Of a stretch of 64,000 bases of DNA, positions 1 through 64,000 are shown in pieces. The position numbers and the translations under genes are program-made. The number at the start of each line of letters is the position of its first letter. Position 1 is the stretch's first letter. Source of the stretch: Maribacter sp. ACAM166 (lineage in GTDB: Bacteria > Bacteroidota > Bacteroidia > Flavobacteriales > Flavobacteriaceae); the NCBI RefSeq assembly GCF_005771495.1, contig NZ_VAUW01000016.1, forward strand, positions 1-64,000, given 5' to 3'. The notes under the pieces are model-generated. The model made no database searches. It saw nothing but the letters and a program-made list of their open reading frames with translations, and had not been told where the DNA came from.

Positions 1-68
1 CAGGGAAGTTAAGACCGTTTGCGCCGATGGTACTGCTATATCAAGTGGGAGAGTAGGTAGCCGCCTTT
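1..68 (+). rRNA. rrf: 5S ribosomal RNA, 3' part
   Basis: The first bases match the 3' portion of a Bacteroidota 5S rRNA: the GCGCCGATGGTACTG segment, the GTGGGAGAGTAGGTAG loop-E/helix IV segment, and a closing GCCGCC. The 5' part lies outside the window, so an rRNA operon ends here. The exact 3' end is uncertain by a few bases. A strong terminator follows at once. Confidence 0.9.
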
Positions 69-74
69 TTCGAA

Positions 75-106
75 AGCCCCTTACAGAAATGTAAGGGGCT
101 TTTTTT
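75..106 (+). terminator. Rho-independent terminator of the rRNA operon
   Basis: An 11-bp perfect stem (AGCCCCTTACA / TGTAAGGGGCT) with a GAAA tetraloop is followed by a run of T. It lies directly after the 5S rRNA and closes the rRNA transcription unit. Confidence 0.9.
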
Positions 107-634
107 ATACCCGAAATCCAGATGGCCCAAGCCATCGTCATTACCTTAAGGAATCTTATGTAGTAGTATAACAGCTTCCGCTTTGGTCACTCTGACCATG
201 GATCAAGTCATAAAGTTGTGGGATTTAAGGATTAGGCAAAAATATTAGTTAGTATAAAGAGGAAGAATTCTACGTTTCTAACGCCTCTGAATTGTACCCT
301 AAAAGACTTTATTTTAGCATTGAAAGATTCTGCCGAAGCATTTGTGCTTGGGTCTACACCTAACCCAATACATACCAGAACTTAATATTTTAATTATTTG
401 TTCTATGTTTAATCGGTATCAAAATTTTTGCCTAGGAAAAAAGGGCATGAGCATACTAGAATAATGGCTTGTTGTAGACTGAATATGTAGCAGTGTCATT
501 ATTATAGATGCACAAGTACACTGTGGGTGTTAGTAATTAGGAGAATGATAATATACCTGTATAGGATAATAAACAGGGGATATGCGATTGTTGACTAGGT
601 AGTTAGAAGTGTTTTGTGAGATTTATTACCAAAT
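107..634. other. Intergenic region without recognisable gene
   Basis: About 530 bases separate the rRNA terminator from the gltD terminator. Short open stretches occur in several frames, but none has a credible start, a recognisable motif or more than about 50 codons. No tRNA fold or repeat was found by eye. Confidence 0.6.
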
Positions 635-672
635 AAAAAAGCTCCCAATCAGTAAAATTGGGAGCTTTTTTA
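635..672. terminator. Bidirectional hairpin terminator after gltD
   Basis: The arms GCTCCCAAT and ATTGGGAGC form a 9-bp stem with an A-run on one side and a T-run on the other, so it can stop transcription in either direction. It lies just past the 3' end of the minus-strand gltBD unit. Confidence 0.85.
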
Positions 673-688
673 TGATATTATAATTATT

Positions 689-2155
689 TTAAACCCTAGG
701 TAAATCTCCATCCCCTTTTAAAGGTAATGCAGTTTCACCCATTAAATATTTATCTACGTGGTGAGCTGCTTGCCTACCTTCTGATATAGCCCAAACGATA
801 AGTGATTGACCTCTTCTTTGGTCACCAGCTACGAATACGCCAGGAACATTTGTTTTGTAATTAATATCGGATGCTTTAATATTAGTTCTTGGATCCATAT
901 CTAAACCCAGTTGTTGAGCAACGGTAACTTCAGAGCCGGTAAAGCCTAAGGCCAATAATACCAAATCACATTTCCATTCTTTTTCGGTTCCTTTAACTTC
1001 TTTTAGTTGCGGTCGTTGGCCAGGAGTTTTAACCCACTCTATCTCAGAAGTAATTAATCCTTTTAAATTACCAGCGTCATCACCGATAAATTTTTTAGTT
1101 GATATACTAAAGAATCGTTCAGCTCCTTCTTTATGGGAAGAACTTGTTCGTAATCTCATGGGCCAAAATGGCCATGGTTGACCTTCTGGTCTTTCGCTTG
1201 TGCCCATCGGCATAATTTCAAAATTAGAAACCGAAGCAGCACCGTGACGAAAAGAAGTACCAATACAATCTGAACCAGTATCTCCACCGCCTATAACTAC
1301 TACATTTTTATCGGTAGCTTTTATTTCTTCACCGAGCTCCTTTATACCACCAACTCGTCTATTATTTTGACCTAAGAAATCCATAGCTTGAACCACTCCT
1401 TTTAAATCAGAACCTTCGATGGGTAAGTTTCTTCTTATGGTAGCTCCTCCTGTTAAAACAATAGCATCAAAATCTTTTTTCAATTCATCAGCCTTAATGT
1501 CAACACCTATGTTAACTCCACAAGAAAACGTAATGCCTTCTTCCTTAAGAATTTCTAACCTTCTGTCGATTACAGTTTTTTCCATTTTGAAATCAGGAAT
1601 ACCGTAACGTAATAATCCACCTGGTTTTTCATCACGTTCAAAAACGATTACTTCATGGCCTGCTCTATTTAATTGTTGAGCAGTGGCAAGACCTGCGGGT
1701 CCTGAACCTACTACTGCAATTTTCTTACCTGATCTAGTTGCTGGAGGGTTTGCTGTAATCCAACCTTTTTTGAAAGCAGTTTCAACTATGTTTTTTTCAA
1801 TATTTTCAATACTTACGGGGTCTTCGTTTATGCCTAGAACACATGCCTCTTCACAAGGTGCCGGACATAATCTTCCTGTGAATTCTGGAAAATTATTTGT
1901 TGAATGTAATATTTCACTAGCTTGTTCCCATTTACCACGGTAAACAGCATCATTAAAATCAGGAATCAAATTCCCCAACGGACAACCACTATGGCAAAAT
2001 GGAATACCACAATCCATACAACGGGCACCTTGGTCTTTTAATTCCTTTTCAGGCATTGGCACTGTAAACTCCTTATAATTTTTAACACGCTCCTTTGCTG
2101 GTTCATATTGTTCCACTTTTCTATCGAATTCCAAAAATCCTGTAATCTTCCCCAT
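689..2155 (-). CDS. gltD: Glutamate synthase [NADPH] small subunit
   Basis: This is the beta subunit of NADPH-glutamate synthase, which passes electrons from NADPH through FAD and Fe-S clusters to GltB for ammonium assimilation. Its 488 residues match the family. The N-terminal Fe-S region shows CMDCGIPFCHSGCP and CPAPCEEAC. A dinucleotide fold follows with GSGPAGLA (FAD) and a second with GGGDTGSDC (NADPH), and the C-terminal GVFVAGDQRRGQS segment is typical of FAD binding. It lies 9 bases downstream of gltB on the same strand, so the two form an operon, and a hairpin terminator follows. Confidence 0.97.
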   Translation of the reverse strand: MGKITGFLEFDRKVEQYEPAKERVKNYKEFTVPMPEKELKDQGARCMDCGIPFCHSGCPLGNLIPDFNDAVYRGKWEQASEILHSTNNFPEFTGRLCPAPCEEACVLGINEDPVSIENIEKNIVETAFKKGWITANPPATRSGKKIAVVGSGPAGLATAQQLNRAGHEVIVFERDEKPGGLLRYGIPDFKMEKTVIDRRLEILKEEGITFSCGVNIGVDIKADELKKDFDAIVLTGGATIRRNLPIEGSDLKGVVQAMDFLGQNNRRVGGIKELGEEIKATDKNVVVIGGGDTGSDCIGTSFRHGAASVSNFEIMPMGTSERPEGQPWPFWPMRLRTSSSHKEGAERFFSISTKKFIGDDAGNLKGLITSEIEWVKTPGQRPQLKEVKGTEKEWKCDLVLLALGFTGSEVTVAQQLGLDMDPRTNIKASDINYKTNVPGVFVAGDQRRGQSLIVWAISEGRQAAHHVDKYLMGETALPLKGDGDLPRV

Positions 2156-2164
2156 ATTTCGATT

Positions 2165-5100
2165 TTAAATAGTTTGTAAATTTTCTTCTTCTAATCTTAT
2201 TAAAGCCAGTCTATATTCTTCAGGTAAAACCTTAATGAATTTAGGTAAATAGGATTCCCAGTTTTCTAAAATACGCTGAGCCAATGGACTTAAAGTTGAA
2301 TTATAATGGCTTTCAATTAAATCTTTTAATTGTTTAACGTCAATATCTTCACTAACCTCTAGAAGATTTAATCCTTCCAGACTACATTGTTTTTTAAAAG
2401 TGTCATTGTTGTCTAAGACGTAAGCGATTCCGCCACTCATTCCAGCTCCAAAGTTTCTTCCAACCTCTCCAAGTATAACGGCTACACCACCGGTCATATA
2501 TTCACAACCATGATCTCCAATTCCTTCTACCACCGCTTTAGCACCTGAATTACGAACACAAAAACGTTCACCGGCTTTACCGTTGATATATGCTCTACCT
2601 GCAGTAGCACCGTAAAGTGTTACGTTACCTGTAATGACATTGTCTTCAGGAATTATTGTTGATTTTTCTGGGACTTTAATTACAAGTTTCGCCCCTGAAA
2701 GTCCTTTTCCTAAATAATCATTCGTATTTCCATTTACGACCATTGTAAGTCCTCTTGTAGCAAAGGCACCAAAACTTTGGCCAGCAGATCCAGTAAAATT
2801 AAGACGAAGTGTATTGATAGGTAATCCTTCAGCACCATACGTTTTAGATATTTCATTACTTATAATTGCTCCGACGGCACGATCTGTATTGCAGATTGGA
2901 TAATCTAAAGTTAATTTCTCCTTTCTAAATAAAGATGGATTAGCTTTCGCTATGATATCAAACTCGATTGATTTATCAATATCATGTTTCTGCTTTTCGG
3001 TATTGTAAAATTTAGTTCCTATTGGCACATCAACCTGGTGTAGGATAGGAGTTAAGTCAATACCAGCAGCTTTATAATGGTCGATAGCTTTATTGCGATC
3101 TAATTTTTGAACTTGGCCAACCATTTCATTGATTGTTCTAAATCCTAATTTAGCCATTATTTCACGCAATTCTTGAGCTACAAAATACATGTAGTTAACC
3201 ACGTGTTCTGGCTTACCTGTAAATTTCTTTCTAAGATCAGGGTTTTGTGTAGCTATGCCTACGGGACAAGTGTTCAAATGACAAACACGCATCATGATAC
3301 AACCGGATGCGACTAATGGTGCGGTAGCAAAACCAAATTCCTCAGCGCCTAAAAGACACGCGACAGCAACATCTCTTCCAGTTTTTAATTGACCGTCACA
3401 TTCTAGAACGATTCTATTTCTCAAATCATTAAGTACAAGGGTTTGTTGAGCTTCGGCAATACCTAATTCCCAAGGTAGGCCTGCATGTTTCTGCGATGTC
3501 AATGGAGTAGCTCCGGTACCACCATCAAATCCAGAAATTAAAACAACATCTGCTTTAGCTTTAGCAACACCGGCAGCAACTGTACCAACGCCAACTTCAG
3601 AAACTAATTTTACATTTATTCGAGCTTTTCTATTGGCTGATTTTAAATCATAAATCAATTGTGACAAATCTTCAATGGAGTAAATGTCGTGATGTGGCGG
3701 TGGTGAAATTAATCCTACGTAAGGCGTAGAATTTCGAGTTTTGGCAATTTCTGGATTTACTTTAGGACCAGGTAATTGACCGCCTTCTCCAGGTTTAGCA
3801 CCTTGTGCCATTTTAATTTGAATTTCTTTTGCATTAGTCAAATAATTGGAGGTTACGCCAAATCTACCAGAAGCAACTTGTTTAATGGCACTGTTTCTCC
3901 AATCTCCAGTTGCATTCTTATAAAAACGATCAGAATCTTCCCCACCTTCACCAGAATTACTTTTACCGCCAATACGGTTCATGGCAATGGCTAAATTCTC
4001 GTGAGCTTCCTTACTTATGGATCCATAAGACATTGCTCCCGTTTTAAACCTTTTTACAATTTCTGTCCAAGACTCAACTTCATCTAATGGTATAGGATCA
4101 TAATTAGAAAACTCAAAAAGACCTCTAATGGTCATTAGGTTATGAGATTGTTCGTTAACCATATTTGAATACTCTTTGTAAGAATCTGGCTCATTATTAC
4201 GAACGGATTGTTGAAGTTTTGCAATCGACAACGGATTGAACATATGTTTTTCTCCATCTCTTCTCCATCTATATTCGCCGCCAATCTCTAAATCTAAATC
4301 ACCTGCAATTTCTTTTTTATTGTATGTTTTACTGTGACGTAATGCAATTTCTTTTTCTATTTGGTAAAGACCTATACCTTGAATACGAGTTGGTGTATTA
4401 GGAAAGTATTTTTCTACAACTTTGGTGTTGATGCCAATACATTCAAAAAGCTGAGATCCACGGTAAGAATTTAGTGTAGAAATACCAATTTTATTCATCA
4501 CCTTTAAAATACCTTTTCCAACAGCTTTGTTGTAGTTTTTTATGGCTTCATCAAATGTGATTTCCGTGATATCATGCTCTTCAATTTGCTCAGCAATGAT
4601 TTCATTTACTAAATAAGGATTTATGGCGCTTGCTCCAAATCCAAAAAGAAGTGCGAAATGATGAACCTCTCTTGGTTCGGCAGATTCTATAATCACACTT
4701 AATTTTGAGCGCTTTCCTAGTTTTTGTAATCCGCTATTCACAAATGAGCAAGCTAATAATGCTGGTATAGGTGCCATTTCTTCACTTACGCTCCTATCGG
4801 ATAGTATTATAATATTTGCACCTTCATCAACTGCTTTCGAAGCTTGATTTAAGACAGATTCTAAAGCATCTTCCAATCCATTATGTCCTTTTTTAATTGA
4901 ATATACAATTGGAATGGAAACCACTTTATAGTCTGGACTTTCGTCGTAATTTTTAATTTTATCCAAATCCTCTTTAGAGATAACAGGATTTTGAATCTTT
5001 AATTTTCTACAGTGTAATTCTGTAAATTCAAATATGTTATGGTCACTTCCTAACGTTAAACTAATATCTGTAATTAGTTCTTCTCGTATACCATCTAAAG

Positions 5101-6673
5101 GCGGGTTGGTAACCTGCGCAAATAATTGTTTAAAGTAGTTGTAGATTAATTGAGGGCGTTGTGATAAAACAGCAATCGGAGTATCTGACCCCATAGAACC
5201 TATTGGCTCTTTTCCTGCCTTTGCCATAGGTAAAACGATGGTGTCGATATCTTCTAAAGTATAACCAAAAACAGATTTCCTTTTCCCAAGAGTCTCTTCG
5301 CCTAAAAATAAAGGACAAACATTATACGGTATGTCTTTTAAATGAACCAAATTATCCTTCAACCATTTTTGGTAAGGATGTTTTTGAGCGATGTTTTCTT
5401 TTATTTCTTCATCATTAATAATTCTACCTTCTTCCATATTAACCAAGAACATTTTTCCTGGTTCTAAACGGCCATGAAACTCTACGTTTTCTGGGGCAAT
5501 TTCAACAACACCTGTTTCTGAAGACATTACTACGTAATCATCTTTTGTTACGGTATATCGTGAAGGTCTAAGTCCATTTCTATCTAATACAGCTCCAATA
5601 AAGTTTCCATCTGTGAAGGGTATTGACGCAGGACCGTCCCAAGGTTCCATCATGCAAGACTGATACTCATAGAAAGCTCTTTTAGCTTCTGACATTTCTG
5701 CATTTTTTTCCCAAGCTTCAGGAACTAATATCATCATAACTTCTGGTAGAGATCTACCCGTCATCAACAATAATTCTACCACCATATCCATAGTGGCCGA
5801 ATCTGATTTTCCAGGTAAAATTATAGGAAGTATATTTTTGATTTCATCACCGAACATATCGTTCTCTAACAATTCTTCTCTAGAGAACATACGTGTAACA
5901 TTGCCTCTTAGCGTATTTATTTCACCATTATGACACATATACCTAAATGGTTGCGCCAAATCCCAAGTTGGGAAAGTGTTGGTAGAAAATCTTTGGTGTA
6001 CCAATGCCAATCTGGTCACAACTCTAGAATCCATTAAATCTGAATAATATAAGCTAATGTCCAATGGCATTAATAGGCCTTTGAATATGATTATTTTGGT
6101 TGATAAACTAGGTACGTAGAAAAACTTGCTTTCCGATAATTTAGATTTAATTATAGTGTGCTCTGTTACCTTTCTGGCAATGAACAACTTTAAGTTAAAT
6201 TCGAAATACGCTTGTTCTGAATTTTCTTTTGCAACAAAAATTTGCTTTACATAAGGTTCGGTTTCAGCGGCAATTCTACCGGGAATAGAACGGTTGACAG
6301 GTACATCACGCCAGCCTAAAAGCTTTAATCCTTGTTTTTTTATATTTTCTTCAAATACCGAGATGCAAAAATCACGTTGGTTTTCTTTTCGTGGAAAGAA
6401 AATATTACCAACCGCATAATCACCTACTTTTGGTAATTCAAAGTTACAAACAGCTTGAAAAAAGGCATGTGGAATATCGATAAGTATACCAGCTCCATCT
6501 CCAGTCTTTCCGTCAGCACTTACTGCACCTCTATGTTCTAAACGTTCAAGTATTTCCAACGCCTTATGAATAATGTCATTAGATTTTTTTCCTTTGAGAC
6601 TGCAAATAAAGCCAGCCCCACAGTTGTCGTGTTCAAATTCTGGTAGATATAATCCTTGCTTCTTCAATGTCAT
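2165..6673 (-). CDS. gltB: Glutamate synthase large subunit
   Basis: The alpha subunit converts glutamine and 2-oxoglutarate to two glutamates. Its 1502 residues are full length. Cys18, in the context HDNCGAGF, is the expected N-terminal nucleophile of the class II amidotransferase domain after removal of a short propeptide. The central domain and the FMN-binding synthase domain follow (GAKPGEGGQLPGPKV; ISPPPHHDIYSIEDL). The 3Fe-4S cysteines are visible in CIMMRVCHLNTCPVG. The C-terminal glycine-rich beta-helix domain is complete. It leads the gltBD operon; two inverted repeats lie in its upstream region. Confidence 0.98.
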   Translation of the reverse strand: MTLKKQGLYLPEFEHDNCGAGFICSLKGKKSNDIIHKALEILERLEHRGAVSADGKTGDGAGILIDIPHAFFQAVCNFELPKVGDYAVGNIFFPRKENQRDFCISVFEENIKKQGLKLLGWRDVPVNRSIPGRIAAETEPYVKQIFVAKENSEQAYFEFNLKLFIARKVTEHTIIKSKLSESKFFYVPSLSTKIIIFKGLLMPLDISLYYSDLMDSRVVTRLALVHQRFSTNTFPTWDLAQPFRYMCHNGEINTLRGNVTRMFSREELLENDMFGDEIKNILPIILPGKSDSATMDMVVELLLMTGRSLPEVMMILVPEAWEKNAEMSEAKRAFYEYQSCMMEPWDGPASIPFTDGNFIGAVLDRNGLRPSRYTVTKDDYVVMSSETGVVEIAPENVEFHGRLEPGKMFLVNMEEGRIINDEEIKENIAQKHPYQKWLKDNLVHLKDIPYNVCPLFLGEETLGKRKSVFGYTLEDIDTIVLPMAKAGKEPIGSMGSDTPIAVLSQRPQLIYNYFKQLFAQVTNPPLDGIREELITDISLTLGSDHNIFEFTELHCRKLKIQNPVISKEDLDKIKNYDESPDYKVVSIPIVYSIKKGHNGLEDALESVLNQASKAVDEGANIIILSDRSVSEEMAPIPALLACSFVNSGLQKLGKRSKLSVIIESAEPREVHHFALLFGFGASAINPYLVNEIIAEQIEEHDITEITFDEAIKNYNKAVGKGILKVMNKIGISTLNSYRGSQLFECIGINTKVVEKYFPNTPTRIQGIGLYQIEKEIALRHSKTYNKKEIAGDLDLEIGGEYRWRRDGEKHMFNPLSIAKLQQSVRNNEPDSYKEYSNMVNEQSHNLMTIRGLFEFSNYDPIPLDEVESWTEIVKRFKTGAMSYGSISKEAHENLAIAMNRIGGKSNSGEGGEDSDRFYKNATGDWRNSAIKQVASGRFGVTSNYLTNAKEIQIKMAQGAKPGEGGQLPGPKVNPEIAKTRNSTPYVGLISPPPHHDIYSIEDLSQLIYDLKSANRKARINVKLVSEVGVGTVAAGVAKAKADVVLISGFDGGTGATPLTSQKHAGLPWELGIAEAQQTLVLNDLRNRIVLECDGQLKTGRDVAVACLLGAEEFGFATAPLVASGCIMMRVCHLNTCPVGIATQNPDLRKKFTGKPEHVVNYMYFVAQELREIMAKLGFRTINEMVGQVQKLDRNKAIDHYKAAGIDLTPILHQVDVPIGTKFYNTEKQKHDIDKSIEFDIIAKANPSLFRKEKLTLDYPICNTDRAVGAIISNEISKTYGAEGLPINTLRLNFTGSAGQSFGAFATRGLTMVVNGNTNDYLGKGLSGAKLVIKVPEKSTIIPEDNVITGNVTLYGATAGRAYINGKAGERFCVRNSGAKAVVEGIGDHGCEYMTGGVAVILGEVGRNFGAGMSGGIAYVLDNNDTFKKQCSLEGLNLLEVSEDIDVKQLKDLIESHYNSTLSPLAQRILENWESYLPKFIKVLPEEYRLALIRLEEENLQTI

Positions 6674-6804
6674 CTTTGTGGTATTTCTTCAAAAATATCA
6701 TTTTAAATGAATTATATTCAATGGTAAGAACGAATTCAAATAAAAAATTCAACGATTTCAATAAAACCCTAAAAAATCGCTAATTATCAATTTTTGATTG
6801 CTTC

Positions 6805-6825
6805 AATTTATCAGATCGATAAATT
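6805..6825. promoter_or_regulatory. Inverted repeat upstream of gltB
   Basis: The arms AATTTATC and GATAAATT are perfect 8-bp inverted repeats separated by AGATC. The centre lies about 140 bases upstream of the gltB start. The size and symmetry fit a dimeric repressor or activator site, but no regulator is identified and the element is AT-rich, so chance cannot be excluded. Confidence 0.35.
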
Positions 6826-6860
6826 TAGGTTAGTATGATTTAATTTTAATAGTTTTTAAG

Positions 6861-6901
6861 GGGTGAAATTGATTTATCATAGATTTATAACAATTTCACC
6901 C
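6861..6901. promoter_or_regulatory. 11-bp inverted repeat between the acyl-CoA dehydrogenase gene and gltB
   Basis: GGGTGAAATTG and CAATTTCACCC are perfect complementary arms with a 19-base AT-rich loop. There is no adjoining T-run on either strand, so it is a poor intrinsic terminator. It could be an RNA-processing hairpin at the end of the upstream dehydrogenase transcript, or a protein-binding site for gltBD. Confidence 0.4.
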
Positions 6902-6990
6902 TTGCTTATGTGGTGAATAACAAAACAAAAAAGGATAATTATGTAAGTAACCCCTAAGAATAATAGGGGTTAGAATTATTGTTGTTTAAA

Positions 6991-8130
6991 TTAATTCAAT
7001 ATACTTCTCGAAATTACGATTTTTTGAATCTCTGAAGTACCTTCGTAAATCTGGGTTATTTTAGCATCACGCATCAATCTTTCTACATGATAATCTTTAA
7101 CGAATCCATTTCCGCCATATATTTGAACGGCTTCTACCGTAGTTTCCATGGCTACTTTAGAGGCGTATAGTTTTGCCATAGCTCCTGAAAGTGTATAGTC
7201 TTTTCCATTATCCTTATCTAAAGCTGCTTGATATACTAAAAGTCGAGCGGCTTGAATTTCGGTGTGCATATCTGCTAATTTAAAAGCAATAGCCTGGTGA
7301 TTACAAATTTCGGTACCAAAAGCCTTTCGTTCTTGTGAATATTTTAAAGCTAATTCATAAGCTCCTGCAGCTATGCCCAATGCTTGGGCTGCAATCCCGA
7401 TGCGACCACCAGCCAAAGTTTTCATGGCGAATTTAAAGCCGAACCCATCTTCACCTATTCTATTTTCTTTAGGTACTTTTACATCATTAAAAATTAAAGA
7501 ATGGGTATCACTACCGCGTATACCTAACTTGTTTTCTTTTGGGCCAATTTCAAACCCTTCTGCACCTTTCTCTACAATTAAAGCATTTATGCCCCTGTGT
7601 TTTTTTTCTTTATCAGTTTGAGCAATCACTATATATATTCCGGCAGAACTTCCATTGGTAATCCAATTTTTCGTTCCATTTAAAATATAATGGTCGCCTT
7701 TGTCGATTGCAGTGGTTTTTTGTGATGTTGCGTCACTACCCGCTTCAGGTTCAGAAAGGCAGAAAGCACCTAGTATTTCTCCTGTTGCTATTTTTGTTAA
7801 ATATTTTTCTTTTTGTTCCTCTGTGCCAAATGCTTCTAAGCCCCAGCATACTAAAGAATTGTTGACAGACATGACAACCGAGGTTGATGCATCTATTTTT
7901 GATAATTCCTCCATCGCCAAAACATAGGATAAGGTGTCTAATCCACTACCTCCATACTTTGGGTCAACCATCATGCCTAAAAACCCTAAATCACCAAGCT
8001 TTTTAACTTCCTCCTTAGGAAAACGTTGGGCATCATCTCGCTCAATTACTTCTGGTAACAATTCGGTTTGTGCAAAATCTCTTGCAGCTTGTTGAATAAG
8101 TTTTTGTTCTTCTGTTAAAGAAAAATCCAT
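6991..8130 (-). CDS. Acyl-CoA dehydrogenase
   Basis: This FAD enzyme catalyses the first step of fatty-acid or branched-chain acyl-CoA beta-oxidation and passes electrons to electron-transfer flavoprotein, which is encoded at 39-41 kb. The 379-residue length is typical. Recognisable motifs are GAFCLSEPEAGSDA, the GGRIGIAAQALG segment, YGGNGFVKDYHVERLMRDAK, and the C-terminal QIYEGTSEIQ that carries the catalytic Glu of the short-chain/butyryl-type subfamily. Exact chain-length specificity cannot be read from sequence. It is monocistronic as far as seen, with a weak GC-poor hairpin near 6949-6971 downstream. Confidence 0.93.
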   Translation of the reverse strand: MDFSLTEEQKLIQQAARDFAQTELLPEVIERDDAQRFPKEEVKKLGDLGFLGMMVDPKYGGSGLDTLSYVLAMEELSKIDASTSVVMSVNNSLVCWGLEAFGTEEQKEKYLTKIATGEILGAFCLSEPEAGSDATSQKTTAIDKGDHYILNGTKNWITNGSSAGIYIVIAQTDKEKKHRGINALIVEKGAEGFEIGPKENKLGIRGSDTHSLIFNDVKVPKENRIGEDGFGFKFAMKTLAGGRIGIAAQALGIAAGAYELALKYSQERKAFGTEICNHQAIAFKLADMHTEIQAARLLVYQAALDKDNGKDYTLSGAMAKLYASKVAMETTVEAVQIYGGNGFVKDYHVERLMRDAKITQIYEGTSEIQKIVISRSILN

Positions 8131-8426
8131 GTAATTTGAGTTAAGGGGTTATGTTCTCAAAGATAAAGATATACGAACAGAAAATCTAGTCATAAAAGGG
8201 TGTAATATGCTATACTATAAGGTTGCTTACCTCTTATTAAGCTTAATATTTAAAAATCAGTATGATGTATTAGGCTACAACGATGTCAATAAAAACTTGT
8301 TAATTTTATATTAGATAGGTTTAAGTATTTGGATTTCAGATATCTTGGGTATTATTGTCAAATCATTAGGATTTCACATACAAATTTAAATATCTTTAAA
8401 TAATTCACATTTTTGGAATTTGAACC

Positions 8427-8434
8427 TATATTTG
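8427..8434 (+). promoter_or_regulatory. Candidate -7 promoter element for nhaD
   Basis: TATATTTG fits the Bacteroidota -7 consensus TAnnTTTG and lies 36 bases before the nhaD start. No TTG was found at the usual -33 spacing, so support rests on one element. The remainder of the 340-base divergent region (8131-8470) shows nothing else recognisable. Confidence 0.45.
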
Positions 8435-8470
8435 ACACCTTATTAGTAGTCATTAAAAAAACCAACGAAA

Positions 8471-9805
8471 ATGGAAACCATCATTATTATTGTTTTTCTG
8501 GCAGGATATCTTGCCATTACATTAGAACACAACATTAAAATAGACAAGCTAATTCCGGCTTTAGCCATGATGGCCATATTGTGGGCTATCATAGCACTGA
8601 GTCATATGGATGTTTTTGAAGTTAATACGGTGCTTCAGGAGTTAGAACCCACCCACATTGATGAAATATTATTGCATCATTTAGGGAAAACGGCAGAAAT
8701 TCTGGTGTTCCTGTTAGGAGCGATGACCATTGTAGAAATCATAGATTATTTTGATGGTTTTGCAACTATTAAAGGATATATAAGGACTCGAAGTAAAAAG
8801 AAATTACTTTGGTTGTTTGCTATTTTAGCTTTCATACTGTCTGCAATTATTGACAACCTTACGGCGACCATTGTATTGATCACTATTTTACAGAAAGTTG
8901 TTAGCGATAGAAATACACGCCTTTGGTTTGCTGGTATGATTATAATTACCGCAAATGCAGGTGGTGCTTGGTCGCCTATAGGTGATGTAACCACAACGAT
9001 GCTTTGGATTGCGAATAAAGTGACTGCAGGGCAATTGGTTATTCACGTTCTACTACCTTCAATAGTTTGCATGGTAGTGCCTACATTTATTGCGAGTAAA
9101 AACAAGGCCTTTAAGGGGAATATAGATGGTGATTTAGTGTTGGAAGAAACAAAATCAAAGTATGGTTCTACAATGCTATACCTTGGTTTGGGTGCTATCG
9201 TTTTTGTGCCATTTTTTAAAACGATGACACATTTACCTCCTTATGTGGGTATGATGTTGTCATTAGCAGTAGTTGCTGCCTTTGCAGAAATATTTAGTAA
9301 TAAAAAGTTTAGTATTTCTACAATCGATGGAGGCGAGCATGAAGAAGGTAGTCATCACAGTCCAGTACATCATTCGCTTTCCAAAATTGAACTACCAAGT
9401 ATACTATTCTTTTTAGGGATTTTATTAGCTGTTGCTGCCTTAGAGTCATTAGGTATGTTATTCCATTACGCTCAAAGCTTGAACGAAGCAATACCGAATA
9501 CAGATATAGTAGTATTGCTATTTGGTGTTGGTTCTGCTGTAATCGATAATGTTCCTTTAGTAGCGGCAAGTATGGGTATGTTCGGTCAGGCTCTTGATAG
9601 TCCGTTATGGCATTTTATTGCTTATTCGGCAGGTACTGGAGGTAGTATGTTAATTATTGGCTCTGCAGCAGGTGTTGTTGCAATGGGTATGGAGAAAATT
9701 GATTTTTTCTGGTATTTAAAGAAAATTTCTTGGCTGGCTTTCATAGGTTTTATTAGTGGTGCGGGTGTTTTTATATTATTAAGAGATTTTGTCCTTCACG
9801 GATAA
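8471..9805 (+). CDS. nhaD: Na+/H+ antiporter NhaD
   Basis: This inner-membrane protein exchanges cytoplasmic Na+ for H+ and is common in marine bacteria. It has 444 residues with many hydrophobic segments and no signal sequence. Family motifs include LLGAMTIVEIIDYFDGF, IIDNLTATIVLITIL and ANAGGAWSPIGDVTTTMLW in the first half, and the paired SAVIDNVPLVAASMGM and AGTGGSMLIIGSAAGV in the second. These are the ion-transporter family repeats of NhaD. The gene is 52 bases upstream of the ExbB-like gene, so cotranscription is possible. Confidence 0.93.
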   Translation: METIIIIVFLAGYLAITLEHNIKIDKLIPALAMMAILWAIIALSHMDVFEVNTVLQELEPTHIDEILLHHLGKTAEILVFLLGAMTIVEIIDYFDGFATIKGYIRTRSKKKLLWLFAILAFILSAIIDNLTATIVLITILQKVVSDRNTRLWFAGMIIITANAGGAWSPIGDVTTTMLWIANKVTAGQLVIHVLLPSIVCMVVPTFIASKNKAFKGNIDGDLVLEETKSKYGSTMLYLGLGAIVFVPFFKTMTHLPPYVGMMLSLAVVAAFAEIFSNKKFSISTIDGGEHEEGSHHSPVHHSLSKIELPSILFFLGILLAVAALESLGMLFHYAQSLNEAIPNTDIVVLLFGVGSAVIDNVPLVAASMGMFGQALDSPLWHFIAYSAGTGGSMLIIGSAAGVVAMGMEKIDFFWYLKKISWLAFIGFISGAGVFILLRDFVLHG

Positions 9806-9857
9806 TTTAATTCACAAATCATCGTTATAAAGGCAAATTCAATACTTAAAGAACACT

Positions 9858-10547
9858 ATGTTATTATTCCAGGATTTGGCTCAAGATTCGAGCGATGAAA
9901 TATTATCAGAAGAGAAAACTCTTTCTGTTATAGATTTAATTATTAACGGGGGCACGGGTAGTGTAATCATTATTTCAGTGCTCTTCATTATGTTAGGGGT
10001 TGCTCTTTATATTTATTTTGAACGTCTTTTAGCGGTTAATGCGGCGTCCAAAATTGATAAGAATTTCATGAACCAGATAAGGGATTATGTAACCACGGGA
10101 AAATTAGAAGCAGCAAAGATTTTATGCACGCAAACTGATTCTCCTGTGGCCAGGTTGACTGAAAAGGGAATTTCTCGTATTGGTAAGCCACTGGATGATA
10201 TCAACACCGCTATTGAAAATGCAGGTACGCTAGAAGTGTATAAGCTCGAGAAAAACGTTAGTATTCTAGCAACCGTTGCAGGTGCTGCTCCAATGATTGG
10301 ATTTTTAGGAACGGTTATAGGTATGATTCTAGCTTTTCATGAAATGGCCAGCAGTGGTGGTCAGGCAGAAATGGGCTCGTTAGCATCAGGTATCTATACG
10401 GCAATGACAACTACAGTGGCTGGTCTTATCGTAGGTATTATTGCCTATGTTGGGTACAATCACTTGGTAAACCGTACTGATAAGGTAATTCATAAAATGG
10501 AGGCTAATGCTGTAGATTTTCTAGATTTATTAAACGAACCTCTTTAA
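9858..10547 (+). CDS. MotA/TolQ/ExbB proton channel family protein
   Basis: This is the channel component of an inner-membrane proton-driven motor for TonB-type or Tol-type energy transduction. The 229 residues contain one hydrophobic segment near 35-55 and two near 140-165 and 180-205. The family signature is TVAGAAPMIGFLGTVIGMILAFHEMA, followed by GIYTAMTTTVAGLIVGIIAY. It is followed after 9 bases by the ExbD-like partner and then by a TonB/TolA-like protein, so the three probably form one complex. Sequence alone does not decide between ExbB and TolQ. Confidence 0.9.
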   Translation: MLLFQDLAQDSSDEILSEEKTLSVIDLIINGGTGSVIIISVLFIMLGVALYIYFERLLAVNAASKIDKNFMNQIRDYVTTGKLEAAKILCTQTDSPVARLTEKGISRIGKPLDDINTAIENAGTLEVYKLEKNVSILATVAGAAPMIGFLGTVIGMILAFHEMASSGGQAEMGSLASGIYTAMTTTVAGLIVGIIAYVGYNHLVNRTDKVIHKMEANAVDFLDLLNEPL

Positions 10548-10556
10548 TTTTTTACT

Positions 10557-10943
10557 ATGAAATTAAAAGGAAGAAATAAAGTTAGTCCAGACTTTAGCAT
10601 GTCTTCAATGACAGATATTGTGTTCTTGTTATTGGTGTTTTTTATGCTAACGGCAAACTCACCGAATGCACTTGATTTGTTACTGCCAAAGGCAAAAGGT
10701 AAATCAACAAATACCCAAAATGTATCGGTAAGTATTGATAAGAACCTTCAGTACTTTGTGAATGATCAAAAAATTAATGGAGCGTATATTGAAATTGAAT
10801 TAAGAAAAGTTTTAGCAGGTCAAGATAACCCAACTATTATTCTAAGAGCGGAAGAAAGCGTAGCTATTAAAGAAGCTGTTAGCGTAATGGATATTGCGAA
10901 TAAAAATAATTACAAAGTTATTTTGGCAGTACGACCTAATTAA
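10557..10943 (+). CDS. ExbD/TolR family protein
   Basis: This 128-residue protein has a single N-terminal transmembrane segment and a small periplasmic domain. The essential membrane Asp is visible as Asp20 in SSMTDIVFLLLVFFML. It is the stator partner of the upstream ExbB/TolQ-like channel and is followed with no gap by the TonB-like gene. ExbD and TolR cannot be separated by eye. Confidence 0.9.
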   Translation: MKLKGRNKVSPDFSMSSMTDIVFLLLVFFMLTANSPNALDLLLPKAKGKSTNTQNVSVSIDKNLQYFVNDQKINGAYIEIELRKVLAGQDNPTIILRAEESVAIKEAVSVMDIANKNNYKVILAVRPN

Positions 10944-11879
10944 ATGGCATTTTTAGATACAAAACATAAGAAAAAATCACTGACGCTTACAACACTGTTG
11001 TTAAGTGCACTCTTGTTGGTTTTATTTTATATTGGACTTTCCTATATGGATCCGCCCGAAGAGAATGGTATTTCTGTAAATTTCGGAACGACTGATTTCG
11101 GAAGTGGGCAAATACAACCAAAAGAAAAAATTCAATCTAAACCTTTAGATACTCCTCCTGTAGAGCCTACAAAACAGGAAATGGAAGAGGCAATTGAAGA
11201 GACAGAAGAGGTCGTTGAAGAGGCAGCCGAGAAAGAAGCGCCGTCTGAAAAGCTTTTGACGAAGGAAAGTGAAGAATCTATAAAAATAAAACAAGCTAAG
11301 GAGCTAAAAAGAAAGGCAGACGAAGTTGCTGCTGAAGCAAAGAGAAAAGCTGAGGCGGCTGAAAATAAAAGAAAGATTGAAGCTGCTAGAGTTGCTCAAC
11401 AAAAAAAGGATGCCGAAGATAAGGCTAGGCGGGAGCAAGAAGCGAAAAAGAACCGTTTGGATGAAATGATGGGTGGTCTAAATAAATCTGACGGTACGGC
11501 TACAGGTAGTGAAGGTGATGATAATAAGGTGGGTGATAAAGGGCAGCCAGATGGCGACCCCTATGCTACAAGCTATTACGGTAGCCCAGGTTCTGGGAGT
11601 GGTACCGGAGGATATGGGCTAAATGGCAGGTCTCTTGTGAACAAGGGCAAAGTTCAACAAGAATGCAACGAGTCGGGTGTCGTAGTAGTTAAAATAGTTG
11701 TTGATAGAAATGGTAAGGTAGTAAGTGCAACACCTGGCGTAAGAGGTACTACCAATAATAATCCATGTTTATTAGAGCCAGCCAAAAAAACGGCATTTAT
11801 GCATAAATGGAATTTAGATAGTAATGCGCCTAGTCAACAAGTTGGTTTTGTTGTGGTAAATTTCAAACTAGGGGAGTGA
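10944..11879 (+). CDS. TonB/TolA-like energy transducer
   Basis: The 311-residue protein has a short cytoplasmic start, one transmembrane segment near residues 15-32, and then a long Glu/Lys/Ala-rich stretch (about 60-175) predicted to be a coiled-coil or extended periplasmic spacer. A Gly/Ser-rich linker leads to a C-terminal domain with GVVVVKIVVDRNGKVVSA, which resembles the TonB C-terminal fold. Its start directly follows the ExbD stop, which supports a shared complex. TolA-like is the alternative reading. Its stop overlaps the GTG start of folC as GTGA. Confidence 0.82.
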   Translation: MAFLDTKHKKKSLTLTTLLLSALLLVLFYIGLSYMDPPEENGISVNFGTTDFGSGQIQPKEKIQSKPLDTPPVEPTKQEMEEAIEETEEVVEEAAEKEAPSEKLLTKESEESIKIKQAKELKRKADEVAAEAKRKAEAAENKRKIEAARVAQQKKDAEDKARREQEAKKNRLDEMMGGLNKSDGTATGSEGDDNKVGDKGQPDGDPYATSYYGSPGSGSGTGGYGLNGRSLVNKGKVQQECNESGVVVVKIVVDRNGKVVSATPGVRGTTNNNPCLLEPAKKTAFMHKWNLDSNAPSQQVGFVVVNFKLGE

Positions 11880-13087
11880 CCTACAAGAAGACGTTAGATT
11901 GGATGTTCTCACAACTTCCAGTGTACCAAAATAAAGGTAAGATTGCATTTAATGCAAAAATGGACGGTATCATTTCACTTTCCAATCATTTAGATAATCC
12001 ACACGAAAGATTTAAAAGTATACATGTTGCAGGAACCAATGGAAAAGGCTCTAGTAGCCACATCTTGGCATCTATATTGCAAGAGGCAGGATATAAGGTC
12101 GGTCTTTACACTTCACCGCATTTAAAGGATTTTAGAGAGCGAATTCGCATCAATGGAAAGAAGATTGGGAAAAAGAGGGTGATTGATTTCATTGATGCTA
12201 ATAAATCCTTTTTAGAAAACCATAAACTGTCTTTTTTTGAAATGACCGTTGGTATGGCGTTTTCATATTTTGCAGCTAAAAATGTGGATATTGCCATCAT
12301 AGAAGTCGGATTAGGCGGTCGATTAGATTCTACAAATATTATTACACCAGAGGTAAGTTTAATAACGAACATAGGGTTTGATCATACGGATATGTTAGGT
12401 GATACCTTAGCTAAAATAGCAGTTGAAAAAGCAGGAATAATTAAGGAACATGTTCCAGTTATTATCAGTGAGTTCAATGTAGAAACAGCACCTGTATTTA
12501 TACAGATAGCAAAAGAATTAAATGCTGAAATTACATTTGCTGAGGACATGACTTATCAGGAGTACAAAATAGGATTACTAGGCTCATATCAGAAAAAGAA
12601 TATTAAAGGAGTTCTAGCAACATTGGGTAAACTCGTAAATTTTAAAATTGAAGAGCAGCATATCACTCAAGGATTGAAAAAGGTTGTGGATAATACCAGC
12701 TTAATGGGCCGTTGGCAACAGTTAGGTGATAGTCCTACCATAATTTGTGATACCGCACATAATAAAGAAGGTCTATCTATTGTCTTAAATCAGGTATTAG
12801 AGCAAAAATATGACCAGCTACATATTGTAATTGGTTTCGTAAAAGATAAGGATGTCAGTGGCATATTGACTATGTTTCCGAAAAATGCCATCTATTATTT
12901 TTGTAAGCCTAAAATTTCAAGGGGACTTGATGAAAAAGTACTAGCTGAAATATTTCATCAATTGAATTTTGAAGGTGAAGCATATAAGTCTGTTAATAAG
13001 GCTTTTAAAGCTGCACAAAAGCAAGCCGGTAGTACTGATTTCATTTACGTTGGTGGAAGTAATTTTGTGGTATCAGAAGTTCTTTAA
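11876..13087 (+). CDS. folC: Folylpolyglutamate synthase / dihydrofolate synthase
   Basis: This Mur-ligase-family cytoplasmic enzyme adds glutamate to dihydropteroate and folates with ATP. Its 403 residues show the P-loop GTNGKGSS at 53-60, LYTSPHLKDFRERIRING, EVGLGGRLDSTN, TNIGFDHTDMLG and the C-terminal-domain DTAHNKEG. The GTG start overlaps the preceding stop codon, which implies translational coupling to the energy-transducer genes. An internal ATG at codon 10 is a possible alternative start. A promoter for the tRNA gene lies just downstream. Confidence 0.94.
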   Translation: MTYKKTLDWMFSQLPVYQNKGKIAFNAKMDGIISLSNHLDNPHERFKSIHVAGTNGKGSSSHILASILQEAGYKVGLYTSPHLKDFRERIRINGKKIGKKRVIDFIDANKSFLENHKLSFFEMTVGMAFSYFAAKNVDIAIIEVGLGGRLDSTNIITPEVSLITNIGFDHTDMLGDTLAKIAVEKAGIIKEHVPVIISEFNVETAPVFIQIAKELNAEITFAEDMTYQEYKIGLLGSYQKKNIKGVLATLGKLVNFKIEEQHITQGLKKVVDNTSLMGRWQQLGDSPTIICDTAHNKEGLSIVLNQVLEQKYDQLHIVIGFVKDKDVSGILTMFPKNAIYYFCKPKISRGLDEKVLAEIFHQLNFEGEAYKSVNKAFKAAQKQAGSTDFIYVGGSNFVVSEVL

Positions 13088-13106
13088 TTTTTTATTGATT
13101 TTTCTT

Positions 13107-13135
13107 TTGGGGAATGTAAAACTATTATATATTTG
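13107..13135 (+). promoter_or_regulatory. Consensus promoter of tRNA-Val(UAC)
   Basis: TTG at 13107-13109 and TATATTTG at 13128-13135 are separated by 18 bases, a full match to the Bacteroidota TTG-N17-23-TAnnTTTG promoter. Transcription would begin just before the tRNA at 13147. Confidence 0.75.
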
Positions 13136-13146
13136 CACTCCTTTTG

Positions 13147-13221
13147 GGGCTCTTAGCTCAGTTGGTTCAGAGCACCTGCCTTACAAGCAGGGGGTCACTG
13201 GTTCGAATCCAGTAGGGCCCA
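13147..13221 (+). tRNA. tRNA-Val (anticodon UAC)
   Basis: The 75-base sequence folds into a full cloverleaf. The acceptor arms are GGGCTCT and AGGGCCC, the D arm GCTC/GAGC, the anticodon stem CCTGC/GCAGG with loop CTTACAA (anticodon TAC), and the T arm ACTGG TTCGAAT CCAGT. The discriminator base is A and CCA is not encoded. One acceptor T-G wobble is present. Confidence 0.96.
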
Positions 13222-13228
13222 CAGGTTA

Positions 13229-13259
13229 AAAGGCTTCCATGAAAATGGGAGCCTTTTTT
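13229..13259 (+). terminator. Terminator after tRNA-Val(UAC)
   Basis: AAAGGCTTCC pairs with GGGAGCCTTT (one wobble) and is followed by T residues. It separates the two tRNA-Val genes, so the second one needs its own promoter; the only candidate seen is the imperfect TATCTTCG at 13305-13312. Confidence 0.75.
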
Positions 13260-13319
13260 AATTTTAGGATATTTTTTTTCTTAGATATGTACCTTCTTTT
13301 ATCTTATCTTCGATTTAAT

Positions 13320-13394
13320 GGGATATTAGCTCAGTTGGTTTAGAGCGCTGCCTTGACAGGGCAGAGGTCACCGGTTCGAATCCAGTATATCCCA
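13320..13394 (+). tRNA. tRNA-Val (anticodon GAC)
   Basis: The cloverleaf has acceptor arms GGGATAT and ATATCCC, D arm GCTC/GAGC, and anticodon stem CTGCC/GGCAG with loop TTGACAG. The anticodon GAC reads GUC and GUU valine codons. The T arm is ACCGG TTCGAAT CCAGT, so one internal T-stem pair is a C-A mismatch; the neighbouring tRNA-Val has a perfect T stem. CCA is not encoded. Confidence 0.94.
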
Positions 13395-13556
13395 CTTTTC
13401 AATACCCTTCTGCTTTAGGTACTACATACCAAGTCTTTTTTGTTATACGGGTTTTGTTAAACTTCTCTTTAGTAGGTATTTGCCTTTGTGTATTCTTGTT
13501 ATCCAGTGCTATTTTTGTAAAAAAAAAGAAGTACTTTAAAGAAAATTATTGGGTGT

Positions 13557-16085
13557 ATGAAATTATATTCCTTCAAAGCAGCGCTAATTTCCATCGTATT
13601 TATTTCTTTTTTAGCGTTCAATCTTCCCGAACAGAGCAACAGGTTATTAAAAAAAATAACCGACAGTTTAGAAAAGTATTACGATATGGATGGTCCGGAA
13701 AAAGCCTTCTTGGAGACCGACAAGGATATGTATGTTCTTGGGGACACTATTTGGTTCAAGACCTATGTCGTGGATGGTATTACCCATCAAGCAAGCAAAA
13801 AGAGTAAGGTGGCCTATGTGGAGATGTTGAACGATAATGACAGTATCGTCGAAAAACGGAGACTTTTTGTAGAAGGCACTAGTGGTTTTGGTGATATTTT
13901 ACTCTCTAAGATGTTAAACACGGGAGCTTATAGATTGCGTACATACACCAACTATATGTTGAATGACGAGTATGTTTCCTATTTTGAGAAATCGATATCC
14001 ATTGCTACAAAGAGTTCATCAATGGTACAAGTTTCTTCAGAATCAGTTGAAATTGGCAATGAATCAAAGTTAGAGGAGGTTGATGCTATAGAAGTAGACC
14101 TAATGTTTTTTCCAGAAGGAGGTGATTTAGTAACAGGGGTTTCTGGGGTTTTGGGTATTAAGGCGCTTGACTCTAGAGGTGTAGGTCAAGCTTTGAAAGG
14201 AAGTATCCACTCAACTAATGGTGATTTGGTTGCCGAATTCGAGACCGCTGAATTTGGTTTGGGCAAGGTGAACATCATCCCAAAGAAAAATACGGACTAT
14301 TATGCCCGTATCAATAAGGGCAATGAAGACAGGCGGTTCAACCTTCCCGTTGCGAAGGCAGCGGGGTATTCGTTGAACATTAAAAATTGGAAAGACAATC
14401 TATTACTACAGGTAACCACTACGAAAGGTAATTCGTTGGAAGGTACTCTTCTAATAGGTCATTTAAGGGGTGAGCTGATTTTTAAGAAATTGGGAACGGG
14501 CGTGGACAAAGATTCCTATGCCGTTCGTTTATTAACTGAGGAACTTCAGGAAGGAATAGCACAGTTCACACTTTTTTCATCAGATGGGAATCCTATTTGT
14601 GAACGTTTGGTATTCGTGGACCATCCGGGCATTCATGCCGAGGTGATTATCAAGACTAACAAGGATAACTTTGTAACCAAAGAGAAAGTGAATCTTGATA
14701 TTTCAGTATTGAACAAGAAAGGTAATCCGTTACAAGGTGATTTTTTAACAAGTGTCATTCCTGCAACACATCAGTTAAAACAGGGTAATATGGGTCTCAA
14801 GGGTTGGCTATTGTTGAATTCCGATCTTGGGGGTACGGTCGTTGATCCTGATTTTTTCTTCAGTGAGGATACGAAGCAGAAACGTTTTCTTTTGGATGCC
14901 TTATTGCTAACTCATGGTTGGCGTAGGTTCGTGTGGAAAGAAATGTTGGGAGATGAAATTCAAAAAGATGTCGCTTATGTTCCAGAGAAGGGTATCATGA
15001 TTAAAGGTACTATGGTCGATTATTATCATCCGTCCATGGCTAAGTCAGTAATAGCCAAGTTCAATGTACTAGAAGAAGCTTTATACGATGAGCAAGTGGC
15101 CGATGAAAAAGGGCAATTCAGTTTTGGGCCTTACTATTTCAACGATAGTATTACGGCCATCATTCAAGCTGTAGATACTACGATACGTGCAAAAAGCGCA
15201 CAAAAAAATATTGCAATAATAGTTGAGGAATGGCCCGATATTCCGAAAACCGCCATATCGAAGGACAGTGTTGTAAGAGATTCCAAGATATTCAAAATAG
15301 AAGAATTCTATTCTCAAACGGAATACCCATCATCATATTTTCTAGATGAACAGGATTTGATTAAACTTAATCCTGTATCTATAAAGGCCAAAAAAATAAG
15401 TAGAGCCCGCTTTGTAGAAGAAGAATTAAATAAGACTACACCTTATGGAAGGCCAGATATTCGAGTATTCAGGGATTCGGTTTCAGGATGGCAGACTATG
15501 AGTGTATTGGGCCTTTTGCAGAGAAGAGGGGCTGTAACACGTGCTGGAACATCGATGATGACTAGTACTACATCTAATAGTATTTCAGCTGTGGGTCCAT
15601 TGGTGTTGTTTAACGGAACTAGTACTAGTATTACTTTGGCCGAATTAAATATTATGAGAGCCAATGAGGTGGTTTACGTTGATATTATAAGAGGATATAA
15701 CTCAGGCGCTTCAATGTATGGTGCTAGAGGTATGTTTGGTGTAATTGCAATTTATACGAATCCACCATCCATTGAGGGATTAGAAAAGTATAATAATCCT
15801 ATTGATATTCCGGGTATAAAAACGGCAAGAATAACCGGGTTTTATAAGGCGTGCGAATTCTATTCGCCCAATTATTCAGAAGCCAGTACGTCAAAAACTG
15901 AGTTAGATTACCGAACTACACTTTTTTGGGATCCAAAGGTGAATTTGAGTAAAGATGGTAAGACACAAATACAATTTTATACAGGCGATGTAACCGGTGA
16001 TTTTATGGTAAAATTTCAAGGTATTTCTGATACTGGCAAACTAGTGACCGGTAGTCATTACTTTACGGTAGATAATAGTTTGTAG
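13557..16085 (+). CDS. Macroglobulin-like protein with a C-terminal TonB-receptor plug domain
   Basis: This exported protein of 842 residues has an N-terminal hydrophobic signal near residues 5-22. Residues about 45-150 (FLETDKDMYVLGDTIWFKTYV, then GTSGFGDILL) resemble the MG2 domain of alpha-2-macroglobulins. The middle region looks beta-rich. Residues near 640-740 resemble a TonB-dependent receptor plug (VLFNGTSTSITLAELN; VDIIRGYNSGASMYGARG). The end (FYTGDVTGDFMVKFQGIS) again resembles macroglobulin-type beta domains. No outer-membrane barrel follows the plug. Such proteins occur in Bacteroidota with unknown role. It stands alone between the tRNAs and murF. Confidence 0.75.
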   Translation: MKLYSFKAALISIVFISFLAFNLPEQSNRLLKKITDSLEKYYDMDGPEKAFLETDKDMYVLGDTIWFKTYVVDGITHQASKKSKVAYVEMLNDNDSIVEKRRLFVEGTSGFGDILLSKMLNTGAYRLRTYTNYMLNDEYVSYFEKSISIATKSSSMVQVSSESVEIGNESKLEEVDAIEVDLMFFPEGGDLVTGVSGVLGIKALDSRGVGQALKGSIHSTNGDLVAEFETAEFGLGKVNIIPKKNTDYYARINKGNEDRRFNLPVAKAAGYSLNIKNWKDNLLLQVTTTKGNSLEGTLLIGHLRGELIFKKLGTGVDKDSYAVRLLTEELQEGIAQFTLFSSDGNPICERLVFVDHPGIHAEVIIKTNKDNFVTKEKVNLDISVLNKKGNPLQGDFLTSVIPATHQLKQGNMGLKGWLLLNSDLGGTVVDPDFFFSEDTKQKRFLLDALLLTHGWRRFVWKEMLGDEIQKDVAYVPEKGIMIKGTMVDYYHPSMAKSVIAKFNVLEEALYDEQVADEKGQFSFGPYYFNDSITAIIQAVDTTIRAKSAQKNIAIIVEEWPDIPKTAISKDSVVRDSKIFKIEEFYSQTEYPSSYFLDEQDLIKLNPVSIKAKKISRARFVEEELNKTTPYGRPDIRVFRDSVSGWQTMSVLGLLQRRGAVTRAGTSMMTSTTSNSISAVGPLVLFNGTSTSITLAELNIMRANEVVYVDIIRGYNSGASMYGARGMFGVIAIYTNPPSIEGLEKYNNPIDIPGIKTARITGFYKACEFYSPNYSEASTSKTELDYRTTLFWDPKVNLSKDGKTQIQFYTGDVTGDFMVKFQGISDTGKLVTGSHYFTVDNSL

Positions 16086-16130
16086 TTTTATAGTACGGTA
16101 AACCCAACAAGATTAAAAAGTTGTAGCTAA

Positions 16131-17408
16131 TTATAAATAATCCAAAACTCTTTCGAGCGCCATACCTCTTGAGCCTTTAATAAGTATCGATGAATTGGCC
16201 TGTAATTTGTTTTCAGTTAAATAATCTTTTAGCGCTTCAAAGTTTTTAAGCTTGATAGAATTCGTTTGTGTGCGGCAAAAATTTTCACCTACTAACAGCA
16301 CTTTGTTAAAGTGTAATGTTTTTGTTAATTCAGCAATAGATTGATGCTCCTCATTGGCTGAATTACCCAATTCGAACATATCCCCTAGAATTAAAACCTT
16401 ATCGGTCTTCGCTAACGCATTAAAATTTTCTAAGGCGACTTTCATGCTTGATGGATTGGCATTGTATGCGTCTAGAATAATATAATAGTCTTTTTTAGTT
16501 ACTATTTGAGACCTGTTGTTGTCAGGAGTAAATTTTTCAATTGCACGTTTTATGTCATTCGTTGCCACATTAAAAAACATACCAATAATCACTGCAGCAC
16601 AGCAATTATGAAAGTTATAGGCTCCAATAAGTTTTGATGCTATTTCTACATTTTCAAATTTTAGGCTTACAAATGGTTGTGCTCCTAAAAAATCGATTTT
16701 ATAAAATTTTGAATTCCTTGCACTAAAGCCAAATTTTCTGGCGTATAAGCTTAACTTCTCTAATTGTATAGGGTCGTCTGCATTTAAGAAAATAGATTTA
16801 TTATTTTTAATAAGATAATCGTATAATTCACTTTTACCTTTGATGACACCTTCAACGCCGCCAAAACCTTCTAGATGGGCTTTTCCGAAATTAGTGATAT
16901 AACCAAAATCAGGCTCTGCAATTTCGCATAAAAACTGTATCTCATGTACATGGTTGGCGCCCATTTCTACAATTGCGATTTCGGTATCGAGTTCTATGGA
17001 TAGTAGGGTTAAAGGAACCCCAATATGGTTATTTAAATTGCCTTTTGTGGCAATAGTATTGTAAGTGCTTGCTAGTACAGAATGAATCAACTCCTTAGTT
17101 GTGGTTTTTCCATTGCTTCCGGTAAGACTTACTATTTTAGCCTTGCAAAAATTTCTATGATAATTACCTAATTTTTGCAGCATTGCTAACGAATCATCAA
17201 CAAGAATAGTTTTGTCATTGATATAGTATTCTTCTTGGTCAATGATTACATGGCTAGCCCCATATTTTAAAGCTTGTTTTGCATAGGTGTTACCATTAAA
17301 ATTTTCACCTTTTAGGGCGAAGAAGATATCATTTTCTACTATTTTCCTGGTGTCGGTACTAACCGATGGGAACTTTAAAAAAATTGAATGTAAGTCTTGA
17401 ACGTTCAT
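16131..17408 (-). CDS. murF: UDP-N-acetylmuramoyl-tripeptide--D-alanyl-D-alanine ligase
   Basis: This cytoplasmic enzyme adds D-Ala-D-Ala to the UDP-MurNAc-tripeptide in peptidoglycan synthesis. The 425 residues show STDTRK near the N-terminus, the ATP loop GSNGKTTTKEL, NLNNHIGVPLTLL, EMGANHVHEI, ADDP, and DAYNANPSSM, all diagnostic for MurF. It lies downstream of gldJ on the same strand, but a terminator separates the two, so its promoter must lie in the short gap between them. Confidence 0.96.
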   Translation of the reverse strand: MNVQDLHSIFLKFPSVSTDTRKIVENDIFFALKGENFNGNTYAKQALKYGASHVIIDQEEYYINDKTILVDDSLAMLQKLGNYHRNFCKAKIVSLTGSNGKTTTKELIHSVLASTYNTIATKGNLNNHIGVPLTLLSIELDTEIAIVEMGANHVHEIQFLCEIAEPDFGYITNFGKAHLEGFGGVEGVIKGKSELYDYLIKNNKSIFLNADDPIQLEKLSLYARKFGFSARNSKFYKIDFLGAQPFVSLKFENVEIASKLIGAYNFHNCCAAVIIGMFFNVATNDIKRAIEKFTPDNNRSQIVTKKDYYIILDAYNANPSSMKVALENFNALAKTDKVLILGDMFELGNSANEEHQSIAELTKTLHFNKVLLVGENFCRTQTNSIKLKNFEALKDYLTENKLQANSSILIKGSRGMALERVLDYL

Positions 17409-17420
17409 GAAATCGAAGAT

Positions 17421-17452
17421 AAAAAAAAGCCCTTTATGAAAAGGGCTTTTTT
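17421..17452 (-). terminator. Terminator between gldJ and murF
   Basis: AAAAGCCCTTT and AAAGGGCTTTT form an AT-flanked stem with A and T runs on the two sides. On the minus strand it ends the gldJ transcript, just 13 bases ahead of the murF start codon. Confidence 0.75.
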
Positions 17453-17471
17453 AAGATCGTAAGAAGAAAAT

Positions 17472-19139
17472 TTATTTAGCTTTTTTCCCTCTAACAGTTT
17501 TGTTCTTGTTTTTTGATTTTGAACCGACTCTAGACATTGCACATCTAAATCCGATATTATCCGTAGCCATATACTGAGGCAGATATCTTCTCTGTGCTGG
17601 ATCTAACCAATACGCTCTATCTCTCCATGAACCACCTTTATAAACTCTTACTTCATCATTGATAAGTGTTGTTCTGTTATTTGATTCATCATAGCCTTTG
17701 ATAAGATTTCCAACAGAATCCCTTTCGACCGAATGTTTTGGGGAGTTGTACATTTTTTTGTTCTGACCCGGCTCTTCTTCATCGCTAAACCTGTCGTAAA
17801 ATCTTGAAGAACCAGCATCTCCATCTCTATAACCTCTATTGTCACTAGAGGAAAAGTTGGTTCTTAAATACGTTTCTTCTTCATCAACAGGTACCATTTT
17901 AATTTCTCCTGGCAGATTCATTGCAACTACTTTTCCATTAGGTAAAGTGTCATAAATTATAGAGTCCCTTAAAATTTTAACCTTTCCATCTTCGCCGATA
18001 GCGCTTTTCATATAAATATTCCCTCTGTAGTAGTTGAAATCACTTACTTCATCATCAACAATTGGGCGGTATACATCGGCTACCCATTCAGCAACATTAC
18101 CAGCCATATCGTAAAGACCTAAATCATTCGGTTTGTATGACATTACTTCAGCAGTAATATCGGCACCATCATCTGACCATCCGGCAATTCCGCCGTAATC
18201 ACCTTTGCCTTGTTTAAAGTTTGCTAATTGATCTCCTCTACCCACTCGCTGTCCGCTTCGTGTGTAATCTCCTTCCCAAGGATATTTTTTTCTTCCACGG
18301 TAGTTGTTGTATTCTCTTTGACCAACTTGTGCCTGTGCGGCATATTCCCATTCTGTTTCAGTAGGAAGTCTATATTCTGGCATGATGATTCCGCTACTTC
18401 GTTTAGCAAAAACAGATACACTATCCTTTTTCATATCACCCTGTAAAGAATCTATTTGGCCACTATATACCGATTCAGGTCTTTTTAAATAAGCTTCCGT
18501 ACTAAAAGTTCCTTGCACCTCTCCGGTTGAAGCTTGATACTTAGCGTCTTCAGATAAATACCCTTCGCGCTCCAACATCACTTCATTGACACGGTCAGTT
18601 CTCCATTCAGCAAATTGAGTTGCCTGTATCCAGTTAACACCTACAACCGGATACTCAGCATATGCCGGATGTCTTAGGTAGTTATTTGTCATTGTCTCAT
18701 TGAAACCTAGTCTATTTCTCCAAACCAAAGTATCAGGTAGTGCACCAACATAGATGTTGGTGTATTTAGGATTTTCTGGTGGATATACACTTTTAAGGTA
18801 ATCTAGATATTCTAGATACATTACGTTGGTAACCTCAGTCTCATCCATGTAAAATGATTGAACATGTTGTGACGTAGCAGTATTATTCCAATCATGCATC
18901 ACATCGTCTTGAACTTTTCCTTTGGTAAATGTACCTCCTTCAACAAACACCAATCCAGGAGCTGTTTCTTGCTCTTTAAAATCAGTATTGTATTGAAAAC
19001 CGCCTTCCTTGGCATTTATTTTCCAACCTGTAGCTCTAGACGTGTTTTTTGACGATGAAGATTTAGAACAGCTATTTACCGCTAAACCTCCTACTATAAC
19101 CGTGCATGAGAGTACAACTTTTATTAAATGTTTTTTCAT
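17472..19139 (-). CDS. gldJ: Gliding motility lipoprotein GldJ
   Basis: GldJ is an outer-membrane-associated lipoprotein needed for gliding and type IX secretion in Bacteroidota. The 555-residue protein carries a lipoprotein signal ending at Cys24 (AVNSC). Most of the rest is a formylglycine-generating-enzyme/SUMF1-like fold: APGLVFVEGGTFTKG, FYMDETEVTNVMYLEYLDYL, YRLPTETEWEYAAQAQ, YDMAGNVAEWVADVY, and a closing GSWRDRAYWLDPAQRRYL and IGFRCAMS. Its length and N-terminus match GldJ closely. It is divergent from porV, the usual neighbourhood for this gene. The SUMF1-like fold here is structural and does not show that it matures sulfatases. Confidence 0.93.
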   Translation of the reverse strand: MKKHLIKVVLSCTVIVGGLAVNSCSKSSSSKNTSRATGWKINAKEGGFQYNTDFKEQETAPGLVFVEGGTFTKGKVQDDVMHDWNNTATSQHVQSFYMDETEVTNVMYLEYLDYLKSVYPPENPKYTNIYVGALPDTLVWRNRLGFNETMTNNYLRHPAYAEYPVVGVNWIQATQFAEWRTDRVNEVMLEREGYLSEDAKYQASTGEVQGTFSTEAYLKRPESVYSGQIDSLQGDMKKDSVSVFAKRSSGIIMPEYRLPTETEWEYAAQAQVGQREYNNYRGRKKYPWEGDYTRSGQRVGRGDQLANFKQGKGDYGGIAGWSDDGADITAEVMSYKPNDLGLYDMAGNVAEWVADVYRPIVDDEVSDFNYYRGNIYMKSAIGEDGKVKILRDSIIYDTLPNGKVVAMNLPGEIKMVPVDEEETYLRTNFSSSDNRGYRDGDAGSSRFYDRFSDEEEPGQNKKMYNSPKHSVERDSVGNLIKGYDESNNRTTLINDEVRVYKGGSWRDRAYWLDPAQRRYLPQYMATDNIGFRCAMSRVGSKSKNKNKTVRGKKAK

Positions 19140-19572
19140 AATTAGGACTTGAGTTCAATTTGCATAAACTATAGTTGTTTCGCTTCTATAGCTTATAGTA
19201 CTAGGTTTTATTTTAATTTGTTTGTCACTTTCGCTCAATAGAACGGTGTTTTTGTGAGATTATTTTATAATTGAAAATAATTTTAAGCTTCTTGATTCAA
19301 ACTGATAATTAAAATTAGGTTCGCTTAAAGAGGTAAACGGCTAAATACGTTAAATAGTATGGTTTTTAATATTTCTTTTCAAGGCAATACAGTGTAATTA
19401 AATTGAAATGTCAATTGTTTTATGATTTCTGTATTTGAGTAAGATTGATTTTTTTTATAAAAATCTTAATATTCGTGCAAGATAACGGGAAAAAGTCCGT
19501 TTTCATGTAAAATATAAGAGCTGAAACATTGGAAACACTATATTTCGCCTTTTAAAATTAAGAACTATTCTA
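19140..19572. other. gldJ-porV divergent intergenic region; porU not present
   Basis: The 433 bases between the divergent gldJ and porV starts are AT-rich and contain no open frame of note. In other flavobacteria the T9SS sortase gene porU sits next to porV here, and neither an intact copy nor a recognisable remnant is seen. TATATTTC near 19538 is one base off the promoter motif. Confidence 0.6.
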
Positions 19573-20721
19573 ATGAGAAAAATATCAATAATTTTCTTTG
19601 TACTCGTAATCGGAAAAATATCTGCTCAAAACGATCAAAGAGTTATTACTACTGCCGTGCCATTCCTTACAATTGCAGCCGATGCTAGATCGGCAGGGAT
19701 GGGAGATATGGGAGTTGCAACTTCCGCCGATGCCTTTTCCCAGCAATGGAATCCTGCAAAATTTGCATTTGCCGACCGAAAAATGGGTATTGGTATTAGT
19801 TATACTCCTTATTTGGAAAGTATTATTACCGACATATCATTGTTGAATGCGAGTTACTATAATAAATTAGACGAGCAGAGTGCATTTGCTGTGAGTTTGC
19901 GTTATTTCACTTTGGGTGAAATAGAATTACGACAATTCGCAAATGATCCAGGAACAATAGCAAAGCCAAATGAATTGGCTCTTGATGGTTCGTATTCGTT
20001 AAAATTAAGTCCGACATTTTCTATGGCGGTGGCGGGTAGATATATTAGGTCAAATTTAAAATTACCTCAAAATGGTTCTGAAGATTCGAAAGCTGCAGGG
20101 TCTTTTGCTGTTGATGTTGCAGGTTTTTACAGGTCTAGGGAGATAGCATACAATAATTTTGATGGTCGCTGGAGGGGAGGTTTTAATTTTTCTAACATTG
20201 GAGGGAAAATTCAATACGATGCAGGCGGACAGGAAAACTTTTTACCTAGTAACTTGAGGTTTGGTGGTGGTTTTGATTTTATTATGGATCAAGATAATGT
20301 GATAGGTATAACGACTGAATTCAGTAAACTCCTAGTTCCAACACCTCAAGATTTTGATAACGATGGTGATGTTGATGCACAGGATAATGATATTTATCAA
20401 AATGAAAGCGGATTCAGTGGTATTTTTAATTCTTTTTCTGATGCTCCAGATGGTTTCAGCGAAGAATTAAATGAGTTTACTTGGTCTTTAGGAGCAGAGT
20501 ATACGTATCAAAATTCTTTTATGTTCAGAACTGGATATTTTAATGAGAGTGAGGAAAAAGGATCTAGAAAGTTCTTTACCTTAGGTGCAGGATTCAAGTT
20601 TAATTCCGCCCAAATTGATTTATCTTATTTGTTCTCAACATCACAAGTTAGAAATCCATTGGAGAATACCTTACGGTTTTCCCTTACTTTTAATTTAGGT
20701 GAAGAATATTACAATGACTAA
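19573..20721 (+). CDS. porV: Type IX secretion system outer-membrane protein PorV
   Basis: PorV (LptO/PG27 family) is an outer-membrane barrel that takes T9SS cargo from the translocon SprA to the attachment machinery. The 382-residue protein has a signal peptide ending near SAQN. The diagnostic N-terminal part follows: VPFLTIAADARSAGMGDMGVATSADAFSQQWNPAKFAF. The C-terminal strands (FFTLGAGFKFNSAQIDLSYLF; LRFSLTFNLGEEY) are typical of FadL/PorV-type barrels. It is followed by a terminator and cdd. The expected partner porU is absent upstream. Confidence 0.93.
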   Translation: MRKISIIFFVLVIGKISAQNDQRVITTAVPFLTIAADARSAGMGDMGVATSADAFSQQWNPAKFAFADRKMGIGISYTPYLESIITDISLLNASYYNKLDEQSAFAVSLRYFTLGEIELRQFANDPGTIAKPNELALDGSYSLKLSPTFSMAVAGRYIRSNLKLPQNGSEDSKAAGSFAVDVAGFYRSREIAYNNFDGRWRGGFNFSNIGGKIQYDAGGQENFLPSNLRFGGGFDFIMDQDNVIGITTEFSKLLVPTPQDFDNDGDVDAQDNDIYQNESGFSGIFNSFSDAPDGFSEELNEFTWSLGAEYTYQNSFMFRTGYFNESEEKGSRKFFTLGAGFKFNSAQIDLSYLFSTSQVRNPLENTLRFSLTFNLGEEYYND

Positions 20722-20745
20722 AATCGGTTAGAAATACAGATTTAG

Positions 20746-20769
20746 AACCTGCAGGAATGCAGGTTTTTT
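20746..20769 (+). terminator. porV terminator
   Basis: AACCTGCA and TGCAGGTT form an 8-bp stem with a GGAA tetraloop followed by T residues. It lies 25 bases past the porV stop. Confidence 0.85.
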
Positions 20770-20829
20770 GTGTTTAAACATTTCGGAATCAAATTAATTA
20801 ATTTGTAGATTGACATTTAAATTGTGGAT

Positions 20830-21318
20830 ATGGCTTTTCAAAAGAAAATAAGTTTTGATGTGACAATATATGACTCGTTCGATGAATTGAGCGAAGGTGA
20901 TAAATTGCTGATGTCTGCAGCGGTTAGTGCTAGAAAAAGGGCCTATGCACCTTATTCTAATTTTTTTGTTGGAGCTTCTATCTTATTGGAGAATGATGAA
21001 ATCATAGAGGGAAATAACCAAGAGAATGCATCTTACCCCTCTGGTTTGTGTGCAGAACGGGTTGCTGTTTTTTATGCTGGAGCTAATTTTCCAGGTGTTC
21101 AAATAAAAACAATTGCTATTTCCGCTGCTGCCTTAAATCATGAAGTAAGTGAACCGGCAGCGCCCTGTGGTAATTGTAGGCAAGCAATTTCAGAGTATGA
21201 ATTTAAACAGGCCAAACCGATTAAAATTCTATTAATGGGTGAAACTGGTGGAGTAATTGAATGTGATTCTGTGGCAGATTTACTTCCATTGGGGTTTAAT
21301 AGTAGTTACTTGGAATAA
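20830..21318 (+). CDS. cdd: Cytidine deaminase
   Basis: This cytoplasmic zinc enzyme deaminates cytidine and deoxycytidine to the uridine forms for pyrimidine salvage. From the ATG chosen here it has 162 residues. The zinc site is clear: Cys74-Ala-Glu76 in SGLCAERVAV, and Cys113 and Cys116 in APCGNCRQAI. YAPYSNFFVGASILLENDEII is the usual substrate-binding segment. A GTG two codons upstream is an alternative start; the ATG is preferred because GTG starts are uncommon. A short inverted repeat (AACCCTTT/AAAGGGTT, 21318-21338) overlaps the stop and may act as a weak terminator. Confidence 0.95.
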   Translation: MAFQKKISFDVTIYDSFDELSEGDKLLMSAAVSARKRAYAPYSNFFVGASILLENDEIIEGNNQENASYPSGLCAERVAVFYAGANFPGVQIKTIAISAAALNHEVSEPAAPCGNCRQAISEYEFKQAKPIKILLMGETGGVIECDSVADLLPLGFNSSYLE

Positions 21319-21428
21319 ACCCTTTATGAGAAAGGGTTAAGGATAACCACACTCTTTCCTGTTTTTGTTACCCATATAATTTCTTAATTGATTTGCTTCT
21401 ATTATTTTTATCGATTCATTTATATGTG

Positions 21429-21436
21429 TATTTTTG
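21429..21436 (+). promoter_or_regulatory. Candidate -7 promoter element for pdhA-pdhC
   Basis: TATTTTTG fits TAnnTTTG and lies 72 bases before pdhA. No TTG at the proper upstream distance was found, so only half of the promoter is supported. Confidence 0.45.
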
Positions 21437-21507
21437 TCCTTCTGCGATACCTAGGTCAATCGAACCTCTGGAATCTTTAGAGAATTTAAAACCTTTAGTT
21501 AAAATTG

Positions 21508-22506
21508 ATGAAAAAAATCACCAAAGAAACGTATTTAAAATGGTATGAAGACATGCTGTTTTGGAGGAAATTTGAGGATAAATTAGCCGCTGTTTATATT
21601 CAGCAGAAGGTACGAGGATTTCTTCATTTGTATAATGGGCAAGAAGCCGTTTTGGCAGGTGCCCTTCATGCTATGGATCTTTCCAAAGACCGTATGATTA
21701 CGGCGTATAGAAATCATGTGCAGCCCATTGGTATGGGAGTTGACCCTAAACGAGTAATGGCCGAACTTTTCGGGAAAGTAACGGGAACATCAAAAGGAAT
21801 GGGTGGTTCTATGCATATTTTTTCTAAAGAACACCGTTTTCATGGAGGTCATGGTATTGTAGGTGGTCAAATACCTTTAGGTGCAGGAATGGCCTTTGGT
21901 GACAAATACCATGGAAGAGAAGCTGTTACTTTGTGTTATATGGGTGATGGAGCGGTAAGACAGGGTTCCCTTCATGAAACATTTAATTTAGCTATGTTAT
22001 GGCAATTGCCTGTAGTTTTTGTTTGTGAAAATAATGGATACGCTATGGGAACTTCTGTTGCAAGAACTTCTTTTTCTACTGAAATTTGGAAACTTGGTTT
22101 AGGTTATGAAATGCCATGTGGTCCCGTTGATGGAATGAACCCAATGACCGTAGCTCAAGAAATGAGTAAGGCAATTGAAAGAGCTAGAAGTGGAGGAGGG
22201 CCAACGTTTTTAGAAATGAAGACCTATAGATATAGAGGTCATTCAATGTCAGATGCGCAGTATTATAGAACGAAAGATGAGGTTCTGGAGTACAAGAAGA
22301 TAGATCCAATAACTCAGGTTTTGGATATTATAAAAGAAAACAAATACGCAACCGATACCGAAATCAAGGAAATTGATAAAAAGATCAAAGAAATGGTCAA
22401 GGAGTGTGAAAAGTTTGCAGAAGAATCAGATTATCCACCAGTAAACCAATTATATGATATGGTTTACGAGCAAGAGGATTTTCCATTTGTTCAACATAAA
22501 TTGTAA
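21508..22506 (+). CDS. pdhA: Pyruvate dehydrogenase E1 component, alpha subunit
   Basis: E1 alpha binds thiamine diphosphate and, with E1 beta, decarboxylates pyruvate and acetylates the lipoyl group of E2. The 332 residues show FLHLYNGQEAVLAG, YRNHVQPIGMG, GKGMGGSMHIF-type (here SKGMGGSMHIF), and the ThDP motif GDGAVRQGSLHETFNLA...ENN. The phosphorylation-loop-like YRYRGHSMSDAQYYR is conserved. The ATG at 21508 is preferred to a TTG one codon upstream. pdhC follows after four bases, but the E1 beta gene is about 18.5 kb away. Confidence 0.96.
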   Translation: MKKITKETYLKWYEDMLFWRKFEDKLAAVYIQQKVRGFLHLYNGQEAVLAGALHAMDLSKDRMITAYRNHVQPIGMGVDPKRVMAELFGKVTGTSKGMGGSMHIFSKEHRFHGGHGIVGGQIPLGAGMAFGDKYHGREAVTLCYMGDGAVRQGSLHETFNLAMLWQLPVVFVCENNGYAMGTSVARTSFSTEIWKLGLGYEMPCGPVDGMNPMTVAQEMSKAIERARSGGGPTFLEMKTYRYRGHSMSDAQYYRTKDEVLEYKKIDPITQVLDIIKENKYATDTEIKEIDKKIKEMVKECEKFAEESDYPPVNQLYDMVYEQEDFPFVQHKL

Positions 22507-22510
22507 GTAG

Positions 22511-24163
22511 ATGGCTATAGTGATAAATATGCCCCGTTTAAGCGATACCATGGAAGAGGGTACCGTAGCTAAATGGTTGAAAAGTGTAGGTGATAAAATT
22601 GAAGAAGGCGATATATTGGCTGAAATCGAGACTGATAAGGCAACTATGGAGTTTGAGTCTTTTGATGAGGGTACTTTATTATATATTGGAATAAAAGAAG
22701 GAGAAGGTGCTCCTGTTGATACGCTATTGGCTATTATTGGCGAAGAAGGAGAGGATATTTCTTCATTGATTAATGGCGGTACCGAATCTAGTTCGGATGA
22801 AAAGTCTTCTAAAGAAAAGGTCGATACTGAGGTTAAATCTGAAGACGCTGATTCTGATGAAGCTGAAACTGGTTATTCAATTCCTGAGGGAGTTGAAGTA
22901 ATTAATATGCCTCGATTGAGCGATACCATGGAAGAGGGTACAGTGGCAAGTTGGTTAAAGAGTGTAGGTGATGATGTTGAGGAAGGTGATATTTTGGCTG
23001 AAATCGAAACAGACAAAGCTACTATGGAATTTGAATCATTTTATTCCGGTAAATTATTACATATCGGTATTCAAGAAGGTGAGTCTGCTCTTGTAGATAC
23101 TGTTTTAGCTGTTATTGGCCCAGAGGGAACGGATGTCGATGCTGTTTTAAATAATAAGTCTGGGGGAAGTAACAAGAAATCAAGTTCCGAAGCCAAAAAG
23201 GAAGAAAAGAAAGTAGAGGTTACATCTGAAATCAAAGAAGTGTCGAAATCAGTAACTGATGGTGATAGAATTTTTGTATCACCTTTGGCTAAAAAGATAG
23301 CTGCGGATAAAGGTATAGATTTGGCAAATGTTTCTGGTTCTGGAGATAATGGTAGAATTATTAAAAAGGATATAGAGAATTATAAGCCTTCTTCAGATTC
23401 TAAACCAACAAGTTCAAGTATTAAGACTGAGACTTCTTCTTCAAAAGTTCAACCTGTATCTACGGCTTTGCCATCTGGTGAAGAGGGTACTGAAGAGGTC
23501 AAGAATTCTAATATGCGTAAGGCAATCGCTAAGGCTCTTGGAAATTCTAAATTTAACGCTCCACATTTTTACCTTACCATCGAGGTAGATATGGATAATG
23601 CTAAGCAATCTCGTGTTCAAATAAATAGTCTGCCAGATACTAAGGTGTCTTTTAATGATATGGTATTGAAAGCATGTGCAATGGCGCTTAGAAAACACCC
23701 ACAGGTGAATACATCTTGGAATGGGGATACAACGAAGTATAATAAGCACATTCATATGGGTGTTGCAGTTGCTGTTGATGAAGGTTTGGTAGTGCCAGTC
23801 GTGAAGCACTGTGATTTGTTGGGCTTAACTGAAATTGGAAGTGCAGTAAAAGATTTGGCAGGAAAGGCACGTAACAAGAAAATCTCTCCAGCAGAAATGG
23901 AGGGTAGTACGTTTACGGTTTCAAATTTAGGAATGTTCGGAATTCTTGAATTTACAAGTATTATAAATCAGCCAAATTCAGCTATACTATCTGTAGGTGC
24001 AATAGTCGAAAAGCCTGTAGTGAAAAACGGTGAGATTGTAGTTGGTAGTACTATGAAGTTAACTTTAGCTTGCGATCATAGAACAGTAGATGGCGCAGTT
24101 GGAGCTCAATTTCTTCAAACATTACGTTATTTTGTGGAAAATCCAGTAACAATGTTAGCATAG
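22511..24163 (+). CDS. pdhC: Pyruvate dehydrogenase E2, dihydrolipoamide acetyltransferase
   Basis: E2 forms the core of the pyruvate dehydrogenase complex and transfers acetyl groups to CoA. The 550-residue protein has two lipoyl domains, with lipoyl lysines at Lys43 and Lys169, both in the context ETDKATMEFES. Acidic and Ser/Lys-rich linkers follow. The peripheral E3/E1-binding domain is at about 255-291 (VSPLAKKIAADKGIDL...GRIIKKDI). The acyltransferase domain ends with the catalytic DHRTVDG at 522-528. It is cotranscribed with pdhA and ends at a strong terminator. Confidence 0.97.
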   Translation: MAIVINMPRLSDTMEEGTVAKWLKSVGDKIEEGDILAEIETDKATMEFESFDEGTLLYIGIKEGEGAPVDTLLAIIGEEGEDISSLINGGTESSSDEKSSKEKVDTEVKSEDADSDEAETGYSIPEGVEVINMPRLSDTMEEGTVASWLKSVGDDVEEGDILAEIETDKATMEFESFYSGKLLHIGIQEGESALVDTVLAVIGPEGTDVDAVLNNKSGGSNKKSSSEAKKEEKKVEVTSEIKEVSKSVTDGDRIFVSPLAKKIAADKGIDLANVSGSGDNGRIIKKDIENYKPSSDSKPTSSSIKTETSSSKVQPVSTALPSGEEGTEEVKNSNMRKAIAKALGNSKFNAPHFYLTIEVDMDNAKQSRVQINSLPDTKVSFNDMVLKACAMALRKHPQVNTSWNGDTTKYNKHIHMGVAVAVDEGLVVPVVKHCDLLGLTEIGSAVKDLAGKARNKKISPAEMEGSTFTVSNLGMFGILEFTSIINQPNSAILSVGAIVEKPVVKNGEIVVGSTMKLTLACDHRTVDGAVGAQFLQTLRYFVENPVTMLA

Positions 24164-24190
24164 AAAACTATTTTTAAAAATAGAATTGTT

Positions 24191-24221
24191 AAAGCATCCT
24201 TTAAACGGGATGCTTTTTTTT
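24191..24221 (+). terminator. pdhAC terminator
   Basis: AAAGCATCC and GGATGCTTT form a 9-bp stem followed by an uninterrupted T-run. It closes the pdhA-pdhC unit 27 bases after the stop. Confidence 0.9.
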
Positions 24222-24249
24222 ATCTTTAAATTCTAAATTGATTTTGTTT

Positions 24250-25302
24250 ATGAAACATTTAAGTATAGTCCTTTTTAGTTTTTTGGTACTAGGTTGTGGT
24301 GCAGCAAAAATTGAACAGACGACCGTATTAAATCCAACAAATAATCTTAAAGAAGTTCGTGGCGAAGTTGTGCCAAACCCAACTGAATCTAAGGATAATA
24401 GTGAGACTAACGCTTTGAAATCAACGTTAGAAGCGTTCAGTACGCCAGAGGATATTGAAAAGATTATGGTGTATCTAACTTCTAATGAATTACAGGGTAG
24501 GGATACCGGTAGCGAAGGTATTTCTAAGGCAGCAGATTTTATACAAAATGTATTTGAGGAGCATAACATTAAACCTTATTTTTCTTCATATCGAGATAGC
24601 TTGGTAAACTATGATAACGGAACGGCGTATAATGTAGTTGGATATTTACCAGGAACAGATTCAAAACTTAAAGATGAAGTTATTATCATAGGAGCTCATT
24701 ATGATCATATTGGTTTATTAAGCGGTCAAATAGGAGATAGTATTGCAAATGGAGCGAATGATAATGCGTCGGGTACAACAACAGTTTTAGAGTTTGCCAA
24801 GTACTTTGGTAAAGTAAAGAGAAATAAACGGAGTATCATTTTTGCTATGTTTTCTGCTGAAGAAAAAGGCCTTTTGGGCTCCAAGCACTTAGCTAATAAA
24901 TTGAAAGAGGAGAATATCAATCTGTATGCCATGCTAAATTTTGAAATGGTTGGGGTTCCAATGGTCGATAAAGATCATAGTCTTTATTTAACAGGCTATG
25001 AATTATCAAATTTGGCAGAAGTCAGTAATGCATACGCAAATAAAAAACTCGTAGGCTTTCTTCCTAAAGCAAAAGAGTTCAATCTTTTTAGACGGTCAGA
25101 CAATGCTCCTTTTCATGATGTGTTTAATGTTCCTTCCCAGACTTATAGTTCATTCGATTTCACCAATTTCGGGGAGTATCATAAGGTAGGGGACGAAGCC
25201 TCTAAAATGGATTTTATTTATATGGCAACGATAGTCAACGAGGTTATTCCTGTATTAACGGGTATTGTGAATTCACCAATAAAGGAGATAAAATATAATT
25301 AA
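24250..25302 (+). CDS. M28 family zinc aminopeptidase, lipoprotein
   Basis: This is an exported metallopeptidase that probably trims peptides at the cell surface or in the periplasm. From the ATG at 24250 it has 350 residues; a TTG four codons upstream is less likely. The start MKHLSIVLFSFLVLGC is a lipoprotein signal with Cys16. The M28 zinc ligands are visible in IIGAHYDHIG, NGANDNASGTT and SAEEKGLLGS, and a later HDVFNVPSQTYSSFDFTNFGEYHK region supplies the final ligand. Its stop overlaps the start of the SDR gene (TAATG), so both are cotranscribed. Confidence 0.92.
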   Translation: MKHLSIVLFSFLVLGCGAAKIEQTTVLNPTNNLKEVRGEVVPNPTESKDNSETNALKSTLEAFSTPEDIEKIMVYLTSNELQGRDTGSEGISKAADFIQNVFEEHNIKPYFSSYRDSLVNYDNGTAYNVVGYLPGTDSKLKDEVIIIGAHYDHIGLLSGQIGDSIANGANDNASGTTTVLEFAKYFGKVKRNKRSIIFAMFSAEEKGLLGSKHLANKLKEENINLYAMLNFEMVGVPMVDKDHSLYLTGYELSNLAEVSNAYANKKLVGFLPKAKEFNLFRRSDNAPFHDVFNVPSQTYSSFDFTNFGEYHKVGDEASKMDFIYMATIVNEVIPVLTGIVNSPIKEIKYN

Positions 25303-25982
25303 TGGGATACATTATTATAACAGGTACTAGTAGAGGTATTGGCTTTGAGCTGAGTAAATTATTAGCAGATTCAGGACACAAGGTTTTGGCTCTTTCTAGA
25401 AACGAAAAGCCCATTAAGAATCTCAAGCATGAAAATATTGAGACGTTTTCATTTGATGTGTCTTCAATGGCGGATCGTGAAAAGCTAGCCAGTTATTTGA
25501 ACGATACTGATGGTAAAGTAAGTGCATTGGTTAACAATGCTGGTAAACTAGTCAATAAGCCATTTTTAGAAACCACAGAAGAAGAGTTCAAGTCAGTATA
25601 CGAAGTAAATGTTTTTGGGGTAGCGGAGATGACTAAATTGGTTGTGCCTTTTATGGAGAAAAGTGGTCACGTGCTTACAATAAGTTCTATGGGCGGGATA
25701 CAGGGAAGTGCAAAATTTCCTGGTTTATCAGCATATAGCTCTAGTAAAGGGGCGGTGCTTACGTTAACCGAATTACTTGCGGAAGAATTTAAGGAGACGG
25801 GTCCATCTTTTAATGCTTTAGCATTGGGAGCCGTACAGACAGAAATGTTAGAGGAGGCTTTTCCTGGATATCAAGCCCCTGTTTCAGCAATTGAAATGGC
25901 TACATACGTAATGGATTTTACGTTGAACGGTCAGAAATTGTATAATGGTAAAATATTACAAGTAAGTAATAGTACACCTTAG
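25302..25982 (+). CDS. Short-chain dehydrogenase/reductase
   Basis: This classical SDR of 226 residues has the NAD(P) motif TGTSRGIGFELS at the N-terminus, NNAG in the centre, a catalytic Ser in LTISSMGG and the catalytic YSSSK. The substrate is unknown; the length is slightly short for the family. The start overlaps the preceding stop, and the SprT-like gene begins two bases after its end, so it sits in a compact five-gene run of mixed function. Confidence 0.88.
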   Translation: MGYIIITGTSRGIGFELSKLLADSGHKVLALSRNEKPIKNLKHENIETFSFDVSSMADREKLASYLNDTDGKVSALVNNAGKLVNKPFLETTEEEFKSVYEVNVFGVAEMTKLVVPFMEKSGHVLTISSMGGIQGSAKFPGLSAYSSSKGAVLTLTELLAEEFKETGPSFNALALGAVQTEMLEEAFPGYQAPVSAIEMATYVMDFTLNGQKLYNGKILQVSNSTP

Positions 25983-25983
25983 A

Positions 25984-26586
25984 ATGCAACAAACATTAGT
26001 AAAATATCTTCCAGAATCTGCCGTCATACCTAGTCTTGATCTAATTAAAAGTAGTCATGTACATTTAAAGATCGTTAATGAACGGGTAACCCGACATGGT
26101 GATTATAGGCGAGGAAAAGATGGTAATCATCAAATCACCGTTAATGCATCCCTCAATAAATATAGGTTCTTAATCACGCTAATTCATGAAATAGCCCATT
26201 TGGTGGCTTTTGAAAAGTATGGTAGGCATATTAAGCCACACGGATTGGAATGGAAGAAAACATTTCAATATTTAATGTTGCCCTTTATCCGTCCAGAAAT
26301 ATTCCCTTCTCAAGTACTCCCATTATTGGCTAGGCATTTTAAGAATCCAAAAGCAAGTAGTAGTACAGATGCTCATTTATCGATAGCATTAAAGCAATAT
26401 GACGAGCAACAATCAGACAAGAATTACGTTTACGAATTACCTATAGGTAGCATTTTTCGAATGTATAATGGAAAACTCTTTAAAAAGGGAAACAGGCGAA
26501 CTAAACGCTACGAATGTGTTGAAATATCATCCGGTAGGATGTTTCTGTTTCAACCAAATGCTGAAGTAGAACTAATAAAAAACTAA
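25984..26586 (+). CDS. SprT-like zinc-metallopeptidase domain protein
   Basis: This 200-residue protein has the gluzincin helix HEIAH at 68-72 followed by a third candidate ligand in RHIKPHGLEWKK, the arrangement of the SprT/SPRTN family. Eukaryotic SPRTN cleaves DNA-protein crosslinks; the bacterial role is not established. A C-terminal segment (LPIGSIFRMYNGKLFKKGNRRTKRYECVE) looks like a small beta domain where SprT proteins often have a zinc ribbon, and no cysteine pair is seen. It is packed between the SDR and manC genes. Confidence 0.85.
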   Translation: MQQTLVKYLPESAVIPSLDLIKSSHVHLKIVNERVTRHGDYRRGKDGNHQITVNASLNKYRFLITLIHEIAHLVAFEKYGRHIKPHGLEWKKTFQYLMLPFIRPEIFPSQVLPLLARHFKNPKASSSTDAHLSIALKQYDEQQSDKNYVYELPIGSIFRMYNGKLFKKGNRRTKRYECVEISSGRMFLFQPNAEVELIKN

Positions 26587-26587
26587 C

Positions 26588-27667
26588 ATGAATAAAAATT
26601 ATTATGCCGTACTAATGGCGGGTGGTGTAGGGTCTAGATTTTGGCCAATTAGTACACGGGATAATCCAAAACAATTTCATGATATGTTGGGTACAGGCAC
26701 CACCCTCATTCAGAAAACATTTGAACGACTTAACAAGTTTATTCCGACAGAAAATATTTTAATCCTAACTAATGAGCGTTATAACGATTTGGTTTTGGAG
26801 CAATTACCACTTGTTAAACAAGAGCAAGTAGTTCTTGAGCCTGCAATGCGTAATACGGCACCTTGCATACTATATGCTGCTATGAAAATTCAAAAAATGA
26901 ATAAGGATGCAGTGATGATTGTTGCTCCTAGTGATCATTGGATTGAGGATGAAGTAGCCTTTGCTAATGATGTTACAGCTTGTTTTAAAAAGTGTGAAAC
27001 TGAAGACGTTTTATGTACGTTAGGTATAAAGCCTTCTTTTCCAAATACTGGTTTCGGTTATGTAGAATATGATAAGGCTGATGCTGGGCGAATAAAGAAA
27101 GTGAATCAGTTTAGGGAAAAACCCGATTATGAAACAGCAAAAGAGTTTTTGTCTCAAGGTAATTTTCTTTGGAATGCGGGTATATTCATGTGGAGTGTAA
27201 AAACTATTGTGAATGCCTTTAAAAGTTATCAACCTGAACAATATCAGTTATTTCAAGATGGATTCTCGGTATATAATACAACCGAAGAAAATAAATTTAT
27301 AGCGACCAATTATCCAAAAGCGGAGAATATTTCTATTGATTATGCCATATTGGAAAATTCCAGTTCAATTTATGTGTTGGAAGCAACCTTTGATTGGAAT
27401 GATTTAGGTACTTGGGGCTCCTTATATGATAAATTGGATAAAAAGGAGAATAATAATGCGATCGTAAATGCTAAGGTTCTGACGCAAGATGCCAGTGGAA
27501 ACATGATTAGGTCCAAGGCAGGCAAGGTAGTCGTTGTTGACGGGTTGAACGATTATATTATAGTAGATAAAGACGAAGTACTTTTAATCTATCCTAAGTC
27601 TAAGGAGCAAGATATAAAACAAGTACTTAATAAGGTTAAAGATGCCTTTGGTGATGAATTCGCTTAA
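26588..27667 (+). CDS. manC: Mannose-1-phosphate guanylyltransferase
   Basis: This cytoplasmic nucleotidyltransferase makes GDP-mannose from mannose-1-phosphate and GTP for surface glycans. The 359 residues begin with the nucleotide-binding MAGGVGSRFWPIST, followed by PKQFHDMLG, APSDHWI, TGFGYVEY, VNQFREKPDYETA and NAGIFMW. It is the short form without the fused mannose-6-phosphate isomerase domain. It starts one base after the SprT-like gene stop. The symbol follows family convention; ManC and Mpg labels are both in use. Confidence 0.92.
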   Translation: MNKNYYAVLMAGGVGSRFWPISTRDNPKQFHDMLGTGTTLIQKTFERLNKFIPTENILILTNERYNDLVLEQLPLVKQEQVVLEPAMRNTAPCILYAAMKIQKMNKDAVMIVAPSDHWIEDEVAFANDVTACFKKCETEDVLCTLGIKPSFPNTGFGYVEYDKADAGRIKKVNQFREKPDYETAKEFLSQGNFLWNAGIFMWSVKTIVNAFKSYQPEQYQLFQDGFSVYNTTEENKFIATNYPKAENISIDYAILENSSSIYVLEATFDWNDLGTWGSLYDKLDKKENNNAIVNAKVLTQDASGNMIRSKAGKVVVVDGLNDYIIVDKDEVLLIYPKSKEQDIKQVLNKVKDAFGDEFA

Positions 27668-27669
27668 TT

Positions 27670-29133
27670 ATGGAGAACAATCTTAATCAAGACAATAAAA
27701 CCCCTTCGAATAATGAGGGTAATGGTGGTGAGGAAGTGAAAAAAAATTTTCAGGGTTTACTCGGCAGTACCAAAAAGTTTCTTTCGGAACTGCTTGATAT
27801 ACGTGCCAATACGGATCAGCAAGCTACTAAAGAAGCTATTATCGCAGATATTCCCTTTAAAGGGCATACGTCTTGGATCCTGATATGTTCGATTTTCATT
27901 GCATCCATAGGTCTTAATGCCAATTCAACTGCGGTGGTAATTGGGGCGATGCTAATTTCGCCATTAATGGGGCCTATTTTAGGTATAGGATTATCTGTAG
28001 CAATTAATGATATTGATACGTTAAAAAGATCTTTGAAAAATTTTGCTGTCATGGTGGTCTTGAGTGTAATCACTGCGTATCTGTTTTATCGTTTCTTTCC
28101 ATTAAGGGATGAATCTTCAGAGCTATTGGCTAGAACTGCACCTGATATTAGGGATGTGCTTATAGCATTTTTTGGTGGACTGGCATTGGTTATTGCAAGA
28201 GCAAAAAAGGGTACCATCGCAAGTGTTATTTTTGGCGTGGCCATAGCAACAGCTTTGATGCCGCCTTTATGCACGGTTGGTTTTGGATTGGCAATAGGCA
28301 ACTGGTCTTATGCTACAGGGGCACTATATCTTTTTACAATTAACACCATATTTATTGCTTTGGCAACGTTTCTGGTAATTAAACTTTTGCGTTTTCCCAT
28401 GGTGCGCTATGTGAATTCTAAAAGAAGACGTTTAATAGGTAGGCTTGCCTCCTTGTTGGCTATTTTGGTTATGATTCCTGCTGGTGTGACTTTTTACAAT
28501 GTTTTTCAAGAGTCTTTGTTTAAAAGGGATGCGGATAATTTTATAAATGAAAAAATAGTTCCATATCAATTTTCTGACGAGGGTAAATTTTTAAAGGATT
28601 TTAGTGAAATAGCCTATAATGATGTTGAGAACTCTAAAATTGAACTAGTTTTTATGGGGAATGAAGCCATACCAGACAATGTGATAGCGACATGGAGAAA
28701 TCAGATGGCAGAATATAAGCAGTTGAAAAGAAGCGAATTAATTGTAGTACAGGGTTCTAGAAATGGAAATGCGAACGAGTTGAAATATGTGAATGAGCTT
28801 TACGAGTCTCAAAAAAGCATTTTAACAAGTAAGGATGAAAAAATTCAACTTTTAGAAAGCGAACTGATCCGTTTAAATCAAATTTCATCGAATCAAATTC
28901 CTTTTAAGGAAATCAGTCTTGAGGCCAAGGCTAATTATGAAAACCTAGAACGTTTGGGGTATGCGTATTTAATTTCTACGGATTTTAATAAGACCGATAG
29001 TATTCCCTTATTTGAGGTTACATGGAAAAAGGAAGTAAATAGGGCAGAAACTATAAAGAATATGAATAAGTTGCAGGAATGGTTGCGGCTGAGGCTAAAT
29101 AATAAGAGTATTCAAATTAAAGAAATGCCTTAG
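27670..29133 (+). CDS. DUF389 family membrane protein
   Basis: This 487-residue inner-membrane protein has a hydrophilic N-terminus, about six hydrophobic segments (residues about 60-270) and a C-terminal soluble domain with a predicted coiled coil near 390-420. The family signature is ANSTAVVIGAMLISPLMGPILGIGL followed by GLALVIARAKKGTIASVIFGVAIATALMPPL. The function of DUF389 proteins is not established. It ends the compact run that starts with the M28 peptidase and meets the ABC genes tail to tail two bases later. Confidence 0.88.
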   Translation: MENNLNQDNKTPSNNEGNGGEEVKKNFQGLLGSTKKFLSELLDIRANTDQQATKEAIIADIPFKGHTSWILICSIFIASIGLNANSTAVVIGAMLISPLMGPILGIGLSVAINDIDTLKRSLKNFAVMVVLSVITAYLFYRFFPLRDESSELLARTAPDIRDVLIAFFGGLALVIARAKKGTIASVIFGVAIATALMPPLCTVGFGLAIGNWSYATGALYLFTINTIFIALATFLVIKLLRFPMVRYVNSKRRRLIGRLASLLAILVMIPAGVTFYNVFQESLFKRDADNFINEKIVPYQFSDEGKFLKDFSEIAYNDVENSKIELVFMGNEAIPDNVIATWRNQMAEYKQLKRSELIVVQGSRNGNANELKYVNELYESQKSILTSKDEKIQLLESELIRLNQISSNQIPFKEISLEAKANYENLERLGYAYLISTDFNKTDSIPLFEVTWKKEVNRAETIKNMNKLQEWLRLRLNNKSIQIKEMP

Positions 29134-29135
29134 GA

Positions 29136-29903
29136 TTAATTTTGTTCTTGAATATACATCTGGCGCACTTTTTTGAAAAGGTCAGATGAATAAACAAAAT
29201 CAGTCACCGCTTCATTGTCGGTTTTAAAAATTTCATTTTTTGTCCCTTCCCATTCTTTAAGCCCGTCCTTTAAGAAAATTATCTTTTCTCCAATTTGCAT
29301 AACAGAATTCATGTCATGGGTGTTAATGACCGTAGTTATGTTATATTCTTCTGTGATTTCCTTAATGAGGTTATCGATTAGAATCGCTGTTTTTGGATCT
29401 AGGCCCGAATTTGGTTCGTCACAAAAAAGATATTTTGGGTTCATCACAATTGCTCTTGCTATAGCAACTCGTTTTTGCATGCCTCCAGATATTTCTGATG
29501 GAAATTTTTGATGCGCATCAATTAGATTAACTCTTTTAAGTACGGCATCTACACGTTCTTGCATTTCCGATTTAGATTGTTTCGTAAACATTTCCAACGG
29601 AAACATGACGTTCCCTTCTACGGTCATACTATCAAAAAGCGCGCTACCTTGAAATACCATTCCCATTTCTTGTCGCAGATCACGTTTTTCATTATCAGAA
29701 AGTTCAGAATATTTTTTTCCATCGTATGCTATATTTCCTTCTTCCGGGGAAAATAGACCTAAAAGACATTTAAGGAAAACCGTTTTACCCGAACCACTTT
29801 GACCAATAATCAAATTCGTTTTGCCTTTTTCAAATGTGATAGAAACACCTTTAAGAATATGAGCATCGCCAAAAGATTTATGTATGTCTTGTACTTCTAT
29901 CAT
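29136..29903 (-). CDS. ABC transporter ATP-binding protein, MlaF-like
   Basis: This 255-residue ATPase pairs with the permease upstream, probably for phospholipid transport between the membranes. The start chosen is the ATG that overlaps the permease stop (TAATG). Motifs are GQSGSGKT (Walker A), SGGMQKRVAIARA (signature), YLFCDEPNSGLDP (Walker B) and the switch THDMNS. The GGMQKR form is typical of the Mla subgroup. An in-frame upstream extension of 20 codons overlapping the permease gene is rejected. Confidence 0.92.
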   Translation of the reverse strand: MIEVQDIHKSFGDAHILKGVSITFEKGKTNLIIGQSGSGKTVFLKCLLGLFSPEEGNIAYDGKKYSELSDNEKRDLRQEMGMVFQGSALFDSMTVEGNVMFPLEMFTKQSKSEMQERVDAVLKRVNLIDAHQKFPSEISGGMQKRVAIARAIVMNPKYLFCDEPNSGLDPKTAILIDNLIKEITEEYNITTVINTHDMNSVMQIGEKIIFLKDGLKEWEGTKNEIFKTDNEAVTDFVYSSDLFKKVRQMYIQEQN

Positions 29904-30640
29904 TATCCTAATAAGAGTTGGGTTAAAATATAATTTATGATGATGATGGCAACACTGGTCCAAACAAATGCAGTTGTGCTAGCCTTGCCTACTTCTAAGG
30001 CTCCACCTTTCATGTAAAAACCGTGAAATGAAGGTATCGTTGCAATGATAAAGGCGAAAATCAACGTCTTGATAAAGGCATATGCTATATGAAAAGGCAC
30101 AAAATCGGTCTGTAGTCCTGTAACGAAATCGGTACTGGTCAAGAAACCACCAAAAACACCGGCCATCCAGCCACCGAAAATACCCACGTACATTGAAATG
30201 GCAATAGCAAAGGGGTAAAATAGCATGGCTATGATTTTCGGAAAAACCAAGTAGTTCAGTGAATTTACACCCATTACCTCTAATGCATCTATTTGTTCAG
30301 TAACTCGCATCGTACCAATGCTTGAGGTGATATAAGAGCCTACCTTGCCCGCCATGATTATGGAAACAAATGTTGGAGCAAACTCTAAGATTACTGATTG
30401 TCTGGTAGCGAAACCAATAAGATTCCTCGGTATTAAGGGGTTGGTGAGGTTAAGTGCAGTTTGTATCGCAACCACAGCGCCAATAAAAAACGAAATAAAA
30501 ATGATAATACCTAAAGAGCTGAAAATCAATTCGTCTATTTCTTTATAAATAAGCGTTTTCATTATTCTCCATTTAGTGGGCTTTTTAAATACCTCACGGA
30601 TCATAATTGCATAGCTTCCTACAGATGCTAAATAGTTCAT
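29903..30640 (-). CDS. MlaE family lipid ABC transporter permease
   Basis: The 245-residue inner-membrane permease shows the MlaE family features: FFIGAVVAIQTALNL, RQSVILEFAPTFVSIIMAGKVGSYITSSIGTM, and VTEQIDALEVMGVNSLNYLVFPKIIAM. It forms a two-gene unit with the ATPase. The substrate-binding MlaD/MCE partner, often adjacent in Bacteroidota, is not in this window. Confidence 0.93.
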   Translation of the reverse strand: MNYLASVGSYAIMIREVFKKPTKWRIMKTLIYKEIDELIFSSLGIIIFISFFIGAVVAIQTALNLTNPLIPRNLIGFATRQSVILEFAPTFVSIIMAGKVGSYITSSIGTMRVTEQIDALEVMGVNSLNYLVFPKIIAMLFYPFAIAISMYVGIFGGWMAGVFGGFLTSTDFVTGLQTDFVPFHIAYAFIKTLIFAFIIATIPSFHGFYMKGGALEVGKASTTAFVWTSVAIIIINYILTQLLLG

Positions 30641-30725
30641 TGATTAAAAATAGAATTCTTACTGTAAAAATAACAATAAAGGACTTGATTTAACCTGCGT
30701 TTAATCTTTAAAGCTGTAAATTATT

Positions 30726-30733
30726 TACATTTG
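30726..30733 (+). promoter_or_regulatory. Candidate -7 promoter element of the pafA-like gene
   Basis: TACATTTG matches TAnnTTTG and ends 18 bases before the start codon. The -33 TTG was not found at proper spacing. A PHO-box-like repeat was looked for and not seen. Confidence 0.4.
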
Positions 30734-30751
30734 CGCTACAATTAGATAGGT

Positions 30752-32425
30752 ATGAAAATGAAAAATTATTTTATTATTACGTTGTTTATTGCTGGTCTGT
30801 TATTTACGGCTGATTTATCGGCACAAAATAGGAGTAAGTCTGATGAAGGAGATGAAGAATTAAGAACTACACCCAAACTTGTTGTAGGTATTGTTGTAGA
30901 TCAAATGCGTTATGATTATTTGACACGCTTTTATGACCATTTTGGTAAAGATGGTTTTAAGAGATTGGTAGAGCAGGGTTTTAATTGCAAAAATAATCAT
31001 TTTAATTATGCACCCACGAGTACGGGCCCTGGCCATACTTCTGTATATACCGGCGCCACACCATCGGTTCATGGTATTATAGGGAACAATTGGTATGATA
31101 AGGAAGCTGACTTGGATGTGTATTGCGCAGGCGACGATTCTTATAGTTCTGTTGGAACAACTTCAGATGCGGGTCAAATGTCACCGCATCGTATGACGGT
31201 CACCACCGTTACTGATGAATTAAGGTTGCATAATCAAATGCGAGGTAAAACCATTGCAATTGCATTGAAGGATAGGGGGGCTGTTTTACCAGGTGGTCAC
31301 ACGGCCAATGCTGCTTATTGGTTTCATGGAGCAGATGAAGGTAAGTGGATAACTAGTACGTATTATATGAAACAGCTTCCTAAATGGGTAATGGATTTCA
31401 ATACATCGGGTAAGGCCAAATCCTATAAAAAAGCATGGAATACACTTAAGGATATAAAGGAATATAAGGAGAGCGGAACGGATGATAATGCATATGAGGG
31501 CTTGTTTGAAGGCGAAACAGCACCTACTTTCCCTCATAGTACAACATCGCTTTTAGATAAGACAAAGGATTTTGACCTAATAAAGGGGACACCTTATGGA
31601 AATTCATTGACTACTGACTTTGCTATAGAAGCCTTAAAACAAGAAGGGTTAGGAAAAGATGGAATAACAGATTTTTTAGCGGTAAGTTTTTCAAGTACCG
31701 ATTATGTTGGTCATAAATATGGAGTCAACTCTAAAGAAGTGCAGGATACGTATTTAAGGTTAGATGAAGATTTAGCTAGACTGTTCAAAGCTTTGGACAA
31801 GAATGTAGGTGAAGGGGAGTATACATTGTTTTTGTCTGCAGATCATGCTGCTATTCAAGTCCCTGCATACTTAAGAGATCAAAAAATTCCGGCTGGATAT
31901 GTAGATAATGCTTCTAATTCAAAAAAGCTTTCTGAGTTTTTAAACTATACGTATGGTACGGAAGATATCGTTAAAAACTATTCTAATTACCAGTTGTTTT
32001 TAGATCATGAAATCATCAAGAATTTAGATCTTAAACTGGCAGATGTTCAAGCAAATATCGCTCAAGAATTTTTAAGTTATGCTGCTGTTGATAGGGTGTA
32101 CACGGCAGATCAGATGTGGAATAATGAATATACTTCTGGCATTCCTTACATATTACAGAACGGATATAACCAAAAACGATCAGGAGACATATTGATTGTT
32201 TTAAAACCTGGTTTTATCTCGTATTCGAACACTGGGTCTACACACGGCTCACCACAGATTTACGACACCCACACGCCATTGTTATTTTATGGTAAAGGAA
32301 TAAAGCCTGGTTCAACTGTAAAGCGTACTGAGATACCAGATATAGCACCTACAATAGCTGCTCTATTAGGAATTTCTTTTCCGAGTGGTACTAGCGGTAA
32401 GCCTATAATAGCAGTATTAGAATAG
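30752..32425 (+). CDS. PafA-like alkaline phosphatase
   Basis: This exported phosphomonoesterase/phosphodiesterase of the alkaline phosphatase superfamily probably scavenges phosphate from organic phosphates. The 557 residues begin with a signal peptide ending near LSAQ. The metal-binding segment VVGIVVDQMRYDYL and the nucleophile region YAPTSTGPGHTSVYTGATPSVHGIIGNNWYD are as in PafA enzymes of flavobacteria. Further metal ligands appear in FSSTDYVGHKYG, SADHA and STHGSPQIYDTHTP. murI follows after one base, so the two may be cotranscribed although their functions are unrelated. Confidence 0.9.
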   Translation: MKMKNYFIITLFIAGLLFTADLSAQNRSKSDEGDEELRTTPKLVVGIVVDQMRYDYLTRFYDHFGKDGFKRLVEQGFNCKNNHFNYAPTSTGPGHTSVYTGATPSVHGIIGNNWYDKEADLDVYCAGDDSYSSVGTTSDAGQMSPHRMTVTTVTDELRLHNQMRGKTIAIALKDRGAVLPGGHTANAAYWFHGADEGKWITSTYYMKQLPKWVMDFNTSGKAKSYKKAWNTLKDIKEYKESGTDDNAYEGLFEGETAPTFPHSTTSLLDKTKDFDLIKGTPYGNSLTTDFAIEALKQEGLGKDGITDFLAVSFSSTDYVGHKYGVNSKEVQDTYLRLDEDLARLFKALDKNVGEGEYTLFLSADHAAIQVPAYLRDQKIPAGYVDNASNSKKLSEFLNYTYGTEDIVKNYSNYQLFLDHEIIKNLDLKLADVQANIAQEFLSYAAVDRVYTADQMWNNEYTSGIPYILQNGYNQKRSGDILIVLKPGFISYSNTGSTHGSPQIYDTHTPLLFYGKGIKPGSTVKRTEIPDIAPTIAALLGISFPSGTSGKPIIAVLE

Positions 32426-32426
32426 T

Positions 32427-33215
32427 ATGGATAAAAGGCCGATAGGTATTTTTGATTCTGGTATTGGGGGCACTTCTATTTGGGGTAAAATTCAAGAACT
32501 CTTGCCGTTTGAAGATTGTATTTATTTGGCTGATAGTAAAAACGCTCCCTACGGTGAAAAATCTGAAGAAATAATTTTAGATCTTAGTATTAAGAATACA
32601 GAGTATCTGTTAAGCTTAGGGTGTAAAATTATTGTAATTGCCTGTAATACGGCTACAACTAATGCTATTGACTACCTGCGAGAAAAGTACAAAGTACCAT
32701 TTATAGGTATTGAGCCTGCCATAAAACCGGCTGCAATTAACTCTCAATCTAAGATAGTTGGCGTATTGGCTACAAAAGGAACCTTATCAAGTAGCTTATT
32801 TCATAGTACAACAAAAAACCATGCTGAGGGTATTACCATTTTGGAGCAACGAGGAACAGGTTTAGTCGAAATAATTGAAAAAGGAAAGTTGCAAAGTGAT
32901 GAATTGTATAGGCTTTTAGAAGCCTATATCAAACCTATGCTTGAAAAGGGTATGGATTATCTGGTTTTAGGCTGCACTCATTACCCTTATTTAATTCCAA
33001 TATTGAAAAAGATACTGCCTGCAGATATTAAGATTATAGATTCTGGGCAGGCAGTTGCAAGACAAACGAAAACGGTGTTAAAAAAATTTGATTTGTTAAC
33101 TACTTCAACTGAGCTGGGAACATATCAATTTTATTCTAATGGAGATGAAAAGGTGCTATTTAATATTTTACAGTCGAATAAATTAAATCTAACGGTTTCT
33201 TTTAAAGACTTTTAA
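32427..33215 (+). CDS. murI: Glutamate racemase
   Basis: Glutamate racemase supplies D-glutamate for peptidoglycan. The 262 residues show the motif DSGIGG at 10-15, the first catalytic Cys73 in IACNTATTNA, and the second, Cys183, in LGCTHYPYL. The gene starts one base after the phosphatase stop and its 3' end overlaps the convergent folA gene by 14 bases. Confidence 0.96.
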   Translation: MDKRPIGIFDSGIGGTSIWGKIQELLPFEDCIYLADSKNAPYGEKSEEIILDLSIKNTEYLLSLGCKIIVIACNTATTNAIDYLREKYKVPFIGIEPAIKPAAINSQSKIVGVLATKGTLSSSLFHSTTKNHAEGITILEQRGTGLVEIIEKGKLQSDELYRLLEAYIKPMLEKGMDYLVLGCTHYPYLIPILKKILPADIKIIDSGQAVARQTKTVLKKFDLLTTSTELGTYQFYSNGDEKVLFNILQSNKLNLTVSFKDF

Positions 33216-33717
33216 GAATAGTGCTCTTTCTTTCGTAAGTCAAATAAGTGAATGCATATTTGTGACGTTCGTCTGTAGAATGAAATTCTCGTTTGGTCAT
33301 CACCCAACAATCGTCATCAATTTCTGGAAAGTACGTATCTGCATCTTCAAAGTTTGTATGAACACGAGTAAGTTCTATTTTGTCGGCGTGTTCTTCGGCC
33401 TGCTTATAGATTTCGCCGCCCCCAATTATAAAGGCTATTTCATTTTTAACTTGTGCAATTGCATCTTCTAAGGAATGTACTACAATGCAATCATCATACG
33501 CTACACTATAGTTTTTATCTCTTGTAATAATAAAGTGAGTTCTATTCGGTAATGGTTTTGGAAAGCTTTCAAAGGTTTTTCTGCCCATTATAATTTTATG
33601 ACCAGAAGTGAGTTTTTTAAAACGTTTAAAATCATCGGGTAAATGCCATAGTAAATCATTGTCCTTTCCCAAAGCATTATTGTCTGCAGCAGCAGCTATC
33701 ATTATTAACGTTTTCAA
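33202..33717 (-). CDS. folA: Dihydrofolate reductase
   Basis: DHFR reduces dihydrofolate to tetrahydrofolate with NADPH. The 171 residues contain AAADNNALGKDNDLLWHLPDDFKRFK, KIIMGRKTFESFPKPLPNRTHFIITR, and FIIGGGEIYKQA, all diagnostic. It lies downstream of the 2TM gene with a four-base overlap and is convergent with murI. thyA, which produces its substrate, lies 2.3 kb away on the same strand but in a separate unit. Confidence 0.97.
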   Translation of the reverse strand: MKTLIMIAAAADNNALGKDNDLLWHLPDDFKRFKKLTSGHKIIMGRKTFESFPKPLPNRTHFIITRDKNYSVAYDDCIVVHSLEDAIAQVKNEIAFIIGGGEIYKQAEEHADKIELTRVHTNFEDADTYFPEIDDDCWVMTKREFHSTDERHKYAFTYLTYERKSTILKSL

Positions 33718-34103
33718 AGTAGTTTTTTTTTAGTGTCCGTTTCAATCATAGAGGGTAATTCTATTTCTTTCTCCATTTCAGAAATACGTTGCTTTTGTTT
33801 TTGCACTAATTTCTCTCGTTGAGAACGTTCCCATTCTTTACCTATAAACTTATTAGTGATAAAAACGTTGAAAATGTGAAGAACAAATAAAAATGCCCAA
33901 AAGGTAATGGCCCAAATGAACCAGTTATATTCCTGTCCGTATTTTAAAATTTTATTGATAAGAATTAAGAAGACACTTCCCACTAAAAAGGCTACAAAAT
34001 GAGTGTATAAACGTTTTTTTTGTGAAATTCTTTTTTGAGCATTTTCTACAAGTTCGTGCTGCTCTAAATCTAATTTGGCTGTATTTTTAGTATTGGAAAA
34101 CAT
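33714..34103 (-). CDS. 2TM domain-containing protein
   Basis: This small membrane protein of 129 residues has an amphipathic N-terminal stretch, two hydrophobic segments (about 36-56 and 65-86) and a Lys/Glu-rich C-terminus. The pattern KRLYTHFVAFLVGSVFLI followed by NWFIWAITFWAFLFVLHIF is the Bacteroidota 2TM domain, whose role is unknown. The start at MFSNTKN is chosen because a longer in-frame start would run into the divergent aminotransferase gene. It overlaps folA by four bases. Confidence 0.8.
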   Translation of the reverse strand: MFSNTKNTAKLDLEQHELVENAQKRISQKKRLYTHFVAFLVGSVFLILINKILKYGQEYNWFIWAITFWAFLFVLHIFNVFITNKFIGKEWERSQREKLVQKQKQRISEMEKEIELPSMIETDTKKKLL

Positions 34104-34158
34104 AGCTCTTCCTATCTTTAAGTCAAAGATACAGGAAATGTATTTTAACCAAAAAAAT

Positions 34159-35244
34159 ATGAAAAAATTAAGAAAGGAATTTCCCATTTTACGAAATGGT
34201 ATTTATGCGAATACTGCAGTATATGGCTTATTGTATGAATCGCTCTTGGAATGGAGACAAGAACATGATCTTGATTTTTTGATTCATGGCAGCGATATGC
34301 GAGAAAATTCTTTAAAAGTTATTTCAGATACGCGCCAAACGGTTGGTGAGTTTTTTAATTGTAAACGTGAAAATATAGCCTTGGTCAATAATTTTTCTAC
34401 AGGGCTTAATGTTTTGTTGGAGGGAATACATCCTAAGAAAAAAATAGTGCTTATTGAGGGGGATTATCCATCCTTAAATTGGAGTTTTGAGAATAGGAAT
34501 TTTGATATTCGCTATGTTCAAATGGTAGCTAATATTGAAGAACAAATACAGGAAATAGTAGAAAACGAACATATTGATGTTCTTGCTTTAAGCCTAGTTC
34601 AGTGGCTGGATGGTTTTTTTATTGATTTGGCTTTTTTAAAACGACTAAAAAGTGAAAATCCAGATTTGATGATAATCGCTGACGGAACTCAGTTTTGTGG
34701 TAGTACAGAATTTGATTTTGAAGATTCGGGTATTGATGTTTTGGGAGCAAGTGCATATAAATGGTTGTTGGCTGGTTATGGAAATGGGTTCATGTTGTTT
34801 TCTGACCGTGTGAAAGATGAGGTTTATGTTAAAAATATTGGTTTCAATGCGGCAAACGGTGATCTAAATAAAAAGGATCATATTAGATTTGCTAAGTTAT
34901 TTGAACCAGGACATCTGTCTTCATTAACCTTTGGGAGTTTAAAGTTTTCGTTGAATTATTTAACAAAAATAGGTGTAGATAAAATTACTGCCCATAACCG
35001 TAAATTGTCAGAGAAAGCAAAACATGAATTTCAAGGGTTAGGACTCCTAGATGATAAGTTTTATGGCAGAGGAAATCATAGTACAATATTCAATATCGAG
35101 GCTAATGAGGCAACTTTTCAACACCTTCAGAACAACGATGTCTATTGTGCCAAAAGAGGACAGGGAGTGCGCTTAAGTTTCCATTTATACAATACTGAAG
35201 AAGAAATCGATACAATTGTAAAAATCTTAAAGACAAGTAGATAG
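34159..35244 (+). CDS. Aminotransferase class V family protein
   Basis: This PLP enzyme of 361 residues belongs to the NifS/isopenicillin-epimerase-like fold type I group. It shows NFSTGLNVLLEGI for phosphate-cofactor binding, ALSLVQWLDGFFIDL, IADGTQFCGSTEFDFEDSGIDVLG, and the cofactor Lys in GASAYKWLLAGYGNGF. No desulfurase active-site cysteine loop is evident. Substrate is unknown. The ATG at 34159 leaves a normal divergent gap to the 2TM gene; in-frame ATGs upstream at 34138 and further 5' are possible but overlap it or leave no promoter space. Confidence 0.83.
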   Translation: MKKLRKEFPILRNGIYANTAVYGLLYESLLEWRQEHDLDFLIHGSDMRENSLKVISDTRQTVGEFFNCKRENIALVNNFSTGLNVLLEGIHPKKKIVLIEGDYPSLNWSFENRNFDIRYVQMVANIEEQIQEIVENEHIDVLALSLVQWLDGFFIDLAFLKRLKSENPDLMIIADGTQFCGSTEFDFEDSGIDVLGASAYKWLLAGYGNGFMLFSDRVKDEVYVKNIGFNAANGDLNKKDHIRFAKLFEPGHLSSLTFGSLKFSLNYLTKIGVDKITAHNRKLSEKAKHEFQGLGLLDDKFYGRGNHSTIFNIEANEATFQHLQNNDVYCAKRGQGVRLSFHLYNTEEEIDTIVKILKTSR

Positions 35245-35337
35245 CTATTCATTAAAGTCAATTAAAGAAGGATAAAAATCGTTTACATAGATAAAATACT
35301 TTATTTTTTATCAAATTCATAAAAATGGTCTTAGGTG

Positions 35338-35369
35338 TTGGAAATGAGTCTTTTATTATAGTAATTTTG
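35338..35369 (+). promoter_or_regulatory. Promoter of the small glycogen-binding-like protein gene
   Basis: TTG at 35338-35340 and TAATTTTG at 35362-35369 are separated by 21 bases, within the range described for Bacteroidota promoters. The start codon follows 24 bases later. Confidence 0.6.
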
Positions 35370-35393
35370 CTTTGAATTATTAAAATTAATATC

Positions 35394-35690
35394 ATGGCAA
35401 TTGCAAAACAATATTTAAAGACAAAACCTGTATGTAAGGTAACTTTTACAGTTCCTGCAGAAGAAGCAAAAAAAGTATCTGTAGTAGGAGATTTCAATAA
35501 CTGGAACCCAAAAGGTAGTACTTTGAAGAAATTAAAGAATGGAACTTTTAAAGGAACGTTTGATTTTCCTAAAGAAAATTCTTATGAATTCAAATACATA
35601 GTTGACGGTAACTTCATTAATGAGCCTGAAGCTGATCGTTATCAGTGGAATGATTATGCTGGTTCTGAGAACGCTGTTTTAGAATTGTAG
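35394..35690 (+). CDS. Isoamylase early-set (CBM48/AMPK-like) domain protein
   Basis: This 98-residue protein consists almost entirely of one glycogen-binding-like beta-sandwich domain. The signature is VSVVGDFNNWNPKGSTLKKL, then NGTFKGTF, YEFKYIVDGNFI, and NDYAGSENAVLEL. The same domain is fused to branching enzymes and AMPK beta, but here it stands alone and no glycogen gene is adjacent. It could bind alpha-glucan or have a regulatory role. It has its own promoter and terminator. Confidence 0.85.
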   Translation: MAIAKQYLKTKPVCKVTFTVPAEEAKKVSVVGDFNNWNPKGSTLKKLKNGTFKGTFDFPKENSYEFKYIVDGNFINEPEADRYQWNDYAGSENAVLEL

Positions 35691-35720
35691 AAGATTATTA
35701 ACATCTATATACAATATATG

Positions 35721-35752
35721 AGGCGTGCTATGTTAAGTAGTGCGCCTTTTTC
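35721..35752 (+). terminator. Terminator of the CBM48-like gene
   Basis: AGGCGTGCTA pairs with TAGTGCGCCT over 10 positions (two wobbles), followed by T residues. It lies 31 bases after the stop. The next 230 bases up to thyA hold nothing recognisable. Confidence 0.8.
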
Positions 35753-35984
35753 ATGTTTAAGAAGTTGGTAGTACAAAATACATATTTTAGATGCTTTAGA
35801 ACTAAAAACTGTCCTTTTTAAAATCTAGCTCTTTTACATGTGATCTGCTGTTTATTGTGTCAGTATATTCATGTAATTCTATTTCCTTTTGTGGAAAATA
35901 TACAGATAAACTACTTTGAGAAGAGCAGAATGTAGAGGCAAGAATTATAATAATAAAACAATAAGGTATTTTGCCATTGATATG

Positions 35985-36809
35985 TTATATGGCAACTTTC
36001 CCTTTGATGTGTGCATGCGGATTATAATCAACCAACGTAAAGTCCTCAAATTTGAAATCAAAAATATCTTTTACGTTTTGGTTGATTTCCATTTTTGGCA
36101 AAGGTCTAGTTTCTCTGCTTAGTTGTAGTTCAACCTGTTCCATGTGATTGTTGTAAATATGGGCGTCGCCAAACGTATGAATGAAATCACCAACTTCATA
36201 CCCGCATACTTGTGCCATCATCATGGTGAATAATGCATAAGATGCTATATTAAACGGTACGCCTAAGAAAATATCTGCACTTCGTTGGTATAGTTGACAT
36301 GATAATTTACCATCAGAAACGTAGAATTGAAAAAAGGCATGACATGGTGGTAAAGCGGCTTTGCCATTGGCGACATTCTCAGAAAAAGTTTTCGAGGTAT
36401 CAGGTAATACACTTGGGTTCCATGCAGTAACCAACATTCTTCGGCTATTGGGGTTAGTTTTTAATGAATGGACGACTTCTTTAATTTGGTCGATCTCATC
36501 ATCATTCCAATTACGCCATTGATGACCATATACAGGACCTAAATCGCCACTTTCATCAGCCCAATCGTTCCAAATACGTACTCCGTTTTCCTGTAAATAC
36601 TCAATATTGGTATCTCCTTTTAAGAACCACAACAATTCATATACGATGGATTTTAAATGTAGTTTTTTAGTGGTTACCATAGGAAAACCTTTACTAAGGT
36701 CAAATCTCATTTGATATCCAAAAACACTTTTTGTTCCCGTTCCTGTTCGGTCACCTTTTTGGTTGCCTTCTTTAAGAACATGTTTTAAAAGGTCATGATA
36801 TTGTTTCAT
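35985..36809 (-). CDS. thyA: Thymidylate synthase
   Basis: ThyA methylates dUMP to dTMP with methylene-tetrahydrofolate. The 274 residues show [33 protein letters not shown], the [10 protein letters not shown] phosphate-binding segment, catalytic Cys156 in [12 protein letters not shown], and [21 protein letters not shown] short insertion precedes the active-site Cys compared with the E. coli enzyme. It lies downstream of the nucleoside transporter on the same strand. Confidence 0.97.
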
Positions 36810-36943
36810 AGCAATTGAATTAACGTTTATCCAAAAAGGGATTTACAGGTTCTACAAAAATACTATTACCGTTAATTATTAAAGAAGTTTTACTGAAAGG
36901 TTTATGAAAATTTGTTAACCAAAATTAATATCAAATGGAACAC

Positions 36944-38404
36944 CTATCCTAAAATCATACCCGCAATAGTTGCAGAAAGTAGAGAAGCTAACGAACCACC
37001 TAAAACGGCTTTCATTCCAAACTCGGATAATGTCTTGCGCTGTCCTGGTGCTAAAGACCCGATACCCCCTATTTGTATGCCAATTGAGGCGAAATTGGCA
37101 AAACCACATAGCATATAGGTGGCCATAATAATCGATTTGTTAAACTTAAGATGTGGTGAAGTTGCAATATCCTTTAATTCTGCCAGTTGAATGTAGCCGA
37201 CAAATTCGCTAGCTACTAATTTAATACCTAATAATTGACCCATCAACATAATATCCTCATTGGCAACACCGATTAACCACATTAGCGGTGCAAATATTGT
37301 CCCTAAAATAGCTTCAAGCGAGAATTTTTGATAAGATGTATTTTCTGCAATCCAAGAGTTTAAATTGGTAAAATCACCTGTCCATTCTAGAATACCATTT
37401 ACCATTGCGATAATGGCAACAAAGACTAATAACATGGCACCTACGTTGACTGCTAATTTTAAACCTTCTGTAGTTCCGTTCGCTATGGCATCTAATACAT
37501 TAGAGCCGATTTTTTCTGATGAGACATGTATATCGCTATTTACCTTTTCAGTTTGCGGATAGAGTATTTTTGAAATTACGATTGCGCCAGGTGCGGCCAT
37601 AACAGATGCAGCTAATAAATGTTTCGCGAAAACCAATTGTAACAACTCATCCTCACCTCCCAAAAACCCTATATATGCCGCTAAAACAGCACCAGCTACG
37701 GTTGCCATACCACCAATCATCACTAATAGAATTTCTGACCGTGTCATTTTTTCCAAATAGGCCTTTATAAGTAATGGAGCTTCTGTTTGACCTAGAAATA
37801 TGTTTCCGGCTACAGAAAGGCTTTCCGGGCCTGATATACCTAAGCTTTTAGACAATAACCAAGCTAAGCCTTTTACTATTTTTTGAATAAATCCTAAATA
37901 GAATAATAAGGAAGTAAGAGCGGAAAAAAATATAATTGTAGGTAATACTTGAAATGCAAATATGTAGCCGAAAGTACCTGTGTCTACTACTAGACCTTCA
38001 AAAAGAAATTTACTTCCTGCACGGGTAAACTCTAGAATTTTAACAAAGACTCTTCCGATTTGCTCAAAAACTAATTGGACAAAAGGAATTTTGAGAACGC
38101 CAATGGCAATTACCAATTGTAGCGCCAAGCCAATACCAACTGTTTTCCAGTTAATTGCTCTTCTATTAGAGCTGAACAAAAATGCTAATAGTAATAATAC
38201 GAACATACCTAAGACACCTCTTCCAAGGCTGTTGATGGAAAATCCATCATTAGAAGCCATGTCCATAAGGTTAGTAGTCGCAGCATTTTGATTAACAGCC
38301 ACCTCGGTACTTGTTTCGAGTGCTTGTGTTACTTCTATGTCTTGAGCAAATGTTATTGAGGTAAGTACTAGTGCAAAAAATAGTAGCCATTTGCCCTTTT
38401 TCAT
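36944..38404 (-). CDS. NupC/CNT family concentrative nucleoside transporter
   Basis: The 486-residue inner-membrane protein imports nucleosides with Na+ or H+. It shows the CNT motifs VLPTIIFFSALTSLLFYLG, GPESLSVAGNIFLGQTEAPLLIKAYLEKMTRSE, and ANFASIGIQIGGIGSLAPGQR. The N-terminus (MKKGKWLLFFALVLTSITFAQ) resembles a signal peptide and is followed by an Asn/Thr-rich periplasmic segment, an extension not found in E. coli NupC. It sits upstream of thyA and downstream of the bifunctional nuclease gene with a 17-base gap, so the three are probably cotranscribed. Confidence 0.92.
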   Translation of the reverse strand: MKKGKWLLFFALVLTSITFAQDIEVTQALETSTEVAVNQNAATTNLMDMASNDGFSINSLGRGVLGMFVLLLLAFLFSSNRRAINWKTVGIGLALQLVIAIGVLKIPFVQLVFEQIGRVFVKILEFTRAGSKFLFEGLVVDTGTFGYIFAFQVLPTIIFFSALTSLLFYLGFIQKIVKGLAWLLSKSLGISGPESLSVAGNIFLGQTEAPLLIKAYLEKMTRSEILLVMIGGMATVAGAVLAAYIGFLGGEDELLQLVFAKHLLAASVMAAPGAIVISKILYPQTEKVNSDIHVSSEKIGSNVLDAIANGTTEGLKLAVNVGAMLLVFVAIIAMVNGILEWTGDFTNLNSWIAENTSYQKFSLEAILGTIFAPLMWLIGVANEDIMLMGQLLGIKLVASEFVGYIQLAELKDIATSPHLKFNKSIIMATYMLCGFANFASIGIQIGGIGSLAPGQRKTLSEFGMKAVLGGSLASLLSATIAGMILG

Positions 38405-38421
38405 AAACTATAGTTTAATGT

Positions 38422-39051
38422 TTAGTCGCGCTTAGAGATTTCATCCCTCAATTTTGCTGCCTTTTCGTAGTCCTCATTGGCAACTGCTTTCTTTAAATCT
38501 GCATCGAGTTCCTCAATCGTAAGCTCGGTATAACCATCGGTAGCACCAGACTCTATTTCTATGGTTTCGCCTTCTTGCAGTATTTCATCTACCATAATAC
38601 TGTCATCGTTATCCTTTTGTTCTTTATCCTTTGATGAGAATTTCAAGAATATACCTGCTTTATCCAGTATGGTTTTATAGGTGAATATAGGTGCGTTGAA
38701 GCGTAATGCCAAGGCAATGGCATCACTGGTTCTTGCGTCTATGATTTCTTCGATTCCGTCTCGTTCGCAAATAATACTGGAATAAAAAACACCATCAACC
38801 AATTTGTGAATAATGACCTGCTTTATAACAATATCAAACCTATCAGAAAAGTTCTTGAAAAGGTCATGTGTTAAAGGGCGTGGAGGTTTAATTTCTTTTT
38901 CCAATGCGATTGCAATAGATTGAGCTTCAAAAGCTCCAATGACAATGGGAAGTTTTCTATCGCCTTCTACTTCGTTCAAAATTAGTGCATAGGCACCGTT
39001 CTGAGTTTGGCTATAGGAAATCCCCTTTATTTTTAAACGTACTAGACTCAT
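38422..39051 (-). CDS. Bifunctional nuclease family protein (DUF151) with UVR motif
   Basis: This 209-residue protein has the DUF151/BFN domain in its first two thirds (LPIVIGAFEAQSIAIALE; RTSDAIALALRFNAPIFT). The acidic C-terminus ends in a UvrB/UvrC-type motif, LDADLKKAVANEDYEKAAKLRDEI. Plant homologues were reported to have RNase and DNase activity; the bacterial function is unproven. The etfA terminator lies only 13 bases ahead of its start codon. Confidence 0.87.
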   Translation of the reverse strand: MSLVRLKIKGISYSQTQNGAYALILNEVEGDRKLPIVIGAFEAQSIAIALEKEIKPPRPLTHDLFKNFSDRFDIVIKQVIIHKLVDGVFYSSIICERDGIEEIIDARTSDAIALALRFNAPIFTYKTILDKAGIFLKFSSKDKEQKDNDDSIMVDEILQEGETIEIESGATDGYTELTIEELDADLKKAVANEDYEKAAKLRDEISKRD

Positions 39052-39063
39052 ATGTTTTTAACT

Positions 39064-39112
39064 AAAAAAGGCTGTTCAAAATACTTGGGGTTCCAACTAT
39101 CTGAACAGCCCT
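39064..39112 (-). terminator. Terminator of the etfB-etfA operon
   Basis: GGCTGTTCA and TGAACAGCC form a 9-bp stem, with an inner small hairpin (TTGG/CCAA) in the loop and a run of T on the minus strand (A at 39064-39069). It follows etfA and lies immediately in front of the bifunctional nuclease gene. Confidence 0.75.
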
Positions 39113-39137
39113 TTAAGGGACACAAAATAACAAAAAA

Positions 39138-40106
39138 TTAGCCGTTTTGAGCTTTAAATTCCTTTAATTTTTCAATCAATTGTGGAACAACTTCAAAGGC
39201 ATCGCCTACAATTCCATAATCTGCAGCTTTGAAAAATGGTGCTTCTGGGTCATTATTGATAACAACTTTAGTTTTAGAAGCACTTACACCGGCCAAATGT
39301 TGAATGGCTCCAGATATACCAATGGCAATATATAGGTTGCTTGCTACAGGTTTTCCAGTTTGGCCAACGTGTTCACCGTGAGGTCTCCATCCAAGGTCAG
39401 AAACTGGTTTCGAACAGGCTGTTGCAGCACCTAGAATTTCGGCAAGCTCTTCAATCATGCCCCAGTTTTCAGGTCCTTTAAGTCCTCTTCCGGCAGACAC
39501 CACTATATCGGCATCGGCTATTGTCGCTTTACCTATTACTTTATCGATTTCTATGGATTTAGTGTCATTTACAACCGCATCCGACGAAACACTAAATTCC
39601 TCAACACTTATATCCGTTTTAATTTCATGTACACCAAATGCATTATTAGAAACACCGATAATTTTAATATCCGTGTCTATTTGCGTGTGTGCAAATCCTT
39701 TATTACTGAAAGCCGTTCTTTTGACCATAAATGGAGAAGTGCTTTCAGGAGCTTGCACGACATTAGGTACATATCCGGCAGATAGTTGGGCTGTTAACAG
39801 AGGAGCTAAATATTTTGTGTCTGTGCTAGAGCTAAGAATGACAACCTTTGCATCTGTACTTTTGATAGCTTGTGAAATAGATTTGGCATAGGCTCCAGCA
39901 TTAAAAGTTGCTAAAGATGAATCATTGATAAGCAGTACTTTGGAAACACCATAGGTAGCTAATGACTCATTTTCAGTGGTATTGAATGCTACTGCTGTAA
40001 CGGTAGTACCCATCATTTTTGCAACTGCCGAGGCATAGGAAGCAACCTCAAATGCATTTTTTTTAAATTTTCCTTTTTCAGATTCTGTATATACTAATAC
40101 TGACAT
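39138..40106 (-). CDS. etfA: Electron transfer flavoprotein, alpha subunit
   Basis: ETF accepts electrons from acyl-CoA dehydrogenases and passes them to the quinone pool. The 322-residue alpha subunit shows the FAD-binding C-terminal domain: VVSAGRGLKGPENW, AATACSKPVSDLGWRPHGEHVGQTGKPVASNLYIAIGISGAIQHLAG and NNDPEAPFFKAADYGIVGD. It follows etfB after 37 bases. The acyl-CoA dehydrogenase at 7 kb is a likely electron donor. Confidence 0.97.
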   Translation of the reverse strand: MSVLVYTESEKGKFKKNAFEVASYASAVAKMMGTTVTAVAFNTTENESLATYGVSKVLLINDSSLATFNAGAYAKSISQAIKSTDAKVVILSSSTDTKYLAPLLTAQLSAGYVPNVVQAPESTSPFMVKRTAFSNKGFAHTQIDTDIKIIGVSNNAFGVHEIKTDISVEEFSVSSDAVVNDTKSIEIDKVIGKATIADADIVVSAGRGLKGPENWGMIEELAEILGAATACSKPVSDLGWRPHGEHVGQTGKPVASNLYIAIGISGAIQHLAGVSASKTKVVINNDPEAPFFKAADYGIVGDAFEVVPQLIEKLKEFKAQNG

Positions 40107-40143
40107 TTTTCTTATTTTTTATTTTCACCCATGTTTTGGGCTA

Positions 40144-40884
40144 TTAAATCACTTTAGCCTCGTTGTGAAGTAAGTCTACCAGTTCATCTACAGAAGTAGC
40201 AAGTTTTACTTGTCCCTTAGGTGCAGGTTTATCGAATTTTTTGTCTTCAGTAGCTTTTATGCCATCTACAGGTTCAAGAACACTCAAGCTTTTCTTTCTA
40301 GCCATCATGATTCCGCGCATATTTGGAATTCGAAGATCACTTTCCTCTACCAACCCTTTTTGTCCCCCAACGACAAGAGGAAGTGAGCTGCTCAGTTTTT
40401 CTTTTCCACCATCAATTTCTCTCACTGCGGTAACATTGTCACCCTCTATTTCTAGATTGATACATGAATTTATAAAATTCATGTTGGTCAATGAAGCTAA
40501 AATTCCAGGCACCATTCCTCCATTATAATCAATGGACTCCCTGCCGCCAATTACCAAATCGTAACCACCTGTTTTAACAACTTCAGCCAATTGTTGTGCT
40601 ACATAAAAACCATCTGTTGGTTCTGCATTCACTCTAAAAGCTTCGTCTGCTCCAATGGCTAGAGCCTTACGCATTGTAGGTTCAACATTTGGGCCGCCAA
40701 CGGTTGCTATATGAACTGTAGCGCCTTGCTTTTCTTTGAACCACATTGCTCTGGTCAATCCGAATTCATCATTAGGGTTGATTACAAACTGAACCCCATT
40801 GGTGTCGAATTTTGTGTCACCATCAGTAAAATTTATTTTGGATGTGGTATCTGGAACATTACTTATGCAAACTAATATCTTCAT
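40144..40884 (-). CDS. etfB: Electron transfer flavoprotein, beta subunit
   Basis: The 246-residue beta subunit shows KILVCISNVPDTTSKINF at its N-terminus, NPNDEFGLTRAMWFKE, GGRESIDYNGGMVPGILA, and LPLVVGGQKGLVEESDLRIPNMRGIMMARKK, typical of EtfB. It is first in the etfBA operon. A perfect palindrome upstream of its start is a strong operator candidate. Confidence 0.97.
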   Translation of the reverse strand: MKILVCISNVPDTTSKINFTDGDTKFDTNGVQFVINPNDEFGLTRAMWFKEKQGATVHIATVGGPNVEPTMRKALAIGADEAFRVNAEPTDGFYVAQQLAEVVKTGGYDLVIGGRESIDYNGGMVPGILASLTNMNFINSCINLEIEGDNVTAVREIDGGKEKLSSSLPLVVGGQKGLVEESDLRIPNMRGIMMARKKSLSVLEPVDGIKATEDKKFDKPAPKGQVKLATSVDELVDLLHNEAKVI

Positions 40885-40934
40885 GTATAATAACTTTAAA
40901 TCAATGACTACGAAGATAACTATTTAATTTCGTT

Positions 40935-40956
40935 TTTACTATGCGTGCATAGTAAA
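40935..40956. promoter_or_regulatory. Palindromic operator candidate upstream of etfBA
   Basis: TTTACTATGC and GCATAGTAAA are perfect 10-bp inverted repeats separated by GT, a 22-bp near-continuous palindrome 51 bases upstream of etfB. This size and symmetry suit a TetR- or MarR-like dimer. No regulator gene is in the window. The site also lies between the divergent etfB and pdhB promoters, so either or both could be controlled. Confidence 0.6.
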
Positions 40957-41006
40957 TTTATAACTTTTTTTAAATCCGCCATTCTATTAATTGACATTAT
41001 ATTTCC

Positions 41007-41014
41007 TATTTTTG
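41007..41014 (+). promoter_or_regulatory. Candidate -7 promoter element of pdhB
   Basis: TATTTTTG fits TAnnTTTG and lies 41 bases before pdhB. A TTG at 40991 is only 13 bases upstream, shorter than the usual spacing. Confidence 0.45.
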
Positions 41015-41055
41015 CTTGCTTTCTAGCATAAAACAAAGAATAATATTTTCTATAG

Positions 41056-42033
41056 ATGAAAACACTACAATTTAGAGAAGCGATAGCCGAAGCCATGTCT
41101 GAAGAAATGAGAAAGGACGAGTCTATCTATTTAATGGGTGAAGAGGTAGCGGAATATAACGGCGCTTATAAAGCTTCCAAGGGTATGTTGGATGAATTTG
41201 GACCTAAAAGGGTCATTGATACACCAATTTCAGAACTTGGATTTGCAGGAATAGGAGTTGGTTCTACCATGACCGGGAATAGACCAATCATCGAATTCAT
41301 GACCTTCAACTTTGCGTTGGTAGGTATCGACCAAATTATAAATAACGCAGCGAAGATTAGACAAATGTCTGGTGGACAATTTCCTTGTCCTATTGTATTT
41401 AGAGGACCAACAGGTTCTGCAGGTCAATTGGGAGCTACGCATTCACAAGCTTTTGAAAGTTGGTATGCCAACTGTCCTGGTTTAAAGGTGGTAGTGCCAT
41501 CTAACCCTGCTGATGCAAAAGGATTATTAAAAGCGGCAATTCGCGATAATGATCCAGTTATTTTTATGGAGTCTGAACAAATGTATGGTGATAAGGGTGA
41601 GGTGCCAGAAGGGGATTACACTATTCCACTAGGTGTTGCTTCTATTCGTCGAGAAGGAAAAGATGTTACAATCGTATCTTTTGGTAAGATTATTAAGGAG
41701 GCTGATAAAGCTGCTGATGAATTGGCTAAAGATGGTATTAGCTGTGAGATAATTGATTTACGTACTGTTAAGCCGTTAGACTATGAGGCAATTCTAAAGT
41801 CTGTTAAAAAGACGAATCGTTTAGTTGTTTTGGAAGAAGCTTGGCCATTTGGAAACGTTGCAACAGAAATCACCTATCATATTCAAGCACATGCGTTTGA
41901 CTATTTAGATGCACCAATTGTAAAGATTAATACTGCCGATACGCCGGCGCCATACTCTCCTGTTTTATTAGCAGAGTGGTTACCGAACTATAAGGATGTA
42001 ATTAAGGCTGTTAAAAAAGTTTTATATAAATAA
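41056..42033 (+). CDS. pdhB: Pyruvate dehydrogenase E1 component, beta subunit
   Basis: E1 beta completes the thiamine diphosphate site with PdhA. The 325 residues show MGEEVAEYNGAYKASKGMLDEFG, RVIDTPISELGFAGIGVGS, FRGPTGSAGQLGATHSQAFESW, PSNPADAKGLLKAAI and EEAWPFGNVATEI. It is separated from pdhA and pdhC by about 17 kb, faces divergently from etfB, and ends at a strong terminator. Confidence 0.96.
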   Translation: MKTLQFREAIAEAMSEEMRKDESIYLMGEEVAEYNGAYKASKGMLDEFGPKRVIDTPISELGFAGIGVGSTMTGNRPIIEFMTFNFALVGIDQIINNAAKIRQMSGGQFPCPIVFRGPTGSAGQLGATHSQAFESWYANCPGLKVVVPSNPADAKGLLKAAIRDNDPVIFMESEQMYGDKGEVPEGDYTIPLGVASIRREGKDVTIVSFGKIIKEADKAADELAKDGISCEIIDLRTVKPLDYEAILKSVKKTNRLVVLEEAWPFGNVATEITYHIQAHAFDYLDAPIVKINTADTPAPYSPVLLAEWLPNYKDVIKAVKKVLYK

Positions 42034-42055
42034 TATACAGTTTTGTAAAGTACCT

Positions 42056-42090
42056 TAGCTTCTCCGACCAAGTCTGGAGAAGCTTTTTTT
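42056..42090 (+). terminator. pdhB terminator
   Basis: AGCTTCTCC and GGAGAAGCT form a 9-bp stem with a 10-base loop, followed by seven T. It lies 23 bases after the pdhB stop. Confidence 0.9.
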
Positions 42091-42136
42091 ATTGGTATCT
42101 TATTTGCGACAAAAAACCCTAAGACTAAGTAATTTC

Positions 42137-44638
42137 ATGAAAGGTATATTCTTTATAGTGATAGGTTTATGTTTTTTCATGGTACAGGCCCAGACGAAGG
42201 TTGGTGGTATTGTAATTGATGAACAAGGTGACCCGGTGTCCTTCGCTAATGTTTTTTTTAAAAACTCTACAGAAGGCACTATAACCAATGATGATGGTAG
42301 GTTCTACTTAGAGTCCGACAATGACTATCTCACGGTAATATTATCATTCATTGGGTATACGGAATATGAACTTGAACTCAAATCTAAAGTAACCTACGAT
42401 TTAACAATCACACTTGTTGAGTCGGCCGAACAACTGAAGGAGGTGGTGTTAATAGCTGGTAAACAGTCAAAAAAGAATAATCCTGCAGTTGACATTCTTC
42501 GTAAGATTTGGGCAAAGAAGCGGCAAAACGGGGTTAGACAGTTTAACCAATATGCCTTTGATAAATATGAAAAGGTTGAGTTTGATTTAAATACCATAGA
42601 TAGTGCTTTAATAAGGAGTAAAGTATTTAAAGGACTTGAATTTGTATTTCAAGATTTGGACACGTCTAGAATTACGGGAAAAACCTATTTGCCCATATTC
42701 TTGAATGAAACATTCTCAAAAGTGTACGGTGATAATAAACTGAACGAGGAAAAGGAGGATATCTTAGGGAATAAGAATTCAGGTTTCGAGAATAATCAAG
42801 CTATTATTGCCTTCGTGAAAGATTTGTATCAGGAATATGATGTATATAATAATTACCTGAAATTTTTTGATAAAAGCTTTACCAGTCCCTTATCTAGAAC
42901 AGGTGTAGATACCTATAATTATGCGCTGCGGGATAGTGCTTTTATAGATAGTAAATGGTGTTACAATATTGTGTACTATCCACGACGTAAAAACGAACTT
43001 ACCTTCAAAGGTGATTTTTGGGTAAATGATTCCACTTATGCTATAAAAAATATAAATCTTCAGGTTACCAAAAGTGCCAATATCAACTGGGTAAAAGAAA
43101 TCTATATTGAACAAGATTTTGAGGTGGTGAATGATTCGGTATTTCTACTGAAACGAGATTATATGTTAAGTGATTTCAGTTTTAATAAAAAGGAAGAATC
43201 AAGGGGGCTTTATGGAAAACGGACTACAGTTTATGATAATTACGTCTTTGATGAAATCAGGCCTAGAGAAGTATACAGAAAAGACCGTAATCCATTAGAT
43301 GTTAGCCAAATTCTAAAGGATGATGATTTCTGGGAAAAGAATAGATTAGAGTCTTTAAATAAGGATGAACAAGGTATTTACAAGTTATTGGATACCCTTA
43401 AAACGGTGCCTAAATTCAAGTCCTACTATAATTTTATAAGCATTTTAGGGTCTGGTTATGTAGAAGTTGATAAATGGAACCTTGATTTAGGTTCAGTATA
43501 TGACTTTTTTGGATATAATAGTGCTGAAGGTGCTCGTGTTAGAATCGGTGCAAGAACCTATTTTGGACAAAATGACCCATGGAGAATTGAAGGCTATACA
43601 GCATACGGTTTTAAGGACCATAAATTTAAATATGGTCTTGCGGGTAAATTTTTGATAGACAGAAATAGCAGATTGATTGTCTCTGGAGGTAACCGCAGGG
43701 ATATTGAGCAGCTTGGTGTGAGCTTAACAGCAACCAATGATGTGCTGGGTCGAAGCATTGCCTCTTCGTCCTTATTAACGGTCGGAGCCAATAATCGATT
43801 GACAAGTATTAACCTTAGTGCTCTTAATTTTGAAATTGAACCGCTAACTAACTTAAAGATTTCTGCAGGGGGTACCTTTAGAACATTGAGTTCCGCTCTA
43901 CCAAATGATTTTAGCTTAGATTATGTTGATTCAGAATCATCAACGGGGGTTTCATCAGAAATACGTCAGTTTGATTTTAATGCTTTAATCTTATATACGC
44001 CAGGTAAGAAGACCATTGGTTATGGGGTCGAACGGCGTGATGTTAATGATACCTACAGTACCTTGCTGTTAAACTTTACAAAAGGAACTAAAGGTGTATT
44101 GGATAGTGATTTTGATTACAGTAAGCTTCAATTTTCATATAGTCAACCATGGCAATTGGGAGGCTTAGGTAGGTTGTTGAGTACAGTAGAACTTGGTAAA
44201 ACATTTGGAGCAGTACCTTTGGGGCTTTTAAGTGTAGTGCCTGGTAATCAAACTTTTTTCTCTAATTATGGAACTTTTCCAAATTTAGATTTTTATGAAT
44301 TTGTGACTGATACCTATGCTTCGGTTCATTTACAACATAATTTCAACGGACGGTTTTTCTCGAGAATACCGTTCTTAAGAAAATATAATTTGAGGGAAAT
44401 AGTGGCGATACGAGGAGTATGGGGAGATTTGTCTGATGCGAACAAGACCTTGAGCGCACCAGCGACGGTAAATACACCATTAAGAGCCCCGTCAGAAAAA
44501 ATATATTATGAGTACTCTTTTGGAATTGGTAACATTTTTAAGGTATTTAGATTGGATTTTAATTTTAGGGGTAACTATTTGGATAATCCCGACGCAAGGC
44601 CTTTTGGAGTTACGGGGACGTTTGGATTTGTCTTTTAA
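42137..44638 (+). CDS. DUF5686 and carboxypeptidase-like regulatory domain outer-membrane protein
   Basis: The 833-residue exported protein has a signal peptide (MKGIFFIVIGLCFFMVQAQ). An N-terminal CarboxypepD_reg-like domain (VGGIVIDEQGDPVSFANVFFKNSTEGTITNDDGRFYLE) follows. The rest is a long DUF5686 region that ends in alternating beta strands and the terminal GVTGTFGFVF, consistent with an outer-membrane barrel. Such proteins are frequent in Bacteroidota; their substrate is not known. The start at ATG 42137 is chosen because the signal peptide begins there; a non-ATG in-frame start 15 codons upstream would overlap the region just past the terminator. Confidence 0.85.
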   Translation: MKGIFFIVIGLCFFMVQAQTKVGGIVIDEQGDPVSFANVFFKNSTEGTITNDDGRFYLESDNDYLTVILSFIGYTEYELELKSKVTYDLTITLVESAEQLKEVVLIAGKQSKKNNPAVDILRKIWAKKRQNGVRQFNQYAFDKYEKVEFDLNTIDSALIRSKVFKGLEFVFQDLDTSRITGKTYLPIFLNETFSKVYGDNKLNEEKEDILGNKNSGFENNQAIIAFVKDLYQEYDVYNNYLKFFDKSFTSPLSRTGVDTYNYALRDSAFIDSKWCYNIVYYPRRKNELTFKGDFWVNDSTYAIKNINLQVTKSANINWVKEIYIEQDFEVVNDSVFLLKRDYMLSDFSFNKKEESRGLYGKRTTVYDNYVFDEIRPREVYRKDRNPLDVSQILKDDDFWEKNRLESLNKDEQGIYKLLDTLKTVPKFKSYYNFISILGSGYVEVDKWNLDLGSVYDFFGYNSAEGARVRIGARTYFGQNDPWRIEGYTAYGFKDHKFKYGLAGKFLIDRNSRLIVSGGNRRDIEQLGVSLTATNDVLGRSIASSSLLTVGANNRLTSINLSALNFEIEPLTNLKISAGGTFRTLSSALPNDFSLDYVDSESSTGVSSEIRQFDFNALILYTPGKKTIGYGVERRDVNDTYSTLLLNFTKGTKGVLDSDFDYSKLQFSYSQPWQLGGLGRLLSTVELGKTFGAVPLGLLSVVPGNQTFFSNYGTFPNLDFYEFVTDTYASVHLQHNFNGRFFSRIPFLRKYNLREIVAIRGVWGDLSDANKTLSAPATVNTPLRAPSEKIYYEYSFGIGNIFKVFRLDFNFRGNYLDNPDARPFGVTGTFGFVF

Positions 44639-44710
44639 TTCAACTAAATTTTACAATTATTAGATGGAAGTAACGTTTTATGAAAACTATAAACTAAACA
44701 AAAAAAAGAT

Positions 44711-45238
44711 ATGGCTGCTACTCAAGGACTGACCTTTGATGTGTTAATAGAAATACCGAAAGGAAGTAGGAATAAATACGAATACGATTTCACATTGCAT
44801 AAGATACGTTTTGATCGTATGTTGTTTTCTTCCATGATGTATCCTGGAGATTATGGGTTTATACCAGAAACCTTGGCGTTAGATAAAGATCCTTTAGATG
44901 TTTTGGTGATGGGTACAGAGCCTACCTACCCAATGACTGTGATGGAAGTAAAACCTATTGGCGTGTTTCATATGACGGATGAAAAAGGACCAGATGAAAA
45001 AATTATCTGTGTTCCTGTGTCGGATCCAATTTGGAGTAATAACAATGATATTAGTGATTTGAATCCACATAGGTTAAAGGAAATCGAACACTTCTTTCAG
45101 GTTTATAAGGACTTAGAAAAGAAAAAAGTAGATACTCGGGGTTGGGGAGATGCTAAGGAAGCAGTAGCAATATACCACGAATGTGTTAAGAGATATAATG
45201 AAAGTGAGCATAAAGCAAAGCGCACTTTTACGATTTAA
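44711..45238 (+). CDS. ppa: Inorganic pyrophosphatase, soluble
   Basis: The 175-residue family I enzyme hydrolyses pyrophosphate in the cytoplasm. It shows IEIPKGSRNKYEYD, the metal site YPGDYGFIPETLALDKDPLDVLVMG, and the later DEKIICVPVSDP and HFFQVYKDLEKKKVDTRGWG segments. It is followed by a terminator and then by the membrane-bound pyrophosphatase, so both types of pyrophosphate hydrolysis are encoded side by side. Confidence 0.96.
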   Translation: MAATQGLTFDVLIEIPKGSRNKYEYDFTLHKIRFDRMLFSSMMYPGDYGFIPETLALDKDPLDVLVMGTEPTYPMTVMEVKPIGVFHMTDEKGPDEKIICVPVSDPIWSNNNDISDLNPHRLKEIEHFFQVYKDLEKKKVDTRGWGDAKEAVAIYHECVKRYNESEHKAKRTFTI

Positions 45239-45256
45239 ATAATTTTTATCAACTTT

Positions 45257-45291
45257 AAAGTCACTTTTTTTAGCTAAAAGTGGCTTTTTTT
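45257..45291 (+). terminator. ppa terminator
   Basis: AAAGTCACTTTT pairs with AAAAGTGGCTTT (one wobble) and is followed by T residues, 19 bases past the ppa stop. Confidence 0.75.
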
Positions 45292-45353
45292 ATTCTATTC
45301 TAATTTACTACTTTAGCCGCGCTAATTTTATAACTAAACAAACAACAGATTAA

Positions 45354-47777
45354 ATGGAGTCACTAATGATTTATATGCCAATAGTAATGGCTATTTTGGG
45401 CCTAATTTATATGGGTATTAAGAAGTCTTGGGTCATGAAACAAGATGCCGGAGATGGTAAAATGAAAGAGATATCAGATTACATTTATGAAGGCGCATTG
45501 GCTTTTTTAAATGCAGAATATAAACTTTTAGCCATATTTGTAGTAATAGTAAGTGTTTTACTTACTATAGTTTCCTTTGTTGTTCCTACAACACATTGGT
45601 TAATAGTCGTCTCATTTATATTTGGCGCTATATTTTCGGCATTTGCTGGTAATATAGGTATGAAAATCGCAACAAAAACGAATGTAAGAACTACGCAGGC
45701 GGCTCGTACAAGTTTACCAAATGCGTTGAAAATTTCTTTCGGTGGTGGTACTGTTATGGGGCTTGGAGTTGCCGGTTTGGCAGTTTTGGGACTTACTATT
45801 TTCTTTATCATCTTTTTCCAATTTTTCATGGGAGGTGTTTGGACGTCGACTATGGACATGACTATCGTATTGGAAACTCTTGCCGGTTTTTCATTGGGAG
45901 CTGAATCAATTGCATTATTTGCACGTGTAGGTGGTGGTATTTACACAAAGGCTGCCGATGTAGGAGCAGATTTAGTGGGTAAGGTAGAAGCAGGTATACC
46001 AGAAGATGATCCACGAAACCCAGCAACTATTGCTGATAATGTTGGTGATAATGTTGGTGATGTTGCAGGTATGGGAGCAGATTTGTTCGGTTCGTATGTA
46101 GCAACTGTTCTAGCAGCCATGGTTTTGGGTAATTATGTAATAAAGGATATGGGCGGAAGTATTTCTGATGCCTTTGGGGGTATTGGTCCGATACTACTGC
46201 CAATGGCAATTGCTGGAGCTGGTATCATTATTTCGATTATCGGAACGATGTTGGTGAAAATTAAAAGCAACGATGCCAAAGAGGCTCAAGTTATGGGTGC
46301 TTTGAATATAGGTAACTGGACATCTATTGTTCTTGTAGCAATTTCTTGTTTCGGATTAGTGATGTGGATGCTTCCTGAAACCATGCAAATGGAATTCTTT
46401 GGGGAGGGTATTCAACAAATATCTTCAATGCGTGTTTTCTATGCTACGTTGGTTGGTTTAGTAGTAGGAGCTGTTATTTCTTCGGTTACCGAATATTATA
46501 CAGGGTTAGGAAAAGCTCCGATTTTAAAAATTGTACAACAATCTTCTACAGGTGCAGGTACAAATATCATCGCAGGTCTAGCAACAGGTATGATTTCCAC
46601 GTTCCCATCTGTGTTATTATTTGCAGCTGCTATTTGGTCTTCATACGCATTTGCAGGGTTTTATGGTGTTGCTTTAGCGGCATCGGCAATGATGGCAACA
46701 ACGGCTATGCAATTAGCTATTGATGCATTCGGACCAATTTCTGATAATGCAGGAGGTATTGCTGAAATGAGTGAGCAAGAACCGATAGTAAGAGAACGTA
46801 CTGATATTTTAGATTCTGTTGGTAATACTACAGCTGCCACAGGTAAAGGATTTGCCATTGCTTCTGCAGCATTAACTTCTTTAGCGTTATTCGCAGCTTA
46901 TGTCACCTTTACTGGTATTGATGGCATAAACATTTTTAAGGCTCCGGTTTTGGCGATGTTATTTGTTGGTGGTATGGTGCCAGTTGTATTTTCGGCTTTG
47001 GCTATGAATGCGGTAGGTAAAGCTGCTATGGAAATGGTTGAAGAGGTTAGACGTCAATTTAAAGAGATTCCTGGTATTATGGAAGGCACCGGTAAGCCTG
47101 AATATGATAAATGTGTTGCTATCTCTACAAAGGCTTCTCTAAGAGAAATGATGTTACCAGGCTTACTAACGATTGGTTTCCCATTAGTAATTGCTTTCGT
47201 ACCGTTATTATTCGGAATGAACAAATTGGCAATTGCCGAAATGTTAGGTGGTTATATGGCCGGAGTCACCGTTTCAGGGGTTTTATGGGCTATTTTCCAG
47301 AACAACGCTGGTGGGGCTTGGGATAATGCCAAAAAATCATTTGAGGCTGGTGTTGAGATTAATGGTGAAATGACCTATAAAGGGTCAGAAGCACATAAGG
47401 CAGCAGTAACTGGTGATACTGTTGGTGATCCGTTTAAGGATACGTCAGGGCCATCAATGAATATATTGATAAAATTGACTTGTTTAATCGGTTTGGTAAT
47501 TGCACCAATATTAGGAGGACATGATGAGGAAGGTGTGGCAATGCAGAACGATACAAAGGAAATCACAGTAGGCTTGAATGTTGAGAACGAGGATTTGGCT
47601 GAAGCTAACCTGACGTATACATCTACAATCAATGGTGAGGCCGTAACTGAAGTAGTTACTTATAAGGGAACTAAAGCAGAGGTAGAAGCGCAATTAGCCG
47701 CATTTGAAAATGCAACTGTTCAGAAAAAGGGAGCTGAAACTGAGATTACAATTGAAGAAGTGGAGAATAATAAATAG
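45354..47777 (+). CDS. hppA: Membrane-bound, ion-translocating pyrophosphatase
   Basis: This multispanning protein of 807 residues pumps H+ and/or Na+ with pyrophosphate energy. The substrate site is visible in ADVGADLVGKVEAGIPEDDPRNPATIADNVGDNVGDVAGMGADL, and the third conserved block in NAGGAWDNAKKSFE and HKAAVTGDTVGDPFKDTSGPS. The sequence GNTTAATGKGFAIASAAL has Ala at the position associated with K+-dependent enzymes, so a K+-stimulated and possibly Na+-pumping type is inferred. About 85 polar, acidic residues follow the last membrane segment, an unusual extension. Confidence 0.95.
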   Translation: MESLMIYMPIVMAILGLIYMGIKKSWVMKQDAGDGKMKEISDYIYEGALAFLNAEYKLLAIFVVIVSVLLTIVSFVVPTTHWLIVVSFIFGAIFSAFAGNIGMKIATKTNVRTTQAARTSLPNALKISFGGGTVMGLGVAGLAVLGLTIFFIIFFQFFMGGVWTSTMDMTIVLETLAGFSLGAESIALFARVGGGIYTKAADVGADLVGKVEAGIPEDDPRNPATIADNVGDNVGDVAGMGADLFGSYVATVLAAMVLGNYVIKDMGGSISDAFGGIGPILLPMAIAGAGIIISIIGTMLVKIKSNDAKEAQVMGALNIGNWTSIVLVAISCFGLVMWMLPETMQMEFFGEGIQQISSMRVFYATLVGLVVGAVISSVTEYYTGLGKAPILKIVQQSSTGAGTNIIAGLATGMISTFPSVLLFAAAIWSSYAFAGFYGVALAASAMMATTAMQLAIDAFGPISDNAGGIAEMSEQEPIVRERTDILDSVGNTTAATGKGFAIASAALTSLALFAAYVTFTGIDGINIFKAPVLAMLFVGGMVPVVFSALAMNAVGKAAMEMVEEVRRQFKEIPGIMEGTGKPEYDKCVAISTKASLREMMLPGLLTIGFPLVIAFVPLLFGMNKLAIAEMLGGYMAGVTVSGVLWAIFQNNAGGAWDNAKKSFEAGVEINGEMTYKGSEAHKAAVTGDTVGDPFKDTSGPSMNILIKLTCLIGLVIAPILGGHDEEGVAMQNDTKEITVGLNVENEDLAEANLTYTSTINGEAVTEVVTYKGTKAEVEAQLAAFENATVQKKGAETEITIEEVENNK

Positions 47778-47798
47778 GTATTTCATTTTTGTTATAAT

Positions 47799-47828
47799 AA
47801 AAACCATCAGCACCGCTGATGGTTTTTT
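47799..47828. terminator. Bidirectional terminator between hppA and tonB
   Basis: AAAACCATCAGC and GCTGATGGTTTT form a 12-bp perfect stem with a three-base loop and flanking A and T runs. It serves the two convergent genes. Confidence 0.92.
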
Positions 47829-47838
47829 ATGCTTTCAA

Positions 47839-48582
47839 TTATTGTAATTTAAATGTAATCGGAATACTATAAGGTACTTTAACGGCTGTGCCGCGTTGTT
47901 TTCCTGGTGTCATTTTTGGTATTTTTGGTAGTTTCGATAGTATTCTTACGGCCTCTTTTTCTAATAGTACATGCGGACCTTTTTTTTGAATAGTACCGAT
48001 GCTTCCGTCTTTATTAATAATAAATTGAGTGTTTACCCTACCTTGAAGTCCTATTTCCTGAGCTATTTCTGGGTATCTGAAGTTTTTTCTAATATGCCTT
48101 TGTATCATTTTATTAAAACAAGCTCTCTTATCTTTTTCGTTCTCACATCTTGGGAAAACAGGAACTTTTTCTATGGTAACCCAATTTACAATTACTTCGT
48201 CAGGTTCTTCAATAACGTCTAAATCTGAAGCAACTAAGATTTCAGTTTCTTGAGTCATCTCAGTAGCTTCTATTAAGGTTTCTTCAATTGGGTCATCATC
48301 TTCAGCTATTTCTATTTCTGATGGTGCAACTGGAGGCGTTGGTGGAGGTGTGGCTTTTAATTCGAAAATGGGTACATCCTCATCAATAGATTCGTCTATT
48401 TGGTTGAGACTCGTGTCATAATGATAGAAACTGTCATATGTTTTCCATTCCAAGGCTACAAATACCATGGCCAAAACTAAAAGCAGTCCGATTACAAAAT
48501 ACATGCTACTTTTCTTGTTGAGGTCTTGCTCTGGATTTTTTTTTGGATCTATAATTTTAAAATTTAGACTTGCTTTAAACAA
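47839..48582 (-). CDS. Energy transducer TonB
   Basis: This 247-residue inner-membrane-anchored protein has one transmembrane segment near residues 26-45, a periplasmic Pro- and acidic-rich spacer (LKATPPPTPPVAPSEIEIAEDD), and a C-terminal TonB domain (GRVNTQFIINKDGSIGTIQKKGPHVLLEKEAVRILSKLPKMTPG-like ending in VPYSIPITFKLQ). It powers outer-membrane receptors together with ExbB/ExbD. It is monocistronic here. Confidence 0.92.
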   Translation of the reverse strand: MFKASLNFKIIDPKKNPEQDLNKKSSMYFVIGLLLVLAMVFVALEWKTYDSFYHYDTSLNQIDESIDEDVPIFELKATPPPTPPVAPSEIEIAEDDDPIEETLIEATEMTQETEILVASDLDVIEEPDEVIVNWVTIEKVPVFPRCENEKDKRACFNKMIQRHIRKNFRYPEIAQEIGLQGRVNTQFIINKDGSIGTIQKKGPHVLLEKEAVRILSKLPKIPKMTPGKQRGTAVKVPYSIPITFKLQ

Positions 48583-48791
48583 GTTGGTTTATTATTATTC
48601 TTGTTTTCATAAATCTAATTGGTTGAAGCTGCACTGGAAACAAGGAATGAGTCATCGGTACAAATGAATGAGTGAAATGGCTATTTTATTATTCTGTCTG
48701 GTACACCCATCCCGAAATTTCATCAATGGGTTGAAAATAATTAGTTAAATAAAAATTTAAAAGGTTGTTGAAAGACCGTAATTTTAACACC

Positions 48792-49793
48792 ATGAGTATT
48801 TTTAAGAAAGACAAACTTCAGATTATCAACTTTCAATCATACGGTAGTACAAACCGATTGTATGTGAGGGGTCGTGCCATTGAGGATGAGAATATTAATT
48901 TAGATCAAAAAGGTATTTTCAATTTGATGCAGAATACTTGGAAGCGTTTTGAAACTGATGAAATTAAAAATTCCCCGATTAAGATTATCTTTTCTAATGG
49001 TGAGACGGCAGAGGGTACTACCGATGAAGATGGGTATTATTTGATTGATAAAAATATTGAGGGACTTCAGAAATTAGCCAATGATGAGGGGTGGGTCAAT
49101 TTTGCACTATCATTTACCGATAGCAATTTAAAAAGGGAAATACTGCTAAAAAATAGATTTCCCGGTGAAATGTTGATTCCGAGTGAAAATGCTAGATTTG
49201 GGGTTATTAGTGATATTGATGATACTATTTTACACACAGGGGTAGTTTCTTCTCTAAAATGGAAGGTGATTTTAAACACCATGTTTAAAAGGGCAACTAA
49301 ACGCTTGCAGCTAGAAGGTGCTTCTGATTTTTATCTAAGACTCCACCATGGAAAAACAGGAAACGAATCCAATCCTTTGTTTTATGTAAGTCATAGTCCT
49401 TGGAATCTGTATCGGTATCTTGCACTTTTTTTAAAAACGAATAACTTCCCCAAAGGCCCTATTTTATTACGAAGTATGGCCAGTTTTAGAATGCGCAAAA
49501 AGAACGATGAGAAGCCACAAAAGCAACGGGAAATCAGTAATCTGTTAAAAGCCTATCCTTTTCTACCTTTTATACTCATTGGAGATAGCGGTGAAAAGGA
49601 TGGGGATATTTACCAAGAAATTTCAAGGTTGTTTCCAGGGCGAATAAAGGCCATTTATTTGCGTAGTGTAAATCATTCTAGACGAATGGAGCGAATAGAG
49701 AATCTATTTGTTGACTTTACCGATATTCCATTTTTAATGGTCAATAAAACAGAGGAAGCTATAACCCACGCCAAAGAACATGGTTTTATTTAG
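48792..49793 (+). CDS. App1/DUF2183 family phosphatase
   Basis: From the ATG at 48792 this protein has 333 residues. The HAD-like motif DIDDT at 141-145 (VISDIDDTILHTGV) and the later YVSHSPWNLYRYL and FILIGDSGEKDGDIYQEI match the App1 family, whose yeast member is a phosphatidate phosphatase. The bacterial substrate is not proven. No signal peptide or membrane segment is seen. A longer start from a TTG nine codons upstream is less likely. Confidence 0.87.
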   Translation: MSIFKKDKLQIINFQSYGSTNRLYVRGRAIEDENINLDQKGIFNLMQNTWKRFETDEIKNSPIKIIFSNGETAEGTTDEDGYYLIDKNIEGLQKLANDEGWVNFALSFTDSNLKREILLKNRFPGEMLIPSENARFGVISDIDDTILHTGVVSSLKWKVILNTMFKRATKRLQLEGASDFYLRLHHGKTGNESNPLFYVSHSPWNLYRYLALFLKTNNFPKGPILLRSMASFRMRKKNDEKPQKQREISNLLKAYPFLPFILIGDSGEKDGDIYQEISRLFPGRIKAIYLRSVNHSRRMERIENLFVDFTDIPFLMVNKTEEAITHAKEHGFI

Positions 49794-49828
49794 ATTTAAT
49801 TTTTAGAACCTAATACCTATTCAAAGTA

Positions 49829-50431
49829 TTAGTCTATAATGCTATTTTGAATAGTAACCCATCTGTTTTCATCAAAATCGTTCAAGGCATTGATCAATTG
49901 AAAACTTTGGAATTGCTTAATACTTTTTAGTGTAATTTGTACTTCTTGAACTTTATTTTCTGCAATAAGTCTAGCCCTACAGGTCCCGTGTAATAGGGGA
50001 GTAGAAGGTGTTGCTATCTGTGACCCATCGGTAAAAAGTATATTGGAATAGGATGCGTCGGTAATATGTCCATTTTTAATTAGTAGAACATCATCTGCAC
50101 CATCTCTTTTTTTATAGATTTTGTCTAGATCGCTACGGTCGGCATATTTTAAGGCATAGTCTATAGAATCATCTTGAAGTAGTCGAAGACTAGTCGGTAT
50201 TTTGTTTTTATATTCAGAAATAGTCCACTCTATGCCAGTTTCATGATAGCCAATTCTCAACTTCAATTTGAGGGAGCTATCTAATTTCGGTAACGTAAGG
50301 TTGTTAAGCAATGAATACTTCGGTTCAAAACCAAAGTGTTCGAAATACGAAGTGAGGAACCGAAATTCATGATATTGACCATTTTGAATCTGGCCATTCT
50401 GTATACATACAGATTCAAATAACGGGTACAT
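49829..50431 (-). CDS. Aminotransferase class IV, aminodeoxychorismate lyase-like
   Basis: The 200-residue PLP protein is short for class IV enzymes. It shows the cofactor Lys context DYALKYADRSDLDKIY, DDVLLIKNGHITDASYSNILFTDG, and TPSTPLLHGTCRARLIAENKV. It overlaps the pabB-like gene by 17 bases, which supports a role as PabC (aminodeoxychorismate lyase) in p-aminobenzoate synthesis. The N-terminal region is abbreviated compared with E. coli PabC. Confidence 0.82.
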   Translation of the reverse strand: MYPLFESVCIQNGQIQNGQYHEFRFLTSYFEHFGFEPKYSLLNNLTLPKLDSSLKLKLRIGYHETGIEWTISEYKNKIPTSLRLLQDDSIDYALKYADRSDLDKIYKKRDGADDVLLIKNGHITDASYSNILFTDGSQIATPSTPLLHGTCRARLIAENKVQEVQITLKSIKQFQSFQLINALNDFDENRWVTIQNSIID

Positions 50432-51389
50432 AAATCTTTTCTAAAAGTTCTTGATACTCTTCGTTCAATGTGCTTAAGTGTGTAATGCCACCACCGCTTT
50501 TATAATGGAGTTGTCCATCTATTTGTTCAATATAGCGAATGCTAACGGCACTATCAATTTGGTTGCCATCAAAGATGCCAAATACGCCAGTATAAAAACC
50601 ACGGGGTATTGACTCAGCGTTGTCGATAATCTCCAATGTTTTCTTTTTGGGAGCGCCGCTTATCGAACCTGCCGGTAAGGTCTTGAGTAATAAGTTTGCA
50701 AAATTATCTTTCCAGCTTATTGGTAATTTACCTTGAATTTCACTACTTGTTTGTAGTAGTTCTTGCTTGCCTTTTTTAATTTTTTCGACGTACCTGAATT
50801 TATTGACCCTTACATATTTAGCAATCATAGAAAGGTCGTTTCTGATTAGGTCTACAATGGTATTGTGCTCATATAATTCCTTTTTATTGGAAAGTAATAA
50901 TTCTTGTGCGTTTGGTATAGTACTGTTTATGGTGCCTTTCATGGGATATGAAAATATATTCCCATCCTTTATCTTTAAGTAGCACTCTGGTGAAAAAACA
51001 ACAAATTTATCTTTGTATAGTAATTTGTAAGGCGCAGATGCTTTGTTATATATCTCGTTTAAATCTGCGGTGGTTTTTAGCGCTGTAGGGAATGTAAGAT
51101 TGAGTAAAAAGCTGTTGCCGTTATTCAATTCCTTTTTTACGGTTTCGAAACCTTTTTGATAGATTTCTTTAGATATTGGCTCCGGTCGGAGTTCAATTTC
51201 CTTAGTGTCTACTGTATTTGATACCGGATAATGGTCGTTTCTTATTCCCTTAATATTGAAATAGATGTTTTCGTTGGCTGCTTCTTCAAATGAATAGACC
51301 AATTTTTCAGACTTTTTAAAGTCAATTATAAATAAAAATGGTATTCCTTCGTGAAGGAAGCGGGTAACCTTTTGTTCAAAATCTTCCAA
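50415..51389 (-). CDS. pabB: Aminodeoxychorismate synthase component I
   Basis: This chorismate-binding enzyme makes aminodeoxychorismate for folate synthesis. The 324 residues cover the catalytic domain: NGNSFLLNLTFPT, FSPECYLKIKDGNIFSYPMKGTI, EHNTIVDLIRNDLSMIA, LLKTLPAGSISGAPKKKTLEII and PRGFYTGVFG. The MKGT motif suggests the aminodeoxychorismate rather than anthranilate type. The N-terminal domain of longer PabB proteins is reduced. It overlaps the class IV aminotransferase downstream; the amidotransferase PabA is not in the window. Confidence 0.9.
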   Translation of the reverse strand: MEDFEQKVTRFLHEGIPFLFIIDFKKSEKLVYSFEEAANENIYFNIKGIRNDHYPVSNTVDTKEIELRPEPISKEIYQKGFETVKKELNNGNSFLLNLTFPTALKTTADLNEIYNKASAPYKLLYKDKFVVFSPECYLKIKDGNIFSYPMKGTINSTIPNAQELLLSNKKELYEHNTIVDLIRNDLSMIAKYVRVNKFRYVEKIKKGKQELLQTSSEIQGKLPISWKDNFANLLLKTLPAGSISGAPKKKTLEIIDNAESIPRGFYTGVFGIFDGNQIDSAVSIRYIEQIDGQLHYKSGGGITHLSTLNEEYQELLEKIYVPVI

Positions 51390-51415
51390 TGAGGTTGGGA
51401 TTGTGGAAGGTGTGA

Positions 51416-52030
51416 CTAAAATAACCCGTTGATTTGAGCGTCTATTTTGTTTAAGATTATTCCTAAATCTTCAGGATTATCAACAAAGTCTAAATCGTCA
51501 ACATCAATGATAAGTAAGTTCCCTTTTTCATATCCATGAACCCAAGCTTCATACCTTTCGTTCAAACGGCTTAGGTACTCTATTGAAATTGTGTTTTCGT
51601 ATTCTCGTCCTCGCTTATGAATTTGCTTTACCAAATTAGGAATAGAACTGCGTAAATAGATAAGTAGATCTGGTGGTTCTACAAAACTTTCCATCAAGTC
51701 GAACAAGCTAGTGTAGTTCTGAAAATCACGATTGGTCATCAAGCCCATTGCGTGAAGGTTAGGAGCGAAAATATGTGCATCCTCATAAATCGTCCTATCT
51801 TGTATAACATCTTTACCGCTTTTTTTAATTTGTAAAATTTGACGGTACCTACTGTTTAAAAAGTAAATTTGAAGGTTAAAACTCCATCGTTCCATTTGAT
51901 TATAAAAATCATCTAGATATGGATTCTCGACAACATCTTCAAAATGCGCTTCCCACTTATAATGTTTTGAAAGTAATCTGGTTAGGGTTGTTTTACCTGC
52001 TCCAATATTTCCAGCTACGGCAATATGCAT
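51416..52030 (-). CDS. Deoxynucleoside kinase
   Basis: This 204-residue salvage kinase has the P-loop GNIGAGKT at 7-14, then FEDVVENPYLDDFY, ERWSFNLQIYFLNSRY, IQDRTIYEDAHIFA and YLRSSIPNLVKQIHKRGREYE, typical of the dCK/dGK/dNK family. The nucleoside specificity cannot be read by eye. It lies upstream of the pab genes on the same strand with a 26-base gap and is divergent from metK. Confidence 0.92.
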   Translation of the reverse strand: MHIAVAGNIGAGKTTLTRLLSKHYKWEAHFEDVVENPYLDDFYNQMERWSFNLQIYFLNSRYRQILQIKKSGKDVIQDRTIYEDAHIFAPNLHAMGLMTNRDFQNYTSLFDLMESFVEPPDLLIYLRSSIPNLVKQIHKRGREYENTISIEYLSRLNERYEAWVHGYEKGNLLIIDVDDLDFVDNPEDLGIILNKIDAQINGLF

Positions 52031-52202
52031 TTTGATTTCGTTTAACGGTTAGTTTAGTGAAAAATATAACCCACAATATACAAAGTATATTAAGTATTTA
52101 AAAAAATTATAGGTGAAATACACCTATAATTAAGCGCTCATAAAGTTATGCCAAGAATGGTATAAAAACCCTTACTTAGGTTTTAAAAGGAAACAATTTT
52201 CA

Positions 52203-52210
52203 TACTTTTG
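52203..52210 (+). promoter_or_regulatory. Candidate -7 promoter element of metK
   Basis: TACTTTTG fits TAnnTTTG and would start transcription just before the SAM-II-like aptamer at 52222. No clear -33 TTG was found. Confidence 0.5.
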
Positions 52211-52221
52211 TGTTATTATTA

Positions 52222-52293
52222 AAGAGGAAGGATTTGTCTGATTGCAACCTCGGGGCCTTAAACCAGTTTTAGGGTTAAAAATGCTAAAGCAGT
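52222..52293 (+). ncRNA. SAM-II-type riboswitch candidate upstream of metK
   Basis: A short stem GAGG/CCTC (52224 and 52248) closes a loop with GATTT...GATTGCAA, the conserved SAM-II L1 sequence. Downstream GCTAAAG (52283-52289) matches the conserved 3' strand, and CAG after it can pair with CTG in the loop to complete the H-type pseudoknot. A 30-base insertion with its own AACC/GGTT hairpin lies between the two halves, longer than in the alpha-proteobacterial type. Its position before SAM synthetase fits feedback control. A hairpin at 52298-52314 (TCCAAAT/ATTTGGA) follows and may belong to the expression platform. Confidence 0.78.
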
Positions 52294-52382
52294 TTATTCC
52301 AAATTGTATTTGGATTCTCGTCTAGAGACTTGTAAACTTCTCCCCGATTATCATCAAATTTATTCCTGTCAAAAAAATTGTA

Positions 52383-53639
52383 ATGGCTTATTTATTTACA
52401 TCAGAATCTGTTAGTGAAGGACATCCGGACAAAGTTGCGGACCAAATCAGTGATGCTTTGTTAGATCATTTCCTAGCATTTGATCCCGAAAGTAAAGTTG
52501 CTTGTGAAACGATGGTAACTACGGGTCAAGTAGTATTGGCTGGAGAAGTGAAAAGTGATACCTACTTAGACGTTCAGAATATTGCACGTGAGGTCATCAA
52601 TAAAATAGGGTATACCAAAGGAGAGTATCAGTTTAGTGGCGATTCATGTGGCGTAATTTCGTTAATTCATGAGCAATCACAAGATATTAATCAAGGTGTT
52701 GACCGTGGTTCGAAAGAGGAGCAAGGTGCAGGTGATCAAGGTATGATGTTCGGATATGCGACTAGCGAAACCGAAAACTACATGCCTCTAGCATTGGATA
52801 TATCCCACAAAATCCTTCATACTTTAGCGGAAATTAGACGGGAGAATACAGAAATCACCTATTTAAGACCAGATGCCAAGGCACAGGTTACTATTGAATA
52901 TTCAGATACCAATGACCCACAACGTATAGATACGATTGTAGTTTCTACTCAGCATGATGCTTTTGATGCTGATGATGAAAAAATGCTCGCCAAGATAAAA
53001 TCAGATATTATTTCTATTCTTATTCCACGGGTAAAGGCACAATTGCCAGCGGCTACCCAAAAATTATTTGACGATCAAATCAAATACCATATCAATCCAA
53101 CAGGAAAGTTTGTAATTGGTGGCCCTCATGGTGATACCGGTTTAACGGGACGTAAGATTATCGTTGATACCTACGGTGGAAAAGGAGCGCATGGTGGTGG
53201 TGCTTTTAGCGGAAAAGACCCTAGCAAAGTAGACCGTAGCGCTGCTTATGCTGCACGGCATGCTGCCAAGAATTTGGTTGCTGCCGGTGTTGCCGATGAA
53301 ATTTTAGTGCAAGTTAGTTATGCGATTGGGGTTGTGGAGCCTACCTCTATTTATGTAGATACGTACCGTACTTCTAAAGTAGGGTTGAGTGATGGTGAGA
53401 TTGCCAAAAAAGTAGCTCAGCTATTTGATATGCGACCATTTGCCATTGAAGAGCGCTTGAAGCTTAGAAATCCGATTTACTTGGAAACTGCTGCATACGG
53501 ACACATGGGCAAAGAACCAGTAATAATAACAAAGGTATTTGAATCACCGTATAATGGGCGTATCGAACGGGAAGTAGAATTATTTACTTGGGAAAAATTA
53601 GACAAGGTAGATGCGATAAAGGAAGCGTTTAATATATAA
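52383..53639 (+). CDS. metK: S-adenosylmethionine synthase
   Basis: MetK makes SAM from methionine and ATP. The 418-residue protein shows [23 protein letters not shown] at the N-terminus, [58 protein letters not shown] and a C-terminal [18 protein letters not shown]. It is slightly longer than the E. coli protein. Its 5' untranslated region of about 170 bases carries a SAM-II-type riboswitch candidate. Confidence 0.98.
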
Positions 53640-53640
53640 C

Positions 53641-53850
53641 GTCATTGCGAACAATGTGAAGCAATCTATTTCTTTGGGGACATAAAACTCAAAGTTTACT
53701 TCGTACTTCGAAAAGACGTTATTCAAGTCACGTATCTATATTAAAAGTTCGTTGTCATTGCGTGTTCAGAAGCAACCTCTTGCTTCTGAACACGCAAATT
53801 GCCAATCTATGTCACATTGATTGCAGCCGAAATGCATAGTCATTGCATTG
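53641..53850. repeat. REP-like palindromic repeat cluster after metK
   Basis: Two units of the form GTCATTGCG...GAAGCAA(T/C)CT start at 53641 and 53754, followed by a TCACATTGA...CAGCCGAAATG unit near 53811 and a further GTCATTGC near 53839. The same unit types recur at 54736-54810. These are REP-type intergenic repeats. The remainder of the gap to 54213 shows no gene. Confidence 0.65.
53758..53797. repeat. 18-bp perfect inverted repeat inside the REP cluster
   Basis: TTGCGTGTTCAGAAGCAA is followed by CCTC and its exact reverse complement. No T-run follows, so it is a repeat hairpin and not a typical terminator. Confidence 0.8.
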
Positions 53851-54213
53851 ATAATTATTTAGCTAGAATTTAGCGTATCCCTTTCCCTCCATTACACTTT
53901 ATTAAGCCCTTGTCGAACTTTATAAGGTACATTTTTTTTTGAATACAAACTGTTTAAGAAGCTTACACAACAACTTTGAATGGTTTTACAACAAAATTAA
54001 TTTTGTAAGAAAAAGATTACATATATTTGAATTGTAATGTATAGTGAGTCCCAAAAATCACTGAATACTAAAAAATCATATACATAGTACTCGTACTAAC
54101 CACATTCCGACAGAAATAGGTTCAGATTGAAGCCCCAAGAGTTGACCTAAATGTGTTACTGTCTACGTGTATCGAGTCTTTAAAACCTACGTGTTAAAAA
54201 AATAACTTAACCT

Positions 54214-54453
54214 ATGAATGTTTGCCTAAGATTTCCCAAATTGTCTTTAGCTATTTTAATATGTATTGTTTTTCAATCCTGTTCTAAAGATACGGACCTA
54301 ATATCTGAATTTGTCCTACTAAATATAGAGAAAACTGAAGATCTCTCAGTAGTACATAATGATGATTTTATTCGCCTTGTTGCCGACAAAAATGGACAAA
54401 TAATAGATGTCTCAAAATCTTTTAATGACGTTATTATACATGGTAAAAAATAA
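54214..54453 (+). CDS. Small putative lipoprotein
   Basis: The 79-residue product has a lipoprotein signal (LAILICIVFQSC, Cys23) followed by about 55 mainly polar residues with no recognised domain. The family is unknown. It is isolated between two REP-like repeat clusters, which raises the possibility that it belongs to a mobile or decaying insert. Coding potential rests on the signal peptide and the lack of other features. Confidence 0.5.
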   Translation: MNVCLRFPKLSLAILICIVFQSCSKDTDLISEFVLLNIEKTEDLSVVHNDDFIRLVADKNGQIIDVSKSFNDVIIHGKK

Positions 54454-54502
54454 CCCATTTCAAATTATCCCTAAGAAAATCTTAACCTAAAAAAATGTCC
54501 CA

Positions 54503-54663
54503 ATGAAAAATCAACTTAACCAAGAATCAGTAGTACAAGTTAATCGAAACAATTTTTACGCAGGAATACTACTTTTAACAAAGAAGTTATTCATGATTTA
54601 AAAGATTTGAATCAGAAAGGTAAAAAGAGTGACTCACCTACAGGTTGCTCTTTTTTGTCTTAA
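54503..54663 (+). pseudogene. Frame-disrupted small peptide gene, possibly RiPP-precursor-like
   Basis: An ATG at 54503 opens a 32-codon frame beginning MKNQLNQES. A second frame, one base out of register, continues across the stop and ends at 54663 with TTFNKEVIHDLKDL and SPTGCS. Joined by a single-base indel near 54565 they give a peptide of about 53 residues. The FNKE-x-I-x-x-L pattern followed by a Ser/Thr/Cys-containing tail resembles leaders of Bacteroidota class I lanthipeptide precursors, but no modification enzyme is nearby, so this is tentative. A terminator hairpin overlaps the 3' end. Confidence 0.35.
54622..54656 (+). terminator. Terminator after the small lipoprotein/peptide genes
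   Basis: AAAGAGTGAC pairs with GTTGCTCTTT over 10 positions (two wobbles), followed by T residues. It marks the end of a real plus-strand transcription unit. Confidence 0.7.
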
Positions 54664-54735
54664 GGTGCAGGAATCTATTACTCCGGGATATGTAAGTTAG
54701 AGTTTGCGTTGTACCTCACAAAGACGCTAATCCCT

Positions 54736-54810
54736 GTCATATTGAGCGCAGTCGAAATCTCGTCATTGCTAATAATTTGAAGCAATCTGTTTATTAGGAA
54801 CACGCAATCA
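54736..54810. repeat. Second REP-like repeat cluster
   Basis: GTCATATTGAGCGCAGTCGAAAT is followed by a GTCATTGC...GAAGCAATCTG unit and AACACGCAATC. It contains the same modules as the cluster after metK, so the 54.2-54.7 kb genes lie between two repeat clusters. Confidence 0.6.
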
Positions 54811-54919
54811 TAGTCAAAATGCCACGTTAGTATCTGAAATTTAAAGGACCTTATTTCGGTCATTTTTATTTCGTGCAGTAGTAAACTTTCTTAGCTTTAG
54901 GATTTTAAATTTTAAAGCC

Positions 54920-56860
54920 ATGTTAAAGTTTACAATCAGATACTTAACCACCTTCTTTTTTATTGCGACCATAGTTGTTTCCTGTAAAAAAACCACTAAA
55001 GTTGCCAGTGTTGAAGTTGTCGAAACCTATGTTGCGGATAACTACACTAAAAAGGAAGTAGAAATCCCAATGCGTGATGGAATAAACCTCCATACCACCA
55101 TTTATTCCCCAAAAGGTACATCAAAAGAATACCCCATCATCATGCAGCGAACTCCATATAGCTCACAACCTTATGGCGATGGAAAGTTCAAGACGAAAAT
55201 TGCACCGAATATTCATATGATGCAAGATGGGTATATCGTGGTGTACCAAGATGTTCGTGGCCGTTGGTTAAGCGAAGGGCATTATGAGAATATGAGGGCT
55301 TATATTCCTAATAAAACTTTGGATACCGATATAGATGAAAGTTCAGATACCTATGATACGATTGATTGGTTGGTGAACAACGTGGAGAACAATAATGGCA
55401 ATGTAGGTATTTGGGGAATTTCCTATCCCGGATTTTATTCCACCTATGCAGTGGTAGATGCGCACCCTGCGTTGAAAGCGGCTTCTCCACAAGCAAGTAT
55501 TGCCGATTTCTTTTTTGATGATTTTCACCACAATGGAGCCTATTTATTGAGTTATTTTAGGGCAACTTCTTTATTTGGAACGCCACGCCCAAATAATGAC
55601 CAACCTATAGACACGGCTTGGTATGTATTGCCAGAATTACCTACCGAAGATCAATACCAATTCTTTTTAGATGAAGGGCCGTTGAAGAATCTGGATCGTT
55701 TCTTTGAATACGAAACCGCCGATACGCCACGTATGGCAAAAGAGGGTGTTACCGATGATTATTTCTGGAACGAATTAAAAGAACACCCAAACTATGATGA
55801 GCTTTGGCAAAGTCGTGGATTGATTCAACATTTGAAAAATGTAAAACCGACAGTTGCCACTATGGTTGTCGCAGGGGAGTTTGATGCAGAAGATTTATAC
55901 GGACCGTTGGAAACCTATAAAAATATTGAGAAGTACAATGCCGGTAATTACAACACGTTGGTATTCGGACCTTGGGACCACGGTGGATGGGCGCAAAGAA
56001 AAGGGCAGAATAGTGTAGGGAATTACTACTTCGGAGATTCTATTTCTGAGTTTTTCCAAGAGAATATTGAGACCAAATTCTTTGACCATTTCCTAAAAGG
56101 AAATGGCGACAAAAACAGTGGATTGCCAGAAGCCTATGTTTTTGATACGGGAAGAAAAGAATGGAAAACCTATGATACATGGCCACCCAAGGGAGTGGTT
56201 AAAAAAGATATGTATTTATCTGCAGACCAAGCGCTGACTGCAGAACCAAAAGGTGTTGAAGGGGTGAGGTTTGTAAGTGATATTAAAAAACCGGTTCCAT
56301 ATTCAGAGGATATCAAAACCGTATTTACCCCAAGAAAATACATGACCGATGATCAGCGTTTTGCTGCACGTCGAAGTGATGTACTCGTTTTTGAAACCGA
56401 AGTCATGGAAAATGACTTGACGTTGGCTGGAGATATTCTAGCAAAACTTAAAGTAGCGACCACAGGTACAGCAGCCGATTGGATTGTAAAGATTATAGAT
56501 GTGCACCCAGCAGATGAACCAGCCTATGAAGGCATGCAAGATCATTTAAAAATGAGCAACTATCATTTAATGGTGCGTAGTGAGGTATTACGTGGGCGTT
56601 TTAGAAATAGCTTCTCAGAGCCAGAACCTTTTGTAGCCAACCAAAAAACCGATGTCACCATTAAGCTGCAAGATGTGTTCCATACCATTAAAAAGGGACA
56701 TAAATTACAGGTGCAAGTACAAAGTACGTGGTTCCCACTAATCGATTTAAACCCACAGACCTATGTAGATAATATTTTTGAAGCGGATAAGGCGGACTTT
56801 AAAACCCAAACCCATACTGTATTTACAGATTCTAGTATTGAGTTTTTGGTGTTAGAGTAG
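54920..56860 (+). CDS. CocE/NonD family hydrolase (X-Pro dipeptidyl-peptidase or acyl-amino-acid ester hydrolase type)
   Basis: This 646-residue exported enzyme has a lipoprotein signal ending at Cys22 (IVVSC). The first domain is an alpha/beta hydrolase: YQDVRGRWLSEGHYE, the nucleophile Ser168 in GIWGISYPGFYSTY, VAGEFDAEDLYGP for the acid and FGPWDHGGWA for the His. The C-terminal X-Pro/CocE jelly-roll domain is complete (DWIVKIIDVHP; SEVLRGRFRNS; QVQSTWFPLIDLNPQTY). Related enzymes hydrolyse peptide or acyl esters; the true substrate is unknown. It appears monocistronic. Confidence 0.9.
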   Translation: MLKFTIRYLTTFFFIATIVVSCKKTTKVASVEVVETYVADNYTKKEVEIPMRDGINLHTTIYSPKGTSKEYPIIMQRTPYSSQPYGDGKFKTKIAPNIHMMQDGYIVVYQDVRGRWLSEGHYENMRAYIPNKTLDTDIDESSDTYDTIDWLVNNVENNNGNVGIWGISYPGFYSTYAVVDAHPALKAASPQASIADFFFDDFHHNGAYLLSYFRATSLFGTPRPNNDQPIDTAWYVLPELPTEDQYQFFLDEGPLKNLDRFFEYETADTPRMAKEGVTDDYFWNELKEHPNYDELWQSRGLIQHLKNVKPTVATMVVAGEFDAEDLYGPLETYKNIEKYNAGNYNTLVFGPWDHGGWAQRKGQNSVGNYYFGDSISEFFQENIETKFFDHFLKGNGDKNSGLPEAYVFDTGRKEWKTYDTWPPKGVVKKDMYLSADQALTAEPKGVEGVRFVSDIKKPVPYSEDIKTVFTPRKYMTDDQRFAARRSDVLVFETEVMENDLTLAGDILAKLKVATTGTAADWIVKIIDVHPADEPAYEGMQDHLKMSNYHLMVRSEVLRGRFRNSFSEPEPFVANQKTDVTIKLQDVFHTIKKGHKLQVQVQSTWFPLIDLNPQTYVDNIFEADKADFKTQTHTVFTDSSIEFLVLE

Positions 56861-56922
56861 TGGATTTAGAAATATGTTATAATTATTAAATATGATTAGC
56901 TAAAAGCAATTAAAATTAATCA

Positions 56923-57757
56923 ATGACTTTAGGAAAAAGCATTATCCAGTCCAAGAAAAAAGCTTTCTGATTTGAATGATTATTTTCAAAATCAGGTTAA
57001 TACCCAAGGTGTGTATTTCTTAATAGGTACAGATAATCAGACCGGTAAGGCAATGGTATATATTGGAGAAGCTGAAAATGTTTGGGAAAGGCTAAAGAAT
57101 CATGCTTTGAATAAAGACTTTTGTAGCGAAGTGATATTATTTACGAGTAAAGATGATAATATTACAAAATCCCACGTAAAATATCTTGAAAGTAGGCTTA
57201 TTGAGATTACAAAGGAGATAGAGAGGTGTCTTTTGGATAATAGTAATACGCCTAATTTAAGCTCTTTGCCTTTGCCGGATAGAGATTCGATGGAGGAATT
57301 TATATTAAATATTAAGTTATTAAACGGTGTTTTTGGTCATAAGTTTCTTGAATATCAGGTTGGTAAAAAAAAGGTAATATTAACAGCGGAAATTAATACG
57401 GTTGAGCAAACGGAAACTTATAAAGTTTCAGAAGAAGCTGAATTCAATTTGAATGTAAAAAACATCTTGGCTAAAGTTATTCAAACAGATGAAGAAATTA
57501 TAGTTTTATCTGGTTCAGAGGTGTCTGAAAAAAAATCTAAAATTTATGGATCTTAAACTCTAAGAGAAGAACTTATCCAAGATGGTACTATCAGGATATT
57601 ACAAAACGGAAAATTAGGATTTTTTAAAAATCATTTATTTGCTAGTCCATCTGCAGCGGCCGCTGTTATTGTCGGTTATTCAATAAATGGACGAAGAACT
57701 TGGAAAGATAAAAATGGTAGGACTTTGAGCGAAATTGAAAAAGTGAAGATAAAATAA
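56923..57757 (+). pseudogene. Decayed GIY-YIG nuclease / DUF4357 gene
   Basis: A GIY-YIG domain (GVYFLIGTDNQTGKAMVYIGEAENVWERLKNH; KSHVKYLESRLIEI) is open from 56972 to an in-frame TAA at 57554. The same frame then continues to 57757 with LREELIQDGTI and FASPSAAAAVIVGYSINGRRTWKDKNG, a DUF4357 domain. Upstream, an ATG at 56923 starts MTLGKSI in another frame, while the GIY-YIG frame reads back into SSPRKKLSDLN. This suggests an N-terminal deletion and frameshift. With one frameshift and one nonsense codon the gene is probably inactive, unless the truncated part is still made from a non-ATG start. Confidence 0.8.
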
Positions 57758-57954
57758 CATATTTATTTTAGAAAAATCATATTCAATCTATAGTGAAGAA
57801 ATTAATTATCAGCTCTAAGAAATAAACTTCCCCAGAAATTTAGGTTTTAAAATACTTTTAATATAGTTTTTATTGAAGTCTTTGAATAAAAAATAAACCA
57901 CCTAAAAATTCCTTAGTTTTATAAAAATCAACACACCAAACAACAGCATAGAAA

Positions 57955-59574
57955 ATGAAAAAAATAATTGTTGCAGTAGTAGGTCTTTTATTCCTAATAC
58001 CTCTAGAAGGCATAGCACAAAAAAGTAAAACGAAAAGACCGAATGTTATTTTCATCATGTCAGATGATCATGCGTATCAAGCGATAAGCGCCTATGATGA
58101 TAAACTGATAGAAACGCCTAACATAGATCGTTTGGCTAAAGAAGGCATGTTATTTACCAATGCAAGTGTTACCAACTCTATTTGTGCGCCATCTAGAGCT
58201 ACAATTCTAACCGGAAAACACACACATATAAATGGAAAAATAGACAACTATTTTCCTTTTGACACCACACAGGTAACTTTTCCGCAGATATTTAAGAAGA
58301 ATGGATATAAAACGGCCATGTTCGGTAAGCTTCATTTTGGTAACAACCCAAAAGGGGTTGATGAATTTATGATTCTACCAGGTCAGGGACATTATATTAA
58401 TCCCGATTTTATCGTCACCAACGGCGATACCATTACCAAACAAGGTTATGTGACCGATATCATCACAGATGTATCTCTAGATTGGTTAAAGAAAGAAGCT
58501 TCAGCAGACGAACCGTTTATGATGATGTACCTGCATAAAGCTCCACATCGCCCTTGGTGGCCTCGAGCTGATAAATTTAAGGAGTTTACCAAGAAAACAT
58601 TTCCTGAGCCTGCGACTCTTTTTGATGATTATAAAAACAGGGGTACTGCAGCAAAAACAGCCGAAATGAATTTGTTTGAGCATATGATGTATAGCCATGA
58701 CAGCAAAATAAGACCAGAAACATTGGCCAAAATGGAAGGTAAGGTTTTTCCTGAAATTGAAGAGTTTCCTAATGGTTTTTATGGTCCGTATAATCGTGCT
58801 ACGGAAGAACAAAAAGCAGAGTATAATCCTACTTTAGCTTCCATCAATGATTTCTTCTACGAGAATTGGCCTAAAATGACCGATAAAGAAAAAATGCAAT
58901 GGAAGTACCAACGATACATGCAAGATTACTTGGGAAGCATATCTTCTGTTGATGATAATGTAGGGCGATTGTTGGATTATTTAGATGAAAGTGGATTGGC
59001 AGAAAATACCATTGTCATTTACACCTCTGATCAAGGCTTTTATTTGGGAGAGCATGGTTGGTTCGATAAAAGATTTGTGTATGATGAGTCTTTTAAAACT
59101 CCGTTATTGGTGCGATGGCCAGATGTGGTTAAACCTGGTTCCGTTGAAAATGAGATGGTACAAAATTTAGATTTTGCCCAAACCATGTTAGAGGCTGCGG
59201 GTATTAAACCACCCAACGATATGCAAGGGGAGAGTTTGATTCCGTTGTTGAAAGGGAAAAAAGAAGATTGGACACGAGATGCGGTGTATTATCATTACTA
59301 TGAATATCCGGCCGTACACATGGTGAAACGTCATTACGGTATTGTAAATAAAGAATTTAAGCTGGTACATTTCTATTATGATGTAGACGAGTGGGAACTC
59401 TACGATAGATTAAACGACCCGAATGAAATGAACAATGTGTATGCTGATCCTGACTATGCGGCAACAGTTAAAAAATTAAAGAAAGAGCTTAAGGATATGC
59501 GAAAGTTATACAAAGATTCACCTGAGCAGGATAAAGAATTTATTGAGTTGTATAGGAGCAACGGAAAACTATAA
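57955..59574 (+). CDS. Exported sulfatase
   Basis: This type I sulfatase of 539 residues has a signal peptide ending near EGIAQ. It carries the metal site PNVIFIMSDDHAYQ and the formylglycine motif CAPSR with Cys77 (SICAPSRATILTGKH). YTSDQGFYLGEHGWFDKRFVYDESFKTPLLVRWP in the C-terminal half is typical. It would remove sulfate esters, probably from algal polysaccharides, but no SusC/D pair, glycoside hydrolase or anaerobic/aerobic maturase is adjacent, so the substrate is not indicated. Confidence 0.93.
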   Translation: MKKIIVAVVGLLFLIPLEGIAQKSKTKRPNVIFIMSDDHAYQAISAYDDKLIETPNIDRLAKEGMLFTNASVTNSICAPSRATILTGKHTHINGKIDNYFPFDTTQVTFPQIFKKNGYKTAMFGKLHFGNNPKGVDEFMILPGQGHYINPDFIVTNGDTITKQGYVTDIITDVSLDWLKKEASADEPFMMMYLHKAPHRPWWPRADKFKEFTKKTFPEPATLFDDYKNRGTAAKTAEMNLFEHMMYSHDSKIRPETLAKMEGKVFPEIEEFPNGFYGPYNRATEEQKAEYNPTLASINDFFYENWPKMTDKEKMQWKYQRYMQDYLGSISSVDDNVGRLLDYLDESGLAENTIVIYTSDQGFYLGEHGWFDKRFVYDESFKTPLLVRWPDVVKPGSVENEMVQNLDFAQTMLEAAGIKPPNDMQGESLIPLLKGKKEDWTRDAVYYHYYEYPAVHMVKRHYGIVNKEFKLVHFYYDVDEWELYDRLNDPNEMNNVYADPDYAATVKKLKKELKDMRKLYKDSPEQDKEFIELYRSNGKL

Positions 59575-59599
59575 ATCGTCATCTTAATACGGGAGAATA

Positions 59600-59697
59600 G
59601 GCCTTTTGTACTTTAGTTTATATAAAAACGAATGTCAGTTCGAGTGCTGATTTTCTAATCTTTTATTAGAAAATTAGTGTATCTAGGATCCTTTGTC
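59600..59697. repeat. Approx. 100-bp repeat, copy A, with inverted-repeat partner
   Basis: The block starts with GGCC, contains GTTTATATAAAAAC and TGTCAGTTCGAGTGCTGATTTTC, and ends near GTATCTAGGATCC. A degenerate copy begins at 59839. The segment at 59763-59786 (AATCACTCGAAGTGACAT) is an imperfect reverse complement of its TGTCAGTTCGAGTG part, so 59634-59786 forms one large imperfect palindrome. Confidence 0.65.
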
Positions 59698-59838
59698 TAA
59701 ACTTAGTACATTGGCTATGGAGCATACATGCTTCTCGATATAATTTTTTCTCCCTAAAAGGTCGAAAAAATCACTCGAAGTGACATTCTTTAATCAATAC
59801 AGTACGCTAAACCAGTCTTATTACTTTATCAAAAGTTT

Positions 59839-59940
59839 GGCCTATTATACGCGTTGGTTTATATAAAAACCTTTGTCAGTTTGATTGCTTAATTTTTGAT
59901 TTTTTTATTAAAAATTAAGTGTATCGAGAACCTTCGGGGT
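59839..59940. repeat. Approx. 100-bp repeat, copy B
   Basis: This block shares GGCCT, GTTTATATAAAAAC, TGTCAGTTTGA and GTGTATCGAGAACCTTCGGGG with copy A at 59600, about 239 bases upstream. It lacks a clear inverted-repeat partner. No coding frame overlaps it. Confidence 0.6.
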
Positions 59941-60056
59941 TAGAATATATCTTGTTGCCTAAATTCCCAGATAGAAATCGTCGTTAGAAAAATCACAACA
60001 GACAAGTTTAATATATATTTTCCTCAAATCATTAGGTTTTTAAAATCCTCTGCCCT

Positions 60057-60064
60057 TATATTTG
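60057..60064 (+). promoter_or_regulatory. Candidate -7 promoter element upstream of the SAM-I riboswitch
   Basis: TATATTTG fits TAnnTTTG and lies 30 bases before the aptamer. A TTA rather than TTG is found near the expected -33 position. Confidence 0.5.
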
Positions 60065-60093
60065 CAGTTCAAAGTTCAAACACATATTGAATA

Positions 60094-60194
60094 GTTATCA
60101 AGAAAGGTGGAGGGATTAGACCCTTTGAAACCTTAGCAACCCTTTGTTCCATACAAAGAAGGTGCTACATTCTACCCGATTTGGGAAGGATAAC
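60094..60194 (+). ncRNA. SAM-I (S-box) riboswitch upstream of metY
   Basis: The closing stem is GTTATC/GATAAC. The conserved core AAGAAAGGTGGAGGGATTAGACCC followed by TTTGAAACCTTAGCAACC is diagnostic of the S-box. The P3 hairpin region (CTTTG...CAAAG), AAGGTGCTA and the closing GGAAGGATAAC are all present. It should reduce metY and metX-thrA expression when SAM is high. The leader runs about 160 bases further to the metY start. Confidence 0.95.
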
Positions 60195-60198
60195 AGTA

Positions 60199-60334
60199 AT
60201 CGAATTTTTTTCGATCTCACTTTCTTATAACTTTTTGATTTTACCAACCCACATCGTCCGTGGCTAGGGCCTGTTTTTTAACAGGAAGGTTTGGCTTTTT
60301 TAATCATATTCTCGCCCTGAGCATAGTCAAAGGG
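60199..60334 (+). promoter_or_regulatory. Leader between SAM-I aptamer and metY, with hairpins and a REP-like insert
   Basis: Short hairpins occur at 60199-60215 (ATCGAA/TTCGAT) and 60270-60285 (CCTGTT/AACAGG, followed 11 bases later by a T-run). A REP-like CGCCCTGAGCATAGTCAAAGGG module lies at 60313-60334. One of the hairpins may be the riboswitch expression platform, but no clear antiterminator alternative could be traced by eye. Confidence 0.4.
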
Positions 60335-60358
60335 TTAATTATTAAAAAAAACAAAATC

Positions 60359-61633
60359 ATGAGTAATCACAAATTAGCAACAAACGCACTACACGCAGGG
60401 CATGACACAACCACCAATGGTGGGACTAGAGCTGTGCCTATTTACCAGACATCATCCTATGTATTTAAAGATACGGATCATGCTGCCAATCTTTTTTCAT
60501 TGAAAGAACTTGGGTTTATATATACCCGATTAAACAACCCTACAAACCAAATTCTACAAGATAGATTGGCCGCTGTAGAAGGTGGTATTGGTGCCGTTGT
60601 ATTCGCATCGGGTACGGCAGCAATTTCGACAGGATTAATGACCTTGTTAAAAGCAGGAGACCATATTGTAGCATCTAGCAGTTTGTACGGTGGTACATTT
60701 AACTTATTAAATGTTACGCTTCCAAGATTTGGCATCACAACTACGTTTGTTGATGCTTCAGATGCCAATAATTTCAAGGATGCCGTACAAGATAACACGC
60801 GAGCATTTTTTGTGGAATCTTTGGGGAACCCGAAATTAGACGTATTGGACCTGAAAGCAATTTCTAAAGAAGCTAAAGCGGCAGAAGTACCATTTATTGT
60901 GGATAACACCGTGGCTACACCAGTATTGTTGAATCCTATTGAACATGGTGCCGACTTGGTGATACATTCACTGACTAAATATATTGGCGGACAAGGAACT
61001 TCTTTAGGAGGTGCCATTATCGATGCAGGTACTTTTGATTGGACCAACGGGAAATTTCCTGAGTTTACCGAGCCATCTGCCGGATATCACGGTTTGGTAT
61101 ATAGCGAAGCTTTAGGAGCGGCTGCCTTTACCTTTAAATTGATTTTGGAAGGATTACGCGATTTTGGTGGCGCATTGAGTCCGTTTAATGCTTTTCAAAT
61201 TATACAAGGTTTAGAAACCTTACCGGTTCGTATCAAGCAGCATAGTATCGGTGCCTTAGAATTGGCTACATGGTTAGAAGGTAGGGAAGAAGTGGTATGG
61301 GTAAATTACCCAGGTCTGAAAAGTAATAAGTACTATGCATTGGCTAAGGAATACTTACCAAAAGGGCAAAGTGGTTTGGTCACCTTTGGCGTAAAAGGGG
61401 GCTTTGAAGCAGCTAAAAAAGTAACCGATGCAACCAAAATATTTTCATTGCTAGCGAATATTGGTGATACCAAATCATTGATTATTCACCCTGCAAGTAC
61501 AACACATCAACAGTTGAATGCGGAGCAACAAGATAATGCGGGAGTTAGTCAAGACTTAATTCGTTTGTCCGTTGGTTTGGAGGATATAGAAGATTTAAAA
61601 TCAGATTTAGCACAGGCATTTAAAAGCCTGTAA
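60359..61633 (+). CDS. metY: O-acetylhomoserine sulfhydrylase
   Basis: This PLP enzyme makes homocysteine from O-acetylhomoserine and sulfide. The start at 60359 (MSNHKLATNALHAGHDTT) gives 425 residues, the family length; an upstream in-frame extension lies in the leader and is rejected. Motifs are IYQTSSYVFKDTDHAANLF, YTRLNNPTNQILQDRLAAVEGG, the cofactor-binding DLVIHSLTKYIGGQGTSLGG and the C-terminal HPASTTHQQL. SAM-I riboswitch control and the metX-like gene downstream, which makes its substrate, support the assignment. Confidence 0.96.
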   Translation: MSNHKLATNALHAGHDTTTNGGTRAVPIYQTSSYVFKDTDHAANLFSLKELGFIYTRLNNPTNQILQDRLAAVEGGIGAVVFASGTAAISTGLMTLLKAGDHIVASSSLYGGTFNLLNVTLPRFGITTTFVDASDANNFKDAVQDNTRAFFVESLGNPKLDVLDLKAISKEAKAAEVPFIVDNTVATPVLLNPIEHGADLVIHSLTKYIGGQGTSLGGAIIDAGTFDWTNGKFPEFTEPSAGYHGLVYSEALGAAAFTFKLILEGLRDFGGALSPFNAFQIIQGLETLPVRIKQHSIGALELATWLEGREEVVWVNYPGLKSNKYYALAKEYLPKGQSGLVTFGVKGGFEAAKKVTDATKIFSLLANIGDTKSLIIHPASTTHQQLNAEQQDNAGVSQDLIRLSVGLEDIEDLKSDLAQAFKSL

Positions 61634-61673
61634 CGATTCTATTTCTATTTAATTTCATATAACAAGGTTGGCC

Positions 61674-61712
61674 TTGGCGGAAAAAATGCAGTTCTTGCTT
61701 TTTTTCCGCCAA
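61674..61712. repeat. 13-bp inverted repeat between metY and metX-thrA
   Basis: TTGGCGGAAAAAA and TTTTTTCCGCCAA are perfect arms with a 13-base loop. The T residues lie within the stem and no separate T-run follows, so it is a weak terminator candidate. It could stabilise the upstream message or tune expression of the downstream gene in the metY unit. Confidence 0.6.
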
Positions 61713-61740
61713 TCAATACATACAAGCAATTTTTCTACGG

Positions 61741-64000
61741 ATGTTACATCAAGTACAGATTAAAGAATACAAGACCCTAAGCGGTGCGACTCAGGATATT
61801 CAATTGTCCTATCAGCTTTTCGGGAAGAAATTACATACGGCGCCCATCATTTTGGTGAACCATGCCCTAACGGGTAATTCGAATGTAACGGGAGAAGATG
61901 GATGGTGGTCGGCACTTATCGGAGATAAAAAATGTGTTGACACTCAGAAATATACCATTTTAGCATTCAATATTCCGGGAAATGGTCATGATAAATTCAT
62001 TATAGAGAACTATAAGGATTTTGTTGCTGGCGATGTCGCCCGATTATTTTTATTGGGTCTAGAGCAATTGAATGTTGAACGGTTGTTCGTAATTATTGGT
62101 GGTTCGTTAGGTGGAGGAATAGCTTGGGAGATGGCGGCTGTTAAGCCAAACCTAACCGAGCATTTGATACCTGTAGCATCTGATTGGAAATCTACCGATT
62201 GGCTAATTGCCAACTGTCAGATACAAGAGCAGTTTTTGGTAAATTCGAAGCAACCTGTACACGATGCCCGTATGCATGCCATGTTGTGCTACCGTACACC
62301 GGCCTCGTTCAAAGAGCGTTTTAAAAGAAGCACCAATGAAGAGTTAAAGGTCTTTAATGTAGAGAGTTGGTTAATGCATCACGGGGATAAGCTTCAGGAA
62401 CGTTTTCAGTTATCGGCTTATAAATTGATGAACCAGTTATTAAAGACAATTGATATAACGAGAAGCGGAGAGCAGAATTTCATCAATCTTCAGAATAGTG
62501 AAACCAATATCCATATTGTTGGTGTGGATTCTGATATGTTCTTTACTGCACAAGAAAACAAGGATACTTTTAAGCAATTGGCACAGGCCAAAAGCAATGT
62601 TACGTATGGCGAGGTTCAATCGTTACATGGCCATGATGCCTTTTTGATTGAGTTCACCCAAATGGAAAAATTGCTGACGGGTATTTTCAATACTAATGGC
62701 AGTATCAAGAAAATTAAAATCTTGAAATTTGGTGGTAAGTCTTTAAGCAATGGCGAAGGACTTGAACGTGTATTGGATATTGTCAAGAGGAAGGTAACTA
62801 ATGATGAAAATATAGCCATAGTGTTATCCGCTAGAGAAAAAGCTACGGATCAGTTAGAGACTATTCTAGAGAAAGCTGCGAAAGGCAAAGAGTATAAGAA
62901 GGATTTTGAAGCGCTAGAAAAATACCAAAAGCATACCTATACCAATGTGAATTTATCGGCTGAGTTCAAAGGCTTGGCGAAGTTATATGAAGGTGTTTCG
63001 TTGTTAGGGGATTATAGTGCTAAAATCAAAGATGAGGTTTTAGCTTATGGGGAGCTAATTTCTGCGAAATTAGTAACCAAATTATTAATTGGAAAAGGCA
63101 TAAAAGCCAAACTAGTTGATACGCGTGAACTTATCAAAACTGATAATATATTTGGAGATGCCAAAGTGTTGGAGGCTGAATCGAAAGAACGTGTACTATT
63201 GAAATTTTCTGAGATACCAAAGGATACGGTTGCTGTTGTTACCGGATTTATTTCCTCTACACTAGATGGTGAAACGACCACCTTAGGAAGAAATGGAAGT
63301 AACTATTCTGCTGCCTTACTGGCGAATTTTTTAGACGCAGAAGAATTACAGAACTATACCCATGTAGATGGTATTTATACGGCAAATCCTGATTATGTGC
63401 TAGAAGCGAAACGGTTGTCTAACCTATCGTATGCCGAGGCAAATGAACTAGCTAATTTTGGCACGACCATTTTACACGCCAAGACCATTATTCCGCTTAT
63501 AGAAAAGAATATTCCATTGCGTATTTTAAATACGTATAATGATGATAATGAAGGTACGTTAATCAGTGCCAAGACCAGTAAGGAAGGTATAAAATCACTT
63601 TCGGTGATAGAGGATGTGGCCATGATCAATATTGAAGGTCGCGGGTTGTTAGGTAAGGTTGGTGTCGATGCACGTATTTTTAAAGCATTGGAATCGAGTA
63701 ATATTAGTGTAAGCATTGTATCTCAAGGTTCTTCGGAAAGAGGTATTGGCTTAGTAGTGAAAAAAGATAAGGCCAAAAGAGCCAAGATTGCTTTGGAGAA
63801 TGAATTTAGTACAGATTTTGAGTCTAAAGATGTCAATATGATAACAGTGATAGATGATGTATCCATCATATCAATTGTTGGTCAGGATTTAAGTACGTTT
63901 CATAAGCCGTTCAATGCGCTGATAAAAAATCAAATCGTTCCCTTATTATTCAACAATACCGTATCTGGTAAGAATGTAAGTTTGGTGGTTAAAAAAACCG
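61741..64000 (+). CDS. MetX-like homoserine acetyltransferase fused to aspartokinase (3' end outside window)
   Basis: One uninterrupted frame of 753 codons runs from ATG 61741 to the window edge. Residues about 1-315 are a MetX-type alpha/beta hydrolase, with Ser122 in GGSLGGG, Asp263 or Asp265 in VGVDSDMF and His298 in HGHDAFL. Residues from about 325 are a ThrA-like aspartokinase: KILKFGGKSLSNGEG (Lys329), TLGRNGSNYSAALLA, THVDGIYTANPDYV, GTTILHAKTI. ACT-like regulatory segments follow. A homoserine dehydrogenase domain is expected beyond the window. The protein would join early and late steps of homoserine-methionine synthesis. The Thr of the usual KFGGTS motif is Lys. Confidence 0.9.
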   Translation, partial: MLHQVQIKEYKTLSGATQDIQLSYQLFGKKLHTAPIILVNHALTGNSNVTGEDGWWSALIGDKKCVDTQKYTILAFNIPGNGHDKFIIENYKDFVAGDVARLFLLGLEQLNVERLFVIIGGSLGGGIAWEMAAVKPNLTEHLIPVASDWKSTDWLIANCQIQEQFLVNSKQPVHDARMHAMLCYRTPASFKERFKRSTNEELKVFNVESWLMHHGDKLQERFQLSAYKLMNQLLKTIDITRSGEQNFINLQNSETNIHIVGVDSDMFFTAQENKDTFKQLAQAKSNVTYGEVQSLHGHDAFLIEFTQMEKLLTGIFNTNGSIKKIKILKFGGKSLSNGEGLERVLDIVKRKVTNDENIAIVLSAREKATDQLETILEKAAKGKEYKKDFEALEKYQKHTYTNVNLSAEFKGLAKLYEGVSLLGDYSAKIKDEVLAYGELISAKLVTKLLIGKGIKAKLVDTRELIKTDNIFGDAKVLEAESKERVLLKFSEIPKDTVAVVTGFISSTLDGETTTLGRNGSNYSAALLANFLDAEELQNYTHVDGIYTANPDYVLEAKRLSNLSYAEANELANFGTTILHAKTIIPLIEKNIPLRILNTYNDDNEGTLISAKTSKEGIKSLSVIEDVAMINIEGRGLLGKVGVDARIFKALESSNISVSIVSQGSSERGIGLVVKKDKAKRAKIALENEFSTDFESKDVNMITVIDDVSIISIVGQDLSTFHKPFNALIKNQIVPLLFNNTVSGKNVSLVVKKT

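Follow-up and report, generated by a model that had tools for sequence, protein, structure and literature searches.

Our analysis indicates that the attachment module of the T9SS has probably been lost as a block, repeatedly, within the Flavobacteriaceae, with the PorV shuttle kept; the fate of the cargo in the genomes concerned we infer. The basis for this is undetected PorU, PorQ and PorZ, a near all-or-none distribution of the three, conserved synteny, repeated loss on a tree, fossils in lineages elsewhere in the family, and fewer type A cargo signals.

The window (the whole 64,000-nucleotide stretch of Maribacter DNA that was analysed) belongs to an 84094-bp contig of a 4.92 Mb assembly (G000) with 114 contigs and 4.58% contamination. 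Open reading frames, together with profile matches for GldJ, PorV and cdd, bear out a first-pass annotation in which gldJ, porV, cdd, pdhA and pdhC follow one another in that order:

16131..17408, minus strand: murF, a conserved neighbour of gldJ (TIGR01143, 372 bits against a cut-off of 289)
17472..19139, minus strand: gldJ, gliding lipoprotein, divergent from porV (TIGR03524, 904 bits against a cut-off of 458)
19140..19572, no strand: non-coding gap of 433 bp, the ancestral place of porU
19573..20721, plus strand: porV, T9SS outer-membrane shuttle, kept (NF033710, 541 bits against a cut-off of 250)
20824..21318, plus strand: cdd, cytidine deaminase, downstream synteny marker (TIGR01354, 115.9 bits against a cut-off of 113.65)
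21505..22506, plus strand: pdhA, downstream synteny marker, listed with a TTG start and in identical order in relatives; named from the first-pass annotation and the sequence rather than a profile scan
22511..24163, plus strand: pdhC, downstream synteny marker with a relative in 65 of 65 long named loci; named in the same way as pdhA
24238..25302, plus strand: M28 family peptidase adjoining pdhC, the fourth gene after porV (PF04389, 119 bits)

The gap between the divergent gldJ and porV genes is indeed without coding sequence, as had been noted, since a scan of both strands found no ORF of at least 60 aa. Searched with 51 PorU proteins (tblastn) it gave no match (best E 0.12), and no remnant of the porU 3' end was found in it (354 of 1000 shuffles scored equally); the absence of a trace here is as expected of an older loss. 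Within the genus the gldJ-proximal part is the best-conserved portion of the gap, with 90 of 453 aligned columns invariant across 14 gaps, two of which (L015, L187) come from one contig. A Bacteroidetes-type promoter motif (TA..TTTG) was not found in the gap. On the other side of gldJ, beside murF, positions 13557-16085 encode an 842-aa putative exported protein for which no Pfam or NCBIfam match was found. A relative of this protein is present in five of 55 PorU-less long named loci and in none of 10 PorU-bearing ones, the latter count carrying little weight as the DNA fetched there stops close to the place or short of it.

In PorU-bearing relatives porU lies between gldJ and porV, on the porV strand. 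The order gldJ-porU-porV-cdd-pdhA given by the first-pass annotation is right for these relatives in most fetched loci, and gldJ, porU, porV is the order stated for F. johnsoniae in PMC7440613. gldJ and porV are divergent in all 216 loci where both genes are readable. The interval between them measures 3686-4328 bp with porU (64 loci) versus 171-1003 bp without it (median 430; 152 loci representing 130 distinct gap sequences, some genomes having been fetched twice), and no locus is intermediate. PorU is mostly about 1290 aa long (range 892-1353, 64 loci), and different insertion places for porU were not seen among the 64 loci holding both flanking genes. The order-level outgroups G037 and G040 carry porU at the same syntenic place. 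No gene-sized ORF replaces porU in the PorU-less loci read; inside their gaps, ORFs of at least 100 aa are confined to two genomes (175 aa, the largest, in G186, and 110 aa in L198).

Among the 80 named loci, which are the best 80 of 580 and hence weighted to near kin, 63 lack porU, 12 carry it, and five end before gldJ yet show PorU. The five best are Maribacter with PorV identities of 90-92%. Comparison of the gene order across relatives, as the first-pass annotation had advised, shows porU missing at all 57 of the nearest named loci (L184-L240), which include Maribacter, Zobellia, Arenibacter, Zeaxanthinibacter, Eudoraea, Cellulophaga, Muricauda/Flagellimonas/Allomuricauda, Robiginitalea, Croceivirga and Pricia. 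Further PorU-less named loci are three from Galbibacter, Salinimicrobium, L251 and Aquimarina aquimarini. Algae-associated genera, e.g. Zobellia and Maribacter, are represented among the PorU-less named loci. Absence at the 57 nearest loci indicates that the loss is old and shared across the clade, and not peculiar to this genome. The first-pass annotation had named the lack of porU at this place in close relatives as something that would refute it; such a lack holds for these 57 loci, while the gap that it described is real, and its interpretation overall is partly supported.

A genome-wide Pfam profile search for Peptidase_C25, another check proposed by the annotation, returned zero matches in G000; the named control genomes were also matchless in that search, and the genus and family searches served as its working control. 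Within the genus (Maribacter by name) none of 36 genomes has a match, six of them being less than 90% complete, and the matchless genomes include one-contig assemblies (e.g. G001, G007, G032, G033). The same model matched 17 of 60 genomes in the genus and outgroup search, none of the 17 being a family member. Within the family it matched 255 of 397 genomes (159 of 237 genera). We counted 252 genomes as PorU-bearing, after dropping three weak C25 matches (G186, G246 and G452; 1e-4 to 3e-12, above the Pfam cut-off) from genomes whose gldJ-porV gap is without porU despite the match. PorU is well conserved where present, with C25 E-values mostly from 1e-90 to 1e-116. A profile built from the 51 PorU proteins matched 64 of 64 PorU-bearing loci and, of 152 PorU-less loci, only L116, where the match is weak (17 bits, E 4e-4) and does not lie in the gap.

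The two other components of the attachment complex are likewise undetected in G000, where the sole match to the PorQ model NF033711 is PorV itself (58.8 bits against a cut-off of 220) and PorZ (PF21544) has zero matches. With PorV present and PorU, PorQ and PorZ all absent, this genome resembles the Sphingobacteriia-like T9SS that is without the attachment module. We chose 25 PorU-bearing and 25 PorU-less genomes by completeness and spread (47 genera) rather than at random; all 25 of the former have PorQ (above cut-off) and PorZ, and none of the latter has either. Counting strong matches in the 330 of 397 family genomes of high quality (completeness of at least 90%, contamination of at most 5%), 208 have all three components, 118 have none and four are missing PorQ alone; none has PorQ or PorZ without PorU, PorU alone, or PorU and PorQ without PorZ. 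Across all 397 genomes, strong matches give all three in 238, none in 140, PorU and PorZ without PorQ in 10, PorQ and PorZ without PorU in four, PorU and PorQ without PorZ in three, and PorQ alone and PorU alone in one each. PorV was found in 389 of the 397 genomes and in 326 of the 330.

Raw tallies over the 397 genomes are 255 for C25, 259 for PorZ and 245 for PorQ above cut-off (246 at the strong-match threshold, E below 1e-40). The cleanness of the table rests on dropping weak matches, namely the three to C25 and seven to the PorZ model in PorU-less genomes (G017, G105, G115, G159, G221, G295 and G436; E 9.6e-6 to 8.4e-4). Only three of the 259 PorZ matches fall below the Pfam cut-off (256 are above it), so four of the seven dropped ones must pass it. 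The remaining PorZ matches have E-values of 6.9e-12 or better, and comparable weak extra matches occur beside a true PorZ in some PorU-bearing genomes (G119, G131, G094), which suggests that the weak ones are other propeller proteins. Four high-quality genomes (G188, G203, G261, G291) have PorU and PorZ with no strong PorQ match; the best in G188 reaches 6.7e-36 and may be a diverged PorQ.

A fourth component, PorV2, appears to follow the same pattern, its presence being read from matches to the PorQ model rather than to its own. All 25 chosen PorU-bearing genomes have a third PorQ-model match of the PorV2 kind (75-104 bits), and the two that we scanned are PorV2 (NCBIfam NF052325, 430 bits each). 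The 25 PorU-less genomes yielded only four second PorQ-model matches near PorV2 size (66-86 bits). We rejected these as PorV2, those of G089, G323 and G365 being PorV paralogues by NCBIfam scan and that of G168 being 74% identical to the G365 paralogue. The PorV-like protein PorV2 was probably lost along with PorU, PorQ and PorZ. Their near all-or-none distribution provides genetic evidence for PorU, PorQ and PorZ, perhaps with PorV2, acting as one module. PorU is often regarded as a standard T9SS part, yet no PorU, PorQ or PorZ is seen in 118 of 330 high-quality Flavobacteriaceae.

A tree built from MurF, GldJ, PorV and PdhA (quick search, LG+G4, no bootstrap) comprised 139 rows, 77 of them PorU-less; these are part of the PorU-less genomes, some entered twice, with G105 and most small PorU-less genomes outside the tree. 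Parsimony gives six changes of PorU state on this tree, five of which are forced by well-supported branches (four and two, respectively, on a first tree of 61 rows). Because porU occupies the same place in the outgroups G037 and G040, we read these changes as losses. PorU is missing from a large clade spanning Maribacter to Galbibacter, from the Salinimicrobium group, from Aquimarina aquimarini together with L251, and from G407, G275 and G199. Both states occur among high-quality genomes within genus g67 (G105 without, G326 with) and genus g196 (G407 without, G234 with), as well as among named Aquimarina genomes, and such same-genus pairs make the fate of type A cargo directly testable.

Some of the PorU-less lineages outside the Maribacter clade retain fossils of the module. 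The gap of Aquimarina aquimarini (L263) begins with the gldJ-porU spacer (83% identity over 182 bp to L246), and in both L263 and its sister L251 the gap ends in a decayed porU 3' end (0 of 1000 shuffles each). In G199 the lon-cmk interval, where PorU-bearing G201 has porQ, contains the last 46 residues of PorQ (63% identity to PorQ of G409, E 8e-14; 33% to that of G201, E 5e-6). As read from these sequences, the fossils indicate real deletion in other lineages. A weak 3' similarity in L107 (G407; 20 of 1000 shuffles) was not counted as a porU fossil, and the conserved stretch could alternatively be a porV promoter formerly inside the porU end.

These observations bear on three other accounts of the missing gene. 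A gap or collapse in the G000 assembly, raised in the first-pass annotation, draws on its 114 contigs and 4.58% contamination, but the gap is mid-contig, 152 loci share its structure and one-contig genomes of the genus are also without C25; an artefact is very unlikely, with a probability close to nil. PorU might instead be present but diverged past recognition, or have moved elsewhere as that annotation suggested. Three first-look C25 candidates in G000 failed when scored, and the G000 search alone is no proof of absence. Set against this are the zero C25 matches in G000, the strong conservation of PorU where it occurs, the fossils, and PorQ and PorZ, which are separate genes at other loci and are missing from the same high-quality genomes; relocation is unsupported, and the account is largely refuted and very improbable. 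Finally, the Maribacter lineage may never have had PorU, others having gained it, as presence and absence alone give no direction. The outgroup synteny and the fossils in PorU-less genomes of other lineages make this extremely improbable.

Cargo signals persist in the absence of the module, with 14 type A (TIGR04183) and 18 type B (TIGR04131) matches in G000. Type A signals number 5-33 (median 13) in the 25 PorU-less genomes versus 10 to at least 92 (median 65) in the 25 PorU-bearing ones, a difference whose p-value of 7.5e-8 overstates the case as the genomes are related. Type B signals are alike (median 13 versus 10, p 0.65), as is genome size (median 4.0 versus 3.8 Mb). TIGR04183 may miss diverged signals in PorU-less genomes; loose first-look candidates differ in the same direction (median 35 versus 88). 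Contrasts between lineages, with comparators taken from the tree neighbourhood except G326 (same genus code as G105), give 17 in G407 versus 139 in G234; 59 in PorU-less Aquimarina aquimarini versus 93 in a PorU-bearing Aquimarina; nine in G105 versus 20 in G326; seven in G199 versus 43 in G174 and 84 in G409; 16 in G275 versus 38 in G292 and 75 in G153; and 10-15 in nine genomes of the Salinimicrobium group versus 25 in G405. Two Aquimarina-group pairs are mutually non-independent, hence five contrasts, all with fewer type A signals in the PorU-less member (sign test 0.06). The 59 signals that PorU-less Aquimarina aquimarini retains weigh against the contrast. PorU-bearing Leeuwenhoekiella also have few type A signals (10 in G201, seven in G385), and so contraction of the type A repertoire may precede as well as follow loss of the module.

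In P. gingivalis, from which most of the relevant work comes, cargo leaving the translocon is brought by PorV to PorU-PorQ-PorZ, which is the site of CTD cleavage and of joining to A-LPS (PMC10202324, PMC5445135, PMC7468200). Type B substrates leave on other, anchoring carriers (PMC10994853, PMC9143113). The T9SS of P. gingivalis shares PorV and both type A and type B signals with that of G000 and differs in having the PorV-PorU-PorQ-PorZ attachment complex (PMC10202324), of which the sortase, PorQ and PorZ are undetected in G000. We propose that the gap in the window is the scar of an old deletion, and that the PorU sortase and its partners PorQ, PorZ and probably PorV2 would have disappeared together, as one functional unit, from the ancestor of a large clade including Maribacter, Zobellia, Arenibacter, Cellulophaga, Muricauda/Flagellimonas, Robiginitalea and Galbibacter. 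At least four further lineages would also have lost the module, with PorV retained as the shuttle. The core export machine would work without it. Kharade and McBride (2015) reportedly found F. johnsoniae PorU dispensable for secretion of ChiA, RemA and SprB. On F. johnsoniae PorU, PMC7440613 states only that gliding is unaffected. Type A cargo would then leave SprA on PorV with its CTD retained, to be displayed non-covalently on PorV-type carriers or released by unspecific proteases. PorV would be consumed rather than recycled, each cargo tying up one PorV, and selection would shrink the type A repertoire while leaving type B, on other carriers, untouched. Such tying up of PorV would fit type A counts that are reduced and type B counts that are not.

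Alternatively, the PorU-less clade may now rely on a non-homologous peptidase or sortase to remove the CTD. PorU-less genomes retain 5-33 type A signals (25 genomes) that something must handle, and an M28 peptidase gene is found at the locus in 54 of 55 PorU-less versus three of 10 PorU-bearing long named loci. The M28 gene is not favoured as a sortase substitute, its association being with the locus only, and it stands at the same place in PorU-bearing Aquimarina, Flavobacterium and Leeuwenhoekiella. PorQ and PorZ, used by the known type of sortase pathway, disappear with PorU, and type A signals are fewer in PorU-less genomes. The suggestion in the first-pass annotation that porU had been replaced likewise finds no evidence, with PorQ and PorZ also not found and no gene-sized ORF at the place in the PorU-less loci read; a substitute is unlikely.

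Under block loss of the module with PorV kept, PorV could tentatively be regarded as the final anchor in sortase-less flavobacteria, type A cargo being displayed there, or on PorV paralogues dedicated to it, without being cut. If so, this would be a third surface display route beside covalent anchoring by PorU and type B carrier anchoring. A lead for the PorV-as-anchor reading is a second PorV paralogue in PorU-less G365 (L265:3555-4724, minus strand), G168 (L266:3584-4762, minus strand) and G089 (L267:3227-4411, plus strand). Against the PorV model it scores 359 bits in G365 and 344 bits in G089, and in the three genomes it shares 36-42% identity with the respective main PorV. Directly beside it is a gene whose repeat-rich product measures at least 1030 aa (the ORFs lie near the ends of the fetched pieces), a pairing that we take to be reminiscent of SprB/SprF. 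The tail of the neighbour looks CTD-like by eye, with no match to the type A model and 17 bits to the type C model in G168 only.

T9SSs without the three parts are already in print for Sphingobacteriia (PMC7323717), as are two flavobacteria without PorU and PorQ (PMC7440613). In Sphingobacteriia the same three 'modification' components, PorQ, PorU and PorZ, are absent with the rest reported, and the authors propose that cargo is left bound to PorV or that substitutes are yet to be recognised; the absence is stated class-wide there, whereas here we find repeated loss inside one family, fossils, and fewer type A signals. The same article lists Flavobacteriia as having all 20 components (PMC7323717). 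The sponge isolates Aa_F7 and DN50 belong to the family studied here and similarly have a gldJ locus without porU, with PorU and PorQ absent (PMC7440613). The nearest BLASTN match of Aa_F7 is Flagellimonas, and for both isolates the other T9SS and gliding genes, including SprA and GldKLMN, are reported present and colonies spread on agar (PMC7440613). That report differs from ours in covering two strains and in reporting hypothetical genes adjoining gldJ (PMC7440613). In the open-access literature searched we came across no account of the family-wide, nearly all-or-none distribution, of how many losses took place, of the fossils, of the co-loss of PorV2 or of the cargo contrast.

Among the type A signals of the PorU-less genomes is a secreted protein of about 110 aa that has little to it besides its signal peptide and type A CTD (L276:3263-3583, minus strand; G000:C39; L277-L286). 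It adjoins a LuxE-like gene in 11 of 11 PorU-less genomes from three loss lineages, a count biased by these genomes having been fetched for showing such a short match. A neighbour of about 740 aa is common to 10 of the 11, and as a guess the short protein might be a PorA-like signalling ligand.
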